From assembly GCA_903871805.1 (NCBI GenBank), contig CAIQIE010000248.1:1-64000 (forward strand): 64,000 nucleotides of DNA, given 5' to 3'. This DNA is from an uncultured Planctomycetaceae bacterium (lineage in GTDB: Bacteria; Planctomycetota; Planctomycetia; Planctomycetales; Planctomycetaceae). Shown in pieces: positions 1-64,000 of the stretch. The notes beneath the pieces are model-generated. The model did not search any database. It was not told the DNA's origin and saw nothing but the letters and a program-made list of their open reading frames with translations. Both the position numbers and the translations under genes were made by a program. The stretch's first letter is position 1; each line of letters begins with the position of its first letter.

Positions 1-60
1 CAGATCCTTAAAACATGCCACCAGTTCTTCAAGGGTCGCCAATTTCGCCTGACTCGCCAT
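1..60 (-). CDS. N-terminus of a protein truncated by the window edge (MASQAKLATLEELVACFKDL...)
   Basis: ATG on the minus strand at 58-60, with a GGAGG-like RBS about 6-10 nt upstream (ctgcagggaggaatggtcATG); frame open to the window edge. Confidence 0.5.
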   Translation of the reverse strand, partial: MASQAKLATLEELVACFKDL

Positions 61-672
61 GACCATTCCTCCCTGCAGATTCAGAGATCCCAAAGAGGAT
101 GTAATAGCAGATTAGTCGCTAATGCGCAAATTTACCAAAACAACCCACATTACCCAGTGTGCGCGCTGGCCGTGGCCGAGGGGGGAGTTGAGTTTGAAAA
201 TTATGCCAGAATGGGGCTGAACTTCTCCGTTATGTGCAGGTTCGAATATTCAAAATGAATAGCAGGTGTCAGCGATGGGAAGTTGATGGGGCGTTTGAAA
301 TGCGGGGATATATCGCCTTTATGGTGAAACTCAGAAAATGCAGCGTTTTCCTCAGTCACTGTGAACTATGATGAATCAGGACGAGGACTTTGCATGACGA
401 TGGATGTTCTCGTAAGTGGTAATTTTTCGAATTGTCTGAGTCCGGCATGCAGGGGCATCGCAAAACTGTAGCGACCACGCTGGCTGAGGAATGCGAGAAA
501 AAACACTTAAGATTTTCAAAATTCGAGTACATACCTGGAGATATTGGCAAGGTCTTCTGGTTTGTATCAGAAAAAGTGATAAATTTTTTTACGGCTGCGT
601 GTTGGTTTCCTTCTTTGCCGGGTAAAGTGAGGAGACAAACTGTTCAGGTTGCTCGGTTCGGAGAATATCGCA

Positions 673-1593
673 ATGATTTCAGCGGAATTAAAGGTCTTCG
701 GTGGTAAACACGCTGGGCAGATCATTCCCCTGAACCGTCGAAAATTTCTGATTGGCCGAGAACAGGATTGTCAGTTACGTCCGAATAGCGAGATGGTCAG
801 TAGGCACCACTGCGTGTTCAGTGTGGACGATTTTTCGGTACGATTACGCGACCTCGGAAGTACCAATGGGACTTTGGTGAATGGCGAACGCATCCGGAAA
901 GAAACCGTCCTTGCTGAAGGTGACAGAATTCTGATAGGGAATTTGGATTTTCTGTTGGTAATTCGAGCGGGTGTAGTGGTTCCTGAGTCGGACAGTGCCG
1001 TTTTGCCGACAGCAATTGTGTCTGCGATAGATACCCAGGTAACAACTCCGGGTTTGCCGGTGTCTCCTGGCGTCGCATCACCGACGACGGTCTCTTCTGA
1101 TACCACGGTCACTTTGCCAATCGCCGCGCCGAATATGCCAGTCCCTTCAGTGGTTGCGGCTCAGTCGCCAGCGTTTGGTGGAATGGATCAGGCTGGGCTG
1201 CAGATGCCTGGCATGATGCCCGGGCAATATCCTTACCCGGCGATGATGCCACCTATGGGATATCCAGGGGGGATGTACGGTGGTTTTCCGTATCAGCCGC
1301 AGATGATGCCGGGTTATGGTCAGGTGTACAACCCGATGATGTCGCCGATGATGCCTCCTGTGGGCTACCAGATGGCGCCTGGTATGCCGGGTGCGGCGGC
1401 AGCCATGCAGGCACCTGCGCCTGCTGCAGAATCGTCCGTTGAGGTCTCGCTGCCTGATCCGAGTACAACGGGGGCTAAAGAGGCCGAGGTCGCGAAGGGA
1501 AGTACGGGAGCCAACACAAAGGATACCGCGAAGCCAACCGGGGCCGCTGATGCCATCATCAAGCAATATTTGGGACGCCGCCCTGGCGGTTGA
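673..1593 (+). CDS. FHA domain protein with a Met/Pro/Gly/Tyr-rich C-terminal region
   Basis: FHA motifs: LIGREQDCQL, SRHHCVF, LRDLGSTNGTLVNGERI; low-complexity GMMPGQYPYPAMMPPMGYPGGMYGG. Confidence 0.85.
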   Translation: MISAELKVFGGKHAGQIIPLNRRKFLIGREQDCQLRPNSEMVSRHHCVFSVDDFSVRLRDLGSTNGTLVNGERIRKETVLAEGDRILIGNLDFLLVIRAGVVVPESDSAVLPTAIVSAIDTQVTTPGLPVSPGVASPTTVSSDTTVTLPIAAPNMPVPSVVAAQSPAFGGMDQAGLQMPGMMPGQYPYPAMMPPMGYPGGMYGGFPYQPQMMPGYGQVYNPMMSPMMPPVGYQMAPGMPGAAAAMQAPAPAAESSVEVSLPDPSTTGAKEAEVAKGSTGANTKDTAKPTGAADAIIKQYLGRRPGG

Positions 1594-1799
1594 GATGTGC
1601 CGCCGCCGTTGTTATCGACGGATTGTCGGATGGCGATTGTTTGTGCTGTCTTGCCGGCCGTTAGTGTCTGAAATGTACCAGCTTTTTCGAATCCGGGCAA
1701 AAAAAGGGACCGGATTAGTGCTTCTGGTTGGTATGATGGCGCAGATTCATCGTTAACAGATCGAGTCGTGCTGGTTTGTGCAGGCGAGGGCTGGATTTC

Positions 1800-2027
1800 A
1801 TGGCTGACCAGGCTGACGTGCAACGCAGGTACAAGGAGTTTCTGGATTTGCTGCCCCTGACTTTAGCGCTGGCTGGGTTGCCGCCAAGCGAGTCGGGCAG
1901 ATATTTCACTGCGGAGCAGATAGAGTCCAGATTATTTACGATCCGGCATGCGTGGAAGGCGTCGCGTCAAGTTGTCAGGGAGTGTGTGACGGCTGGTGCA
2001 GCCCAGTCCGGGCAGGGTGAGGGGTGA
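1800..2027 (+). CDS. small conserved-type hypothetical protein
   Basis: 75 aa ORF (MADQADVQRRYKEFLDLLPLTLALAGLPPSESGRYFTAEQIESRLFTIRHAW...) with plausible amino-acid composition, lying between the FHA gene and nusA. Confidence 0.5.
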   Translation: MADQADVQRRYKEFLDLLPLTLALAGLPPSESGRYFTAEQIESRLFTIRHAWKASRQVVRECVTAGAAQSGQGEG

Positions 2028-2428
2028 GGTGTTGGTGCTTATTATGATGTGTGGATCAAGGCTGAGTGGGGCGATTTCAGTGGATCAATGGGGTTGATTG
2101 GTCGACATGAGAAGTGGGTGGTTGCTTGACATGGTGTTCAGTTGCCAGTAATTTTCAGCAGCAGTTGAAGTTGCGGCTGGTGAAGAAGTCTTCTGGCCGG
2201 TTTGGTTTTGTGCTGTTTGGTTTCGGGATATTCGTGCTTAAGGGACATGAAGTGGGCGAGATGTAGGTCTTTTTCCATTTCACTGGCCTTTCGGGATTTA
2301 GGGTGTGCGGCGCGCCCCTGTTTCCCTGGTTGGTCTCTGTTCCGGCAGGCTCCGTCTGTCGGGTGCGAAAAGTGGGACATTGATCCCGCTTTTTTTTTAC
2401 CAGGTGCAGTTCAACAGATCTTATCCTC

Positions 2429-3694
2429 ATGAATGGTAACGAAATTCTTAGAATTGTTGACGCGATTCACCGTGACAAGGCCATCGACTCGGATGTGGTC
2501 TTCGAGGGGATAGAGCAGGCCATTTTGTCTGCTGCGCGAAAGCATTTCTCCGAAGATGAGCAGTTGGAAGTTCGCATTGACCGGGCGACTGGTGAGCCTT
2601 CGTTGATTTGCGATGGGCGAGCTTTAGAGCCGGAGTTGCTGGGGGACTTGTTGGGTCGGATTTCGGCTCAGACGGCCAAGCAGGTGATGATTCAGAAGAT
2701 TCGCGAGGCAGAGCGAGATGCTTTGTACGACGAGTATCTGGATTTGCGAAGCCAGTTGATTTCAGGTCAGGTGACTCGCGTAGATCGCGGGACCGTGATT
2801 GTTAAATTGGATAAGATCGAGGCGATACTTCCCCGCAGTGAGCAGATACGGAAGGAAAACTTCCGAACGGGGGATCGTGTCCGGGCAATTGTTTTGGATG
2901 TTCGGAAGGCGGGAAGCCGGGTTCGGGTTATTCTCAGCAGGACTCATCCTGACTTTGTTCGTCGATTGTTTGAGATTGAGATACCAGAGGTGAATGATCG
3001 GGTGATTGAAGTTCGGTCGATTGCACGAGAGGCTGGTAATCGTTCTAAGGTTGCAGTGTCTTGTGCAGACACCACGATTGATTGTGTTGGTGCCTGTGTG
3101 GGTGTTCGTGGTGCTCGAATCCGAGGGATTGTTGATGAGTTGGCTGGCGAGCGTATTGATATTGTGCGTTGGAATGATTCGCTCACAATATTGGTTCCCA
3201 ATGCTCTGCAGCCAGCAGAAGTGGAAGACGTTATTTTGTGCCCGATGTTGGGTAAGGTGATTGTGTTGGTGCGTGATGATCAATTGTCTTTGGCGATCGG
3301 GAAGTTTGGGCAGAATGTGCGTCTGGCTTCAAAATTGGTGGGTTGGGATATTAATGTGATGACGCAGGTGCAGTTGGATGCTCAGTTGGACAAATCAATT
3401 GAGGCGTTTTGTGTTGTGCCTGAAGTGACATCGGAGTTGGCAGAGAGTTTGGTGTCTCAGGGATTCTTCACCTTTGACGACTTGTCGGTGATTGAGCCTG
3501 AGCAGTTGGTGGAGATGAGTGGCCTGTCAGCCGCTGATTGTGATCGAATTATAGAGTATGCCGACAGGGAGAGCGCCCGCCTTGAGGTTGAAGAGCGTTA
3601 TCAGGCGGAGCAGCGAAAGTTGGGCGCACTTGGTGGGACTGCTGTTCCGGCGGGTGGAAAAGTTGGCGGGTCGCAGGTTGCGGAAGAAACTTAG
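2429..3694 (+). CDS. nusA: transcription termination/antitermination factor NusA
   Basis: NusA N-terminal domain, S1 domain and KH domains ([53 protein letters not shown]); followed by infB and rbfA. Confidence 0.95.
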
Positions 3695-4040
3695 TGTTTT
3701 GCGAGATAGGGACTGTGTCCGTATTGGTTTAGATGGTTTTTGTTTTGGGGTGCGTGTCAGGCAGTAATGTCTGGCAAAGGAGATAGAGTCTTCAAAAGTT
3801 GACCGGGTGTTTTGGTTTTGAAGTGGAGTTGGGCAGCGAAGTAATTTTCCTGTTCGATGTGTATCGGGAGTTTTGAATAACGTGTCCATCGGCATTTGCC
3901 GGCACTGGGATTGTTCGGTCGAGTGGCATCGGCGGGCGAAGGTTCTTCGCTGATTGCAGCCCAGTAGTTTCGAGTGCAGTTGTGCTGTCTTGGCCATCGG
4001 ATGATTCCGGCCGACACTGGCAGCCTAAGGGGTTTGTGTT

Positions 4041-6941
4041 TTGAAGATTCGAATCTTTGCCCTTGCCAGAGATTTAGGGCTCGACAGCAAGGTCTTGATT
4101 GACCTTTGTGAAGAAGCCGGCGTTAAGTTACGCAACGCACTGGCAACCATTAGTGAAGAAGAACGCGATCAGGTCGTTGCCTTCATCAAAAAGAAGGGAG
4201 CGAGTCCGACGGTGGAAACTGCTGCCGCAGAGCCTACGCCGGTTCGGGACCAGCCGAATTTCGGTGGCCGGGTTCGGGTAATCGGTGTGGGGACTCAGAA
4301 GTCGGGCAGAGCGGGCGCGGAAGAGCATGAACTGGACCATGTTCCCGTTGGGGGCGATGGTTTGGTTGAGGTTCCGGAAGCTACGTCGGCGTCGGAGGAG
4401 ATTGCGGTAATTGAAGAACCGGCTGAGACGCTTGCGGAGCCCGTTGCGAGCGTTGTTGAGGCTGCCGTTCCGTTGGAAGTTGTCGAGGAAGCTGCGGCAG
4501 AAATTCCAGCCGTTATTGTAGAGGAGATTGCTATTTCTCCGGCAGTGCCTGAGGTGGAGGCAAGTGGTGAGGAGGAAGTACCCCAGGCGGCACCGGTTGC
4601 TCAGGCGGCTGTGCCGGTTGTAACAGCGGTTTCCAGGGCAGCAGTGCCACCCGCGGTAGTGGCGCAGGCTCCTGTGGTAACTCCGGCCGTGGTAGCGGAG
4701 CAACCCGGCAGCGGCGATATGATGCGGCGTCCGCGGCCTCAGCAGTTTCGGGAAATGCGTCCCATTGGATCTGTGAAAGATCGTGAGCAGGCGGCGGCAG
4801 CAGCAGCAGCGCGTCCCGCATCGCCGATCAAGGTGGGCAAGGAGAAAGCTGCGCCACGTCCGATCGTGGCCGCTCCTCCGGAATACGTGCCTCCGACCAT
4901 CAAGAAGCCCAAGCCGAAAGAGGAGAAGGTTCAGAAGCCTGACATGTCGTTGTCAGATCTTGTGGATCGCAGAAGTCCGCTTGCGGATCAGTTAACGGCA
5001 CTGCGGAAAGCGAGAGAAGAGCAAGAGGCCCCTCCGCAGGCTGCGCCGGCAAGGCCGTCCCGTCCTGGAGCAGGTCGTGGTTCGCTGTTGAAGGAACTGC
5101 GAGAATCTCGTGAGGCGGAGCGTCAGGCAAAGAAGTTGAAGCGTAAGAAGCGGACTGGCGCGATCGAGCTAAAGACTGCCGCCCAGATTTCTTTCCCACT
5201 GACGGTGCGAGCGTTGTCGGAGGCCATTGGTCGTCCTGCGAAGGCGATTATTGGACTGCTGTTTAAGCAGGGCCGAATGGTCACGATCAACGACGAGCTG
5301 GGTGAAGAAGAGTCGATGGAAGTCGCTATGGAACTTGGCGTCGATCTGTCGTTCAAGCGATCCCGCGACATTGAAGCTGAGCTGCTGGCTTCGTTGGATC
5401 ACGAAGATCCGCCAGAGTTAATGACGGTTCGGCCTCCGATTATCACGATTCTTGGGCACGTCGACCATGGTAAGACGACCCTTGTGGACAGAATCCGCAA
5501 GGCGAATGTTGCTGCGGGAGAGTTTGGCGGGATCACTCAGCACATCGCGGCGTATCAGGTGGAGTACGAAGGGCATCGATTGACCTTTGTGGATACACCG
5601 GGCCACGCGGCGTTTGGAGAGATGCGGTCGCGAGGCGCTAACGTAACTGACATTATTGTGCTGGTGGTGGCTGCAGACGACGGCGTGATGCCACAGACGG
5701 TTGAATGTATTAGTCATGCCCGAAACGCCGGAGTGCCGGTGGTTGTGGCACTGAACAAGATCGATCTGCCGGGCGTGGACGAGCAGCGAATTCTGCAGCA
5801 GTTGGCGCAGCACGAGATTCTGCCGGCAGAGTGGGGTGGTGAATACGAAGTGGTTCGAACCTCCGGTGCGACGGGTAAGGGCGTCGATAAGTTGCTGGAG
5901 ACGCTGATTTTGACGGCGGAATTGCATGAGTTGAAGGCCAATCCGGACCGGGATAGTCTTGGTGTTTGTCTCGAGTCCTTTCGGGATGAGGGGCGAGGAG
6001 CGATTGCGTGGCTTATCGTGCAGAAGGGGACTTTGCGTGTAGGTGACATCGTATTGTGCGGGTCCACCTATGGGCGAATTCGCGCCATGTACAATGACCG
6101 GGACGAGGCAATTACGGAGGCTGGGCCATCTGTTCCGGTAAAAGTATCGGGTCTGATGGACGTTCCGGGAGCTGGCGACCACTTCTTTGTGATGAAGGAC
6201 ATTGAAGAGGCGCGGGAGACGGCAGAAACACGATTGCAGGAGGGACGCCGCGAGTCTTTGTCTCAGCGTGTTACTCCAAGAACACTCGAGGACATCCTGA
6301 ATCAGCCGCGTGCAGGCGAGGGCGTGCAGGAACTTCCATTGATTCTGAAAGCGGATTCGCCTGGATCCATCGAAGCACTTCGCAGTGAAATTGGGAAGTT
6401 TGAGCACCCGGAAGTGCGTGTTCAGATCATTCACTATGGTATTGGTGGGGTGAACGAGAGCGATGTGTACCTTGCCAGTGCGGCGGGGGCGATCATCATC
6501 GCCTTCCATGTGATTGCAGAAGAGCGAGCACAACTTCTTGCGGAGCGAGAGGGTGTGGAAATTCGCCGGTACAACATTATTTACGAGGTGACGGATCACA
6601 TTCGTCTGGCGTTGCAGGGATTGTTGCGGCCGGAACGCGTAGAAGTGTCTACGGGGCGAGCGATTGTGTTGAGAACCTTCAGTATAAGCCGATTTGGTAC
6701 GATTGCGGGTTGTCGAGTGTTGAATGGCACAATCGCGCGTGATTCCAGAGTCCACCTGATCCGTGATCAGAAGGTACTGAACGATTACAAGATTGGATCG
6801 TTGAAGCGTGAGAAGGACGATGCCAAAGAAGTCCGTGACGGGATGGAATGTGGTATTCGTCTGGAAGGCTTTAACGACGTGAAAGAGGGCGATTTGCTGG
6901 AAGCATTCCGTATTGATGAGATCAAGCGTACCTTGAGTTGA
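4041..6941 (+). CDS. infB: translation initiation factor IF-2
   Basis: GTPase motifs [28 protein letters not shown]; long Ala/Val/Pro-rich N-terminal region. Confidence 0.97.
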
Positions 6942-7061
6942 GTCGGGGGCACCTCGGATTGGGGGACCGGCAGATTTGGGTTGCGTTTGGGATGAATGTT
7001 GTCACGGGTGGACGGCCCTGTTTTCGGGAATCGCCGAAAAATCGTTCTGGAAAGTAAGTGT

Positions 7062-7514
7062 ATGTCTACCCGCCGGACTGCTCGTGTAGCGTCGATGATT
7101 CGGGAAGTTGTGAGTACGGCAATACTATCGGAGTTAAGGGATCCGCGTATCAGGAACGTGACAGTTCTTGGGGCGGATGTCACTCCTGATTTGCGGTACG
7201 CCAGGATTCGTATTTCAGTGATGGGAGATGAGAAGACGGCGGCATTGACAATGCATGGTCTGAACTCGGCCAAGGGGTATCTGCAGTCGAGAGTCGGCGC
7301 CTACATTAAGAGCCGATACACGCCGGAGCTCAGGTTTTTACTTGACGATGGCATTCGAAAATCTGTGGAAATGTCGGCGATGCTTCGTGAGGTTCTGGAG
7401 GACACTGTCGGGGTGGATCCTGAGACTATCGAAGATAGCGGCACTGAGGTCAGTTCAGAGATGGCTGTTCAGGAGCAGGCTCAGGATATGTCGGGCGACT
7501 CTGGCAGGGTTTGA
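7062..7514 (+). CDS. rbfA: ribosome-binding factor A
   Basis: RbfA-type sequence MSTRRTARVASMIREVVSTAILSELRDPRI...VLGADVTPDLRYARIRISVMG; directly downstream of infB. Confidence 0.9.
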   Translation: MSTRRTARVASMIREVVSTAILSELRDPRIRNVTVLGADVTPDLRYARIRISVMGDEKTAALTMHGLNSAKGYLQSRVGAYIKSRYTPELRFLLDDGIRKSVEMSAMLREVLEDTVGVDPETIEDSGTEVSSEMAVQEQAQDMSGDSGRV

Positions 7515-7662
7515 GTGCGGTTGGTTGGTTGAAGCAGTGTGTTCAGGGTGCTTTCAGTAGTTCAGAGTGCATCGACCATGATGGAAGTGCTTTGCGTGCA
7601 GTCCGGTTTCGGCTGAGCATCGTGAAGGCGACTGGTGGTCGTGTGTACTGGATGGGTTAAGA

Positions 7663-8700
7663 GTGACGACAGAGATACAGGCGTACGAAACAGGTTCCTC
7701 GGGTCCGGGTCGACAGGGAAACGCAATGGGTACGGCAAAGGCCACCAAAGCAGCTGACAAATCGCAGGTGTGTCGCAAGCTGGTTCAGGCTCTGCATAAG
7801 CTTTACGGGAAGTCGGTTCCCGTAATTGAGCAGCCGGTACTTGAGACCATGCTGTTCGGTGTTTGTCTTGAGGACAATCGCTGGGAGCAGGCAGAGTTAT
7901 CTCTGAAGGATCTGATGTCATCTTATTTTGATCTGAACGAGATTCGTGTCAGTTCAATTTCAGAGCTATCTGCGGCTTTGGCGCCGTTGAAAGACGCTGA
8001 ATGGAAGGGATTGCGGATCCGCGCAATTCTCAGATTCATATTCGAGTCGGGTTACACCTACGAATTCGAGAAGCTGCGTCGTCAGACTCAGGAGCAGGCG
8101 GTCAAGACTCTGAAGAAGATTCAGGAGTTGAGTCCGTTTGTGAGGGATTTTATTCTTCAGGAGATTCTTGGCTGTCATATCGTGTGCCTTGACGGGTCCA
8201 TGTTCAAGGCGGCTCGATGGCTTGGTTTGGTGCCACTGGAGATGGATCAGGTTGAGGCATCAGAGTTTCTGAAGGGAGGACTTCGAAAGTCCGAAGTTGC
8301 TGAATTCTGTCATCTCCTGCGGTGCCTTGCGACGGATCCCCAGTATTCCTCCAGGTTGTTTGAGCAGCCGGACGCTGAGTTTTCCATGGACGACGTCATG
8401 GACCGTTTCACAGAGCTTCAGAATCCCAGGAAGAAGGCTGCCCGGCCGGCTCCCGAGCCAGTTCGTCAGGAGAAAGTCGGTTCGAATCAAAAGAAGTCTG
8501 TAGTGGAAAAGGAACAAGTGGCTGGGAAGCCGGCACCTGCAAAGAATTTGAAATCAGCGGCTTCAGGTGTTAGTGGGAAGTCCAGTTCCTCTGCGTCCGC
8601 GAGTGAAAAGAAGTCTGACGCGGCCCAGCCGGTGAAATCAGTGAAGGTTGCGGACAAGTCGTCGAAGGGCAAGGCGGCTACAGGAAAACCTCGAAAGTAG
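7663..8700 (+). CDS. endonuclease III/HhH-GPD-fold-like protein with a basic Lys/Ala/Ser-rich C-terminal tail; probably not a canonical glycosylase
   Basis: Helical EndoIII-like core; LSPFVRDFILQEILGCHIVCLDGSMFKAARWLGLVP matches the HhH-GPD region (LPGVGRKTA...VDTHVFRVANRLG); no C-terminal 4Fe-4S cysteine cluster. Confidence 0.6.
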   Translation: MTTEIQAYETGSSGPGRQGNAMGTAKATKAADKSQVCRKLVQALHKLYGKSVPVIEQPVLETMLFGVCLEDNRWEQAELSLKDLMSSYFDLNEIRVSSISELSAALAPLKDAEWKGLRIRAILRFIFESGYTYEFEKLRRQTQEQAVKTLKKIQELSPFVRDFILQEILGCHIVCLDGSMFKAARWLGLVPLEMDQVEASEFLKGGLRKSEVAEFCHLLRCLATDPQYSSRLFEQPDAEFSMDDVMDRFTELQNPRKKAARPAPEPVRQEKVGSNQKKSVVEKEQVAGKPAPAKNLKSAASGVSGKSSSSASASEKKSDAAQPVKSVKVADKSSKGKAATGKPRK

Positions 8701-9173
8701 GTTCTGGGGTTTTCGGGCATGGCACAGGCTTTCGTTGACGCCAGCCCACTGGATGATCTGCGCTATGGATTATCATGCATAGCTTTTTCCCGTCGTGAGT
8801 GAATAGCCATCGCAGACGACAGGTTGGACGTTACAGACGCTGACATGCTGTGCCCCATGCTTGCCGTTCGGAGACAGGGGCAACGTGAGCCGAGTGTTTC
8901 TTCCGTCGTAGCGATTGGGGGGCGGTCTCTTGCGGTCGCCGTGAACCCGGGCGATTTTGCATCGCGTGAAACCGGTGGGTCAGGCATTGCGATTCCGACG
9001 CGGCGTTGGGCTCTATGCGAGCAAATGGTGGGGGTGGCGGAGTGCTGGAAATTGCCCGTCAGGAGTGAGGCATTTTCAGCCAGCAGAAAGCGAACTCGAC
9101 AGAATTGCCTTCGGGTTTAATAATATGACCAGGACGAAGATACGTTTTCTGGATCATTTGCGGGCTGCGAGTT

Positions 9174-11576
9174 ATGAAGAAAACAGTGAAGTTACCCGTT
9201 GTTTGGATGCGTAGCGTGGCGATGCGTCTGAGTCGAATGTTGCCGTTGGTTCTTCTGATTGAAGGCATGGCGGGCTTTCCGCTTCCTTTGGTTTATGCGG
9301 ATGAAGTGGGGGCCGACACTTTTTTTGCGATTCTGCAGGAAGAATCTGCACCGACGGAGAAGGGTGACGAGGCGCAGACGGATCAGGTTGAGGAACCTCG
9401 TGGAGTTCGTGACGAATCCTCGGGAATTGATCCAGCCAACAAGGATGCTTTGGCCTGGTACATGTCTGGTCACAAAGCATTGAAGCGAGGGGATCTTGCT
9501 GGAGCGGCTGATGCGTTCCGCAAGTCTGCCGCGGCGGATGAGAAATCGGCGATTCCCGTTCGAGCGCTTGCTATGGTGCTCTTTCGCATGGGTAATGCCA
9601 AAGACGGACTGAGTACGGCGCAGAAGGCGATGCAGATGGACGCGGATGACTGGCAGACGCGTCTGGAGTTGGCTGTGGCGCTGGGGCAGAACGGACGATT
9701 TGCGCAGTCTCTGGAGCTTTTAGAACAGGCACTGGCATCAAAGACGCTGAACAGGAAGTCTCTGGATTTTCTGCAGTGTCATCAGGTTCGTGCAGCGGTA
9801 TTGCTTCAGATGCGGAATCTGGGGGGATCGGCAGACAGTTACGAGATCATTCTGCAGGCGTTAGAGAAGCCCGAGGAATTTGGGTTGACGGATCGGGACC
9901 ATTCGAATCTGTTGAAGAACAAAGCGACGGGTTATGAAACGGTGGGGCGTGTGCTGCTGGAAGCGGGGCGGGTGCCGCAGGCGATTCAGGCATTTGAGAC
10001 TCTGATTCGCATTGATCGGGATGTTCCCGGGGAGCAGCATTTGCTGTTGGCGAGGGCGTTGTATCAGCAGGACAAGCTTGACGGGTGCGAGAAGAATCTG
10101 AACCGTTATTTTGAGGGTGGTCAGCGCAGCAAAGAGTCATTGATGCTGTTGCGGGATTTGTATGAGAACAGTAGTCGATCAGACGCACTGGCGGGGCGAC
10201 TGGAGGAGCTTGTAAAAGGGGCGACTCGACCAGCGGATGTGCAGATGTTTCTTGGGCAACTATTACTGGATCAGGGCAAGCCAAAAGACGCGGGGAAGGT
10301 CTATCAGGCGATTCTGGATTCCTCTGGTGAGGCGGAAGCACACACGGGGTTGGTGCGTGTTGCGATCGCAGAGCGTGATGTGACCAGTTTGCTGAACATG
10401 CTGAACCAGGCGGCGCGTGCGCGGATCACGCCGGCAGAACTGGTGCCGTTGATACCGGCGATGACGACGGCTGAGGAGTTTGCCAGGACGACGCTCAGGG
10501 AGTGTTTGAAGCGTTATGAAGAGAATCCAGGAGACCTGGACCCGATTGTGACCTGGTTTTGTGCGGGGGTTGCCGGGGAACTGGAGCTGACAGACGACCA
10601 GGCATCTCTGTTACAGGCAACGCTGGAACTGGAGCCGGATCGTGAGCTGATGCTGGACACGTTGGACAAGTACGGCGTGAGTCAGCTTCAGAAGGGTGAC
10701 TTTGAGATGGCGGCCAGAGTGTTTGAGCAGATGCTTGCACAGCCGGGACTTCCACCGGGGGTGCGAGTGAACACTTTATATCGCATTGCGATTGCGTATG
10801 GAGCATTGAAGGATTTGAAGGCTGCGAGGCGAGTGATCAATGAAGCATTACAGCTAGTTCCGGATGAGCCACAGCTGCTTGCAAGGCTGGCGGTTATCGA
10901 GGCGATGGACGGGAAGCTGGAGATATCTGAAGGGCTGTTGATTCGGGCGATTGCGGGATTGCAGGCACCGGATAAGGTGGAACAGCTGATAGAGGTTCGG
11001 ATTCAGCTGGCGGGAATTTATGTGCAGATGGATAGGTGGGATAATGCTGTAGAGCAGTACCAGACCGTATTGGAGATGGAGAAGGTTCCGGCGGCCACTC
11101 TGCGGCTGGTGCGAATGGGCCTTTCGAATGCACTGGTACAGGGTGGTGATATGGTAAAGGGTGAGAAGATTCTGGAGGATGTTTACAACGAAGACCCGAG
11201 TGATCCTGGAGTGAACAATGATCTGGGATACTTATATGCTGATCAGGGGAAGAACCTTGAGCAGGCAGAAAAGATGATACGGATCGCCGTTGGGGCTCAG
11301 CCTGAGAATTCCGCCTACCTTGACAGTCTGGGTTGGGTACTGTTTCGGCAGGGAAAGAATGAAGAGGCATTGGAGGTTTTGAAAAAAGCGAATTCGGATC
11401 CTTCCTATCAGGACTCAACATTACTGGAGCACCAGGGAGATGTTCACGAAGCGTTGAAGCAGAGTTCTGAGGCGAGGGATTGCTGGAAGCGGTCGCTTGA
11501 CCAGGAAGAGAAAGCTTCGAAGCCGGATGGAGCGATTGTGGAGCGATTGAAGGGGAAACTGAAGAAGGCGGAGTAG
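9174..11576 (+). CDS. tetratricopeptide repeat protein with N-terminal signal peptide
   Basis: Multiple TPR-like helices (e.g. PGVNNDLGYLYADQGKNLEQAEKMIRIAVGAQPENSAYLDSLGWVLFRQGKNEEALEVL); hydrophobic N-terminus. Confidence 0.85.
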   Translation: MKKTVKLPVVWMRSVAMRLSRMLPLVLLIEGMAGFPLPLVYADEVGADTFFAILQEESAPTEKGDEAQTDQVEEPRGVRDESSGIDPANKDALAWYMSGHKALKRGDLAGAADAFRKSAAADEKSAIPVRALAMVLFRMGNAKDGLSTAQKAMQMDADDWQTRLELAVALGQNGRFAQSLELLEQALASKTLNRKSLDFLQCHQVRAAVLLQMRNLGGSADSYEIILQALEKPEEFGLTDRDHSNLLKNKATGYETVGRVLLEAGRVPQAIQAFETLIRIDRDVPGEQHLLLARALYQQDKLDGCEKNLNRYFEGGQRSKESLMLLRDLYENSSRSDALAGRLEELVKGATRPADVQMFLGQLLLDQGKPKDAGKVYQAILDSSGEAEAHTGLVRVAIAERDVTSLLNMLNQAARARITPAELVPLIPAMTTAEEFARTTLRECLKRYEENPGDLDPIVTWFCAGVAGELELTDDQASLLQATLELEPDRELMLDTLDKYGVSQLQKGDFEMAARVFEQMLAQPGLPPGVRVNTLYRIAIAYGALKDLKAARRVINEALQLVPDEPQLLARLAVIEAMDGKLEISEGLLIRAIAGLQAPDKVEQLIEVRIQLAGIYVQMDRWDNAVEQYQTVLEMEKVPAATLRLVRMGLSNALVQGGDMVKGEKILEDVYNEDPSDPGVNNDLGYLYADQGKNLEQAEKMIRIAVGAQPENSAYLDSLGWVLFRQGKNEEALEVLKKANSDPSYQDSTLLEHQGDVHEALKQSSEARDCWKRSLDQEEKASKPDGAIVERLKGKLKKAE

Positions 11577-11772
11577 GCTGTGTGGCGTCCGCTGAGACTG
11601 TCGTTGGGATACAGGATGCCGTTTCGGAGCTGACATGGATGTGAAGTGCCGCGAGTCGGGATTCGAATGAAATTTGTGGTTCCGGAAGCGGCGGTGAACG
11701 CGTGATCTGTACCCAATGCAGATGCACAGTGAGGCAGAATTGGGAAGCGGCAGCCTGCAGTGAAAGGGAGTC

Positions 11773-12909
11773 ATGGCGAGGAAAACGACGGTTCGAAATG
11801 ATGACGATGGCGAGGAGTCGGGGGATTCCGGACGAGTACCGGGATCTCAGCCACTGGGTTTCACTTCGTCTGGGGCTGTCCCGAGTGGTGAGCAGAAGGG
11901 GCTGGAAGATGAGCTTCGTCCATCACGTCTTGAGGACATTGTTGGTCAGCGTGCGGTGGTAGAGCGGTTAAGGATCCTTCTGGAGGCCACGAAGAAACGT
12001 AAGGAGCCTCTTGGGCATCTTTTGTTTGACGGACCTCCTGGCTTGGGAAAGACGACGCTGGCTACGGTGATACCGCGAGAATTGGGAACTGACCTGCAGA
12101 TTACGGCGGGGCCCTCGTTAAATGCACCGAAAGACCTGTTGCCTTATTTGACAAATGCCAGCCATGGCAGTGTGCTGTTCATCGATGAGATTCATCGCAT
12201 GCCGCCGACTGTTGAGGAGTTTATTTATCCGGCGATGGAGGATTTTCGTGTTGATATCACACTGGGTGATGGAATCAACGCCCGAACGATCAATATGAAG
12301 TTGCAGCAGTTTACTGTGATTGGTGCAACGACGCGCAGTGGAATGCTGACGGCGCCCCTTCGTGATCGGTTTATAAACCGTGAGCATCTGGATTTTTACA
12401 CGACGGAGGAATTAGCAACAATTGTGCGTCGGAATGCGGGTAAGTTGCGGACTGAGATTGCGGAGGAGGCGGCCTGGGAAATTGCCATTCGGGCGCGGGG
12501 GACTCCCAGAAAAGCCAACAACTGGTTGCGCTGGACGAGGGACTTCGCTGATGCTCGTGCTGATGGCCGGATCACGCTGGAAGTCGCCCGAGCGGCTCTG
12601 AGAATGAAGGGCGTGGACGTTGCGGGACTGGAAGAGCAGGATCGTCGTTACCTGGAAACGATTATCGGTGTTTTTGGTGGTGGGCCCGCGGGGGTGCAGG
12701 CTATTGGTCATACCATGAACACACCGGCAGAGACTTTGGAAGACGAAGTAGAGCCGTTTTTGCTGCGTGAAGGTTTTATTCAGAGAACACCCAGAGGCCG
12801 CACGATTACGGCCAAAACGCTGGCTCATTTGGGGGTATCCGAGCGTTCGTCGTCTCTGACTTCCAGAAAGAGGACGTCACCCGATCCGCCTGGATTATTT
12901 GTTGAGTGA
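11773..12909 (+). CDS. ruvB: Holliday junction branch migration helicase RuvB
   Basis: [69 protein letters not shown], and C-terminal [20 protein letters not shown]. Confidence 0.95.
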
Positions 12910-12930
12910 GTTGCTGGGAGAGTTGATTTT

Positions 12931-14019
12931 TCAGGGGCGAGTTCTTTTATAGAACGGCAGAGTGACGACCTGGGCGGCTATCATTGTTCCGCGGAGTTCA
13001 ACTTCCACAGCCTGACCGGGAGTTGCCTGGGCGACGGGCACATACGCCATGGCGATAACTTTTTGCAGAGTTGGTGAGAAGGTCCCGGATGTAACATGGC
13101 CGCATTCAGTTCCGTGAATGAAGACAGGAGCGCCTTCGCGGGCGATTCGTCGGCCATCCAGAGCGAGCCCAACGCGGGTGAGTGTGGGGCCAGTAGTGCG
13201 AATCCGTTCCAGTGCGGCTTTACCGGGATATTCTGATTTTCGGAAACGCACGGCAAAACTCAGTCCAGCTGTCAGTGGGTCAGTTGTGAGATTCAGTTCG
13301 TGTCCGTAGAGGGGCATGGCGGCTTCCAGACGCAGCGTGTCGCGGCAACCCAATCCCGCAGGGACAACGCCGTACGGGGCACCCAGAGACAGCAGCTTCA
13401 ACCAGACGGACTCTGCCTGTTCTGAGGGGACAATCAATTCGAAGCCGTCTTCACCTGTGTAGCCAGTTCGGGAAATCATTCCGGAGAAGTGCTCAGAGGA
13501 TACATCGCTGGCTGAGTAGTACGGCATTGTATCAGCGTTGGTTGTGCAGAGCTCCCGAACGAGGTTGACGGCCGCGGGACCCTGGACAGCGATCATTCCT
13601 GTGGATTCGGTTTGGTCTTCAAATGTGATGGAAGCGAATCCAGCCAGATGTTCCAGCCAGCCAATGACTTCAATTCTGTTTGAAGCATTGACAACAAGTT
13701 CCCAGCGATCGGGCATGTGATAGACCAGGACATCATCGATGATACCGGCATCATGTCGGCAGATCAGTGAGTATCGGACATCACCTGTTTGAAGCGCTGA
13801 GACATCATTGGTGAGGGCACTGTTGAGAAATTCTCCGGCAGTCTCACCTTTGAAGGTGAGGCGTCCCATATGGGAGATATCAAACAGGCCTGCAGACTTT
13901 CTGACGGCCAAATGTTCTTCGACGATGGAGGTATACTGAACGGGCATTTCCCACCCTGCAAATTCCACCATCCGACCGTTATTCGCTCTGTGCCAATGAT
14001 TCAGAGGTGTTGTCTTCAT
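12931..14019 (-). CDS. gcvT: glycine cleavage system T protein (aminomethyltransferase)
   Basis: MKTTPLNHWHRANNGRMVEFAGWEMPVQYTSIVEEH...SAGLFDISHMGRL; SRTGYTGEDGFEL; GLGCRDTLRLEAAMPLYGHEL. Confidence 0.95.
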   Translation of the reverse strand: MKTTPLNHWHRANNGRMVEFAGWEMPVQYTSIVEEHLAVRKSAGLFDISHMGRLTFKGETAGEFLNSALTNDVSALQTGDVRYSLICRHDAGIIDDVLVYHMPDRWELVVNASNRIEVIGWLEHLAGFASITFEDQTESTGMIAVQGPAAVNLVRELCTTNADTMPYYSASDVSSEHFSGMISRTGYTGEDGFELIVPSEQAESVWLKLLSLGAPYGVVPAGLGCRDTLRLEAAMPLYGHELNLTTDPLTAGLSFAVRFRKSEYPGKAALERIRTTGPTLTRVGLALDGRRIAREGAPVFIHGTECGHVTSGTFSPTLQKVIAMAYVPVAQATPGQAVEVELRGTMIAAQVVTLPFYKRTRP

Positions 14020-14339
14020 GGGGGCCCGTTCATTGAGTCAGTTTCGGGGAGGTAATCAAGGCCTGAAGAGAATCCTGATGTTGGGTGGCTATTATGGCCG
14101 AACCGTTGAACGCCAATGCAGGTCTTACGGGATTCGCCGCGACGGCCGATCCGGTACTCTGGCAGCGTAACAACTCTTTAGATCATCCCTGAAACTGTCA
14201 TCGGATTCAACCACCTTGTCCATGACCGGGCGGGTGGCTGTGAATTCAGATTCTGTGCAAGAGTCTGAACGACTTGCAGGGCGCGGAGTCTGGCCACGTA
14301 TGGCGACTGATGCTATTGGGAAGAACATCGAACAAAAGC

Positions 14340-14379
14340 GGAAACGCCCCGGTCCTGGGATTCGAACCGGGGCGTTTCC
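14340..14379 (-). terminator. hairpin with 14-bp perfect stem downstream of the 14412 ORF
   Basis: GGAAACGCCCCGGT (14340-14353) / ACCGGGGCGTTTCC (14366-14379) inverted repeat with 12-nt loop, just past the stop of the minus-strand ORF. Confidence 0.6.
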
Positions 14380-14411
14380 AGCGGGGAGTTTTCAACCACT
14401 TCGAGAAATGA

Positions 14412-14906
14412 TCAGCGAAGGGCCGGCTTTCCAGCAGGTTTTCCGGGAGTCTGTCCGGCAGTGCCGCGACCAGGCGACGACGTTGACTGGTAGTGAATTG
14501 GCTGAACTGGTGTTGGATACAGGGCCGGGGCCGGCACAGTTGGTGGAAACGAATTCTGAGGTGACTGATGGTGCATGTGGCCATCGAGATAGGAACCGCG
14601 ATACTTATTCCAGAACTGCTGTGAATAGGGCATTCCGTGAGGGGCCCCTGATGCTGCAGCGATTTGGGACTGCGCCATGACATGACGGTAGTTGTACGGT
14701 CTGAAGCTGGAGAATCCGCCGTAGGCCGGGTATCTCTGGAAGTGCCCGTGGATCCATGGATCCTGCTGATCGAACGGGTAAGTTTGAACGCCTTCGCCCG
14801 CGGAGATTGCGCCGGTGAACGACGCCCCTGGGACTGCGGTCTGAGCTTCCGCAGCGACTACCGTAAGCAGATTCACTGCAAATGCAAAAATTACAGCTCT
14901 GGCCAT
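14412..14906 (-). CDS. hypothetical secreted protein, Pro/His/Tyr-rich
   Basis: Signal peptide MARAVIFAFAVNLLTVVAAEAQT; followed by a hairpin. Confidence 0.6.
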   Translation of the reverse strand: MARAVIFAFAVNLLTVVAAEAQTAVPGASFTGAISAGEGVQTYPFDQQDPWIHGHFQRYPAYGGFSSFRPYNYRHVMAQSQIAAASGAPHGMPYSQQFWNKYRGSYLDGHMHHQSPQNSFPPTVPAPALYPTPVQPIHYQSTSSPGRGTAGQTPGKPAGKPALR

Positions 14907-15218
14907 TACAAACCTCCATGTTCCAGAGCCTGCGACAGGAGAAGTCCATGTCGCTGCTCACCGTGCCACAGCAAATCCTGGAGAATCATCGGGATCTGAG
15001 GGGCATCGTGTTCTTTGAAAACATGAAGAAAGTGAAGGATCGAGCCAGACAGGACAAAATCCAACTTTTCGATCTCACTGATCGTTAAATCTTAACTTTG
15101 GCTCGTCTCTGCGGGATTTTTCTGGCAACAGTTATGGAACTGTGCAATTCTCATTGAGGCGGACCCGGTCCAGGGGATACGTGATTCCTTACGGTCGCCA
15201 TTTTCAGAGGGTGAGAAC

Positions 15219-15623
15219 ATGAGGTTGCTGGCGGGTGTTGTTTTTCTCGTTCTGTGGGTTCATGTGGCAGTTTCTGACGTTGCCCTGAGTAATGAAGTGA
15301 CTTGTTACAGCCAGACGGCGGTTGGAACGGCTATTCAGCAGGGGTGTAGTACCTGCGGCTGTATTACGTGTGGTTGTTCGGGATTTTCGGGAACTTCGGT
15401 GCTAATTGCTTCAAAGCTGGGACTCGCGACCTGGCCGGGAAGCGTTTCAGGTGGATGGTCTTCTGCCACCGAGCAATCTTTCCCCCTGTCATCTCGTGGG
15501 AATTCCGATTGGTTGCCGGGTAATGGCTCTGGTGCGGTTCACTATCGCTATCCTTATTACAGCTATCGGCGTCCATGGGCTCATCCGGGTCCGATGGTGC
15601 CGAATGTGACCATTGTATGGTGA
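15219..15623 (+). CDS. small secreted Cys-rich protein
   Basis: Signal peptide MRLLAGVVFLVLWVHVAVSDVAL; GCSTCGCITCGCSG cluster. Confidence 0.55.
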   Translation: MRLLAGVVFLVLWVHVAVSDVALSNEVTCYSQTAVGTAIQQGCSTCGCITCGCSGFSGTSVLIASKLGLATWPGSVSGGWSSATEQSFPLSSRGNSDWLPGNGSGAVHYRYPYYSYRRPWAHPGPMVPNVTIVW

Positions 15624-16064
15624 CATCTTCGGGTGAGACACTGCGAGGTTTTCGTATGCGAGTGTACTGCTCAGGTTGACACGCAGGAACGCAGAGCAGG
15701 CGTGTTTCAAATGCGTCTGGGGGTCTTGAATGAGGCCATCTCTGCAGGATTTTTTCGGAAAAATTTCCATTGTTTTGCGTTTGCGTTCCCTGTTTATGGC
15801 TTATGCGTCGCTTGAGTTGGGAATTTTCCCCAGGAGTTTTTTGCCCAGCTTACCGGACCGATACGCCTGGTGCTGTTCATAGGAAAAGTCCTCGGGAGTT
15901 CATGTGGAGCGTTGAATTGGGAGGCCGATACGTGATTTGGCCCATGGACTTTGCACTGCGGTTTTCATGAATGGGTTTCGGGTTGTTCATGGATTGAACG
16001 GCCCCTGACCTGAAGCTGCCATGAGTGCGAGTTCGGAGTCGCTGAAGAGCGAGTGGGTTGCATC

Positions 16065-18185
16065 ATGGAAGGAGCGACAGGGATGTCAGTCGATTTGTCA
16101 GAACTGCTGTTTCCGGCGAGACAGCGTCGGAAGCCCTGTGCGTCCGGCAGAGGGGTCGGTTACGCCACGGCATTTCTGCTGACGTTGGGCTTGATGCGCA
16201 ACTCTGTCGATGCTCAGCCACCCTCCGTCGGAATGACGCCTCAGGTCCCGGATATGCCGCTGAGGATGGAAGCCCCGGAAGTTTCCGGCCGCGTCGACGC
16301 GGCTCTTAGCCCCAACGTCAATCAGTTGCTGAAGCCACAGTATCATCTGGAGATTGAGCGGCATCACAGTCGGCTGGTGATGACAAACCGGAAAGTGCGT
16401 CGGATTGCGGTGACTGATTCCGAGGTGGCGAATTACGTTCAGTACTCAGAGAACGAGATTAGTATTGTTGGACTTTCGATTGGTCGTACGGACCTGACTC
16501 TCTGGTTTGAGGACGAATTGGCGCCGTCCATCTATGAAGTGACAGTGATACGTGACGCGAGTCTGGAAGAGCAGCGATCCATCGACTTTGGAAAGCTGGA
16601 GCGTCGTCTGAAGGTTCTTTACCCGAATTCGAATGTTGCACTGATTCCGATTGGGGCTCAGGTGATCGTTCGGGGGCAGGCTTACGACGGCGAAGAAGCG
16701 CAGAACATTCTTCAGGTTGTTCGTACGGAGGTGCTGCGATCTCTTCGAAATGCAGCACAGTCTGACGACAATGGGGCCGGGGGCCTGAACGGCCTTGGTG
16801 GTCTGGGTCTCGCTGGCGGTGCCGGTGGTGGTGCTGGCGGCGGTGCGGGCGGCGGTGGTAATCAGGGCCGGAGCTTCCGCGACATCGTCATCAATGAGTT
16901 GAATGTGCCGGGCGAGTTCAATGTTTCTCTGCGGGTTGTTGTGGCAGAGATCAACCGTTCGGAATTAAGGGATGCGGGTGTTGACTGGCAGGTGTTGTTC
17001 AACCATGGGAGGCACAGTGTTGGAACCGGTCTTGGAGGAGGGTCCGGGACGACTTTGAGCGGAATTTTCGAAAACGGCGAGATCAACGTTTTTGTAAAAT
17101 GGATGCAGTCCAATGGAACTATACGGATGCTTGCGGAACCCCGTTTGACGGTCTTGAGTGGCACTGGTGCCAGCATTCTGGCTGGCGGTGAGTTTGCCGT
17201 TCCGACGATTATTGGATTGGGAGGAGGTCAGGCGACGACATTTCGAGGTTTTGGTACCAGCCTCAATGTGACGCCGACGGTGATTGACAAAGATCTGATT
17301 CGAATGAGGATTGTCCCGGAGTTCAGCCAGATCAGTGGAGACAACACTGTGAATGGCATTCCGGGGACCAACGTGAAGCGGGTCCAGACAACGGTAGAGC
17401 TTCGCGAGGGACAGACGTTTGCTATCGGCGGTCTGATTTCGAACCAGACGTTGACAGAGGTAAATCGTATTCCGCTGCTGGGCGACATCCCATGGATTGG
17501 TCCACGAGTTTTTCAGTCCAAAACTGCGTCTCAGGTGGAAACGGAATTGCTGGTCCTTGTATCTCCGGAAATTGTGCGGCCGATGGAGCCGGATGAAGTG
17601 CCGCCTCTGCCTGGTTATAACGTGACGCATCCTTCCGATGATGAGTTGTGGCATCGTGGTCAGACGGAAGGAACACCTGACCATACTGTTTATCAGCTGG
17701 CTCCGTATGGCAGCGGGCAAATGCAGGGGATTCCGCAGGGTTACAGCCTGCATAATCCGCCGCCGACGTCCGGACCCTTTATGGGACCGGGAGCGGTGAA
17801 TTATGCTCCGGCGCAATCCATGCCTGGTCCGGCTTATCCGAATGGCTATCCACAGGTCCCTCAGAACGGTCCAGCTCCTTACTACGGCAGTCCGGGGCCG
17901 GGGGGTGCTTATCCTTCTGGAAATCCAGGAGCGGGTGGTCCAGCGATGGCTCCTCCTTCATTTCCTCAGGAATCATCACCAGGTTTTGTTCCTCCTGTTC
18001 CTGACTCCGCCGGTTCCGGTGGTTTTCCTGCCGCTCCGACGAGCTTTCCATCGCAGGTGAATCGGACCGATGGTGGGAAGGCCGCAGCGAAGTCGTCGAA
18101 GTTTAGCAGCTGGACGAATGGTTTTCGAAAGTCTGAGCCGGCGAAAAACAATGTTAGGCCGGCAGGATGGACAAGGGACCGGTGA
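16065..18185 (+). CDS. type II/III secretion-family secretin (CpaC/RcpA-like), with Gly-rich linker and Pro/Gly-rich C-terminal tail
   Basis: Secretin domain: VSLRVVVAEINRSELRDAGVDW, RMLAEPRLTVLSGTGASILAGGEFAVP, ELREGQTFAIGGLISNQTLTEVNRIPLLGDIPWIGPRVFQSK...ELLVLVSPEIVRPM. Confidence 0.9.
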   Translation: MEGATGMSVDLSELLFPARQRRKPCASGRGVGYATAFLLTLGLMRNSVDAQPPSVGMTPQVPDMPLRMEAPEVSGRVDAALSPNVNQLLKPQYHLEIERHHSRLVMTNRKVRRIAVTDSEVANYVQYSENEISIVGLSIGRTDLTLWFEDELAPSIYEVTVIRDASLEEQRSIDFGKLERRLKVLYPNSNVALIPIGAQVIVRGQAYDGEEAQNILQVVRTEVLRSLRNAAQSDDNGAGGLNGLGGLGLAGGAGGGAGGGAGGGGNQGRSFRDIVINELNVPGEFNVSLRVVVAEINRSELRDAGVDWQVLFNHGRHSVGTGLGGGSGTTLSGIFENGEINVFVKWMQSNGTIRMLAEPRLTVLSGTGASILAGGEFAVPTIIGLGGGQATTFRGFGTSLNVTPTVIDKDLIRMRIVPEFSQISGDNTVNGIPGTNVKRVQTTVELREGQTFAIGGLISNQTLTEVNRIPLLGDIPWIGPRVFQSKTASQVETELLVLVSPEIVRPMEPDEVPPLPGYNVTHPSDDELWHRGQTEGTPDHTVYQLAPYGSGQMQGIPQGYSLHNPPPTSGPFMGPGAVNYAPAQSMPGPAYPNGYPQVPQNGPAPYYGSPGPGGAYPSGNPGAGGPAMAPPSFPQESSPGFVPPVPDSAGSGGFPAAPTSFPSQVNRTDGGKAAAKSSKFSSWTNGFRKSEPAKNNVRPAGWTRDR

Positions 18186-18341
18186 GTGAAGTCGGTGACA
18201 TCGAATCTGCTGCGAATGGGATTCCGGGTCTTTGCGGGGTCCATGCAAAGTTGAGTTTCACGCCATCGTTTCGGGTATTCGAATCGGAATTGGCCTTAGT
18301 GTGTTCCGGTGTGTCAGGTCTGTGCAGAAAGATCCAATCGC

Positions 18342-18986
18342 ATGTCAAGAATTTTTCTTCCTGCTAAACTGGCGATCGTTACCTGCAGTGGATTGATCAC
18401 TGCAGGCTGCATTTCCTCGGGAGGTGGGGGTGGCGAGCCGTGCAGCAACGGTGCCGGTTATTATAGTAGCGGTAGCGGTAGCGGTTATGCGGACACATGT
18501 GAGAATGGATGTGAAGACAGCTGGTGCAGCTGGTGGCCATGGAGTAAGAATCATTATCCGGCGACGCGTTATGCGATCCCTGATGTGATGCCGCTGGGAT
18601 CCATCGTCAGGTCGCACTGGCATATGATGGAAACAAATGCTGAAGCGTCTGACTTTGTCATTTACCGACATGAATTTGTGGAAAGTTCATCAGAACTGAC
18701 TCCTTACGGTAAGGATCATATTGCTGAGATCGCAGCGCGGATGCCGACAACTCCTTTTCCCGTCGTTGTGCAGCGAAGTATGAATAACGCGGATCCGGAA
18801 CTGGATCGGATTCGCAGGGAAATTGTTGTCCGGGTCCTTGCTGACCTTGGAAACTATGATGCGGAACGCCGAACGGTTGTTTCTCAGCCCTACAGCAACG
18901 GTCTGAATGGTATGGAAGCGGAGCAGGATTACGGCCGATTCAGAAATGTCCGCAGTGCGACTCAGGGAGGTGCTGTGGGAAGATAG
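18342..18986 (+). CDS. predicted lipoprotein downstream of the secretin
   Basis: Signal peptide with lipobox-like LITAGC; Gly/Ser/Cys-rich N-terminus; plausible shared transcription unit with the secretin. Confidence 0.6.
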   Translation: MSRIFLPAKLAIVTCSGLITAGCISSGGGGGEPCSNGAGYYSSGSGSGYADTCENGCEDSWCSWWPWSKNHYPATRYAIPDVMPLGSIVRSHWHMMETNAEASDFVIYRHEFVESSSELTPYGKDHIAEIAARMPTTPFPVVVQRSMNNADPELDRIRREIVVRVLADLGNYDAERRTVVSQPYSNGLNGMEAEQDYGRFRNVRSATQGGAVGR

Positions 18987-19133
18987 GATTCGGACTCTGC
19001 TACTGCACTGCTGATCCTTACAGTCACTGCCTTCCGTGTGCCTTCCGGCAGAGTGAGGTATGCAATGGGCTGCGATTGGTTTGGTATCCGGATGCCGCGC
19101 AGACGGGGCAGGGGGCGGTGGTGGTTTGCGGAT

Positions 19134-20072
19134 TCAGCCGGCGCCGGGAATCCAGAGTCCGCCTGCTGTGAGTCGGCCGGTTTTTTCAGAGGGGGATCTG
19201 GGTCTGCGTTTTGCTTTCATGCGGAGATAGGGGGGAACGAAGCGACCTCGGTAGCCATAGTGACTGACGTCTGCGGAGTAGTCTGCCCGTCTGGGTTCGC
19301 GGAAATCTTCGATGGTGAAGCCGGTGACGCACAGATCCCCGATCAGTTGCTCCAGCCTGTGCAGGTATTCGGTTGTGCCTGACTCTCGGTAGGAATTGTC
19401 TGTCTGCTGTGGCAGAGGACCTTCGTGGTAGTATTCGACACCGATGACAAACTGCTGACGTTCATTTCGGTGGCTGATCTGCAGGCTGACAGGTTGTTTG
19501 TGCTGGGAAATATAAATTCCATCATCACGGATAACGCGAGCAATTTCCTGGTAGACAGAGCGAAGATCGGGAATGTAGCAGGTGCTTACGGGTTGATGGA
19601 CGATATCAAACGTTTCATCGGCGAGGATACCGAGTTCGTCCATGGATGCCTGAATGGTTCGCACGGGAAATCCGCGCCGCCGGCATTCCTGCTCATCCAG
19701 TTTCAGCATGGAGTCACTGATATCCACCACGGTGACTCGAGCCCCTGCAGCGGCATATAGTACGGATTGCCAGCCACCACCGGCGGCAAGGCAAAGGACA
19801 TCAAGGCCTGCCACAGAATCTGGCAGCCAGCCTCGTCCATCCAGCGTTTTCAGGGGATTGCGGCACTCCGCGTCTGTTGCTGTTTTTGCGAAGAGGCTGC
19901 CTGATTCGGCAAACTGATTCCATGCCTTCTGATTTGCCTGGAGATGATCCACACGACTGATCCGATATCTGGCGGGCGGGGAGAACAGAGAGACGAAGTG
20001 CGGTGCAGCTTTGTCGAAGACGTTGTTATTGTAACCGCACACCTGCAGAATTCTTCCTGTGGAAGGCTGCAT
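19134..20072 (-). CDS. class I SAM-dependent methyltransferase
   Basis: LDVLCLAAGGGWQSVLYAAAGARVTVVDISDSMLKLDEQECRRRG (SAM-binding motifs); start placed at ATG 20072 rather than the 445-aa maximal ORF, which would run into the divergent gene at 20190. Confidence 0.85.
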   Translation of the reverse strand: MQPSTGRILQVCGYNNNVFDKAAPHFVSLFSPPARYRISRVDHLQANQKAWNQFAESGSLFAKTATDAECRNPLKTLDGRGWLPDSVAGLDVLCLAAGGGWQSVLYAAAGARVTVVDISDSMLKLDEQECRRRGFPVRTIQASMDELGILADETFDIVHQPVSTCYIPDLRSVYQEIARVIRDDGIYISQHKQPVSLQISHRNERQQFVIGVEYYHEGPLPQQTDNSYRESGTTEYLHRLEQLIGDLCVTGFTIEDFREPRRADYSADVSHYGYRGRFVPPYLRMKAKRRPRSPSEKTGRLTAGGLWIPGAG

Positions 20073-20189
20073 AAAGAGTCGTGAATTACAGCTGTCGCTG
20101 ATTTTGGGGGATTTGGGACGGTTTTTCGGTCTTACTGGATTCCTGTTGCGGGCAGAGAGACGAACCGGCACGCGGTTTGAGAGGAAAAA

Positions 20190-20816
20190 ATGGTGGCATG
20201 TCAGGGCCAGTTGGTTGTTTTGAAACTGGGTGGCAGTCTGCTGAGTCTGCCGGATCTGCATGTCAGACTTCAGCAGCTGCTGGGGCAGATTTCTGAGGTC
20301 TGCGTGCTGATTGTTCCCGGGGGAGGCTCTGCGGCGGATCGAATTCGTGATCTGGACAGTGACTTTCATCTTCCGGCATACCAGACGCATAATGCTGCCA
20401 TCGGGGCGATGAGTTTCAATGCAGGGGTTCTGGTTCGTACTGGCGTTGGACTGAGTCTTGCCAGAGATCACGGGGCAGCAGAGGTGATTTGGCGACGTTC
20501 GATGCCAGCGGTGCTTGAGGTGGCGGAATTTCTGGGCGGGGAAGGTCGTGCTGTCTATGAGGGATTACCGGAATCCTGGCAGGTGACAAGCGATTCCATT
20601 GCTGCGTCTGTTTCCAGCTACTGGGGGGCGAGCCGATTGATTCTGGTGAAATCCTGCGATCCCGTCTCAGGCAATCTGGCCGAGGTGGCTGAAGCCGGGA
20701 TGGTTGACAGTTGGTTTCTGAAGATTCCCGGAGAATTTCGCGTGGATTGGTGCAATCTGCGAGCAGATCGTGTTTGTTTGCAATCTCTGCATCGTGGGCG
20801 AGTGCTGAAAGATTGA
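20190..20816 (+). CDS. amino-acid-kinase-family protein, similar to archaeal MfnE-type/aspartokinase-related kinases
   Basis: VVLKLGGSLL...LIVPGGGSAADRIRDLD; ...SYWGASRLILVKSCDPV. Confidence 0.7.
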   Translation: MVACQGQLVVLKLGGSLLSLPDLHVRLQQLLGQISEVCVLIVPGGGSAADRIRDLDSDFHLPAYQTHNAAIGAMSFNAGVLVRTGVGLSLARDHGAAEVIWRRSMPAVLEVAEFLGGEGRAVYEGLPESWQVTSDSIAASVSSYWGASRLILVKSCDPVSGNLAEVAEAGMVDSWFLKIPGEFRVDWCNLRADRVCLQSLHRGRVLKD

Positions 20817-21079
20817 TGGCGAGTCGTTTCTGCTGGCTGAGGGGGGGCGGTGTGGTGGTGGGGACGGATGTAGTGGGACGTTTCTTCACGTCTCAGGGCG
20901 TTTTGAAATTGAGTGTGGGACTGTCTGACGATCCGTATTGTGGAATTTGCTAAGATGTGGACAGTCGTGCGGACCTTTTTTCGTTACCGTTTCCTGTGTG
21001 GCGAATTGTCAGTGAGTCTGAGTCGTCGCGGATTGCTGAAAATTTTGCAGAGCAGCGTATTGTTTTTTCGGTGGAGATT

Positions 21080-21868
21080 ATGGAATACGTTTACGCGGTG
21101 ATTCTGGGCGTGGTGCAGGGAATTGCCGAGTTTCTGCCGATCAGTTCTTCAGGCCATCTGGTCATTGCAGAAGCATTGCTGAAGGCACTGTCAATTTCTG
21201 AGATGCCTGAGTGGCTGCAGGGCATGACCATGAATGTGGCCCTGCACTTTGGAACGCTGCTTTCGATTGCCGTCGTTTATTACAGAGACCTGCTGGATCT
21301 GACACGTCGGCCGCGGATGTTGTTGCTGATTGTGGTGGCGTCCGTTCCGGTTGCGATTGTCGGGCTGAAGTTCAAAGACCAGCTGGAGAGTCTGTTTGAC
21401 AGTGCGTTTGCTGCAGGCTTTTGTCTGATGATCACGGGCGTGATTCTTCTTGTGGCAAGGAGGCTTCAGGGCGGGGGGCAGGAATTGAAGACGATGCCGG
21501 TCCGATCGGCGATCGTGATTGGGTTATTTCAGGCAGTGGCGATACTTCCCGGGATTTCGAGAGCCGGTAGTACAGTCGGGGCAGGGCTTATGTGCGGGCT
21601 CAGAGGAGCTGATGCGGCCAAATTCTCGTTTTTTCTGGCGATACCAGCGATTGGCGGCGCCACGCTGCTGGAATTCCTCAAGGTTCTCAGGGCGACGGAC
21701 AGTACGGTACCAAATTGGACACCAGTTGTGGCTGGTGCAGTTGTCAGTTTTGTTGTCGGGGTCTTTTGCCTTCGCTGGCTGATACGAATCCTGTCGTCGG
21801 ATCGCCTGCACTGGTTTGCGTTTTACTGTCTGACGGTGGGGCTTTTGACCGTCGTCTGGCAGTGGTAG
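21080..21868 (+). CDS. uppP: undecaprenyl-diphosphatase (BacA/UppP)
   Basis: GVVQGIAEFLPISSSGHLVIAE; LPGISRAGSTVGAGLMCGL. Confidence 0.95.
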   Translation: MEYVYAVILGVVQGIAEFLPISSSGHLVIAEALLKALSISEMPEWLQGMTMNVALHFGTLLSIAVVYYRDLLDLTRRPRMLLLIVVASVPVAIVGLKFKDQLESLFDSAFAAGFCLMITGVILLVARRLQGGGQELKTMPVRSAIVIGLFQAVAILPGISRAGSTVGAGLMCGLRGADAAKFSFFLAIPAIGGATLLEFLKVLRATDSTVPNWTPVVAGAVVSFVVGVFCLRWLIRILSSDRLHWFAFYCLTVGLLTVVWQW

Positions 21869-22023
21869 AGTCCGGGGTAGTCGCCTGGTCTGCCGCTGCG
21901 TAGTTTGCGAGTGGACGAGGAGCTTCGACGTGGCGTGGTGGGCCATTTTCTGTGCAGCGGTTGCCTTTGCGTGTGTGACAGATCAAATCCGGGGGTGTCG
22001 CTGAGGGATTGGGAGTGAGCACG

Positions 22024-24147
22024 ATGGCGGAAGGGCTGAGTATCGTTCGTGGGGCCTGTGGCCATGACTGTCCTGACACTTGTTCGTGGCTGGTGGAGGT
22101 CAGCGAGGGCAGGGCTCGTCGGCTTTACGGAGATCCGTCCCATCCGTTTACGCGCGGTACGCTGTGTGCGAAGGTCAATCACTATCTGGAACGCGTTTAC
22201 CATCCCGAACGTGTCCTGTATCCGCTTCGTCGCGATGGTCGGAAGGGGGAAGGTCGTTTCCGTAGAATTTCGTGGCAGGACGCAATGTCGGAAATCGCGG
22301 AACGGTGGCAGGAAATAATTTCGCAGGAGGGGGCGGAAGCGATTCTGCCCTTCAGTTCGGCGGGAAATCAGGGATTGATTCATCATTCTTCATTGGATCA
22401 GCGATTGGGGGCAGTTCTGGGATTCAGTCGGCTGGAGCGAAATATTTGCGGTGCCGTGGCGCATCAGGGGCTGAGTGCCACGCAGGGCAACGGCATCGGA
22501 ATCAACCCCGAGGATCTGATTCACAGTCGTTTTATTGTTTTGTGGGGTACCAACACAATTGTGACCAATCTGCATCTGTGGCCGGTGATTTTGGAAGCTC
22601 GGTCCCGCGGTGCAAAGATTGTCGTTGTTGATCCAGTGCGAACGCGGACAGCGGAGGCTGCGGACTGGCATCTTGCTGTGCGGCCAGGGTCGGATACGGT
22701 TCTGGCTCTGGCCATGATGCATGTGATCATTCGCGACGGCCTTGTGGACAGGGATTACATCGATCGCCATGCTGTGGGTTTTTCGCAACTGGCGGATCAT
22801 GTTGCCGGATTTTCACCGGAATCCGCTTCGGAAGTGACTGGACTTGGCAAAGAGGTTATCGAACGGTTTGCCCGCGAGTATGCACAGGCGCAGCCATCGC
22901 TGCTGCGTCCGCTGATTGGTCTGGAGCATCATCGAAACGGAGCCATGATGTTCCGGACGATGGCTTGCCTGCCGATACTCACGGGAGCCTGGCGATACCG
23001 TGGTGGCGGACTTTGCCGATCGACCGGAGCTTTTCAGTTTTCCATGTTGAACATGGACAAGCTGCTGCTGCCGGAGCATCAGCGGCCCGGAGTGAGAACA
23101 CTGAATATGAGAGATCTTGGGGCGGACCTTCTGTCGGACCGACTGGCGCCGCCAATTCGGTCTTTGCTGGTTTACAACAGCAATCCGGCAGTCAGTCTGC
23201 CTAATCAGAACCTGGTGCGTCAGGGGCTGAAGCGTGACAACTTGTTTACGGTCGTGCATGATCTTTTTCTGACGGATACCGCACGATTTGCGGATATTGT
23301 ATTGCCGGCAACCAGTCAGATTGAGCATCTGGATCTTGTTCCGTCGTGGGGGCATCACTATGTCACGATGAATCGCCCTGCAGTGGCTCCGCTGGGGGAA
23401 TCTGTGCCGAACACGGAGTTGTTTCGGCGCCTTGCGGCGGCCCTTGGGCGATCGGAGTCCTGGCTGTTTGATTCTGACGAGACGCTTTTGCGATCGGCAT
23501 TGCAGACTGAGCATCCAATGATGCAGGGCATTACGTACGAGTCGCTGCTGGAGAAAGGTTATCAGCATCTGAATCATCCGGAGGACTGGAGGCCGTTTGC
23601 TGAGGGAGGCTTTCCGACACGGTCAGGAAAGGCGGAGTTGTATTCCGAGAGTCTGCAGGATGCCGGGCAGGACGCCTTGCCATCTCCTGGAGAGATTCGG
23701 AGAGGCCGGCGGAATCAGTTACAGCTCATTTCGGGGAAGACACTGCATTACCTGAATACCGGTTACAGTCACATGGAACGCCACAGTCGACGGGAAGGCA
23801 TTTTGCAGATTCGGATAAACAGTGCTGATGCTGACGAGCGTGGTCTGTGTAGCGGGCAGTTAGTGCGTGTTTTCAATGAGCTTGGAGAGGTCGAGGCGGT
23901 TTGTGAGGTATCCGATGTTGTGCAGCGTGGCGTCGCCTGGGCGCCATTTGGAGGGATTGCCGATGCGGCAAATGTACAGCGTCACGTAAACTGTCTTACT
24001 CCTGAGGAACCCACGGATTGGGGGGGGGGCAGTGGTTTTTATGACACGTTCATCGACGTCGAATCCATTCCTGAGGATCGCGGGGACCGGGCGGGGTTCG
24101 GCGCGTTGGAAGACCCCGCAGGATGGGGCGATGATTCGTGTGCGTGA
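22024..24147 (+). CDS. molybdopterin-dependent oxidoreductase
   Basis: N-terminal 4Fe-4S motif GACGHDCPDTCSW...GTLCAK; molybdopterin oxidoreductase core and C-terminal dinucleotide-binding domain (INSADADERGLCSGQLVRVFNELGEVEA). Confidence 0.9.
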   Translation: MAEGLSIVRGACGHDCPDTCSWLVEVSEGRARRLYGDPSHPFTRGTLCAKVNHYLERVYHPERVLYPLRRDGRKGEGRFRRISWQDAMSEIAERWQEIISQEGAEAILPFSSAGNQGLIHHSSLDQRLGAVLGFSRLERNICGAVAHQGLSATQGNGIGINPEDLIHSRFIVLWGTNTIVTNLHLWPVILEARSRGAKIVVVDPVRTRTAEAADWHLAVRPGSDTVLALAMMHVIIRDGLVDRDYIDRHAVGFSQLADHVAGFSPESASEVTGLGKEVIERFAREYAQAQPSLLRPLIGLEHHRNGAMMFRTMACLPILTGAWRYRGGGLCRSTGAFQFSMLNMDKLLLPEHQRPGVRTLNMRDLGADLLSDRLAPPIRSLLVYNSNPAVSLPNQNLVRQGLKRDNLFTVVHDLFLTDTARFADIVLPATSQIEHLDLVPSWGHHYVTMNRPAVAPLGESVPNTELFRRLAAALGRSESWLFDSDETLLRSALQTEHPMMQGITYESLLEKGYQHLNHPEDWRPFAEGGFPTRSGKAELYSESLQDAGQDALPSPGEIRRGRRNQLQLISGKTLHYLNTGYSHMERHSRREGILQIRINSADADERGLCSGQLVRVFNELGEVEAVCEVSDVVQRGVAWAPFGGIADAANVQRHVNCLTPEEPTDWGGGSGFYDTFIDVESIPEDRGDRAGFGALEDPAGWGDDSCA

Positions 24148-24493
24148 CGGGCTGTCAGAGTGCTATTGAATGCCATTTTCAGGTGTTCGGCGCCTGTCAA
24201 CTCCGGACGCCAAAACTCTCAGGAAAACGACCGGAAAAAATGGGAATTGTTCTAAGATCTTTCGCAGAGAACGAGTTAGGACCAGCCTCGAAAAAGTCCG
24301 GGTCTAAATCGCCCGGTATCGTTTGACAGATCTTCATGTCAGGTTAACATCGATCCTCGTTGAGTGAGCGTTCGGAAACACGTTCTGCAATTGTCTCCGA
24401 ACATAACCTGTCAAAAACATCCAGTCGGTAACTGCGATTCCGCATCAGGAATTTGGTTGCGCGATGGTCTGCTGTTTTCGCTAATCTGCGGCG

Positions 24494-26299
24494 ATGATTC
24501 AGACCTCCGCGCTGGGCAGTTGCGCGCTGGGCAAGAGGGAGGGGCGCATGACGCAGCCCAAACGTCACGACGACAAACTGACGTCCGCCGCTGTCGCCTC
24601 CCCGGCGAAACGTGCGGGCAAGGTCAGAGTCGACCGGGCTATTTCTATTGGAATTGTGGCCCATGAGATTTCTGAAATATCCGCCAAGCCGGTATCTTCA
24701 AGCGATTCTCCTCGTAAGGCGGCACGTGGAAGAACTGTACGTTCCGGTCTGGACGTTGTAGCCGGAGTTCCGTCGGCAGGCGTTCTGGCTTTGGCAGCGA
24801 TAGGTTCCGCTGGTCGCAATTCTGGTGACATCGAGGCGATCGTGCGCGACGCCGTAGGTGACCAGAATTATCAGCATTGGTTTCATCGTCGATGTCGCTT
24901 CGATGTTGTTGGTGATCGGCTTGTGGTGCACGTACCCAATCCGTTTATCCTCAACTGGATGGTGAGACGATTTCGAACTGTGCTGACAAAAGCCGCCCAG
25001 CAGATGCTGGGGCCGTCTGCTTCCTGCCAGCTCGAGGTTGATGCAACGTTGATGGAGGCTGCGCCTGAGGCAGACAGAGAGCCGTCAGTACCGAGTTCGG
25101 GCAGTTCAAATGTGCAGGCAGCAGTGGTAGCAGCGGCAGTGCCTGAGTCTGAGGGGGCTCTGCCGGTCACGCAGGCTGTGAAATCAATGCAGCGTCGGAC
25201 TGCACGCACCACGGACGCTGGTCCTGAAGCTGGTGGTTCCTCGAACCGCAGGCGTTTCCGTGGCTTTGATTCTTTTGTAGCCGGTGAATGCAATAGTCTT
25301 GCCGTGCTTGCGGCAAGACAGGTGGCATCCTGTCCAGGTGAGCGTTACAACCCGCTGTTCATCTATGGAGGCACCGGCACAGGGAAGACCCATCTTCTGG
25401 AAGCGATTTATTCCGAAGTCCGCCGGGGATTTCCTTCCAAAAATGTGATGTATCTGACCAGTGAGGCGTTTACCAATTATTTTACGGCCGCGCTTACTGG
25501 TCGCACCGTCCCATCCTTCCGGCAGAAGTTCCGCAATGTGGACGTCCTGCTGGTCGACAATATCGAGTTTCTGGACAACAAGAGGGCGACGCAGGAAGAG
25601 TTTCTGCACACCATTGTGCAGGTCATCGAGCACGGCGGGCAGGTTGTGATTTCCTCGGATCGACATCCCAGGATGCTGACAAAGCAGCGAGAAGAACTCA
25701 CGACGCGATTTTTAAGTGGGCTTGTCTGTCGAGTCGATGCTCCCGACCACGAGACTCGCCGAAAACTGCTGCAATCACTTTGCGTGGGCCTGAAAGCCAC
25801 GTTTCATGACGATGCCCTGGATTATCTGCTGCGACGCTGTGGAAAAAGCGTCCGTGAGCTTCAGGGGGCGCTGAATCAACTGGAAAGCCATTTCCATCTG
25901 ACCGGCCGTAAAGTGACCGCGGCAACGGCTCGTGAATTGCTGGGAGGAATGGAAGACGAGTGTCGTCGGCTGGTGCGCATCAGTGATGTCGAAAAGACTG
26001 TCTGTGAAATCTTTGGTGTAAGTGTTGCGGATCTGCGGTCGTCGTCGCGGAGGCGAACTGTGGCGGTGCCTCGGTCGATCGCGATGTTTCTGTCTCGACG
26101 ACTTACTAAAACGCCTTACCGCGAGATTGGGCAGTACTTCGGCGGAAGAGACCACAGTACGGTGGTCGCTGCAGAACGTCGCGTGGCAGAACTGGTTGCT
26201 CAGGGCGGGGTTCTGGAGTTACCTACGTCCATCAAATGTCGGACCGTGGCCGAACTGGTGGATGAATTGGAACGCAGATTGGTCAGTCTGGCTTCGTGA
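24494..26299 (+). CDS. dnaA: DnaA-family chromosomal replication initiator with an N-terminal extension (true start uncertain)
   Basis: Domain I (DQNYQHWFHRRCRFDVVGDRLVVHVPNPFILNWMVRRF), AAA+ FIYGGTGTGKTHLLEAI and VDVLLVDNIEFL, domain IV signature FGGRDHSTVVAAERRV. Confidence 0.9.
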   Translation: MIQTSALGSCALGKREGRMTQPKRHDDKLTSAAVASPAKRAGKVRVDRAISIGIVAHEISEISAKPVSSSDSPRKAARGRTVRSGLDVVAGVPSAGVLALAAIGSAGRNSGDIEAIVRDAVGDQNYQHWFHRRCRFDVVGDRLVVHVPNPFILNWMVRRFRTVLTKAAQQMLGPSASCQLEVDATLMEAAPEADREPSVPSSGSSNVQAAVVAAAVPESEGALPVTQAVKSMQRRTARTTDAGPEAGGSSNRRRFRGFDSFVAGECNSLAVLAARQVASCPGERYNPLFIYGGTGTGKTHLLEAIYSEVRRGFPSKNVMYLTSEAFTNYFTAALTGRTVPSFRQKFRNVDVLLVDNIEFLDNKRATQEEFLHTIVQVIEHGGQVVISSDRHPRMLTKQREELTTRFLSGLVCRVDAPDHETRRKLLQSLCVGLKATFHDDALDYLLRRCGKSVRELQGALNQLESHFHLTGRKVTAATARELLGGMEDECRRLVRISDVEKTVCEIFGVSVADLRSSSRRRTVAVPRSIAMFLSRRLTKTPYREIGQYFGGRDHSTVVAAERRVAELVAQGGVLELPTSIKCRTVAELVDELERRLVSLAS

Positions 26300-26780
26300 T
26301 TCAGGTTTGTGAAAAGTGCCCTGCGGTCCGCGCTGCCGGATTCGTCATGGAATTGGGAAACTCCCCTTGGTGCCTGTGCGGCACCGTCGGGATGCACTCC
26401 ATGTACTGAGCCCAGTCGCGAACAGCTTCCGGCTACGACGCGACTGGACAGCAGTCACGGTTAGGGCACGGAGGTGCATGGCACCGACAGTTAAACGCAG
26501 AGTATTTCCGAGATGTCGCATGAACAGTTCCATTCTTGACTGAAGTTCCCCCAAAATAGTAGGCGCTCTGCATTGTATGTTTTGGACTCTGCACGACGCG
26601 TTGTCCTGTTACCTGGATTGCATCACTGGAACCGCGTGGACAACGATCACGTTTCGCTGACCACTGCGCACGACTGGCAGGTTACGGGAGGTGGGCGCGT
26701 GCGTGTCCGGCGAAGCCCACCACTTTCTTCCGCATACCCCCCGGGACTGATGTATCTCACGGCGAACGAACGCCACTCCC

Positions 26781-27257
26781 CTATGTCACCTTGTCCTCTA
26801 TCCACGACAGAAGCCCCGCGTCTATCGTCATCTGTGCGAGATCCTCAGCCAGGAGGAGCCGGAGCCTTTTGTTTTGGCGTTGCCGGAAACGCAGCAGTGA
26901 CTCGTCGGGAGTGTGCACAATGAAGAATATGGTTCGGTGAATAGACTCGCGGAATTGCGACAGCGTCTCCTGCAATTCAGGGAGTCCGGCGCGGGATTTG
27001 ACCTGCACGACATACCGATCTTTCATGATCGGTTCGATCAGTTCAAGATCGAGACCCTTCGCGTGCTGCCCAAGCACACTCGTCCGCCGCCAACCGGATG
27101 CTCGGAAGATCAGGTCGACCAGAGTTTCAAAGTCCTTCCAGTGCAGGGCCTGAATAGCGAGGGCGACTGACTCCACCAACACTCGCTGCTGTTCCCGGAG
27201 CCCGTTCGCAGCGGGACTTTCATCTCCGTTGATCGTGCGAAGTAAAGCGTCGAGTTG
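26781..27257 (-). pseudogene. 5'-truncated Mrr-like (PD-(D/E)XK) restriction endonuclease fragment
   Basis: Open frame QLDALLRTINGDESPAANGLREQQRVLVESVALAIQALHWKDFETLVDLIFRASGWRRTSVLGQHAKGLDLELIEPIMKDRYVVQVKSRAG...; D...QVK nuclease-like motif; 5' end abuts the brxL remnant out of frame. Confidence 0.65.
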
Positions 27258-27270
27258 CGAAACAGAGCAA

Positions 27271-27589
27271 AACGTCCCGCTTCTCGTTGAGCGTCACGGT
27301 CACTTTGTCGATGATCTTGAGACTGCCACGCTCACGGATCGTGGACTTCACCTTCTCGGCTTCATCGGGCCGGACGTAGTTCTCAGCCAAAACCTTCTTG
27401 ACGGTGCGCAGACCTTCCTCGATCACGGCTTCGTCATTCGAGGCGCAGTAACTCCCCAGCAGGTACGTCGAGGACGTACACAGGCACGTTCGCACCCTCT
27501 TTGACCAGCTTGGTCAAATCTTTGCGAACCACCTTGCCGGGGAAATGCCGGTTCAACAGATCGTCGAGAGAATCTATGGCCGTACTCAA
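27271..27589 (-). pseudogene. brxL: BREX system Lon-like protease BrxL, N-terminal remnant (frameshifted and truncated)
   Basis: Translation with one frame change: SLDDLLNRHFPGKVVRKDLTKLVKEGANVPVYVLE/YLLGSYCASNDEAVIEEGLRTVKKVLAENYVRPDEAEKVKSTIRERGSLKIIDKVTVTLNEKRDV, the characteristic BrxL N-terminus; apparent 1-nt insertion near 27467; homology stops near 27271. Confidence 0.8.
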
Positions 27590-27592
27590 GGT

Positions 27593-27808
27593 TTATTCCC
27601 CTTTGCCCAATTCAATGCGTTCCGAAGATTTTTCGAGTTCGATTCTCTCGAACTCTTCCACAGTCAGACTCTGAATGCGGTTATTAATGAACACGATGAT
27701 TGGCGTGTGTGTTTGTTTTGCTCGCTCAATCACGGACTGTTGTACATCCAGAAAAGCTGCTTGAGCCTTTTTCGTGACTGAAGAGTGATCTGGTTCGGGG
27801 CGTATCAT
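27593..27808 (-). CDS. small hypothetical protein between the zeta-like pseudogene and the brxL remnant
   Basis: MIRPEPDHSSVTKKAQAAFLDVQQSVIERAKQTHTPIIVFINNRIQSLTVEEFERIELEKSSERIELGKGE; intact frame; overlaps the end of the zeta-like gene by 4 nt. Confidence 0.55.
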   Translation of the reverse strand: MIRPEPDHSSVTKKAQAAFLDVQQSVIERAKQTHTPIIVFINNRIQSLTVEEFERIELEKSSERIELGKGE

Positions 27809-28401
27809 GTGTTGTTCCCTTTTGTTTGCTCGATGAACTTCCATGTCGATTGGTCAAAAATTTCTGCCGATGATCCTTCTGATTGGGCAATTAACCTGGG
27901 CGGTAGCCGAGAGCCCTCAAAACACGACCATTCATCGACCACAGGCCGGTACAGATCATGGAAATTGGCGATTCCACGAGCATAGCGGTTTCGGATCGTT
28001 TCTTCAGGCAATCCATGACCGCCCTGAATGACCCTATTGGCAACTCTGGCGACAGCCATCTCTGCGGAGGGCAGCCACAGAAAGAATAAGTGAACATAGT
28101 AGCCGCTGTCTCTTCACCCGATAATCTTCTGACGATAGCTTCGAGCAGCCAATGTCGTCTCAAAAGAAAACGTCTCCCGTCGCTCTATAAGCCCATCCAT
28201 ACGCTCCAGCATAAGTTCAGAGGCACGGATATTCTGGCTTTCCGGGTCAAAAGGAGAAAGTCCGGCAGCAATCAGATCGGCATTCAAGAATTCAGTGCAA
28301 TGGACGTACTCAGGCAAAAACCGACTTGCGAACGTCGTCTTTCCAGCACCGTTGGGTCCGGCGATAATGTAAATGGTCGGAGTGCTCGTTGTTACATCCA
28401 T
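27805..28401 (-). pseudogene. zeta-toxin-like P-loop kinase interrupted by one in-frame TGA
   Basis: Same-frame ORFs 28114-28401 ([25 protein letters not shown]...[18 protein letters not shown]) and downstream RDSGYYVHLFFLWLPSAEMAVARVANRVIQGGHGLPEETIRNRYARGIANFHDLYRPVVDEW..., separated only by TGA at 28114-28116. Confidence 0.8.
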
Positions 28402-28583
28402 CTCTATTCATTCACTTATTTCCAACCGGCTTCTTCGTCATCCCTTGCGCTCCTTGTGCTCTCTATTCTAACACACTTTTCGAGCGCCCGCTTTTTTTGG
28501 GGAAGTCCACTGTGAGTGTCACAATTCACAAACCATCAGCGGGCGGGCTCTTCCCGCCACCTTTTGTCTTTCCTGACGCAGTC

Positions 28584-29471
28584 TTATTGTTTTTCAGCCG
28601 CTGATGGTTTCAGATGCCCGTCGAACCAGTCCAGCAAAGCCTTTTCTGCCTGCTGTCCCTGTGCTCCGGGAAATCCATGGGCGGCGCCCGGCATAATCAG
28701 CAGTTTGCAGGGAGCGTTGGCTTTTTTCATCGCGTCAAGAAAACGTTCGCTATGAGAAATAGGCACCAGTTCATCTTGATCTCCATGAATCAGCAGTGTC
28801 GGCGCATCATCGCTGGTGACGGAAAGTAATGGAGAGACGCCCGGCGCCTGATCAGCAGGAAACACAATCGCAGGAAACTGTGGACTGAGTTTCTCGTGGT
28901 TGACATATTCGCGGATGTCGGTGGGTGGGAAATACGCTGCAACTGCCTGGACGCGACTGGAGATTTTTTCCAGTTCTTTCGCTGACTGCGGATCTCCGTC
29001 ATCGCCCATGGTGCCAAGGACCAGTGACAAGTGGCCGCCGGCACTACCACCACAGACCCCAATTCGAGCGGGGTCAATTTCATAGTTGGCCGCATTCTTT
29101 CGCACATGCCGAATGGCAGTGCGGACGTCAGAGACCGCATCCGGAACTTTGAACCATGGGCTGCTGCCATGGCGTACCAGAATGAGCGTATATCCTCGAT
29201 CAACAATCTTTTCAAACAGATTCAGCGCGTTTTTTTCCGGGCGTACTACGGATTCCGGAGGCATCCATGTCGAGACCCAGCCGCCGCTGACCATAAAGAG
29301 GACGGCCGCCCCATTGGCGTTCTGCCCTGGCCTGATGACGTCATAGGTCAGGGCCATGCCGGCCTTGTGCCCATAGATGACGTCTGGAGTGATGGATCGC
29401 CACTCTTCGGCAGACACAGTATGAAAGAGGCACAGCAGAGGGCACAGCAATGCAGTAATTCGCGACTTCAT
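28584..29471 (-). CDS. alpha/beta hydrolase, secreted esterase-like
   Basis: Signal peptide MKSRITALLCPLLCLFHTVSA; GVCGGSAGGHLSLVLG nucleophile elbow; LIHGDQDELVPISHS; GAAHGFPG. Confidence 0.85.
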   Translation of the reverse strand: MKSRITALLCPLLCLFHTVSAEEWRSITPDVIYGHKAGMALTYDVIRPGQNANGAAVLFMVSGGWVSTWMPPESVVRPEKNALNLFEKIVDRGYTLILVRHGSSPWFKVPDAVSDVRTAIRHVRKNAANYEIDPARIGVCGGSAGGHLSLVLGTMGDDGDPQSAKELEKISSRVQAVAAYFPPTDIREYVNHEKLSPQFPAIVFPADQAPGVSPLLSVTSDDAPTLLIHGDQDELVPISHSERFLDAMKKANAPCKLLIMPGAAHGFPGAQGQQAEKALLDWFDGHLKPSAAEKQ

Positions 29472-29906
29472 GTTCAGGGTTACCTTTCGTTGACGTCCAG
29501 TTCGAGGTGATTTGAGATGTTCTGTGCGTTTGCTGGCAGGGTTCCGCTGCGAATGCAATCAGATTTCATGCGGTCATTGTCGCTGGATCGGCAGAAATGA
29601 CCGGTCAGAGGAAATCCTTGTGACAGACTGTACTGAATATACCGATTGTGCCGATGAAACAGAAGAAGCAGTCTGGTGTGGTGAAGACCCCGCACGTATT
29701 CGTCCAGGATACGGGTGGTGTCTGCGCAGGACAGGGCGGAGCCTTTTGGGGTGCGTGCCGTGCTATCGAAGGCATACCGGCAACTCTGGAAGCGAATCGT
29801 TCGTCAGTCGTTTTCCAGAGCGAAATTTATTTCCGGAAGAATTTTGAAACTCCACCGGCAATTCACCGTGGTGGATCCGGGATCCCGTCAGTATTAAGGC
29901 GTTTAT

Positions 29907-30887
29907 ATGGAAGCACAGTCGGTGGAACAGGCATCCGGTCAACCAGTTTTCAAACGACGGCTGGGTCGAGGACTTAACGCTCTTCTGGGAAGTGTGGATG
30001 AGGACGGAGGTGAACAGCCTGCGATCATTCCAATGCATGCCATGGCAACTCCTCTGACTCCCGGAGCCGATGAAATTCTGCTCGATCAGATTGAGCGAAA
30101 TCCATCACAGCCCCGTCGTGATTTTGATCAGGTGGCGATTGATGAGCTGGCGGACAGCATTCGCAGGCATGGCATTCTTCAGCCTCTGCTTGTCAGAGCT
30201 CGGGAAGATGGTCAGCCTGGATATCAACTGATTGCCGGCGAACGACGCTGGCGAGCAGCACAGCAGGTGGGGATTGAAAAGATCCCCTGCCGAATCATTC
30301 AGTTTTCCGATCGCCAGGCGACGGAAGCCGCACTGGAAGAAAATCTCAAACGGGAAGATCTCAACGTTCTGGAGAAGGCTGTCGCGTTCAGGGAGTATCT
30401 GGACCGTTTTGGCGGAACGATTGAAGAGCTGGCAAGGCAGCTCAGTATGAGTCGCGCGAATGTCAGCAACATGATGCGACTGCTGGAACTGCCGGCACAG
30501 GTGCAGGAAATGCTCCGGTCCGACCGAATTTCGTCGGGACATGCACGAGCAATTCTTCCGCTTGCGTCTGAACAACAGTGCCTGCTGGCGGCTCAGATAG
30601 AAACCGAGCAGCTGTCTGTTCGACGTACGGAGGAAATGGTTCGGGAATCACTGCACTCCGGCGCCAATGCTCAGCAAAGTCCGACAGGTGAGAGTGCGCC
30701 GACAGAATCAGCGTCGAAGCCCGAAGTGTCGAATCACGTGCTTTCGCTTCAGGGATCGCTGCGGGATTTGCTGGGTGCAAAAATTGACATTCGTTTGAAG
30801 AAAAACGATGCCGGTCAGATTGTGATTCATTTTGGCAGCAACGATGACTTTGAACGCATTGTTGGAAAGCTGCGAAAGGCGGGCTGA
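29907..30887 (+). CDS. parB: chromosome partitioning protein ParB
   Basis: KRRLGRGLNALLG; QIERNPSQPRRDFDQVAIDELADSIRRHGILQPLLVR; GERRWRAAQ; EENLKREDLNVLEKA; LSMSRANVSNMMRLLELP. Confidence 0.93.
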   Translation: MEAQSVEQASGQPVFKRRLGRGLNALLGSVDEDGGEQPAIIPMHAMATPLTPGADEILLDQIERNPSQPRRDFDQVAIDELADSIRRHGILQPLLVRAREDGQPGYQLIAGERRWRAAQQVGIEKIPCRIIQFSDRQATEAALEENLKREDLNVLEKAVAFREYLDRFGGTIEELARQLSMSRANVSNMMRLLELPAQVQEMLRSDRISSGHARAILPLASEQQCLLAAQIETEQLSVRRTEEMVRESLHSGANAQQSPTGESAPTESASKPEVSNHVLSLQGSLRDLLGAKIDIRLKKNDAGQIVIHFGSNDDFERIVGKLRKAG

Positions 30888-30923
30888 ACGTCGGCCGCGT
30901 GCGTGTGAAGCCGGGATTGTGAA

Positions 30924-31259
30924 ATGACATTTCGGGAGCAACTTCTGTTGACTATGCAGGACACGTCGGCAGGGACTGTGCTCCTTGTGCATGTTCAGCC
31001 TAAAGCCCGCCGAAATCAGTTGTGCGGACTGCACGACGGGCGACTGAAACTTTCGGTAACAGAACCGCCGGATAAAGGAAAAGCGACGGCTGCAGTGCTG
31101 ACACTGCTGGCGGCAGTGTTGCGACTGCCCGTTTCCCGGCTGGAAGTGATTCGCGGGGATATCAGTCGCAGGAAAGACATCCTGCTTTGTGGGATCACTG
31201 TGGCTGCTGCGGTTGATTTGATTGCCGCGACGCTGGATGCTGAAGAACGGAATTCATGA
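30924..31259 (+). CDS. DUF167/YggU family protein
   Basis: VHVQPKARRNQLCGLHDGRLKLSVTEPPDKGKATAAVLTLLAAVLRLPVSRLEVIRGDISRRKDI. Confidence 0.85.
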   Translation: MTFREQLLLTMQDTSAGTVLLVHVQPKARRNQLCGLHDGRLKLSVTEPPDKGKATAAVLTLLAAVLRLPVSRLEVIRGDISRRKDILLCGITVAAAVDLIAATLDAEERNS

Positions 31260-31281
31260 GGCAGCCGAGCCATACCAAATG

Positions 31282-31317
31282 AAAAAGCCTCGTGTCATTG
31301 CACACGAGGCTTTTTTT
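31282..31317 (+). terminator. rho-independent terminator
   Basis: AAAAAGCCTCGTGT-CATTGC-ACACGAGGCTTTTTTT, 14-bp perfect stem plus T-run. Confidence 0.9.
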
Positions 31318-31496
31318 CACCCTGAAGTTCGGTTTTCACCGACTTGAAATTGGGGTTCACCGTCATTCCCGCGCAGACGGGAATCCGGCTCGCGTCACTG
31401 GTTTCCCGCCTGCGCGGGAATGACGTAACCTAAAAACAAAGATTTGACAAAGCACGAGGCTTTATTTCTCTGCACCCTGAAGTTCGGTTTTCACCG
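31303..31496. repeat. direct repeat flanking a REP-like palindrome
   Basis: CACGAGGCTTT..TTC..CACCCTGAAGTTCGGTTTTCACCG at about 31303-31341 and again at about 31453-31495; between them the inverted repeat CGTCATTCCCGCGCAGACGGGA (31361-31382) / TCCCGCCTGCGCGGGAATGACG (31404-31425). Confidence 0.85.
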
Positions 31497-31520
31497 GACC
31501 GCTGTATGGAGATTCCGGGC

Positions 31521-32285
31521 TTACTTCAAAGAGCCCTTCTTCAGAGCGTCACCGCTGACTTCAATTGCCTTTTGACCGTTGTCGCCGGCCTTTACCTTCA
31601 CAGTGTACTTGCGATTGATGTATCCGACCTTTTCGTGCCAGACGCGGAATTCATGTTCGCCGGCAGGCAGGTTTGGAATGGTGAACTTTCCGTCTTTGTC
31701 GGTGACTGCAGCATAGGGGTGATCGACGACCATCCAGTACGCAGCCATCCATGGGTGAAAGTCACAGGTGACCTTAAGAGGCAGAGTTTCTGCCGTTTTG
31801 CAGTCGATCTTCTGACCCTTACCTTCTGGTGTGTTGGGAGCGATCAGCACATTCGTCGCGGAATTCTTGAGGGGATAGGTGTGGGTATTGTGAGCTACTG
31901 CGTCACCGGAAATCACTTCCACGGTCTGGCCAGCACGAACGACCAGAGTATGTGGCACAAATACGCAACCCTTCTGGTCAAAAACGACGGTTTGCTGAGC
32001 AGGTGTCTTCAGGTCCGGATGAATACTTTTGGGTGCCTTTGCGAGGTACACAAACACGTTTGCAAGTCCCTTGTTATCGGGATTGATTACAAGATCGTCT
32101 TTATACGTGTCTACCGTTGCACAGACTTCCTTGTCCTTAATGGCGGCATCTTTCTTGTGCAGCAGTTCCGCGGCAGGGGCGGTACCGGAGACAATCACCT
32201 GGCCTGTGACAGTTCCCCAGTCTTCGGCAACTGCGGGAGCAAGCGACAGGACTGAAAGCACCGCTGACAGCAGGATCTTTTTCAT
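31521..32285 (-). CDS. secreted cupredoxin-like (plastocyanin/methylamine-utilisation-like) protein
   Basis: Signal peptide; VEVISGDAVAHNTHTY...LPLKVTCDFHPWMAAYWMV supplies possible type-1 Cu ligands; C-terminal PNLPAGEHEFRVWHEKVGY domain. Confidence 0.7.
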   Translation of the reverse strand: MKKILLSAVLSVLSLAPAVAEDWGTVTGQVIVSGTAPAAELLHKKDAAIKDKEVCATVDTYKDDLVINPDNKGLANVFVYLAKAPKSIHPDLKTPAQQTVVFDQKGCVFVPHTLVVRAGQTVEVISGDAVAHNTHTYPLKNSATNVLIAPNTPEGKGQKIDCKTAETLPLKVTCDFHPWMAAYWMVVDHPYAAVTDKDGKFTIPNLPAGEHEFRVWHEKVGYINRKYTVKVKAGDNGQKAIEVSGDALKKGSLK

Positions 32286-32763
32286 GGAGCGTTCTTTCTA
32301 AATGAAAATCAGCCTGAAGATGATGGGAACGAATTGTTCCCGGCCATGGCTGATTCAATAAAAAAGCAGAGAGTCATACAAACGGCACACAAGATGACTT
32401 AACCCTGTCTGATCCGGGGCGTCTGATACCCGAATGCTGCGGGGACAAAGCCCTGTGACTGTCCATTTCTGTGGTGATTCAACCGTATGGTTCGAGCATG
32501 GGCAACACGTTTCCTGGATTTTATGGCGCTGTCTTTGGGAAGTCGAACAGGAGTTTCCTGAAGCCCGTGTTCCGGCGGGCGATTTTTCAGTGTTGGGACT
32601 GAATTTTCGCCTGGAATGCAGAGATTCCCCATCTTTCGAAACCGGCAGGCCGACATCGTTCAATTACACCTGTAACAGGTTTTCCGATTTGGCAGTCTGC
32701 TGGCAACCTGAGAAATTTGTCCAGGCGATGGCTGAGTCCGTGGAGTCGGGAGCACGGAAGGAA

Positions 32764-33156
32764 TCAGTAAAACTGGCCCCGAGCTGTTGGTTCAAAAGCG
32801 TTGGGATAGTGGGTGATTTCGGGAGCCGAATCGGGGTCCTTCCAGAGGATCGAGATGATATCCAGCCTGCAGGGTTGCTCCAGTCGTCTGTTTTGCTTCA
32901 GCCAAACCAGTGCGGCTCGCGACATGCGATCCTGGCGATTGCGATTCACTGCTTCGAATGGCAAACCATCCGTATCGGAGGAGCGCGTCTTGACCTCTAC
33001 AAAGATCGTGGTTTTTCCGGATTCAGCGATGATGTCGATTTCACCAAAGCTGTTGCGATGCTGCCTTGCGAGGATGCGATATCCCTTTTCCTGCAGAAAT
33101 TTAACAGCCGCTTTTTCGCCCTGCAGTCCAAGTTTGTTGCCGGTCTGGTTGCTCAT
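32764..33156 (-). CDS. YraN/UPF0102 family endonuclease-like protein
   Basis: GLQGEKAAVKFLQEKGYRILARQHRNSFGEIDIIAESGKTTIFVEVKTRSSD. Confidence 0.92.
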   Translation of the reverse strand: MSNQTGNKLGLQGEKAAVKFLQEKGYRILARQHRNSFGEIDIIAESGKTTIFVEVKTRSSDTDGLPFEAVNRNRQDRMSRAALVWLKQNRRLEQPCRLDIISILWKDPDSAPEITHYPNAFEPTARGQFY

Positions 33157-33171
33157 GGAACAGTGTGCCTG

Positions 33172-34626
33172 TCAGCTGAGAATATCTTTAAGCACCATTC
33201 CATGGACATCTGTAAGCCGCATATCACGTCCTCCGAAGCGGTATGTCAGTCGCTCGTGATCCATTCCCATCAGATGCAGCATCGTGGCATGCATGTCGTG
33301 AATTTCTGCTTTATTCACGACGGCTTTGTAGCCAAACTCGTCTGTTTCACCATAGATGGTGCCTCCACGAATTCCGGCACCGGCCATCCACATGGAAAAG
33401 CCAAATGGGTTGTGGTCCCGGCCATCAGAGCCCTGGGCAAAAGGTGTTCTTCCGAATTCTCCGGACCATACAACGAGAGTTCGATTCATCAGACCCCGCT
33501 GCTTCAGATCTGTCAGCAATGCGGAAATCGGTTTATCAACGGACCGTGCGTTCTTTGTATGGCCATTCACAAGATCGGAATGCTGATCCCAGCGATCCCC
33601 ATTGCCGGCGGGGCAGGTCAGTTCGATAAATCGCACGCCTCGTTCGACAAGGCGACGGGCCAGCAGGCATTCGCGTGCAAATGTCTGCGTGTTCGGGAAT
33701 TCGTCGAACAGACCGTACATCTCCTGAGTCTCGCGCGTTTCGTCGCTGAGAGTCATGAGTTCGGGCACAGCCAGTTGCATGCGGGCTGCCAGTTCGTAAT
33801 TTCGGATGGCGGATTCTACCTGGTCGTCGTGTCCATAGCGATCACCGGATTCCAGATCGAGGGTGCGAATGAGGTCCAGTTTTCTTCGCTGAGTTGCAGC
33901 GGATTTTTCGCGGGGCAGGATGTCTGCGACGGGCGAGTTTCCGAGCCCGAAGACGCTTCCCTGGTAACTGGCAGGAAGAAATCCACTTCCAAAGTTATCA
34001 AGGCCGCCCGGGGGAATCAGACCTCCATTCAGAATGACAAAGTGGGGCAGATCGACACATTCTGAACCAAGGCCGTATCCAAACCAGGCACCCATCGAGG
34101 GTCGGCCCTGAAAGCCGGAACCTGTGTGCAGAAAGTAGTTGGCATTGGTATGTTCCGGAAACGCGGAAGTCATTGACCGGATCACAGCCATGTCGTCCAC
34201 GTGCCGAGCTATCTCCGGGAACAGATCACTGACCGGAATACCACTTTGCCCATAGTTCTTAAACTTCCACGGGCTGGCCAGCGAGTTTCCGATGTTATTG
34301 AACTGAGTGGGTTCAATTTTCGACGGAAAGGGCTTTCCGTTCTGTTTGTCCAGGGCAGGTTTGGGATCAAAGGAATCCACCTGAGAGACGCCGCCATCCA
34401 TGTAAAGAAAGATGACGCTGAGTGCTTTCGGCGGGAAGTGGGTAGGTTTGACGCTTCCGGTTTCTGTGGTGACTGGCGCAGATCCGGCGGCGGTCTCTTC
34501 GGCCTGAAGTGACTGGGCCAGCATATGACTGGCGGCAACCGCTCCAAAACCGCAGGCTGCAGATTTCAGCAGTTCACGGCGACTTCCGGACAGTTGCCGA
34601 TAACGACCGCAATGAGACTTTGCCAT
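33172..34626 (-). CDS. DUF1501 family protein (Tat-type signal)
   Basis: SRRELLKSAACGFGAVAASHMLA; FLYMDGGVSQVDSFDPKP; VVWSGEFGRTPFAQGSDGRDHNPFGFSMWMAGAGIRGGTIYGETDEFGYKAV. Confidence 0.93.
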   Translation of the reverse strand: MAKSHCGRYRQLSGSRRELLKSAACGFGAVAASHMLAQSLQAEETAAGSAPVTTETGSVKPTHFPPKALSVIFLYMDGGVSQVDSFDPKPALDKQNGKPFPSKIEPTQFNNIGNSLASPWKFKNYGQSGIPVSDLFPEIARHVDDMAVIRSMTSAFPEHTNANYFLHTGSGFQGRPSMGAWFGYGLGSECVDLPHFVILNGGLIPPGGLDNFGSGFLPASYQGSVFGLGNSPVADILPREKSAATQRRKLDLIRTLDLESGDRYGHDDQVESAIRNYELAARMQLAVPELMTLSDETRETQEMYGLFDEFPNTQTFARECLLARRLVERGVRFIELTCPAGNGDRWDQHSDLVNGHTKNARSVDKPISALLTDLKQRGLMNRTLVVWSGEFGRTPFAQGSDGRDHNPFGFSMWMAGAGIRGGTIYGETDEFGYKAVVNKAEIHDMHATMLHLMGMDHERLTYRFGGRDMRLTDVHGMVLKDILS

Positions 34627-34814
34627 GGGCACGTTCCGTTTCCCGGTGAGACTATTTTTGCAGCCTCGTACTTTTTTACCTGGTCCGTTGAAGTCACTGC
34701 CAGGATTCTCACCTGCCGGTCGTCCCGTGGCAACTGTGAAGAGGCAATTCCGCCACGTATGCGGCAATTCTGGCAGAAACATTCACAAAAACAGTCGAGT
34801 GATTCGGACCTGTT

Positions 34815-36923
34815 TCAGAACGGTGGTCGCTCAAATTCATTGGGTTCTTCCGTCGCCGGGCGAGAAATTGTGGCAGGGACGGTGGATCGCGGCGTAAAAC
34901 CGCCAGCGGCCGGCGGGCCCGATTGTCCGCCGGATCCATTGGAGGATTCGTCCTTTGAAATATGCTCCTCGGGAAGTGGCTGCCCGGGTTCTTCCTGCAT
35001 TTCATACAGGAATCGTGACGGCACAGACTCTCTGCGTTTGCCCCACTTCATTCTCGCTTTGGCCCTGGTCAGCGTCAGGTGATCCATCGCGCGAGTGATG
35101 CCGACATAGGCCAGTCGTCTTTCTTCTGCGATTGCTTTCTCTGTGTCTTCGTCAATACTGCGTTTATGCGGCAGAAATCCTTCCTCCATTCCCACAAGGT
35201 AAACGCGGGGAAATTCCAGCCCTTTGGCCGAGTGCAGTGTCATCAGTCGCACACAGTCATTTCCGTTTTTGTCGTCCTTTTCGGAGACTTCATCCCGATC
35301 CAGCAGTGCCATGGATTCAAGAAATCCACTCAGAGAGGCATTGGCGTTCTTCTCTACATACAGTCCGATGGAGTTAATAAACTCTTCCAGAATATTTCGC
35401 CGCGCTTCCTGTTGTGCTTCTTCCTTGTACTGTTTGGAAATCTCCGACTCATAATTGATTTCCTGCATCAGTCTGCGAGACAACTCTGCCAACTGTCGGG
35501 GGTTCTGCTGCATGTCGTCTGCATACCGCTTCAGCAGCCCCTGAAATCCATGCAGAGCTGTTAAGGCCTTTGCGGGGATCATACCGGCTGTTGCGGCTTC
35601 TGGCACCATTTCCCAGAAACTGATGCCCTTCTTGACCGCGTTCTGAATGACCTTTTCTGTTGTGGTCTCTCCGATGCCCCGCGTTGGCGTATTGATGATT
35701 CGCAGCAGGCTGACTTCGTCTTTTGGACTGTCGATCGCCTTCAGATAGGCCATCAGGTCTCTGATTTCACGACGATCAAAGAATGACTGGCCGCCCACCA
35801 GTTGATAGGGAATCTTCAGTCTGCGAAGTTCCTGTTCAAACAGGCGAGGCTGTTCATTGGTGCGGAAGAGAATGGCTACCTGTTTTGGCTTAACGCCCAG
35901 CTCCTGAATCAGGTACGCAATTTCCTGAACGACGTTTTCCGCTTCAGAGGCTTCATCGTCAAACACCTGCAGTCGGACCCCTGAAACTGATTTTTTATGC
36001 GCGATCAGTGTCTTGTTGTGCCGCTCGCGATTGTGTTTTACAAGGCGATTCGCGCAGGCCAGAATGTCCGTTGTGCAGCGATAGTTGTTTTCAAGACGAA
36101 CCGTTCGAGTCCCGGGAAAGTGGTCGCCAAACCGAATAATGTGTTCGACCTCGGCCCCCCGCCATCCATAAATCGACTGATCGTCGTCCCCCACGACACA
36201 GAGATTTTTATGCGGCAGTACCAGGGACTGAATCAGGCGAAACTGAACACCATTTGTATCCTGGTATTCGTCAATCTGAACGTGGTCATATCGGGCCTGA
36301 TTCTTCTGAAGGATTGAGGGATGATCCTGAAATAACCTGACCGTCAGCAGCAACAGGTCGTCAAAGTCCACAGCTCCACTGGCCCGAAGTTGTTTCTGAT
36401 ACTTCTTGTAGGCCATCGCTGCAAGAAAGTCGAAGTCTGTTTCCGTATGACTGCTGGCTTCGAAGTCCTGGATCCCCTGCATCTTCCAGCGGCTGATACG
36501 ATTTACCAGATCTCCTGGTTTCATGGCACCGTCACCCAGCCGGATGTCACGCAATGCCGTTCGCGCTGCCGACTCCTGGTCTCCTCGATCATAAATTGCA
36601 AATTTTTTGGGGTAACCAAGGGCGTCAATATCATCCCTGAGAACGCGCACACACCAGGCGTGAAATGTGGAAACTTCCGGTCGCAGCTTGAATTGCCGTC
36701 CAATCAGCGACAGCGCCCGTTCCCGCATTTCCCGAGCCGCTTTGTTGGTGAATGTTACCGACAGAATTCGATCCGGACGAATCCCGTGGGCGATCAGATT
36801 CGCCATTCGGTACGTAATCACCCGCGTCTTGCCGGTACCGGCCCCGGCGAGCACCAGCAGCGGTCCGGACAAAATCGTGACAGCGTCTCGCTGAGGAGGA
36901 TTGAGTCCTGAAAGGTTGATCAT
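34815..36923 (-). CDS. UvrD/Rep/PcrA family ATP-dependent DNA helicase
   Basis: LNPPQRDAVTILSGPLLVLAGAGTGKTRVITYRMANLI; VDEYQDTNGVQ-type motif; VGDDDQSIYGWRGAE; MTLHSAKGLEFPRVYLVGMEEG. Confidence 0.95.
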   Translation of the reverse strand: MINLSGLNPPQRDAVTILSGPLLVLAGAGTGKTRVITYRMANLIAHGIRPDRILSVTFTNKAAREMRERALSLIGRQFKLRPEVSTFHAWCVRVLRDDIDALGYPKKFAIYDRGDQESAARTALRDIRLGDGAMKPGDLVNRISRWKMQGIQDFEASSHTETDFDFLAAMAYKKYQKQLRASGAVDFDDLLLLTVRLFQDHPSILQKNQARYDHVQIDEYQDTNGVQFRLIQSLVLPHKNLCVVGDDDQSIYGWRGAEVEHIIRFGDHFPGTRTVRLENNYRCTTDILACANRLVKHNRERHNKTLIAHKKSVSGVRLQVFDDEASEAENVVQEIAYLIQELGVKPKQVAILFRTNEQPRLFEQELRRLKIPYQLVGGQSFFDRREIRDLMAYLKAIDSPKDEVSLLRIINTPTRGIGETTTEKVIQNAVKKGISFWEMVPEAATAGMIPAKALTALHGFQGLLKRYADDMQQNPRQLAELSRRLMQEINYESEISKQYKEEAQQEARRNILEEFINSIGLYVEKNANASLSGFLESMALLDRDEVSEKDDKNGNDCVRLMTLHSAKGLEFPRVYLVGMEEGFLPHKRSIDEDTEKAIAEERRLAYVGITRAMDHLTLTRAKARMKWGKRRESVPSRFLYEMQEEPGQPLPEEHISKDESSNGSGGQSGPPAAGGFTPRSTVPATISRPATEEPNEFERPPF

Positions 36924-37218
36924 CGTTTCTGCATACGGGAAAAACTGTCAGGAAATTTCAGTTACATCGAATTTCGACACGGAAGCGCACGAACAAAAAC
37001 ATCGTTGCCCTGCTAATCAGGCGAACGGCCGCTGCTGCCAGCTGTTTTGGGCGGGAAACTGATCCTGCCAATCCTGAAACACAACTACAAACCCCGCAAT
37101 TTGCAGGACGCTGAGACTTTTGCAAAACACAGCAAGGTCCTGCGTCTTTACATGGTACAAGACCAGACCATGGTCGGAAGGTTCATGTTTTTGTGTAAGA
37201 AGGATATCGTCAAATGCG

Positions 37219-38562
37219 TCAGGACAATTCCGGCATCGGAATCGTTTTTTCCAGCAAATACTGGGGACGGCCACTTAGATCGTTCAGTTTTGTCGATTCC
37301 GGCTCAATTCCCAGATGTCGATAAAGGGCCGCAAGGACTTCACTGAAGTGTACCGGACGTTCCGCAATCTCCGCCCCAAGACGATCTGTGGCTCCAATCA
37401 CCTGACCAGTTCGGAATCCACCACCCGCCAGAAGACCTCCGCCCACCTGCGGCCAATGATCGCGTCCGGCGTCCGGGTTGATCCGCGGTGTTCTTCCGAA
37501 TTCACCCCAGGCGATCACCGCGACATCCCGGTCCATCCCTCGCTGATGCAGGTCTTCAATCAAGGCGGAAAGTCCCTGATCGAACTGTGGCAAATGAGTG
37601 TTTTTCATGCCATTGAAGTTGTCGCTGTGGAAGTCCCATCGACCGAAATTCAGTGTCACGACGCGACAGCCAGCTTCGACCAGTCGGCGGGCCATCAGAA
37701 AATGCTCAAGGTTGCGAGGTGCACCGTCGCCAAAACGGGTTGCATCGCCCTTCCCATATCGTTCGCGAACAGATTCTGGTTCTCCGGAAATGTCCAATGC
37801 TTCGACCAGTCTGCTGCTGGTCAGAATATTGAAGGCCTGCTGTGACAGCGAATCCATGCCCTCAAGAGTTCCCGTACGATCCATGTCGCGGCGAAGCCGA
37901 TCCACACTTGCCAGAAGACTGCGACGCTCGTTGAGCCGATCACCGGTGATGCCCTGCAGTTTCATGTCATCGCTGGCCGGGCCCGAAGGGCGAAATGCCG
38001 CATGGGCTACACCGAGGAATCCTGGCAGCCCGGGTGAACCGTAGGGCGGATGTCCAGCATCTGGCGACAGCCCCACAAATGAAGGCACTGCCGCATTTAC
38101 CGCCCCAAGTCGCTCCGATGCAACCGATCCCATCGATGGCCAGCCACCGGCAGGCTGGTTACGCTTTGAGCGTCCCGTGTAACAGATGAAGGAATCGTGA
38201 TCACCATCCGGAGATCCATAAACGCTGCGGAGTGGAATGCACTTGTCCATGATGGCCGCCATGCGCGGCATGTGTTCACAAATCTCGATTCCCGGTACGG
38301 CTGTGGCAATCGGGCGAAATTCACCGCGAATCTCGGACGGTGCTTCCATTTTCAGGTCGTACATGTCCTGATGCCCTGGAGCACCACACATGTAGATCAT
38401 AATTACTGCTTTGTGCGAATTCTGAATCCCGGCGATCTGTTCTGCACGAAGAAGATCCGGCAGCGTCAGGCCACCCAGCGCCAGCGTGCCCAGCCGCAGG
38501 GAGTCTCTTCGAGTCATTCCGTCACAAAACACACTGCGCCCGTGTCCCGGAACTGACAACAT
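37219..38562 (-). CDS. DUF1501 family protein
   Basis: MTRRDSLRLGTLALGGLTLPDLLRA; AVIMIYMCGAPGHQDMYDLK; VIAWGEFGRTPRINPDAGRDHWPQVGGGLLAGGGFRTGQVIGATDRLG. Confidence 0.93.
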   Translation of the reverse strand: MLSVPGHGRSVFCDGMTRRDSLRLGTLALGGLTLPDLLRAEQIAGIQNSHKAVIMIYMCGAPGHQDMYDLKMEAPSEIRGEFRPIATAVPGIEICEHMPRMAAIMDKCIPLRSVYGSPDGDHDSFICYTGRSKRNQPAGGWPSMGSVASERLGAVNAAVPSFVGLSPDAGHPPYGSPGLPGFLGVAHAAFRPSGPASDDMKLQGITGDRLNERRSLLASVDRLRRDMDRTGTLEGMDSLSQQAFNILTSSRLVEALDISGEPESVRERYGKGDATRFGDGAPRNLEHFLMARRLVEAGCRVVTLNFGRWDFHSDNFNGMKNTHLPQFDQGLSALIEDLHQRGMDRDVAVIAWGEFGRTPRINPDAGRDHWPQVGGGLLAGGGFRTGQVIGATDRLGAEIAERPVHFSEVLAALYRHLGIEPESTKLNDLSGRPQYLLEKTIPMPELS

Positions 38563-38790
38563 GGTCGATCTCTTTCTGAAACGGTGACAAGTACAACCGC
38601 TCAGCCATGGTCAGGTCTGATGCAGACCCAATCGGCTGACGAAGTTTCTCAGCATCTTTTCGGAAAAGGTTACCAGACGGCAGGCTTTCCAGGAAACATT
38701 TCTCCCAGGAAATCACTTGGTTCAGGTGAGATCTGCGGGATGTGCGAGGTGTTCCCCGCGACTGCATGCCGGATACAGCCGTGCCGATTA

Positions 38791-41700
38791 TTACGTGTGT
38801 TTTCCCTTGTCCGGAGCAAATCCACGCCGCATGGTGTTCTCTGAGACGTTAACGGGGATGACGAACTGCTGCAGATAATCCGGGCCACCGGCTTTGCTTC
38901 CAATGCCGGACATGCGGAATCCACCAAAAGGCTGACGATTCACCAGTGCCCCGGTGATCTCTCGATTCAGGTAGAGATTTCCGACGTGAAATTCCGTTCG
39001 GGATCGCTTCAGGGTCACCGGGCTGCGACTGTAGACTCCGCCTGTCAGTGCATAACGGGTTCCGTTGGCTACTGAAAAGGCATCGTCCAGTGTCCGCACG
39101 CGAATGACCGCCAGAACCGGTCCAAAGATCTCTTTCTGTGCCAGCGGCGAAGTCGGTTCGACGTTGGTGAAAATATGAGGTCCGACAAATGCTCCCTGCT
39201 TTGCAACAGGTCCAGCAGACATCGCAAGCACAAGTTGACCTCCACCTTCCGGGTCAACCTTCCGAATGAATTCCAGAATTCTATCGCGGGCCTCGTCGTC
39301 AATGACCGGGCCAATTTTCGTTGCTGGATCGTCTGCCGGGCCAATTTTCAGACTGTTTGTGGCTGCCAGCAGTCGTTCCATAAACTGTTCGTACACAGAT
39401 TCAATGACAATGACTCGGGAACAGGCGGAACATTTTTGGCCAGCATAGCCGAAGGCGCTTCGAATGACGCCACTGACAGCTTCGTCAAGGTCCGCATCAT
39501 CGTCGATAATGATTGAGTTCTTGCCGCCCATTTCTGCGATCACACGGCGCACGTTGGTCTGATTTTTCTGCGTGTCTGCGGCAGCTCGATTGATTTCCAG
39601 GCCGACGGCTTCCGACCCTGTGAAGGCCACAAGATCAACATCCGGATGGGACACTAACACCGGCCCGATGTCTTCGCCCACTCCCGGAAGGTAATTCACG
39701 ACACCGTCAGGTACGCTGGAATTCCGGATGATCTCCATCAGTTTCGCGGCCACGACCGATGACTGCTCGGCTGGTTTCATAACGACCGTATTCCCGGTCA
39801 CCATGGCTGCGATCGTCATTCCCGTCAGAATGGCCAGCGGGAAATTCCACGGGGCGATGACAACGCAGACGCCCCGCGGCCTGAAGCTGTAGCTGTTTTC
39901 CTCTCCCGGAATATCACAGTGCCTGGGCTCGGACAGCAGTCGGATTTGATCGGCATAGTACAGACAGAAGTCGATGGCTTCTGCGACGTCCGCATCGGCG
40001 TCTATCCATGGTTTTCCGGTTTCCAGAATGATCCATGCGGCCAGTTCCATACGCCGCTCACGCATTTCGCCTGCGATCAGTTCGACGTATTCAATCCGAG
40101 TCTCTGGTGGGATGCGTGACCATGTTTCAAAGGCGCGTCGAGCTGCATCGACAGCGTCTGCAGCCTGATCGAGGCTTGCCGATGCAACTTTGCCAATGAT
40201 TTCTGAGGTCTTTGAGGGATTGCGGGAAATCAGCGTCGTTCTGCTGTCGCAGGACTTGCCGTCAATCACCAGGGGATAGGTTTCGCCCAGCTGATCACGG
40301 ACCCAGGCAATGGCTTCCTGCATCGCCGTTCGTGCCGACTCCTGAGAAAAGTCCGTACAGGGTTCGTTGGTGAATCCGGTTTGCGGCAAATCTTCAATCG
40401 GTGGTTCACTGGCGGAATGAATGGATGGCTTCATGAGCAATTTCTCGATAGCGATGTGTTCAGTGAAACTCTGGCGAAGAAAAGATTCGTTGGAGGTGTT
40501 TTCCAGGAGCCGCCGGACAAGATAGGCCATGCCCGGAATCAATTGTCCGAACGGCGTGTAGATGCGGACTCGCTGGCCTCGTTCCACCAGCATCCGGGCC
40601 TGCTCGTCACTCATGCCGTAGAGCATCTGGATTTCCATCGCTCCATCAGGAACTTTGAACTCTTCAGCCAGTGCGATGGCATGAGCAAGGCTCCGGATGT
40701 TGTGGCTGGCCAGCGCAGGTTTCAGCCACTGATGATTCTGCATCAATGTGCGACTGAGACGTTCAAAACTGTCATCCGATTGCCACTTGCGGCGGTAAAC
40801 GGGAATCGGCCAGTTTCGATATCGGGCGATGATATTCTCGTAGTCCCAGTAGGCACCCTTCACAAGGCGGATGGAAACCGGTGTTTCGCGTTTTTTTACC
40901 CATTCCAGCATCTGCTGCAGATCAGTTTCTGATGACGTCAGGTACGACTGCACAACAATTCCGAAGTGGGGATAATTGCGGAATTCGTCCTCCATCAGCA
41001 CCCGTCGAAAAATCTCAAAGGTCAGCTGACGATGATCGTTCTGCTCCATGTCAATGTGCACAAATGTGTCATTGGCCATGGCGGTACGCAGAATCGGGCG
41101 AAGTCGAGCTGCGACTCGCCGCATTGTCCCCGCAGCATCCACCGCGGCAAACTGACTGTCCAGTGCCGAGAGTTTCACGCTGACGTTGATTCGAGGTATA
41201 TGGCCTTCGTGGTCACGGTCCAGCAGAGGATCTTCCGGCCATTCGCCGGCCTGCAGCGCCATGCCCGTGATCATATCAAGGTAGGCATGCTGATATTGAT
41301 CGGCTTCTGCTTCACTGATGATGGCTTCACCAAGTGAATCCAGAGTGAACGCAAGGCGGTTGCGACGCATCTGCCGCACGGAACTTAGTACCTCGGTCAG
41401 ATTCGTGCCGGCGATGAACCTTCGGGCCATTCTTGAGGCATTCGTTCGGGCGTTGTACGCGAGTGCCCGACTTAAAATGCTGTTATTGACCGATAAATCA
41501 AGTCCCAGACGTACCGCCGGAGGCAGGTGTTCACGGACGTCTTCGAAATATTCGTCCAGATGACGCGAGATCGCGTTATGATCCTTCAGCATCGGCAAAA
41601 CGTCGATAAACCTGAACATCTGGATTCGAACGGATTCGTCACTCATCGCCCAGTTCATCAGGCGATCTTCCCACCAGCGACTGTGAAAGATCGAGGGCGT

Positions 41701-41811
41701 CTGACGCACAGAATTCTGCAGCAACTCACGCCCGATTTCCTGCGTACGCTGTTCCAGACGGTCGTCATTTGCTGCCGGAACTACCTTTGACTTTGCTGCC
41801 TTTTTGGCCAT
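38791..41811 (-). CDS. bifunctional proline dehydrogenase / L-glutamate gamma-semialdehyde dehydrogenase (PutA-type)
   Basis: PRODH barrel (RINVSVKLSALDSQF; RLVKGAYWDYENIIAR) followed by ALDH domain (VIAPWNFPLAILTGMTIAAMVTGNTVVMKPAEQSS; VAFTGSEAVGLEI; GYAGQKCSACSRVIV). Confidence 0.93.
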   Translation of the reverse strand: MAKKAAKSKVVPAANDDRLEQRTQEIGRELLQNSVRQTPSIFHSRWWEDRLMNWAMSDESVRIQMFRFIDVLPMLKDHNAISRHLDEYFEDVREHLPPAVRLGLDLSVNNSILSRALAYNARTNASRMARRFIAGTNLTEVLSSVRQMRRNRLAFTLDSLGEAIISEAEADQYQHAYLDMITGMALQAGEWPEDPLLDRDHEGHIPRINVSVKLSALDSQFAAVDAAGTMRRVAARLRPILRTAMANDTFVHIDMEQNDHRQLTFEIFRRVLMEDEFRNYPHFGIVVQSYLTSSETDLQQMLEWVKKRETPVSIRLVKGAYWDYENIIARYRNWPIPVYRRKWQSDDSFERLSRTLMQNHQWLKPALASHNIRSLAHAIALAEEFKVPDGAMEIQMLYGMSDEQARMLVERGQRVRIYTPFGQLIPGMAYLVRRLLENTSNESFLRQSFTEHIAIEKLLMKPSIHSASEPPIEDLPQTGFTNEPCTDFSQESARTAMQEAIAWVRDQLGETYPLVIDGKSCDSRTTLISRNPSKTSEIIGKVASASLDQAADAVDAARRAFETWSRIPPETRIEYVELIAGEMRERRMELAAWIILETGKPWIDADADVAEAIDFCLYYADQIRLLSEPRHCDIPGEENSYSFRPRGVCVVIAPWNFPLAILTGMTIAAMVTGNTVVMKPAEQSSVVAAKLMEIIRNSSVPDGVVNYLPGVGEDIGPVLVSHPDVDLVAFTGSEAVGLEINRAAADTQKNQTNVRRVIAEMGGKNSIIIDDDADLDEAVSGVIRSAFGYAGQKCSACSRVIVIESVYEQFMERLLAATNSLKIGPADDPATKIGPVIDDEARDRILEFIRKVDPEGGGQLVLAMSAGPVAKQGAFVGPHIFTNVEPTSPLAQKEIFGPVLAVIRVRTLDDAFSVANGTRYALTGGVYSRSPVTLKRSRTEFHVGNLYLNREITGALVNRQPFGGFRMSGIGSKAGGPDYLQQFVIPVNVSENTMRRGFAPDKGKHT

Positions 41812-42381
41812 GAGAGGATTCTGTGCTTCTTCAGTTCAGGGGCATTTTCGTAATGAAATGGTTCGGTTGCAGAGCCTGTTCAAGTCACCAGCGTTGACCA
41901 CAAGTCCACAACAGCAAGTCGATCTCTGTTGCGAAATCACACTGGTGTCCTGCCGATCAATGCCAGTATCCGGCAACACAGCCCTGAATGGCACCCCGTA
42001 TCCTCTGATTTTACGTGCAAAGCCTCGAATCACAAAGACGACCTCCCGAATTCTCACCGCTCCCTGAGATCTCAGGGGGAAAATGCCAGTGTTGTTCGAA
42101 TTCAATTTCGACAATTGAGGGAATTCCACGGAATTTCTGCAGGGAACTGTTGAAATGTGCAAGCCACCTGCTTCAAAAGGTAAGGGTCAGGTCCAGACCC
42201 GGCAGGACAAACTGTCCGGGCATTTTGTACCCGGTTGTTTTTTGCAGCAGGTGCCAATTGTCGGGGGACTCCGCCTGCAGTCGCCAGACCCGCATGATCC
42301 CGGACGCTGTTTTCAAACCGAGCTTCCAGCTTTACGTCGCCTTCCTCGCCCGTTCATTTCTGACCCAGGAGACCCGCTTCT

Positions 42382-43356
42382 ATGAGCCTCAATAATCAGA
42401 CAGCATCCACTCGGGCGTCCGCACTCTCACGTCGGGCTGCCCTGTCAGCCGCAGTCGCTATTGGCTGCAGTCCTCTGTCGCAGTCATGCCCAGCTCAGGA
42501 ACCCGCTGCCGTGCCTGCACCCGGACGGCGAGTGCGGTTTGGTGTTTCCACGTATTCGTTCTGGCAGTTCAATCGCGAAGACCTGAAAGATATCAACACA
42601 TGTCTGGATCTGGCCGCGGAATGGGGCTTTGATGGAGTGGAAATTCTCCATCGCCAGATGACTGACGAGTCCAATGCGACTCTTCAGAAAATCAAACAGC
42701 GGGCGTTCATCAATGGTCTGGATTTGTGCGGATTCTCTACACATCAGGGCTGGGTCTCGCCTGATCCGGAGGTACGCAAAAAAAACACCGATCACACAAT
42801 TCACTGCATCGAATTGTCCTACGCTCTGGGTATTCCCACGATGCGAGTCAATACCGGCCGCTGGGGAACCAGTGGCAGTTTCGATGAACTGATGAAAAAT
42901 CGTGGTATCGAGCCAATTCTTGATGGCTACACGGAAGAGCAGGGCTTTCAATGGGTCATTGACGGGCTGACGGCCTGCCTTCCGGCCGCCGAACGATGCG
43001 GGGTGACGCTGGGGCTTGAAAATCACTGGGGGCTGGGTCTGACTCCGCAGGGCGTGATGCGTATCGTCAAAGCCATTAATTCCCCATGGCTGAAAACAAC
43101 GCTCGACACCGGGAATTTTCTCGAAGATCCCTACGATCGCCTTGAACTTATGGCGGACGACGCCGTTCTGGTGCAGGCGAAAACGTACTACGGCGGAGGG
43201 CTCTGGTATTCTCTGGACCTCGATTACCCCAGAATTGCAGAACTTCTTCGCAGGCATCGATTTGGTGGCTACGTCTCGCTGGAATTCGAAGGTCGTGAGG
43301 ATCCCCGCACTGCGATTCCCAAAAGTCTGGAAATGCTTCGAAAAGCATTTGCCTGA
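42382..43356 (+). CDS. sugar phosphate isomerase/epimerase-like TIM-barrel protein with Tat-type signal
   Basis: SRRAALSAAVAIG; VSTYSFWQFNREDLKDINTCLDLAAEWGFDGVEILHRQM; GVTLGLENHWGLG; TTLDTGNFLEDPYD. Confidence 0.85.
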   Translation: MSLNNQTASTRASALSRRAALSAAVAIGCSPLSQSCPAQEPAAVPAPGRRVRFGVSTYSFWQFNREDLKDINTCLDLAAEWGFDGVEILHRQMTDESNATLQKIKQRAFINGLDLCGFSTHQGWVSPDPEVRKKNTDHTIHCIELSYALGIPTMRVNTGRWGTSGSFDELMKNRGIEPILDGYTEEQGFQWVIDGLTACLPAAERCGVTLGLENHWGLGLTPQGVMRIVKAINSPWLKTTLDTGNFLEDPYDRLELMADDAVLVQAKTYYGGGLWYSLDLDYPRIAELLRRHRFGGYVSLEFEGREDPRTAIPKSLEMLRKAFA

Positions 43357-43396
43357 TCTGATGAACGCCCGGAGTTGTCCCGGAACACATGCTGCA

Positions 43397-43430
43397 CCGT
43401 TATCCCGGGCAAACGGGCCCGGGACAACGG
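43397..43430. terminator. hairpin between convergent genes
   Basis: CCGTTATCCCGGGC...GGCCCGGGACAACGG inverted repeat with one mismatch, between stops at 43356 (+) and 43466 (-). Confidence 0.5.
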
Positions 43431-43465
43431 TGACCGCACAGCGCGAAGCGAGGGCATCACGCTGC

Positions 43466-45625
43466 TCATTGCTCTCTGCCCCTCGTAGTTCCGGCCAGTT
43501 TCCGCTTCAGTCGACTCTTCAGCAGTAACGCATTACCGACGACCGTCAGATCACTCAGTCCCATGGCGACGGCGGCCCAGAGCGGTCCGTGATTACCCGT
43601 TAGCCCAAAGGCTGCAAGCGGGATCGCAGCGACGTTGTAAAGAAAGGCAAAAAATAAGTTCTGCTGAATTGTCCTCAGAGTCATTTGTGATAACAGAAAC
43701 AAATCTGCCACCGCGCTGACGCGGTCCCCCGGAATCACAACACCCGCCGCTTCAATCGCCACACGCGTGCCAGAGGCCATGGCAACTCCCAATCCTGACT
43801 CAGCAAGTGCGGCCGCGTCATTCAGGCCGTCACCCACCATAACCACATTGTGTCCCAGGCCCCGGATCGTCTGCATCTTGGATTCCGGGGTTGCATCTGC
43901 GGCCACATCCTCTGCCGGAATTCCAAGGCTCTTCGCAATGGATATCGCCGTCGCGTATCGGTCTCCCGTCAGCATCGACACTTTGACGTTCAGCATCCGC
44001 AAACGCTGAATTGCCTGCGCCGCATCCGGACGCACTGTGTCAGTGAGGGTGAGAAATGCGGCCGTTTGATCATCAATCAAAACCACTGATGTGGATTGAT
44101 GATGTCTCTCAACGCGAATCCGGTGGCCCTCAATTTGCCCTGTGACACCCGTTCCCGGGATGGCGGCAAATTGCAGAACCTCTGGAATTGTCAGACCGCG
44201 ACCCTGCGCCGCTCGTACAATCGCTCCGGCCAGCGGGTGCTCTGACGGGGCTTCCACTCCCGCCGCCAGACGCAGCACTTCACTTTCGAAAAATCCGGGC
44301 TGAGTCTCCACCTTTTCCAGTTCCGGTTTTCCGTGCGTCAGAGTTCCTGTTTTGTCGAATACCACTTGTTTTGAACGCCCGATGCGTTCCAGTGTCTCTG
44401 CGTCTTTGATCAGAATTCCATGCAGTCCGGCAGCACCTGTGCCAACCATGACCGCAATGGGTGTCGCAAGGCCCAATGCACAGGGGCAGGAGATGATCAG
44501 GACTGTGACGGCCGCTATGATCCCTGCAGAACCGTTTCCTGCCAGCCACCAGACTGCCGCTGTCGATATCGCAATGATCAGGACTGTGGGGACAAAAATG
44601 GCGGAAATCTGGTCCGCAAGTTTCTGGATTGGCGCGCGACTTGTCTGCGCCCGCTCCACAAGCTCTGCAATTCTGCGCACTGTTGTCTGTCGCCCTGATA
44701 CCGTCGTCTGAATGACCAGTCTGCCAGTGGTATTCATGGAACCAGCAATGACGGTCTCGCCAGGACTTCGACGCACGGGTGTGGATTCACCCGTGACAAT
44801 CGACTCATCAATATCGGACTGGCCCTCCAGAACCAGTCCATCCACCGCAATTCGTGCACCTGGGCGAATCAGCAGTCTCTGGCCCGCGATGATCTCCTCG
44901 CTGGGAACCGTAATCGTGCTTCCATCCAGTCGCAGAAGTTCGGTGGTTTCCGGCTGCATGTGCAGCAGTTCTCGTACGGCTGTTCCCGCCTTTGCCGTAG
45001 CTCGTGCTTCCATCCAGTGACCGACACTCACAATTCCCAGCAGGCCGGCGGCCTCAGCAAAGTAGGTAGGTTCGTTCCTGCTGAAGACCAGGATGATCGT
45101 GGAGTAGCAAAACGCGGTAGAGGCCCCCAAAGAAATCAGTGTGTCCATGTTTGTTGTCCTGCGACGGGCCGCCTGCCATGCAGAAGCAAAGAACCCCGGA
45201 CCGACAATCGCCAGAATCACAAGGGCTCCGAAAAACATCAGCCACCCCATCCATTCCGGATGCCAGTGCATCGCCGACATTGTCCAGTGGAAAATCTCCA
45301 GCGGCAGCCAGCAGGCTACACCCATAATGGCCCGATATCTCCAGGTCTTTTCCAGGGCCTGCTGCTGCCGTTCCACATTGCTGCGGAGATCAGAACTGCT
45401 GACCAGTTCCGCACCGAACCCCTGCTGCTTTACAAGGCCAATGATGGCTTCGGGGCTGAGCGCTGGACTGGAAACAACGGCGGTCCCCGAGGTGATACTG
45501 ACGGCCGCAGAAGAAATCCGGGGATTGGAGAGCAGGGCCCGTTGCAGCGATGCTGCACAGCCCGCACAGGTCATGCCGGTGACGCGGAACGTCTTCGGGG
45601 AAGTTGTGGTTTCCTGCGAGAGCAT
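43466..45625 (-). CDS. copper-type heavy-metal-translocating P-type ATPase
   Basis: GMTCAGCAASLQRAL metal-binding domain; CPCALGLATPIA; VFDKTGTLTHGKPEL; MVGDGLNDAAALAES. Confidence 0.95.
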   Translation of the reverse strand: MLSQETTTSPKTFRVTGMTCAGCAASLQRALLSNPRISSAAVSITSGTAVVSSPALSPEAIIGLVKQQGFGAELVSSSDLRSNVERQQQALEKTWRYRAIMGVACWLPLEIFHWTMSAMHWHPEWMGWLMFFGALVILAIVGPGFFASAWQAARRRTTNMDTLISLGASTAFCYSTIILVFSRNEPTYFAEAAGLLGIVSVGHWMEARATAKAGTAVRELLHMQPETTELLRLDGSTITVPSEEIIAGQRLLIRPGARIAVDGLVLEGQSDIDESIVTGESTPVRRSPGETVIAGSMNTTGRLVIQTTVSGRQTTVRRIAELVERAQTSRAPIQKLADQISAIFVPTVLIIAISTAAVWWLAGNGSAGIIAAVTVLIISCPCALGLATPIAVMVGTGAAGLHGILIKDAETLERIGRSKQVVFDKTGTLTHGKPELEKVETQPGFFESEVLRLAAGVEAPSEHPLAGAIVRAAQGRGLTIPEVLQFAAIPGTGVTGQIEGHRIRVERHHQSTSVVLIDDQTAAFLTLTDTVRPDAAQAIQRLRMLNVKVSMLTGDRYATAISIAKSLGIPAEDVAADATPESKMQTIRGLGHNVVMVGDGLNDAAALAESGLGVAMASGTRVAIEAAGVVIPGDRVSAVADLFLLSQMTLRTIQQNLFFAFLYNVAAIPLAAFGLTGNHGPLWAAVAMGLSDLTVVGNALLLKSRLKRKLAGTTRGREQ

Positions 45626-45783
45626 TGGCCCCTGCCTGCTTCCTTTGGGAGGAGTCGGGAAGTCGCATGGAAAGCGAGTCTACAACTTATCGCTGAATGA
45701 TGTTTCGCGCAGTTGTGGTCATCAATTCGAGCGGCGTTCAAGTTGTTCTTCTGCACAATTTCCATGAATCACACGCAACCGGA

Positions 45784-46917
45784 TTATATCAGTGTTTTCC
45801 TGGAAGTCCGGTAAGAGGTCACCGTTTCTTCTGCAGGCGCTGCTACTGCCGGTGCGGTGGCTTCTCCCGTGGCAGAATCCTCAGGTTGTGGTGCTTTTGG
45901 TGGATCTACGAGCGATTTTCCAAGTGGAATCGTATGCTTTTTCTTCTCGTATTCCACCACAACAGCGTCATCACCCACTGAGAGGATTTTGATGGAGAAA
46001 TTGGAAAACTTGAGCATCTGATTGCTCGTCAGGCGGTAGGTTTCACCGTTTCTCAGGTCCAGAAACCATGCTTTCCGGGATGTTCCGCTTCCAATTGACC
46101 CGGAAAACTGCAGCGCCTGTTCCGGGGTCAACGGCGGTAACTCTGGTATTTCCGGCTCCACTGGCACTTCCTCTGCCTGAGCGGTTGCCAGAGCAGCCGC
46201 TTCCGCCCCGGGTTGCGCATTGGCGCTGGTGATTGCGGAATCCACGATTGGTGGATCCACAATCGGTGGGTCCATCACCTGAGGCATCAGGTTCTGGCGG
46301 AACACATCGTTTTCCTGCAGAGTGGCGGTCAGAGACAGCTCGTTTGTCTCTGCTGCGAGAGGGTCAGGAAGTGATTCCACATTTGTGGCATTACTGAGTG
46401 CCAGTACTTCGATGCTGACAGTCATCTGATGATTGTCTTCGATTCCCGTCGTGGAGTTTGTAATCTGCAGCCCTGTAATGCGGTGCAGTATCGGTGCGGA
46501 GAAGAAACGGTCGATGAACGTGGTCAGATTTGCCGCCGGTCCACTGCATTCCACGGAAAAGGGCAGTCTGTAGCCAAGTTGTTCATCCACGATGGCAGGG
46601 GATGATGTGACAGAGGGAGAAGGAATTCCACATTCTGTAAGTCGCTGAATCAGCCATGCCTGATACAGAGCAGAGGCCTTACCCGGTTCAGCCGGCAGAC
46701 TTTGATCGTTGACCGATCGCAGATTTTTCAGGGCCTGATCAGTCTCATCAGCCACAGTCTGCCTGAGCTGAATTTGCTGCTGAGTCGCTGCAATTCGTGC
46801 GGTCACATCGCCGAATGGCCGCATCAGGAGACTACCAACGGAGTCCCAAAGCAGCGAGCCGGTAACGGTCACAGCGGCGATCACTGCGAGGATTTTTTCT
46901 CGACGAGTGCTGAGCAT
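45784..46917 (-). CDS. PilO/GspM-like protein of a type II secretion or pilus assembly complex
   Basis: Short N-terminal TM followed by coiled coil (IAATQQQIQLRQTVADETDQALKNLRSV); position directly downstream of the PilM/PilN-like gene. Confidence 0.55.
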   Translation of the reverse strand: MLSTRREKILAVIAAVTVTGSLLWDSVGSLLMRPFGDVTARIAATQQQIQLRQTVADETDQALKNLRSVNDQSLPAEPGKASALYQAWLIQRLTECGIPSPSVTSSPAIVDEQLGYRLPFSVECSGPAANLTTFIDRFFSAPILHRITGLQITNSTTGIEDNHQMTVSIEVLALSNATNVESLPDPLAAETNELSLTATLQENDVFRQNLMPQVMDPPIVDPPIVDSAITSANAQPGAEAAALATAQAEEVPVEPEIPELPPLTPEQALQFSGSIGSGTSRKAWFLDLRNGETYRLTSNQMLKFSNFSIKILSVGDDAVVVEYEKKKHTIPLGKSLVDPPKAPQPEDSATGEATAPAVAAPAEETVTSYRTSRKTLI

Positions 46918-46919
46918 GT

Positions 46920-48947
46920 TCAGTTCTCCGTTTCTGTGACCGAGGTAACGGGAATTTCTTCTGTGGGGGCGGTGGGCTGCTCCGCAGGCTGCGGGGCGTT
47001 CTGCAGAATCTGTGACTCAAGGCGAAAGCTGATTGGCATTGGACTTCCAATCGGGGCGGGCTCAATACCAAGAGGACGCAGTGCGTACCGTTCGGGCTGC
47101 GACAAAACTGCTTCGTTGAGTTTGCGAATCTCGTCCGCTGTCTGGGCAATTCCCTCAAGTCGCAAAACCCGCTCATCGGAATCGGGCATGTTCTCCAGCT
47201 GAACCCGAGTCAGAATCATTTGCTCGCGGGAGGGAATCATCTGGAGTATCGCCTGAAATTCCGTAGCGGCATTCAGTGTCTCCCGGTTCCACTTTTCGAC
47301 CTCAGCCCAGCGATTCCGGGTCGTTTCACCGCGCTGAACGACTTCTTCCAGAAACTTCAGACGCGTTTCGCTGGCCTCGAGAGTCTTCTGAAGTTCGCTG
47401 TTCCTGTCGTAAACAACAAATGCAATTCCAGCAGCCAGGATACTGCTGATCAGAGATAAGCGAACAGCCAGACGATGCTGCTTCAGGAAGGATGCGGGGG
47501 CCGATCGCGGTTTCAGGAAATTCAGTCGCAGCTGAGGTGCGGATAGATTTTCGACCATGGCCAGTGCTCGGGGACTGCGTTCATCCGCAGGTCCCTCGAT
47601 GACTGTATGTCCTTCCGATCTGAGAATCTCTGACAGGTATGCGGACCGGGAGCCGCAGACCCTGACAGGCATGCGGGATTTCTTCACACGCCACTCTTCC
47701 GGAAGACTTTCCGTAACTCGTTCTATCAGGGAAAGTAACAGGGATGCCGACGGAGGTAGTGCCTGATCGTTTCCTGCGCTGGTGGCAATCGATGCCGCGG
47801 GAAATCCACCGTGCATTGCAACAACTTCCAGCTTTGAGCGATTGGCCTGCACTGTAATCATGCCATCGCAGGAATCCTTTTCGGCCTGACTGATGAGCAG
47901 ATCTGCTGCCGTAAGAATCGGAGTTTTCCAGCCAGCCACCTCCAGTGCCGCCTGAATGCCTCGACAAACTGCAGTGGGAATGGACACAACAGAAACAAAG
48001 CAATGTGGTTCGCCTGTTGCTGCCGTATGGGCGACAAAGTCCCATGTATGAGCGTTTTCTGGTGATGTCTGGCGCGCTTCCATCTGCAGGGAAATCAGGG
48101 CCGGGAGGTCCTCGCGGGAAACATTTGGCAGCTGCATCAGTCGCAGACTTACCATCTGACGTGGGACAGAAACCGCCACCGGACGTCCGGCCCAGGGACA
48201 GCGTGCCAGCATTTCCTTTAACAGGAGACCGGTTTGCTCCGGATCGGCGAGTGGGTCAAAGCCCGGTGGCCATGGCTCGAAGGCAGAATTCCTGACTTCA
48301 GCCCGGCTCGTGTGACTCTCTACACTGCAGAGGATAATCCCAGTGGTCGTCCAGTCGATCACGGTCACCTGCGTGGCGGCGGGATTACGACGTAGTTTGA
48401 AAAGTTTTCCAGAGATTACTTTCGGATGTCCAGGATTTATCACGGCCTCTGTTTCTGTCACATCCTGTCTGGTGCCAGTCAGTTCCGCAGCAATTGCAGA
48501 GACTATGGCCACCGACTCAGTGATGGCCAGTTCGAGTGGCTGTTTTGCTTTGGTCTGTATCGATTCGGCAGCGACCGAGACTCCTGTCGCCATTGCGGCG
48601 GTGCTGGCTAGTTCTGCTGGTGTCTCAATGATCGTCTCGATAACCCCCACGTTAGTCGACTGCATTGCGGTCGATGCGTTACCGCTCCCTCGCTCGATAC
48701 AGTATTCAGGCCTGGTTTCAGTGATTTTCGTTACAGGGCTGGGGACCGGTGTGACTCCGGCGGCAGGTGAGCTCGCAACCTGGCCAGCGGTCTGCTCGTT
48801 CGAATAGTCCGGATGTGCCACGCTTGCTTCCCTGGAAACGATCGGAAGCACTGAGTCGTCTGACTGTTGGGCGGAATCCTCAGTCATGTTGTCTGAAAAG
48901 TTATCTTCGAGGGCATTCATCGGATCCGCCAGTGCCGCAAGGGTCAT
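46920..48947 (-). CDS. PilM/GspL-like ATPase fused to PilN-like region, with long N-terminal extension
   Basis: Actin-like VTVIDWTTTGIILCSVES...RPVAVSVPRQMVSLRLMQLPNVSREDLPALISLQMEARQ; C-terminal TM and coiled coil as in PilN. Confidence 0.65.
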   Translation of the reverse strand: MTLAALADPMNALEDNFSDNMTEDSAQQSDDSVLPIVSREASVAHPDYSNEQTAGQVASSPAAGVTPVPSPVTKITETRPEYCIERGSGNASTAMQSTNVGVIETIIETPAELASTAAMATGVSVAAESIQTKAKQPLELAITESVAIVSAIAAELTGTRQDVTETEAVINPGHPKVISGKLFKLRRNPAATQVTVIDWTTTGIILCSVESHTSRAEVRNSAFEPWPPGFDPLADPEQTGLLLKEMLARCPWAGRPVAVSVPRQMVSLRLMQLPNVSREDLPALISLQMEARQTSPENAHTWDFVAHTAATGEPHCFVSVVSIPTAVCRGIQAALEVAGWKTPILTAADLLISQAEKDSCDGMITVQANRSKLEVVAMHGGFPAASIATSAGNDQALPPSASLLLSLIERVTESLPEEWRVKKSRMPVRVCGSRSAYLSEILRSEGHTVIEGPADERSPRALAMVENLSAPQLRLNFLKPRSAPASFLKQHRLAVRLSLISSILAAGIAFVVYDRNSELQKTLEASETRLKFLEEVVQRGETTRNRWAEVEKWNRETLNAATEFQAILQMIPSREQMILTRVQLENMPDSDERVLRLEGIAQTADEIRKLNEAVLSQPERYALRPLGIEPAPIGSPMPISFRLESQILQNAPQPAEQPTAPTEEIPVTSVTETEN

Positions 48948-49007
48948 AAGAAACTATGGAAACAACGATGTTTGAGCAGCCAGAAGTCAGAATTGCCGGG
49001 AAGATGC

Positions 49008-49508
49008 TCAGGAACTCCCTGATGGCTGAATACTTGCAGCACCGGTCAGTCGGTCAAGGACCACCAGAAGTTGGTTTCCCTGACCATCGGCGAGCATCAG
49101 ACGGGCTGTCGAACTTGATCCATCTGGCCGAAAGATCAGCAGCATGTCCTGCGTTTTCACGGATTCAGCGTCCTCGTCAGATTGGCAACGGATTCCCTCT
49201 GGAAACTGGAACTGGAACTTATCAAGGTCCGGTTGATTCAGCGGGGTGCGACGACCCTCTGTACCTGATGAATACAGCCATAGTGCCCAGGTTTCTCCTG
49301 ACTGAATACTCGCAAGGCGAGTTTCAGCAATTTGCTGCTGCAGCAAAGCAACTGACCGTTCAATGGGCAATCGCTGCTGCCAGCGACGCAGTGACGGTAC
49401 CGCAATGACCAGGAGAACAGTCATGAGTCCGAGAACCAGAAGAAGCTCCAGCAGCGAAAATCCTGAGAAGCGCTGGACGGGTTCTGTTTTGGAGGCTTTC
49501 GAACGCAT
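49008..49508 (-). CDS. GspH-like pseudopilin
   Basis: Prepilin motif RFSGFSLLELLLVLGLMTVLLVIAVPSLRRW. Confidence 0.8.
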   Translation of the reverse strand: MRSKASKTEPVQRFSGFSLLELLLVLGLMTVLLVIAVPSLRRWQQRLPIERSVALLQQQIAETRLASIQSGETWALWLYSSGTEGRRTPLNQPDLDKFQFQFPEGIRCQSDEDAESVKTQDMLLIFRPDGSSSTARLMLADGQGNQLLVVLDRLTGAASIQPSGSS

Positions 49509-49975
49509 TACTGCCAGTTCCCGATGTCATCCTGATTGCCATGAATGTGGTCCGGTCCCGCAGAGCTGACATCGAAACTGTCCACGTTCTTTGTGCCCGG
49601 AGAGCGGTAGGCAAGGGGAGTTCCCCAGGGGTCAACAGGTTCCTTGTCCAGATATGGACCTTTCCAGGCCGGGTCGCGTCCGGAAGGAGCTTTGAGCAGG
49701 GCCTGCAGTCCCTGAGCGCTTGTCGGAAAGTCTCCTGCATGATCCAGGGAATAAAGTTTCAGAGCATCTGACAGTCCCGACAGACTGGCCTTCGCGACAT
49801 CGTTGTAGGCTTCCTTCTGACGCCCCAGCAGACGCGGCACGACCATCGCCATAATGACTCCGAGGATGCCAAGAACCAGCAGGACCTCCATCAGTGTGAA
49901 TGCCGATCGCTGAAAATGTCTGCTGTCTTTGGTATTGGTATTTGGGGCCAACTGGGCCGGATTTTGGAGCTTCAT
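49508..49975 (-). CDS. gspG: type II secretion major pseudopilin GspG
   Basis: RSAFTLMEVLLVLGILGVIMAMVVPRLLGRQKEAYNDVAKASLSGLSDALKLYSLDHAGDFPTSAQGLQALLKAPSG...WKGPYLDKEPVDPWGTPLAYRSPG. Confidence 0.95.
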   Translation of the reverse strand: MKLQNPAQLAPNTNTKDSRHFQRSAFTLMEVLLVLGILGVIMAMVVPRLLGRQKEAYNDVAKASLSGLSDALKLYSLDHAGDFPTSAQGLQALLKAPSGRDPAWKGPYLDKEPVDPWGTPLAYRSPGTKNVDSFDVSSAGPDHIHGNQDDIGNWQ

Positions 49976-50089
49976 GGTGAGAATCCTGAGTTTTTCCTGT
50001 TGTACAAGAAATGTCGTTTGGGGTTGAGAAATCTAATGTGGTTTCATTTTTCTTCGAATGCGATAGCGGAGTACCCCCGATATCTGTTG

Positions 50090-51286
50090 TCATCCAAGTC
50101 CGGTTCCTTCAAAGACCGGCATCAGCAAAGCCACAACCATAAATCCCACAACAACTGCCATGATCAGCATCATGATGGGTTCCAGCAGTCGCAGTAGAAT
50201 GTCAAGACGCTGTTGTGCTCGGGATTCCAGTTTGTCGGCAAGTTTGAGCAGCACTGAGTCCAGACGATTGGCCTGTTCCGCAACCGCGATCATTTCCAGG
50301 ACATCCACTGGAAAATGCCCGCTGGCTGCCAGCGGCCCCGCCAGATTTTTTCCGGAAGAAATACTTTCTGCGGCAACCGCGATGGTTTCGCTCAGCACCT
50401 GATTACCAGTCGCGTGTCTGGCAATTTCCAGCGATCGCAGCATGGGAACACCATTCTGAAGCAGGGAACCCAACACACGACAGAATCGAGCGATGGCGAC
50501 TGAACGGACAACCGGTCCAATCCCACGGATTCGCATCAGCAATTGATCGATATGCCTCGCCAGTTTTTTTTCAGGAATGCGAACTTTGATGAAGAAAATG
50601 GCAGCGAACAGAACCGGCGGGAACAGCAGACCCCATGATTTCAGAAAGTCACTGATTCCAAGTAGTGCTCGAGTAGGCCATGGAAGTCTTCCCGATTGCT
50701 GCAGTGAGTCGAAGAGCGGCTGAAATTTCGGAACAAAGAAGATCAGCATGCCGGTGACAACAAGGCTGGCGACAATTGCCAATAGCAACGGGTAGGCAGC
50801 CGCACTTCGGATTCGCCCCCGGATCTCTTCCTGACGTTCGCGCACTGCGGCCAGACGCCGAAGTGATTCTTCAAGAAAACCGCCTTCTTCACCCGCCTGG
50901 ACCATGCTGACGTCCAGAGAGCTGAATACAGAAGGACGGCTGGTCATGGCCGTCGCAAGACTGGTTCCGTCGGCCACCTGCGTTGCGATAGCGCTAAGGG
51001 TTGCACGCAGTGTCTGATCTGAGGATTGCTCAGCCATCACCTGAAGAGCACGCAGCAAAGGTACGCCCGTCTCCAACTGATCAGACAGCAGGCTGTAGGC
51101 AACAGACATTGCTGCTGACGACACGCGTTCCGTTCGTGCACTGCCAGAGGATTGCTCCGCGAGTGATACTGGCATCAGCATCTGCCCAGCCAGTACCTGC
51201 AGCGCATCAGAACGAGACGCTGCCAGAAGTGTTCCCGGAACCTTCAGGCCGTCATGAGTTACTGCGATGTAGCGAAACTGTGGCAT
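50090..51286 (-). CDS. gspF: type II secretion inner-membrane platform protein GspF
   Basis: MPQFRYIAVTHDGLKVPGTLLA; VQAGEEGGFLEESLRRLA; three TM segments; LEPIMMLIMAVVVGFMVVALLMPVFEG. Confidence 0.92.
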   Translation of the reverse strand: MPQFRYIAVTHDGLKVPGTLLAASRSDALQVLAGQMLMPVSLAEQSSGSARTERVSSAAMSVAYSLLSDQLETGVPLLRALQVMAEQSSDQTLRATLSAIATQVADGTSLATAMTSRPSVFSSLDVSMVQAGEEGGFLEESLRRLAAVRERQEEIRGRIRSAAAYPLLLAIVASLVVTGMLIFFVPKFQPLFDSLQQSGRLPWPTRALLGISDFLKSWGLLFPPVLFAAIFFIKVRIPEKKLARHIDQLLMRIRGIGPVVRSVAIARFCRVLGSLLQNGVPMLRSLEIARHATGNQVLSETIAVAAESISSGKNLAGPLAASGHFPVDVLEMIAVAEQANRLDSVLLKLADKLESRAQQRLDILLRLLEPIMMLIMAVVVGFMVVALLMPVFEGTGLG

Positions 51287-51597
51287 CGAAAAATCTGCTG
51301 TACGAAACCGAGGTTTCCGTGAGACGAAACACTCCTGGCTGACAAACCCCCTCACTGCTTTGAATCAGACTTCCACAACCCAGTGCGACGTTTTCTGACA
51401 ATTTCAAGCCGTTCAGGCAGATCGGAGGTCTCCGGTCTATTTTTGTGCAGGGACTATGACGCACTATGCGTTGCCGTGATTTCGTGTGCATTGCGACAGT
51501 CAGGAAGTTCCGGTTAGCAATTTTCCGCAGGTTTCCCGGCAATCAAAGATGAAACTGCGAATTCTCGAAGGAGAACCCCGCTGTCGTGGGAAATAAA

Positions 51598-51627
51598 ACG
51601 AGTTGTTGCATTTCTGCAACAACTCGT
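51598..51627 (-). terminator. rho-independent-like terminator hairpin downstream of the SCO1-like gene
   Basis: ACGAGTTGTTGCA-TTTC-TGCAACAACTCGT, 13-bp perfect stem; on the minus strand it is followed by CGTTTTATTTCC. Confidence 0.75.
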
Positions 51628-51695
51628 GGGTTGATCTCAGGTACCGACAGGCCCAAACAAACTTTCAGGCGAGTCATTTGATTCAGATAAGTCAG

Positions 51696-52751
51696 TCAGG
51701 GCTGGGACCCAACGACTTTCTCCGCGTCCGCGTCAGCCTTGAAGGAGGCCTCGTCTGTCTGTGACTTTGAAGCAGGTGTCGATGCTGCTTTCTCGCAACA
51801 CGTCCCTTTGGACTTCCCACTGCAGCAACTTGCCGCCTTCGATTGACTGCAGCACTCCCCCGACTTTGCTCCACTGCAGCAACCTTCCGTCGTCGCAGCG
51901 ATGGCATTTTCATAGCCAGCCGGGGAATTTTTGACACCTTCCAGGGCTGCTGGGGTGAATCCACTGTCCAATGCCAGTCGCAGTCCAAATCGCTGCCGTT
52001 CCGTTGACCCTGCAATCCGCAGGCAGGTTTCGTGCAGTTCCTGAATCGGAAGGCCGGTGGGAGAGGAGGCCCAGCGATTGTATCGATCAGCACCCATGAC
52101 GATCATCGCGGCATGCTGTGTGGGGTCGGCGTCCACGACCGGGTCAAGGTCATACATTCCGAGAGCACGACGCACCTGTTCGACATCATCCTTCGCTCCG
52201 GTGCAGAAATGAATATCGGCAAGGGCGTTGTCATTCAGCCCTCCGACGGACTTTGCGTACTCCATCAGCGTTTCGGGACTGTCATTCTCTGCATCCAGAG
52301 TGATACAAACGAAGTGGATGTTATCGCGACCAAACTGGGTGGTCAGTGACTCACGGATTTTCAGCATCTTCGAGATTGTGCCCGGGCACGTTCCCTGACA
52401 ACGCGTGTAGAACATCGCAAAGCATGTTGTCCGATCTCGTACAAGATCCGACTTAAATCGCAGTTTCTGTCCGTAATGATTGGTTAGCACGACATCCGGA
52501 AATTCGTCGGAAACTCTTTTCCCAGTCACTTCGGACATGGTGCCGCCGCTGAGTTCTGCGGCGCGTTCCCTGAGATTTTCGTATTGTTTCTCAATGAGCT
52601 TTTCGTCGCGATCCAGCCACTGTGTCAGTTGCTGCTGCTCGTTGAGTTCGCGACTTTCGGTTTCTGCACCGGCATGACCTGTTGTCCCGATGTAGACGCC
52701 AACGCCAAGAATGCAGGTGATAACAGCCAGTTCAAGTCGAAGGAAACTCAT
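51696..52751 (-). CDS. SCO1/SenC family protein with C-terminal CC-repeat tail
   Basis: CFAMFYTRCQGTCPGTISKMLKI (CxxxC), HFVCITLDAENDSPETLMEYAKSVG; tail EGCCSGAKSGECCSQSKAASCCSGKSKGTCCEK. Confidence 0.85.
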   Translation of the reverse strand: MSFLRLELAVITCILGVGVYIGTTGHAGAETESRELNEQQQLTQWLDRDEKLIEKQYENLRERAAELSGGTMSEVTGKRVSDEFPDVVLTNHYGQKLRFKSDLVRDRTTCFAMFYTRCQGTCPGTISKMLKIRESLTTQFGRDNIHFVCITLDAENDSPETLMEYAKSVGGLNDNALADIHFCTGAKDDVEQVRRALGMYDLDPVVDADPTQHAAMIVMGADRYNRWASSPTGLPIQELHETCLRIAGSTERQRFGLRLALDSGFTPAALEGVKNSPAGYENAIAATTEGCCSGAKSGECCSQSKAASCCSGKSKGTCCEKAASTPASKSQTDEASFKADADAEKVVGSQP

Positions 52752-52939
52752 CTGTTCTGCTCTGTTTTGAGGAGTGTTTTCTGGAAGCGTGATGACTTAA
52801 CGTGATTGCAATGCAGGACGGTCAAAAGCACGCCTGTGATCTCTTGTGAGAGGCGGCTGTTTAAAGTACCAATAACGTGGGCCGAGTGTCCAAAAAGGGC
52901 CGCAGCGGATTGCTGCGGCCCGGTAATGCCACCATCGGA

Positions 52940-54742
52940 TTATGGGAAACTCTGCTGTACCGGGGTTGGTGCCGCGGTGGGAGTGACCCGAGGGTCAACA
53001 TTGCACATCATTCGCATGTCTTCGTGAGCATTGTTATGGCAATGGAATACGAATGGACCTTTGAATGTACGGAATCGCATCAGTAATTCAACCACACCGT
53101 TTCCGGTGAGATAGGTCACATCGTTCTTGAAAGCGAAATCAACCGGAGGCGGACCACCGTTGAAACTGATCAGCTGATGGGACTCGACATGGATATGAAT
53201 CGGATGCCACCAGCCGCCGCTGTTGTTGCGAAGAATCCACTTCTCAACAGCACCAATTGTCGGTGTTGCATCCGCTCGGGTCGGATCATAGAACTTCTGA
53301 TTGATCTGCCATGCTCCGTTACGCCGCTGGAACTCAAAAGTACGAGTCGCAACAGCATCTGCCGGATTGAGCTTTTCGTGCGGACGCAACGTCGTGTTGA
53401 GATCCACGGTTGGATTATTTGGCTGAGGTGTACCTTCGACGATAAACTTCAGATATCGATCCGGAGTGGCGAGGTGCACTCGCTGCGTGAAGGAGCCATT
53501 CGGACCACGACCATTATCCTGAGACAGGATGTTCTCCAGATAAAGTTCGTTCGGGGCATCCGTAAAGTCGATGATTACGTCGGCCCTGTTGGCCGGACTC
53601 ATCAGCATTGTCTGTTCTGAGATCGGTTTTGGATATAGCCACGTATCCTTGGCGATTCGCATGAAAGGACTCCCATCGCTGAGACGCCATTCCGTGAACC
53701 GTGCATTAAACGCCGTCAGTATGCGAAAACGGTACTTGCGACGCTGAACCTTCAGAAACGGCTGAGCAACGCCATTCACCAGCCAGATGTCTCCCAGGTG
53801 CCCGTTAAAATCCAGCGGGTTAAACGCCAGAGTACCGTCGGCATTCAGCTTGCGATCCTGGAGGCACAGCGGAATGTCAAACTCACCCGAGGGCAGAACA
53901 TTATCATCGATGAGTTTTTGTTCCAGATCGTCAACTGTGATACAGAACCCACACATCCCACGCCAGACGTTGTGGTCCGTGACATCCAGCCCGTGGTCGT
54001 GGTACCACATTGTGGATGGACTTTCAGCGAAGTCCGGTTGACCATTCAGCATCGGCACTGAAAGAGGATAGTAATAGTCACGAGCACGTCCGGGAAGAAC
54101 GTAGAAGTGCGGCGAGCCATCAGCGTGTGACGGTGTGTGTGCACCATGCATGTGAATCGAAGTCTCAACCGTCATGTCATTCACAAAACGAACGACAATC
54201 GGCTGCCCGACGCGGGATCTGAAAGTCGGCCCGGGCATCAAACCGTCATACGTGAAAATCGGAGTCTTCACGCCGGGGATAAACTCGTGAATCGACTCTT
54301 TCATGTGAATTTCATAGTACTTCTCTGGCCCGACTTCATACCACGCCTGTCGAGGTTCGTTGGCAGTTCGACGATCGAAGTATTCTGGGGCTACACCATG
54401 GAAAACATCGCCGACGGTCCACGGAGGTGTTCCTACACTGACAGGCACTGCGTCCTGAGCCCGAACCAGCGGTAGTGCGAAGGGAGTGTAGGTGAAACCG
54501 CCGGAAACTGTGCGAGTCGTTGGAGCCGGAGTAGGCTTTGGTGCCGGTGTCACAGGCGGCTTTACGGGCACGCCTGGCTTTGGCGCCTGATTGCCAGCGG
54601 CAGGTGTGGGTTTCGGCAGGGAGGGAGGGGCCGTTGGTTTGGGAGGAGCCGCCATCGCAATGGCGGCGCTCCCGACAACGATTGCCGCAGCAGACTTTTT
54701 GAGGACATTCCGCCGCGACGCGGCAGATCGTTTGGACTTCAT
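52940..54742 (-). CDS. multicopper oxidase (CotA/bilirubin-oxidase-like) with Tat-type signal and Pro-rich linker
   Basis: SRRNVLKKSAAAIVVGSAAIAMAAPP; Cu motifs SIHMHGAH, WYHDHGLD, HPIHIHVESH, FHCHNNAHEDMRMM. Confidence 0.93.
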   Translation of the reverse strand: MKSKRSAASRRNVLKKSAAAIVVGSAAIAMAAPPKPTAPPSLPKPTPAAGNQAPKPGVPVKPPVTPAPKPTPAPTTRTVSGGFTYTPFALPLVRAQDAVPVSVGTPPWTVGDVFHGVAPEYFDRRTANEPRQAWYEVGPEKYYEIHMKESIHEFIPGVKTPIFTYDGLMPGPTFRSRVGQPIVVRFVNDMTVETSIHMHGAHTPSHADGSPHFYVLPGRARDYYYPLSVPMLNGQPDFAESPSTMWYHDHGLDVTDHNVWRGMCGFCITVDDLEQKLIDDNVLPSGEFDIPLCLQDRKLNADGTLAFNPLDFNGHLGDIWLVNGVAQPFLKVQRRKYRFRILTAFNARFTEWRLSDGSPFMRIAKDTWLYPKPISEQTMLMSPANRADVIIDFTDAPNELYLENILSQDNGRGPNGSFTQRVHLATPDRYLKFIVEGTPQPNNPTVDLNTTLRPHEKLNPADAVATRTFEFQRRNGAWQINQKFYDPTRADATPTIGAVEKWILRNNSGGWWHPIHIHVESHQLISFNGGPPPVDFAFKNDVTYLTGNGVVELLMRFRTFKGPFVFHCHNNAHEDMRMMCNVDPRVTPTAAPTPVQQSFP

Positions 54743-55483
54743 TTTTGGGCTCCTTCGCTTCAACAAGCGACAACGTTTAACTAGAACTTGAACCGCAGGT
54801 TGAAGTTCTGCAACCGCAGGAGCCATACCATGATCCGATGCCGACATCATAATTCCTGTGTCTGGATCGTTTTGATATTTACGGGTCCGGTGATGCGGGA
54901 TGTTCTGATTATGACGCCTTGCTTGTTCATGGAAGTACCCACGAGACGGTAGAAAACGAACAGCCTATGGGAGAATTTGCGGGTGAAATAATTAACCTTA
55001 AGATCCATAATTCCTCAGATGTGAACAGATTGCTTTATCAGAGTGAAATAAAAGTGAACGATCCGCACCATTGGTTTGGACTAGTTTCTGGCAGACGTGA
55101 GCCCGTAATAAAACGGCAAACCTTTGTGTGGTCATGACACCTCTTAACAGGAAAAAGACGGAATTTGCGGCGATTTAGGCCACTAACAACGCGTCTCGTG
55201 GGCAGAAGCCCAACTAAGTTACCCTGTGTCGGCCTGATGTTTTACCCTTGCGACGATTGCATCTCCTGATCCGATTGTAGTGTTTATGTCGCTGACGAAA
55301 TCAATGAAACCGGTGGTGTCGCGATCAGAACGCGTATCGTGAGAGGGGCAAAAAATGCACACGCAGTGCCGCGTACTACGGTGTGTTTCATGTCCAGACT
55401 GGACGATCAGGTTACGCCGCTTACCTGCCGATTTGCCGCACTGATTCCGTCGGGCAGGCTCTTTTGTTTCCACTGCTTACCGC

Positions 55484-55517
55484 GGTCAGAGGACAGACAC
55501 GTCTCTGTCCTCTGACC
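55484..55517. repeat. 14-bp perfect inverted repeat with 6-nt loop (terminator or repetitive element)
   Basis: GGTCAGAGGACAGA-CACGTC-TCTGTCCTCTGACC. Confidence 0.8.
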
Positions 55518-55548
55518 CAGCGGCGATGCCTTTCTGCTGCATACTTTA

Positions 55549-57378
55549 TCACGGATAACTGGCCTGAATCAGTTGCGGTGAAGTGGTGGGAATGACACGT
55601 GGATCCACGGTGAACATCATACGCATGTCTTCGTGATCCACGTTGTGGCAGTGAAAGACGAATGGTCCTTTGAATGTCCGGAACTTCATCAGCAGATGCA
55701 CCTCGCTGCCACCATCCAGAATATGGATGTCGCTTTTGAAACGGTCATGCAGTGGCGGTACCTGTCCGTTGTAGCTGATAATCTGGTGTGATTCGAGGTG
55801 TATGTGGATGGGATGCCACCATCCACCGCTGCCGTTGCGACAGATCCAGCGTTCGACGGATCCCAGTGTGGGTGTTGCATTCGCGAGCGTTGGATCAAAA
55901 AATCGCTGATTAATCTGCCAGGCACCGTTCCGGCGATGGAATTCGAAGACACGCGTAACGACTGCATCACTGGCCTGCAGTGTGTTGTGTGGTCTTAGGG
56001 CCGTTCCTGCAATGACTGATGCGCTGTTGGGCTGCTTTTCGCCTTCGACGATAAACTTGAGATATCTTTCCGGGACGTCAAGCCGCCCTGGATTGTCCAG
56101 AGAACCCTCGGGCTTTCGGCCATTCACCTGAGCAAGGATATTCTCAAGGTAGAGCTCATTCGGGGCATTTGTGAAGTCAATGACTACGTCAGCACGCTGA
56201 CCGGAACTCAGCATAATTCTGGATTGTTCAATGGCCTGTGGATAGAGCCAACTGTCCTTTCCAATACGGGTGAAAGGCTGACCATTGCTCAATTGCACTT
56301 CCAGAAATCGAGCATTACAGCCATTCAGGATACGAAGACGGTATTTGCGTCGCTCCACTTTCAGAAATGGCTGAGCTTTGCCGTTAACGACCCAGATATT
56401 TCCCAGCGTGCCGTCGTGGTCCAGAGGATCGAACCACAGCGTCCCGTCCGGGTTCAGTCGACGGTCCTGCAGACAGATGGGGATATCATATTGACCTGCT
56501 GGCAGGACGTTGGATGCGATAAGGTCGTCCTCCAGTGCATCTGTACAGATTGCCGCTCCGCAAAGCCCCCTCCAGATGTTGCCCGCTGCGATATCCATCC
56601 CGTGGTCGTGGTACCAGAGTGTGGACGGACTTTCTGTGAAGTCGGGCTGACCATTGAGCATAGGCACGGTGCTGGGATAAAAATAATCACGCGCTCGTCC
56701 GGGAAGAACGTAAAACGTTGGATATCCATCGGAATGCGCGGGCGTATGACCACCATGCAGATGAACTGACGTCTCGATTGAGAGGTCGTTCCAGAACCGG
56801 ACCACTGCGGGTTGCCCGATCCGAAATCGCAGAGTTGGCCCGGGATAAGTCCCGTTGTATCCGTAAATTGGAGTTTTGACACCCGGAATAATTTCATGAA
56901 CTCCGGCCTGCATGCGGACTTCATAGAATTTTGGGGGCATCGATTCGTAGAAATTCAAATCAGGTCGCTCGGCGACTCGACGATCAAAGTACTCTGGCGC
57001 AATTCCGTGGAAGACATTTCCCGGCTGAAATTGTGCCTCTGTAACGGTCAATGGCTGCAAAGTTGCCGGCACAGGCAGGGGCACCGTAAACGGTGTGAAT
57101 TTGAATGGAACCGGTGGCAATGTATTGACAGGTGCCGGTGCAGGCGCGGGCTGTGGAGTTGGGCGTACTGCCGGGGTTGTGGGCTTTGGAACTGACGCCG
57201 ACGCCGGAGTTCTTACGGGCTTCGGGGCGACCGTTTTCGCTGGTGGCGATGTTGGTTTTTGAAGGGGCGACTGCTGGGCCGCAAGTGCGGCACCTGATGC
57301 AGTCGCGGCGGCAGCGACTGTCCGCAGAATACGACGTCTGGTTTGCGGTTGTGGTCCGTGATTTTTGTGTTTGCTCAT
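55549..57378 (-). CDS. second multicopper oxidase, paralogue of 52940..54742
   Basis: TRRRILRTVAAAATASGAALAAQ Tat-like signal; SVHLHGGH, WYHDHGMD, HPIHIHLESH, FHCHNVDHEDMRMM. Confidence 0.93.
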   Translation of the reverse strand: MSKHKNHGPQPQTRRRILRTVAAAATASGAALAAQQSPLQKPTSPPAKTVAPKPVRTPASASVPKPTTPAVRPTPQPAPAPAPVNTLPPVPFKFTPFTVPLPVPATLQPLTVTEAQFQPGNVFHGIAPEYFDRRVAERPDLNFYESMPPKFYEVRMQAGVHEIIPGVKTPIYGYNGTYPGPTLRFRIGQPAVVRFWNDLSIETSVHLHGGHTPAHSDGYPTFYVLPGRARDYFYPSTVPMLNGQPDFTESPSTLWYHDHGMDIAAGNIWRGLCGAAICTDALEDDLIASNVLPAGQYDIPICLQDRRLNPDGTLWFDPLDHDGTLGNIWVVNGKAQPFLKVERRKYRLRILNGCNARFLEVQLSNGQPFTRIGKDSWLYPQAIEQSRIMLSSGQRADVVIDFTNAPNELYLENILAQVNGRKPEGSLDNPGRLDVPERYLKFIVEGEKQPNSASVIAGTALRPHNTLQASDAVVTRVFEFHRRNGAWQINQRFFDPTLANATPTLGSVERWICRNGSGGWWHPIHIHLESHQIISYNGQVPPLHDRFKSDIHILDGGSEVHLLMKFRTFKGPFVFHCHNVDHEDMRMMFTVDPRVIPTTSPQLIQASYP

Positions 57379-58221
57379 ATCCGTGGCTCAACTGAAATAT
57401 TCAGAGTGAAAAACTGGCAGGTAATCATTGGCTCAGCACTGTTGATACCACAGAAGACGGTGCACAGCCCCGATTAGAATAAACCTATGCGGCCCGTTTG
57501 TTTTCTCTATTTGAACGCCATGGGCGTAGCTTTGCTCAGGTCATTTGGAGGGGATTTTTCCATGGAATCACGCGGAATTGGGAAGACTTTTTCCTTTCAC
57601 ATCTGCTCAGCAAAGCCTTGTAGAGATGGATTGTTCATGAAAGGGGACGGAGTTTACCTGGCAGTTGTTAACAGAGTGAAACACTTCTTATTTTTCATCT
57701 GTTGCGGGCGACTCATGACATAGGCTGAGTTGCAGGCATCGCGTTTTCCATAACCTGGCAGGCAATTTCATTTTGCAGCGCAGGCACTGGGCTCAAGTTC
57801 GTCAGCTTTATGTGGCAACGAAGATCGTCTTTCAACTGCCGCGTCCGAGTTGATGAATATTCGAAGCGGCATCAGGCTCTGTTTCCTGCATCGAAGCATT
57901 GACGGAAGTTGCTGATAACCAGTCAGGCTTTGAAGTAATCGTTGCCTACAGAATCGCGGGCAGGGCAGGGGGATCGATTTTTCCGCCACGTTGCAGAAAT
58001 GCGACAGGTGTGAAGCAGGCTGTGTCCATAATCATCGCTGCAGACCATCGACTCTCCGTATAAACTGGGAGGACCTCGCAACGGAACGTCTTCGCAGTCG
58101 TGTGGGAATTTCGGTGCGTCGCGATCAGGACTCTCAATCTCAGTAGTACCATTCCGCATGGTCTGGCGATATCGGTTTGGGTGCCCGGGTAACCAGTTGG
58201 TTTCAGCTTTCCGGATTTCTG

Positions 58222-58695
58222 ATGTCTATTGTCCCTCAACATCATCAAACAGGACGTTCACGACGCGGTGCAGTCGGCGGCTGTTCGCGTCGTGGGCTAT
58301 CGCTCATTGAAGTGATGCTGTCTGTGGCAATTCTTGCCGGGGCATTAGCAGTACTTGGTCATCAGGCGTCGGTCGGGGTCAATGCGGCGCTGCGATCTCA
58401 GTTGAGCACTGAAGCGGCCCTGAAGTGTCAGACTCAGATGGAATTATTGCTGGCTATTGGGTTTCGGGGGTTGCCGGTTTCCGATCAGGCACTTCCGGGA
58501 AATGGCACGTGGCACTGGTCTGCTGAACTGTTACCTTCAGAGTTTGAGGGTGTTCAAGTGCTGCGTGTTTCTGTCTACAAGCCTGGAGGGAGACTGGAAC
58601 GGTTGAGCAAATGGACGCTGACACGCCTTGTTGGGTCTGCTCCGAAAGAGATCGGCGCTGGGAACTCTTCTTCGTTGAAACCGCGTGTGAGGTAA
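58222..58695 (+). CDS. GspI-like minor pseudopilin
   Basis: RRGLSLIEVMLSVAILAGALAVLGHQASVG prepilin motif; first of a three-gene I-J-K-type set. Confidence 0.75.
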   Translation: MSIVPQHHQTGRSRRGAVGGCSRRGLSLIEVMLSVAILAGALAVLGHQASVGVNAALRSQLSTEAALKCQTQMELLLAIGFRGLPVSDQALPGNGTWHWSAELLPSEFEGVQVLRVSVYKPGGRLERLSKWTLTRLVGSAPKEIGAGNSSSLKPRVR

Positions 58696-58699
58696 GGCG

Positions 58700-59533
58700 A
58701 TGAAGATGAATGGCAAACGGTGCTGCGATGGTCGATTTTCATTAAGTGATGCCGCAGCACGCGGAATGACTTTAATGGAACTGATGCTGGCCCTCGCACT
58801 AACCGGGATCCTGATGAGTTCCATTGCGGTCGCGTTGAATTTGTTCTGGAAATATCGCACGCTTTCGCAGGAGAATACTTCCGTTTCCGGAATTCGGCGG
58901 GGAATTTACGAGGATATAGCGGTTGATCTGCGTGCGGTTCTTCGGCCCACAGCACCCTTGAAAAGGTCAGTGCTGAAGCGAAGCAACAGTGGCGATTCCG
59001 GCCTGCAGGATTTCTCAGGCGGCAATGAACTGGTCCTGGATTACACAGAGATGCTGACTATTCCGGACCAGGCGATAGCAGACCACCCTGTGAGTTTTCT
59101 GGGAGAAGCCGGATGGTTTGCCGTGCTTTCACGGGCCACCAGCTACAGATTCCCGAATACTCAGGCTTACGGCAGTGAGTTTGGTCACATTGTCTGGTCC
59201 AATGGCCAGGCGTTGCGTGGCGTGTTCAGCCTGCACGATGAGCAGTCTGTTTCTCTGTCGCTGAGTCAGGCTCAGAATGCCCCATCGCTGATTCGAAGGA
59301 TTGTGCCCTTCACCTCTAACGCATCATCTTCAGATCCGGAGATCACCGAACTACTGATTTCCAGTCGTGTTCGATCGATTTCGTTCCGTTACCTGGATGG
59401 TGCTAAGTGGGTGACTCGCTGGAACAGCGAAGAGTTACAGGGTTTGCCGGTGGCGGTGGAGTGTCGTCTGGAGTGGACGGATGGTTCGCCGATGGATGTT
59501 TTTGTAATCAATCTTCCGGCAGCGGAGCAGTGA
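58700..59533 (+). CDS. GspJ-like minor pseudopilin
   Basis: ARGMTLMELMLALALTGILMSSIAVALNLFWKYR prepilin motif; position between GspI-like and GspK-like genes. Confidence 0.75.
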   Translation: MKMNGKRCCDGRFSLSDAAARGMTLMELMLALALTGILMSSIAVALNLFWKYRTLSQENTSVSGIRRGIYEDIAVDLRAVLRPTAPLKRSVLKRSNSGDSGLQDFSGGNELVLDYTEMLTIPDQAIADHPVSFLGEAGWFAVLSRATSYRFPNTQAYGSEFGHIVWSNGQALRGVFSLHDEQSVSLSLSQAQNAPSLIRRIVPFTSNASSSDPEITELLISSRVRSISFRYLDGAKWVTRWNSEELQGLPVAVECRLEWTDGSPMDVFVINLPAAEQ

Positions 59534-59534
59534 T

Positions 59535-61142
59535 ATGAGCAGAGTTCTGTCTCGACAGACAACCGGTAGTTCCAGGCAACGGACCGGATTCGTACTGTTG
59601 CTGGTTCTGGTGGTGGTGACGCTGCTGAGTTTTGCCGTGTATTCCTTTTCCAGCCTGATGGTGACAGAGTTTGGTGCGGCGAAGACCAGTCTGCAGCATT
59701 TGAAGCGTCGCCAACTGGCGGAGTCTGCTCTGGAGTTGGCGATCGCCGATCTTCGCAGTCCTCCGAAGGTAGCGCGGAAAACGACGGTGACGATTCCTCT
59801 TGCAGATGGAGAGTCCGGAATGATGACGCTGCTGCAGCGGTTGCCATCCCGTGACGGAGTGAAATCGGAAATTGGCTGGTTGAATGAATCCTCGAAGCTT
59901 AACCTGCGAACTCTGCCGCTGAAGTCATCCCGACGGCCCCTGGCACGGCGCAGACTCACTATGATTCCGGGAATGACGGTTCCTCTGGCCGACTCCATTC
60001 TTGACTGGATCGATGAAGACAATGAGCCATCCGAATTTGGAGTGGAAGCAGAATGGTATCTGTCACAGGTACAGCCTCGGGTGCCGAGAAACGGCATCTT
60101 TGAGGATCTGAGGGAATTGCTGCTTGTACGCGGGATGACTGCGGAACTGATGTTTGGTGAAGACCAGAACGCCAATGGGATTCTGGATCCTGAGGAAGAC
60201 GATGGTACTGAAACTGCGCCAAATGACAATCGGGATGGGGTACTGCAGTCGGGTCTGTCAGAGTACCTGACTCTGGTCAGTGCAGAGTCTGTCATGGATG
60301 AAAAAGGGGATCCGAAAATTCATCTGAATTCCAAAGAACTGGCACAAATGTATGACATGATTCTCGCGCGACTTGGATCAGAGGCAGCACTGTATATCGT
60401 TGCTGGACGGCTGCACGGGATCTACTGGCTGGATGATATCAGGCCGGATGAAGGGGAAGACCGGGAACTCAGACTTCGGGAACGTCTTGAGCAGGCTGAT
60501 GAGCGTCTGCGAATGCAGCTGGGAATTCACAAGCAGTCAAAGAAGAACATTGCGGCTCACGAATACTCACGTGGCGGACTGGTACTGGATGGAAATCCAT
60601 CGTTTGAGTTTCGTTCAATTGCAGACCTGTTTGGCGGGCAGGTCCGTGCGACGGTGGATGGCAAGGACCGTGTGATTCAGTCACCCTGGGCTGCGGATAC
60701 CGCAACGATTGGGCGTATGCTGCCGGAACTGGCGGAGATTTTTTCGATCTCAACGGACAGAGCCGTCTACGGTCGCATCGATATCAACTCGGCTTCCGAA
60801 GCTGTACTGGCATCGATTCCCGGAGTCAGTGAGTCCCTGGCTCGATCGATTCGCGGACTACAGCCAAAACCGGAGGAGCGCCGGAAGAAGGGGTTTCAAT
60901 CCGTTGCATGGATTTTGAGTCGAGGACTGGTAACAACCGGAGAATTTCGAGCGATGGCTCCGTATATGACTGTTGGCGGTGACGTGTACAGCGGGATTGC
61001 CATCGGTCAGATTCAGGGTGAACGACCTGTTGCCGCAATTCGTTTTTCTGTCGACTGCACTGCCACTGTTCATCGTATGCTGCTGTTTCAGGATCTTCCG
61101 ATATTTTCCGCAGAGCAGACAGGGCTGAGTTGGCAGAAGTAG
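59535..61142 (+). CDS. GspK-like type II secretion protein
   Basis: RQRTGFVLLLVLVVVTLLSFAVYSFSSLM N-terminus; GWLNESSKLNLRTL; GRIDINSASEAVLASIPGVSESLARSI helix-hairpin-helix. Confidence 0.85.
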   Translation: MSRVLSRQTTGSSRQRTGFVLLLVLVVVTLLSFAVYSFSSLMVTEFGAAKTSLQHLKRRQLAESALELAIADLRSPPKVARKTTVTIPLADGESGMMTLLQRLPSRDGVKSEIGWLNESSKLNLRTLPLKSSRRPLARRRLTMIPGMTVPLADSILDWIDEDNEPSEFGVEAEWYLSQVQPRVPRNGIFEDLRELLLVRGMTAELMFGEDQNANGILDPEEDDGTETAPNDNRDGVLQSGLSEYLTLVSAESVMDEKGDPKIHLNSKELAQMYDMILARLGSEAALYIVAGRLHGIYWLDDIRPDEGEDRELRLRERLEQADERLRMQLGIHKQSKKNIAAHEYSRGGLVLDGNPSFEFRSIADLFGGQVRATVDGKDRVIQSPWAADTATIGRMLPELAEIFSISTDRAVYGRIDINSASEAVLASIPGVSESLARSIRGLQPKPEERRKKGFQSVAWILSRGLVTTGEFRAMAPYMTVGGDVYSGIAIGQIQGERPVAAIRFSVDCTATVHRMLLFQDLPIFSAEQTGLSWQK

Positions 61143-61152
61143 GTTACCCGCG

Positions 61153-62736
61153 TTATTCGCCTTCGGTATCCAGTGGGCATACTCGAATCAGTTCATCCAT
61201 GGACGTCTCTCCGGCAAGCACTCGTTGCCATCCGTTCTGTCGCAGAGTCTGCATGCCCTGACGCACAGCTTCTGTACGGATTTCTGCCGAGTCTGACTGC
61301 TGCATACAAAGGGCACGGATACGACTGCTGGTCATCAGTAATTCGAAAATGGCGATTCGGCCTGAGTAACCTGATCCACGACATTCCCGGCATCCGGTGG
61401 CATTCCACAGAGTGTGTGCCGGAGGCAGTTGACAGTCTTCAGGAATCTGATCCGGGGAAGGTAAGTATTCAAGACGACAGTGCCTGCAGAGTCTTCGGAC
61501 AAGGCGCTGCGCCAAAACCCCCTGAAGCGTACTGGCGACCAGATACGGTTCAATTCCCATATCGATCAGTCGCGTGAAAGTACCGGCCGCATCATTTGTG
61601 TGGATCGTGCTGAAGACCAAATGCCCTGTCATCGACGCCTGGATGGCACTGGCGGCCGTTTCGGCATCACGAACTTCGCCGATCAGAACCACATCCGGGT
61701 CGTGTCGCAGAACGCTGCGCAAGCCCGCGGCAAATGTCAGCCCGATTTGTGACTGCACCTGAATCTGACTGATCTGCTTCAGATTGTACTCCACAGGATC
61801 CTCGATCGTAATGATCTTCAGATCGGGGCGACGAATATCGCACAGGGAACTGTAGAGCGTTGTTGTTTTTCCGCTTCCCGTAGGACCTGTCACCAGAATC
61901 AGCCCGTGTGGTCGGCGAATCAAACTCTGCCAGTCTTTGCGAAGCTCTTCAGGGAAACGAACGGAATCGAGGCTGAGCGAGGCTCTTGACTTATCCAGCA
62001 GTCGCATCACGACACCTTCGCCGTGAAGCATGGGAATCACCGAAACTCGAATATCCACCTCATGTCCGCGAACTGTCAGCCGAATCCGCCCGTCCTGGGG
62101 CAGACGTTTTTCGGCAATGTTCATCTTTGCCATAATCTTGAGGCGACTGACGATGGCAGCCCGAAATCTTTGAATCTCGGCCGGCATTGGCTGAATCTGA
62201 AGCATGCCATCAACACGAAACCTGACGGCAAGGTCAGCCTCCTCGGGTTCAATATGAATATCGCTTGCCTTCTGCTCGATGGCCTCAAGGATCAGTTCGT
62301 TCACCAGCTTGACGACCGACGAGGCTTGCGATGCATCGCCGATCTCGTCACCTGCGGCAGCCTGCAGTGAGTCGATTTCCTCCTTCGACATCGCGACAAG
62401 TTCATGCACCGTTCCTCCGCCTACACCCAGCGCGTTTTTCAAATGTCGCTGGATCTGTTCCTCCTGAGCCAGTATGGGGTCCAAATAAAGCCCCGTGCGA
62501 ACGGTCAGGTCCTGGAGTGCTTCAAGGTTTAACGGATCTGCGACGGCAACCTGAACTCTATTTCCGTTTCGATGCAGTGGCAGAATTTTCTCTCGAAAGA
62601 GATCCTGCCCGGGAAACAACTGGACGAGTGCCGAGTCAGCGGTGAACTGCTCGAGGTCGACGAACTCCATCCCAAAGCGTGCGGCAAGTCTTCCCAGCGG
62701 ACTCAGGCTTTCAGATTCTGTGACGGCGGAAATCAC
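61153..62736 (-). CDS. gspE: type II secretion/pilus assembly ATPase GspE
   Basis: GLILVTGPTGSGKTTTLYSSLCDIRRPDLKIITIEDPVEYNLKQISQIQVQSQIGLTFAAGLRSVLRHDPDVVLIGEVRDAETAASAIQASMTGHLVFSTIHTNDAAGTFTRL. Confidence 0.97.
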   Translation of the reverse strand: MISAVTESESLSPLGRLAARFGMEFVDLEQFTADSALVQLFPGQDLFREKILPLHRNGNRVQVAVADPLNLEALQDLTVRTGLYLDPILAQEEQIQRHLKNALGVGGGTVHELVAMSKEEIDSLQAAAGDEIGDASQASSVVKLVNELILEAIEQKASDIHIEPEEADLAVRFRVDGMLQIQPMPAEIQRFRAAIVSRLKIMAKMNIAEKRLPQDGRIRLTVRGHEVDIRVSVIPMLHGEGVVMRLLDKSRASLSLDSVRFPEELRKDWQSLIRRPHGLILVTGPTGSGKTTTLYSSLCDIRRPDLKIITIEDPVEYNLKQISQIQVQSQIGLTFAAGLRSVLRHDPDVVLIGEVRDAETAASAIQASMTGHLVFSTIHTNDAAGTFTRLIDMGIEPYLVASTLQGVLAQRLVRRLCRHCRLEYLPSPDQIPEDCQLPPAHTLWNATGCRECRGSGYSGRIAIFELLMTSSRIRALCMQQSDSAEIRTEAVRQGMQTLRQNGWQRVLAGETSMDELIRVCPLDTEGE

Positions 62737-63253
62737 GCGACGCTGCTCCGATATGGGAAGACGTTTTGCAGGAACGCTCTGCCGTAAAAAACGGTGTTCA
62801 GTTCAGAGGTCCGGGAAACACCTGCAAAACGGCAATCCGTGCAGGTGCGTTGGCGAACTGCATAAAGCGTTCCCCGGCGCTAAGCGAAGTCAGGGTCTTC
62901 GCGAGATGACGCTATCTGGAGCATGCTTTGCTGGCGATTCCCACTGCGAGCAAGTTCCCCGGGGCCTGAGGATTGCCGGTTTTCATTCAGTTCTGTGTTG
63001 AGGCGCATCCTGACCCGGGCGGTGTCGGATTTCTTAAGTAAACGCAGCCGTCAAACTCCACCGGGATTTTCAACAAACATCTGTGGTGCTTCGGCAACAT
63101 GTGTTGCTGAAAAACGTCAGAGTCAAGCCCGTGGCTAAGCTTGCAGTACAAGCCTGCTGTGATGATTCGGGAGCATTGGGATGCGAGCCATTGTGGGGAG
63201 TCGAAGTTAGAAATGGTACCTCGATCACCCAAGCACTGCAGAGCCTTCTCTGA

Positions 63254-64000
63254 TTACCGGGCGAGTCTCTTCCGGGCAGCGGCCTGCGCGGCAACAACGT
63301 CCGCCGACCGCTTGGCGTCAGCCTCGGCCTTTTGCTCAGACGCTTTTCGCTGAAACCGCAATGGGTTCCACGATTTTTTTGCGGGCGGCTCCGGCGCGGC
63401 GGGGGGTTCCGGGGGCAGACTGGCTGGGCCGCGATAGTTACTGGAAGGACGCCATGATGATTTAGGTTCCGGGGCAGCCGTCTGAGACTTCAGGAAAGTT
63501 CCAGATGCCGTGCGTATCGCTTTGGGAGGTTGCTCGTCCGCAGACGTTTTACCGGCCTTCAGGACAGAGTGCCCGAAAGATTGTCGCTGATCGGCGCCCG
63601 AGCGGGAAACACTCTGTATATTTCCTGATTCTCCGTCCTCTTCCAGCAGAGAAGCCGGTGAGGTCACATCCTGGTAGGATTCCTGCAACATGGGGGAACC
63701 TTCGGGAACCAGCTCACCAGTGCCCTGAGGCGATGCCAGCGGCTCGTGCATGTTCCATGCTTCTGCCGGAAGATGAATTCGGTCCATTTCCCTTTGCTGG
63801 ATACTCTCGACCTGCTCGCTGTGCTCCAGAACAGTTGGTGTGAGGAATACCAGGAGTTCCTTGCGTTTCAGGCGATTGTAGTCGTAGCGAAAGAGCCGAC
63901 CAATGATTGGGATGTCTCCCAGCCAGGGAAGTTTCCTTGTCGCTGTGGTTTGATCATTCGAAATCATCCCACCCAGAACAATGGTATGTCCGGACTGAAC
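63254..64000 (-). CDS. gspD: type II secretion secretin GspD, C-terminal part (5' end beyond the window)
   Basis: Frame open to the window edge: VQSGHTIVLGGMISNDQTTATRKLPWLGDIPIIGRLFRYDYNRLKRKELLVFLTPTVL, then a disordered Pro/Ala-rich tail. Confidence 0.9.
   Translation of the reverse strand, partial: VQSGHTIVLGGMISNDQTTATRKLPWLGDIPIIGRLFRYDYNRLKRKELLVFLTPTVLEHSEQVESIQQREMDRIHLPAEAWNMHEPLASPQGTGELVPEGSPMLQESYQDVTSPASLLEEDGESGNIQSVSRSGADQRQSFGHSVLKAGKTSADEQPPKAIRTASGTFLKSQTAAPEPKSSWRPSSNYRGPASLPPEPPAAPEPPAKKSWNPLRFQRKASEQKAEADAKRSADVVAAQAAARKRLAR

Follow-up and report, generated by a model that had tools for sequence, protein, structure and literature searches.

The question raised by this locus is what a series of paired cysteines contributes to a SCO1/SenC-family protein whose gene adjoins those of two multicopper oxidases (MCOs). 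The loading of laccase-type multicopper oxidases with their four copper ions outside the cytoplasm is poorly understood, and the window (the whole stretch of 64,000 nucleotides that was analysed, from an uncultured Planctomycetaceae bacterium) places the genes of several candidate participants side by side.

The SCO protein and its cysteine-pair tail

Combining open reading frame analysis, Pfam, AlphaFold2 and Foldseek, we assigned a protein of 351 amino acids (51696..52751, minus strand) to the SCO1/SenC family. The only Pfam family found in this reading frame is PF02630 (SCO1-SenC; residues 89-215, E 2.2e-13, 50.7 bits for a cut-off of 22.8), which bears out the "SCO1-like" label of the first-pass annotation, and no NCBIfam model matched the protein. 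The CxxxC copper motif which that annotation also reported is present as CQGTC (residues 118-122; 52386..52400, minus strand), and both C118 and C122 are invariant in a 20-row alignment, as is His213 (in TQHAAMIVMG; 52113..52115, minus strand), the third copper ligand of SCO proteins. The AlphaFold2 model presents a thioredoxin-like fold with a core mostly at a pLDDT of at least 90, and the top Foldseek matches are all SCO proteins, with BsSco, human SCO1 and Bradyrhizobium ScoI among the first. A membrane helix is predicted at the N-terminus (residues 3-24, AlphaFold2) and, judging from the topology of SCO, the Cys-pair tail should lie on the periplasmic side. Anchoring as a lipoprotein was considered and rejected, the N-terminus presenting no clear lipobox by eye.

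Residues 272-351 are predicted to be disordered (pLDDT <50 in AlphaFold2), and this segment contains eight cysteines, arranged as four Cys-Cys pairs between residues 291 and 319 (51795..51881, minus strand). The pairs occupy residues 291-292, 300-301, 309-310 and 318-319, so that the exact nine-residue spacing described initially is confirmed, running from nucleotide 51881 down to 51795; four pairs with this period did not arise in any of 200,000 shuffles of the residues of this protein. At the DNA level, TRF detected no tandem repeat, and a looser scan found three 25-nt copies, 64-84% alike, in a register of 27. Duplication is the probable origin of the repeat, whose units have since diverged. 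Recent DNA slippage was rejected as the whole explanation of the tail given the negative TRF result, though diverged 27-nt units exist.

The tail in related genomes

A search for orthologues in 99 related genomes and in genome contigs found five at the same locus, with 60-74% identity, in metagenome-assembled genomes (MAGs) which are labelled Planctomycetaceae or Planctomyces and which we call congeneric. The tail is kept in all five, with respectively 4, 5, 3, 3 and 3 pairs separated by gaps of 7, 8 or 11 residues, while at a seventh locus (G015), which is more distant, the tail is weaker and contains two CC. Because five congeneric orthologues carry it at the same locus, the tail is real coding sequence. 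The first-pass annotation had proposed looking for homologues with such tails and considered that their absence from all close homologues would speak against its reading; the tails are there. The importance it gave to the exact spacing, on the other hand, has to be abandoned: since the orthologues vary in the number and the spacing of the pairs, the nine-residue period is peculiar to the genome of the window and what is conserved is the pairs themselves. Within the two closest pairs of orthologues, the positions of Cys were kept in 14/14 cases versus 31/51 for the other positions of the tail (Fisher p 0.003).

Outside these loci, a profile built from the tails and run against 398 genomes from 186 genera of the class matched only the four tailed SCO genes present in the sample, one per genome; these four are members of the profile, and the search therefore shows restriction to them and not discovery. 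Within these 398 genomes, the tail as recognized from its sequence is limited to the SCO proteins of the window's genus. Of the other searches, an earlier tail search of the 398 class genomes returned three spurious reading frames, a single-sequence search of 170 genomes of the family gave, besides the orthologue G003, only weak matches without the tail pattern, and a scan of the window's own genome for CC tails on other proteins gave mostly out-of-frame or chance matches. A literature search for SCO proteins with a Cys-rich extension found nothing similar. All the tailed loci belong to one clade of one genus, and for this reason the associations described below for the tail are not independent events.

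Genomic context and linkage to multicopper oxidases

The two multicopper oxidases that had been noticed next to SCO, MCO1 (52940..54850, minus strand) and MCO2 (55549..57378, minus strand), are both of the bilirubin oxidase/CotA type. Their T1, T2 and T3 copper ligand motifs are complete, HxHG, WYHDH, HPxHxH and HCHx3Hx4M being found in each, and they present the Tat-like signals SRRNVLK and RRRILR, respectively. The initial description had overlooked that this MCO2-MCO1-SCO cassette is embedded in a type II secretion system (T2SS) gene cluster. The genes of T2SS J and K are divergent and lie on its upstream side (58700..61142, plus strand; PF11612 and PF21687), next to that of the ATPase E (61153..62736, minus strand; PF00437), and the gene of protein F follows the cassette directly downstream (50090..51355, minus strand; PF00482), with that of the major pseudopilin G beyond it (49508..49975, minus strand; PF08334). 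The Cu P-type ATPase also mentioned at first was confirmed about 6 kb from SCO, at the downstream end of the T2SS cluster (43466..45625, minus strand): it is a copper-type P1B ATPase with HMA CxxC and CPC motifs, and matches TIGR01511 with 527 bits for a cut-off of 397. Gene order is identical in the orthologue loci wherever the contig reaches far enough, and the ATPase is syntenic in several relatives, one of them without the cassette. Elsewhere in the window's assembly, at the end of a contig, there is a second T2SS E/K pair (L139, G000:C105:2122-5384), whose K is about 74% identical to that of the window; it is either a paralogous cluster or an assembly admixture.

Terminator-like hairpins are found on both sides of the SCO gene. 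The one between MCO1 and SCO (52897..52921, minus strand) has a counterpart at the corresponding place in 6/6 tailed loci, and the one after SCO, before T2SS F (51598..51627, minus strand), is conserved in position in the same 6/6 loci with compensatory changes. This conservation suggests terminators or an element setting the expression ratio, and also that the three genes of the cassette and T2SS F do not form one simple transcript; it may be that SCO has a promoter of its own or is less strongly expressed than the MCOs.

The association with MCOs extends well beyond the tailed proteins. SCO genes of the window's subfamily adjoin an MCO gene in 18 of 19 loci, the remaining one being cut by the end of its contig, and the same holds for 25/25 further loci sampled up to the phylum level, other families included. 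Nearly all of these 19 and 25 MCO-linked loci are without tail, and because MCO-paired SCOs are tailless elsewhere in the genus and the phylum, the tail is not needed for the work of SCO with MCOs in general. It was found in 6/6 loci where an MCO2-MCO1-SCO cassette is embedded in the T2SS cluster and weakly in the seventh, an MCO2-SCO locus; tailed SCOs were found only where the MCO-SCO cassette is embedded in this way. In the tree, the T2SS-linked SCOs all fall to one side of a branch whose support is modest (73/71), with long branches.

Three other T2SS loci, in G002, G013 and G009, contain a SCO-like gene that neighbours J and/or F but has no adjoining MCO on the available contigs. These genes (L141:10399-11292, plus strand; L140:3-878, minus strand; L146:1409-2479, plus strand, respectively) are degenerate: their proteins have lost the CC tail as well as the CxxxC and the His, and each of the three genomes has, at another place, an MCO-SCO pair that is intact. 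At the T2SS locus, the copper site and the tail thus go together with the presence of an MCO, although the events are few. As a separate observation, other planctomycete families have two-domain SCO proteins of 410-480 amino acids (L172-L177, L179, L180), mostly with no neighbouring MCO in the stretch fetched.

Comparison with known copper proteins

The SCO of the window shares with the characterized SCO1/SenC chaperones (human SCO1, BsSco, S. lividans Sco and Bradyrhizobium ScoI) the Pfam family, the thioredoxin-like fold, the CxxxC with its distal His and the N-terminal anchor. It differs from them by its link to laccase-type MCOs instead of cytochrome oxidase genes and by the addition of a long disordered Cys-pair tail. 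There are precedents in the literature: more than one target has been suggested for S. lividans Sco, described as a copper metallochaperone (PMC3603459), and SCO1/SenC genes cluster with predicted extracellular MCOs in Geobacter, Fe(II) oxidisers and Sideroxydans, the Geobacter MCO OmpB being reportedly secreted by an atypical T2SS (PMC5566968). The clusters of these bacteria include MofC-like cytochromes, and the passages of the same article that describe them mention no Cys tail; by contrast, the planctomycete MCOs are of the CotA/bilirubin-oxidase type and are encoded within the T2SS gene cluster itself.

Like copper metallothioneins (MymT, SmtA and others), the tail is short and unstructured, with a high content of Cys (20-24%) and an abundance of Ser, Gly and Lys. 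Unlike them, it is not a small independent protein but part of a 351-residue SCO protein, appended to a chaperone domain and predicted to be periplasmic, and its putative metal ligands come as CC pairs only. Nor does it resemble the Csp copper storage proteins, which are four-helix bundles lined with Cys, as it is predicted to be disordered by AlphaFold2. CopG/CutG, chaperones of laccase-type MCOs (PMC7558416), are likewise periplasmic copper proteins with a thioredoxin fold, MCO-linked genes and adjacent cysteines; CopG binds its copper cluster through a CxCC inside the fold (PMC7558416), whereas the CC pairs considered here lie in a disordered tail on a SCO fold.

A possible role for the tail and its alternatives

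The initial idea of an appended module on a SCO protein beside MCOs stands in part: the orthologues, the synteny, the correlated loss and the predicted disorder all speak for a Cys-pair appendage, and its regular spacing is not conserved. We regard it as quite probable that this SCO serves the adjacent MCOs, to which it would deliver copper, and we lean slightly towards Cu(I) binding by the tail. The combined reading, that of a periplasmic copper chaperone for these oxidases equipped with a strap that holds Cu(I) in the manner of a metallothionein, we put at about even chances. According to this proposal, the protein would be anchored in the membrane, face the periplasm and be dedicated to the two Tat-exported oxidases of CotA/bilirubin-oxidase type. 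The P1B ATPase encoded in the T2SS cluster would bring copper into the periplasm, and the SCO domain would hand it off through its CxxxC and His. The disordered tail with its three to five Cys-Cys pairs would act as a tethered thiolate strap that captures several Cu(I) and keeps them close to the chaperone site; from this store, an apo-oxidase in need of four copper ions could be loaded rapidly, or when free copper is scarce. Secretion of the loaded oxidases by the T2SS whose gene cluster holds the cassette would probably follow, an export step which we consider evenly balanced. The predicted disorder fits a flexible strap. Several points count against the proposal: MCO-paired SCOs elsewhere do without the tail, the conserved hairpins suggest more than one simple transcript, and the tailed loci, all of one clade, are not independent; in addition, the tail lacks the CxC or CxxC motifs typical of many metallothioneins, and in an oxidising periplasm its thiols may be disulfide-bonded.

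Reactivity of the same thiols towards each other leads to other explanations. Vicinal Cys pairs could form a redox module giving electrons to the CxxxC of SCO, to incoming Cu(II), to cysteines of the MCOs or to more than one of these, with no storage of copper. The conservation of the pairs as dipeptides is in keeping with this, as is the thiol-disulfide role that has been ascribed to bacterial SCO proteins besides the copper role (PMC3603459); we nevertheless consider it unlikely, as the same source presents S. lividans Sco as a copper metallochaperone and not a thiol reductase, the surrounding genes include no evident reductase partner, and a varying number and spacing of pairs would be less fitting for an active site than for a sink. 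Disulfides could also link the chaperone or its cargo to the T2SS machinery or to a Cys-rich, proteinaceous planctomycete envelope. A proteinaceous cell-wall layer has been reported in planctomycetes (PMC3035269) and the confinement of the tail to T2SS-embedded loci would agree with such a link, which we judge improbable given that SCO already has a predicted membrane anchor and that no other exported protein of the sampled genomes has the tail.

Finally, the tail might be a dispensable low-complexity expansion without function. The variation in number and spacing of the pairs and the related 27-nt units in the window's genome, which point to duplication, are what one would expect of it. The Cys pairs are however kept across six orthologues, even at an identity of about 60%, as other residues of the tail change, and the loci that no longer have the MCOs have lost both the tail and the copper site, which leaves this explanation, too, with little probability.

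Returning to the copper-holding strap, a wider and more tentative extension would see in this single locus an assembly and export line comprising a copper ATPase, a SCO to which a metallothionein-like store of Cu(I) is fused, the two oxidases of laccase type and the T2SS exporting them, the strap being tunable and its number of Cys pairs evolving with demand. An MCO-linked SCO with a thiol strap, together with natural relatives without tail or copper site, allows the idea of a copper store attached to the chaperone to be put directly to the test.

Predicted selenoprotein SCOs in other planctomycete families

While comparing MCO-linked SCOs, we observed in 19 genomes from four other planctomycete families (L152-L165, L167-L171) an in-frame TGA located exactly at the second copper Cys, turning CxxxC into CxxxU. 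An example is TTCSGI-U-P in L156:1468-2157 (plus strand), with the TGA at 1771. In most of the 19 genomes a SECIS-like stem-loop of the type GAACCUGGUCAAGGUUC is predicted to fold, starting 17 nt after the start of the TGA; the conservation of this hairpin may be partly due to the encoded protein sequence. The one read-through protein tested was accepted by Pfam as SCO1-SenC. In 18/19 genomes SelA scores above its cut-off and tRNA-Sec is matched strongly (at least 62 bits), the exception being an 84% complete MAG, and SelA is absent from the seven genomes sampled in the window's genus, whose SCO has CxxxC. The main text of two reviews on prokaryotic selenoproteins, of 2022 and 2026, does not mention SCO proteins. 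From these sequence features, the MCO-linked SCOs of the four families look like selenoproteins, and such predicted CxxxU proteins would place selenium in the site of a copper chaperone.
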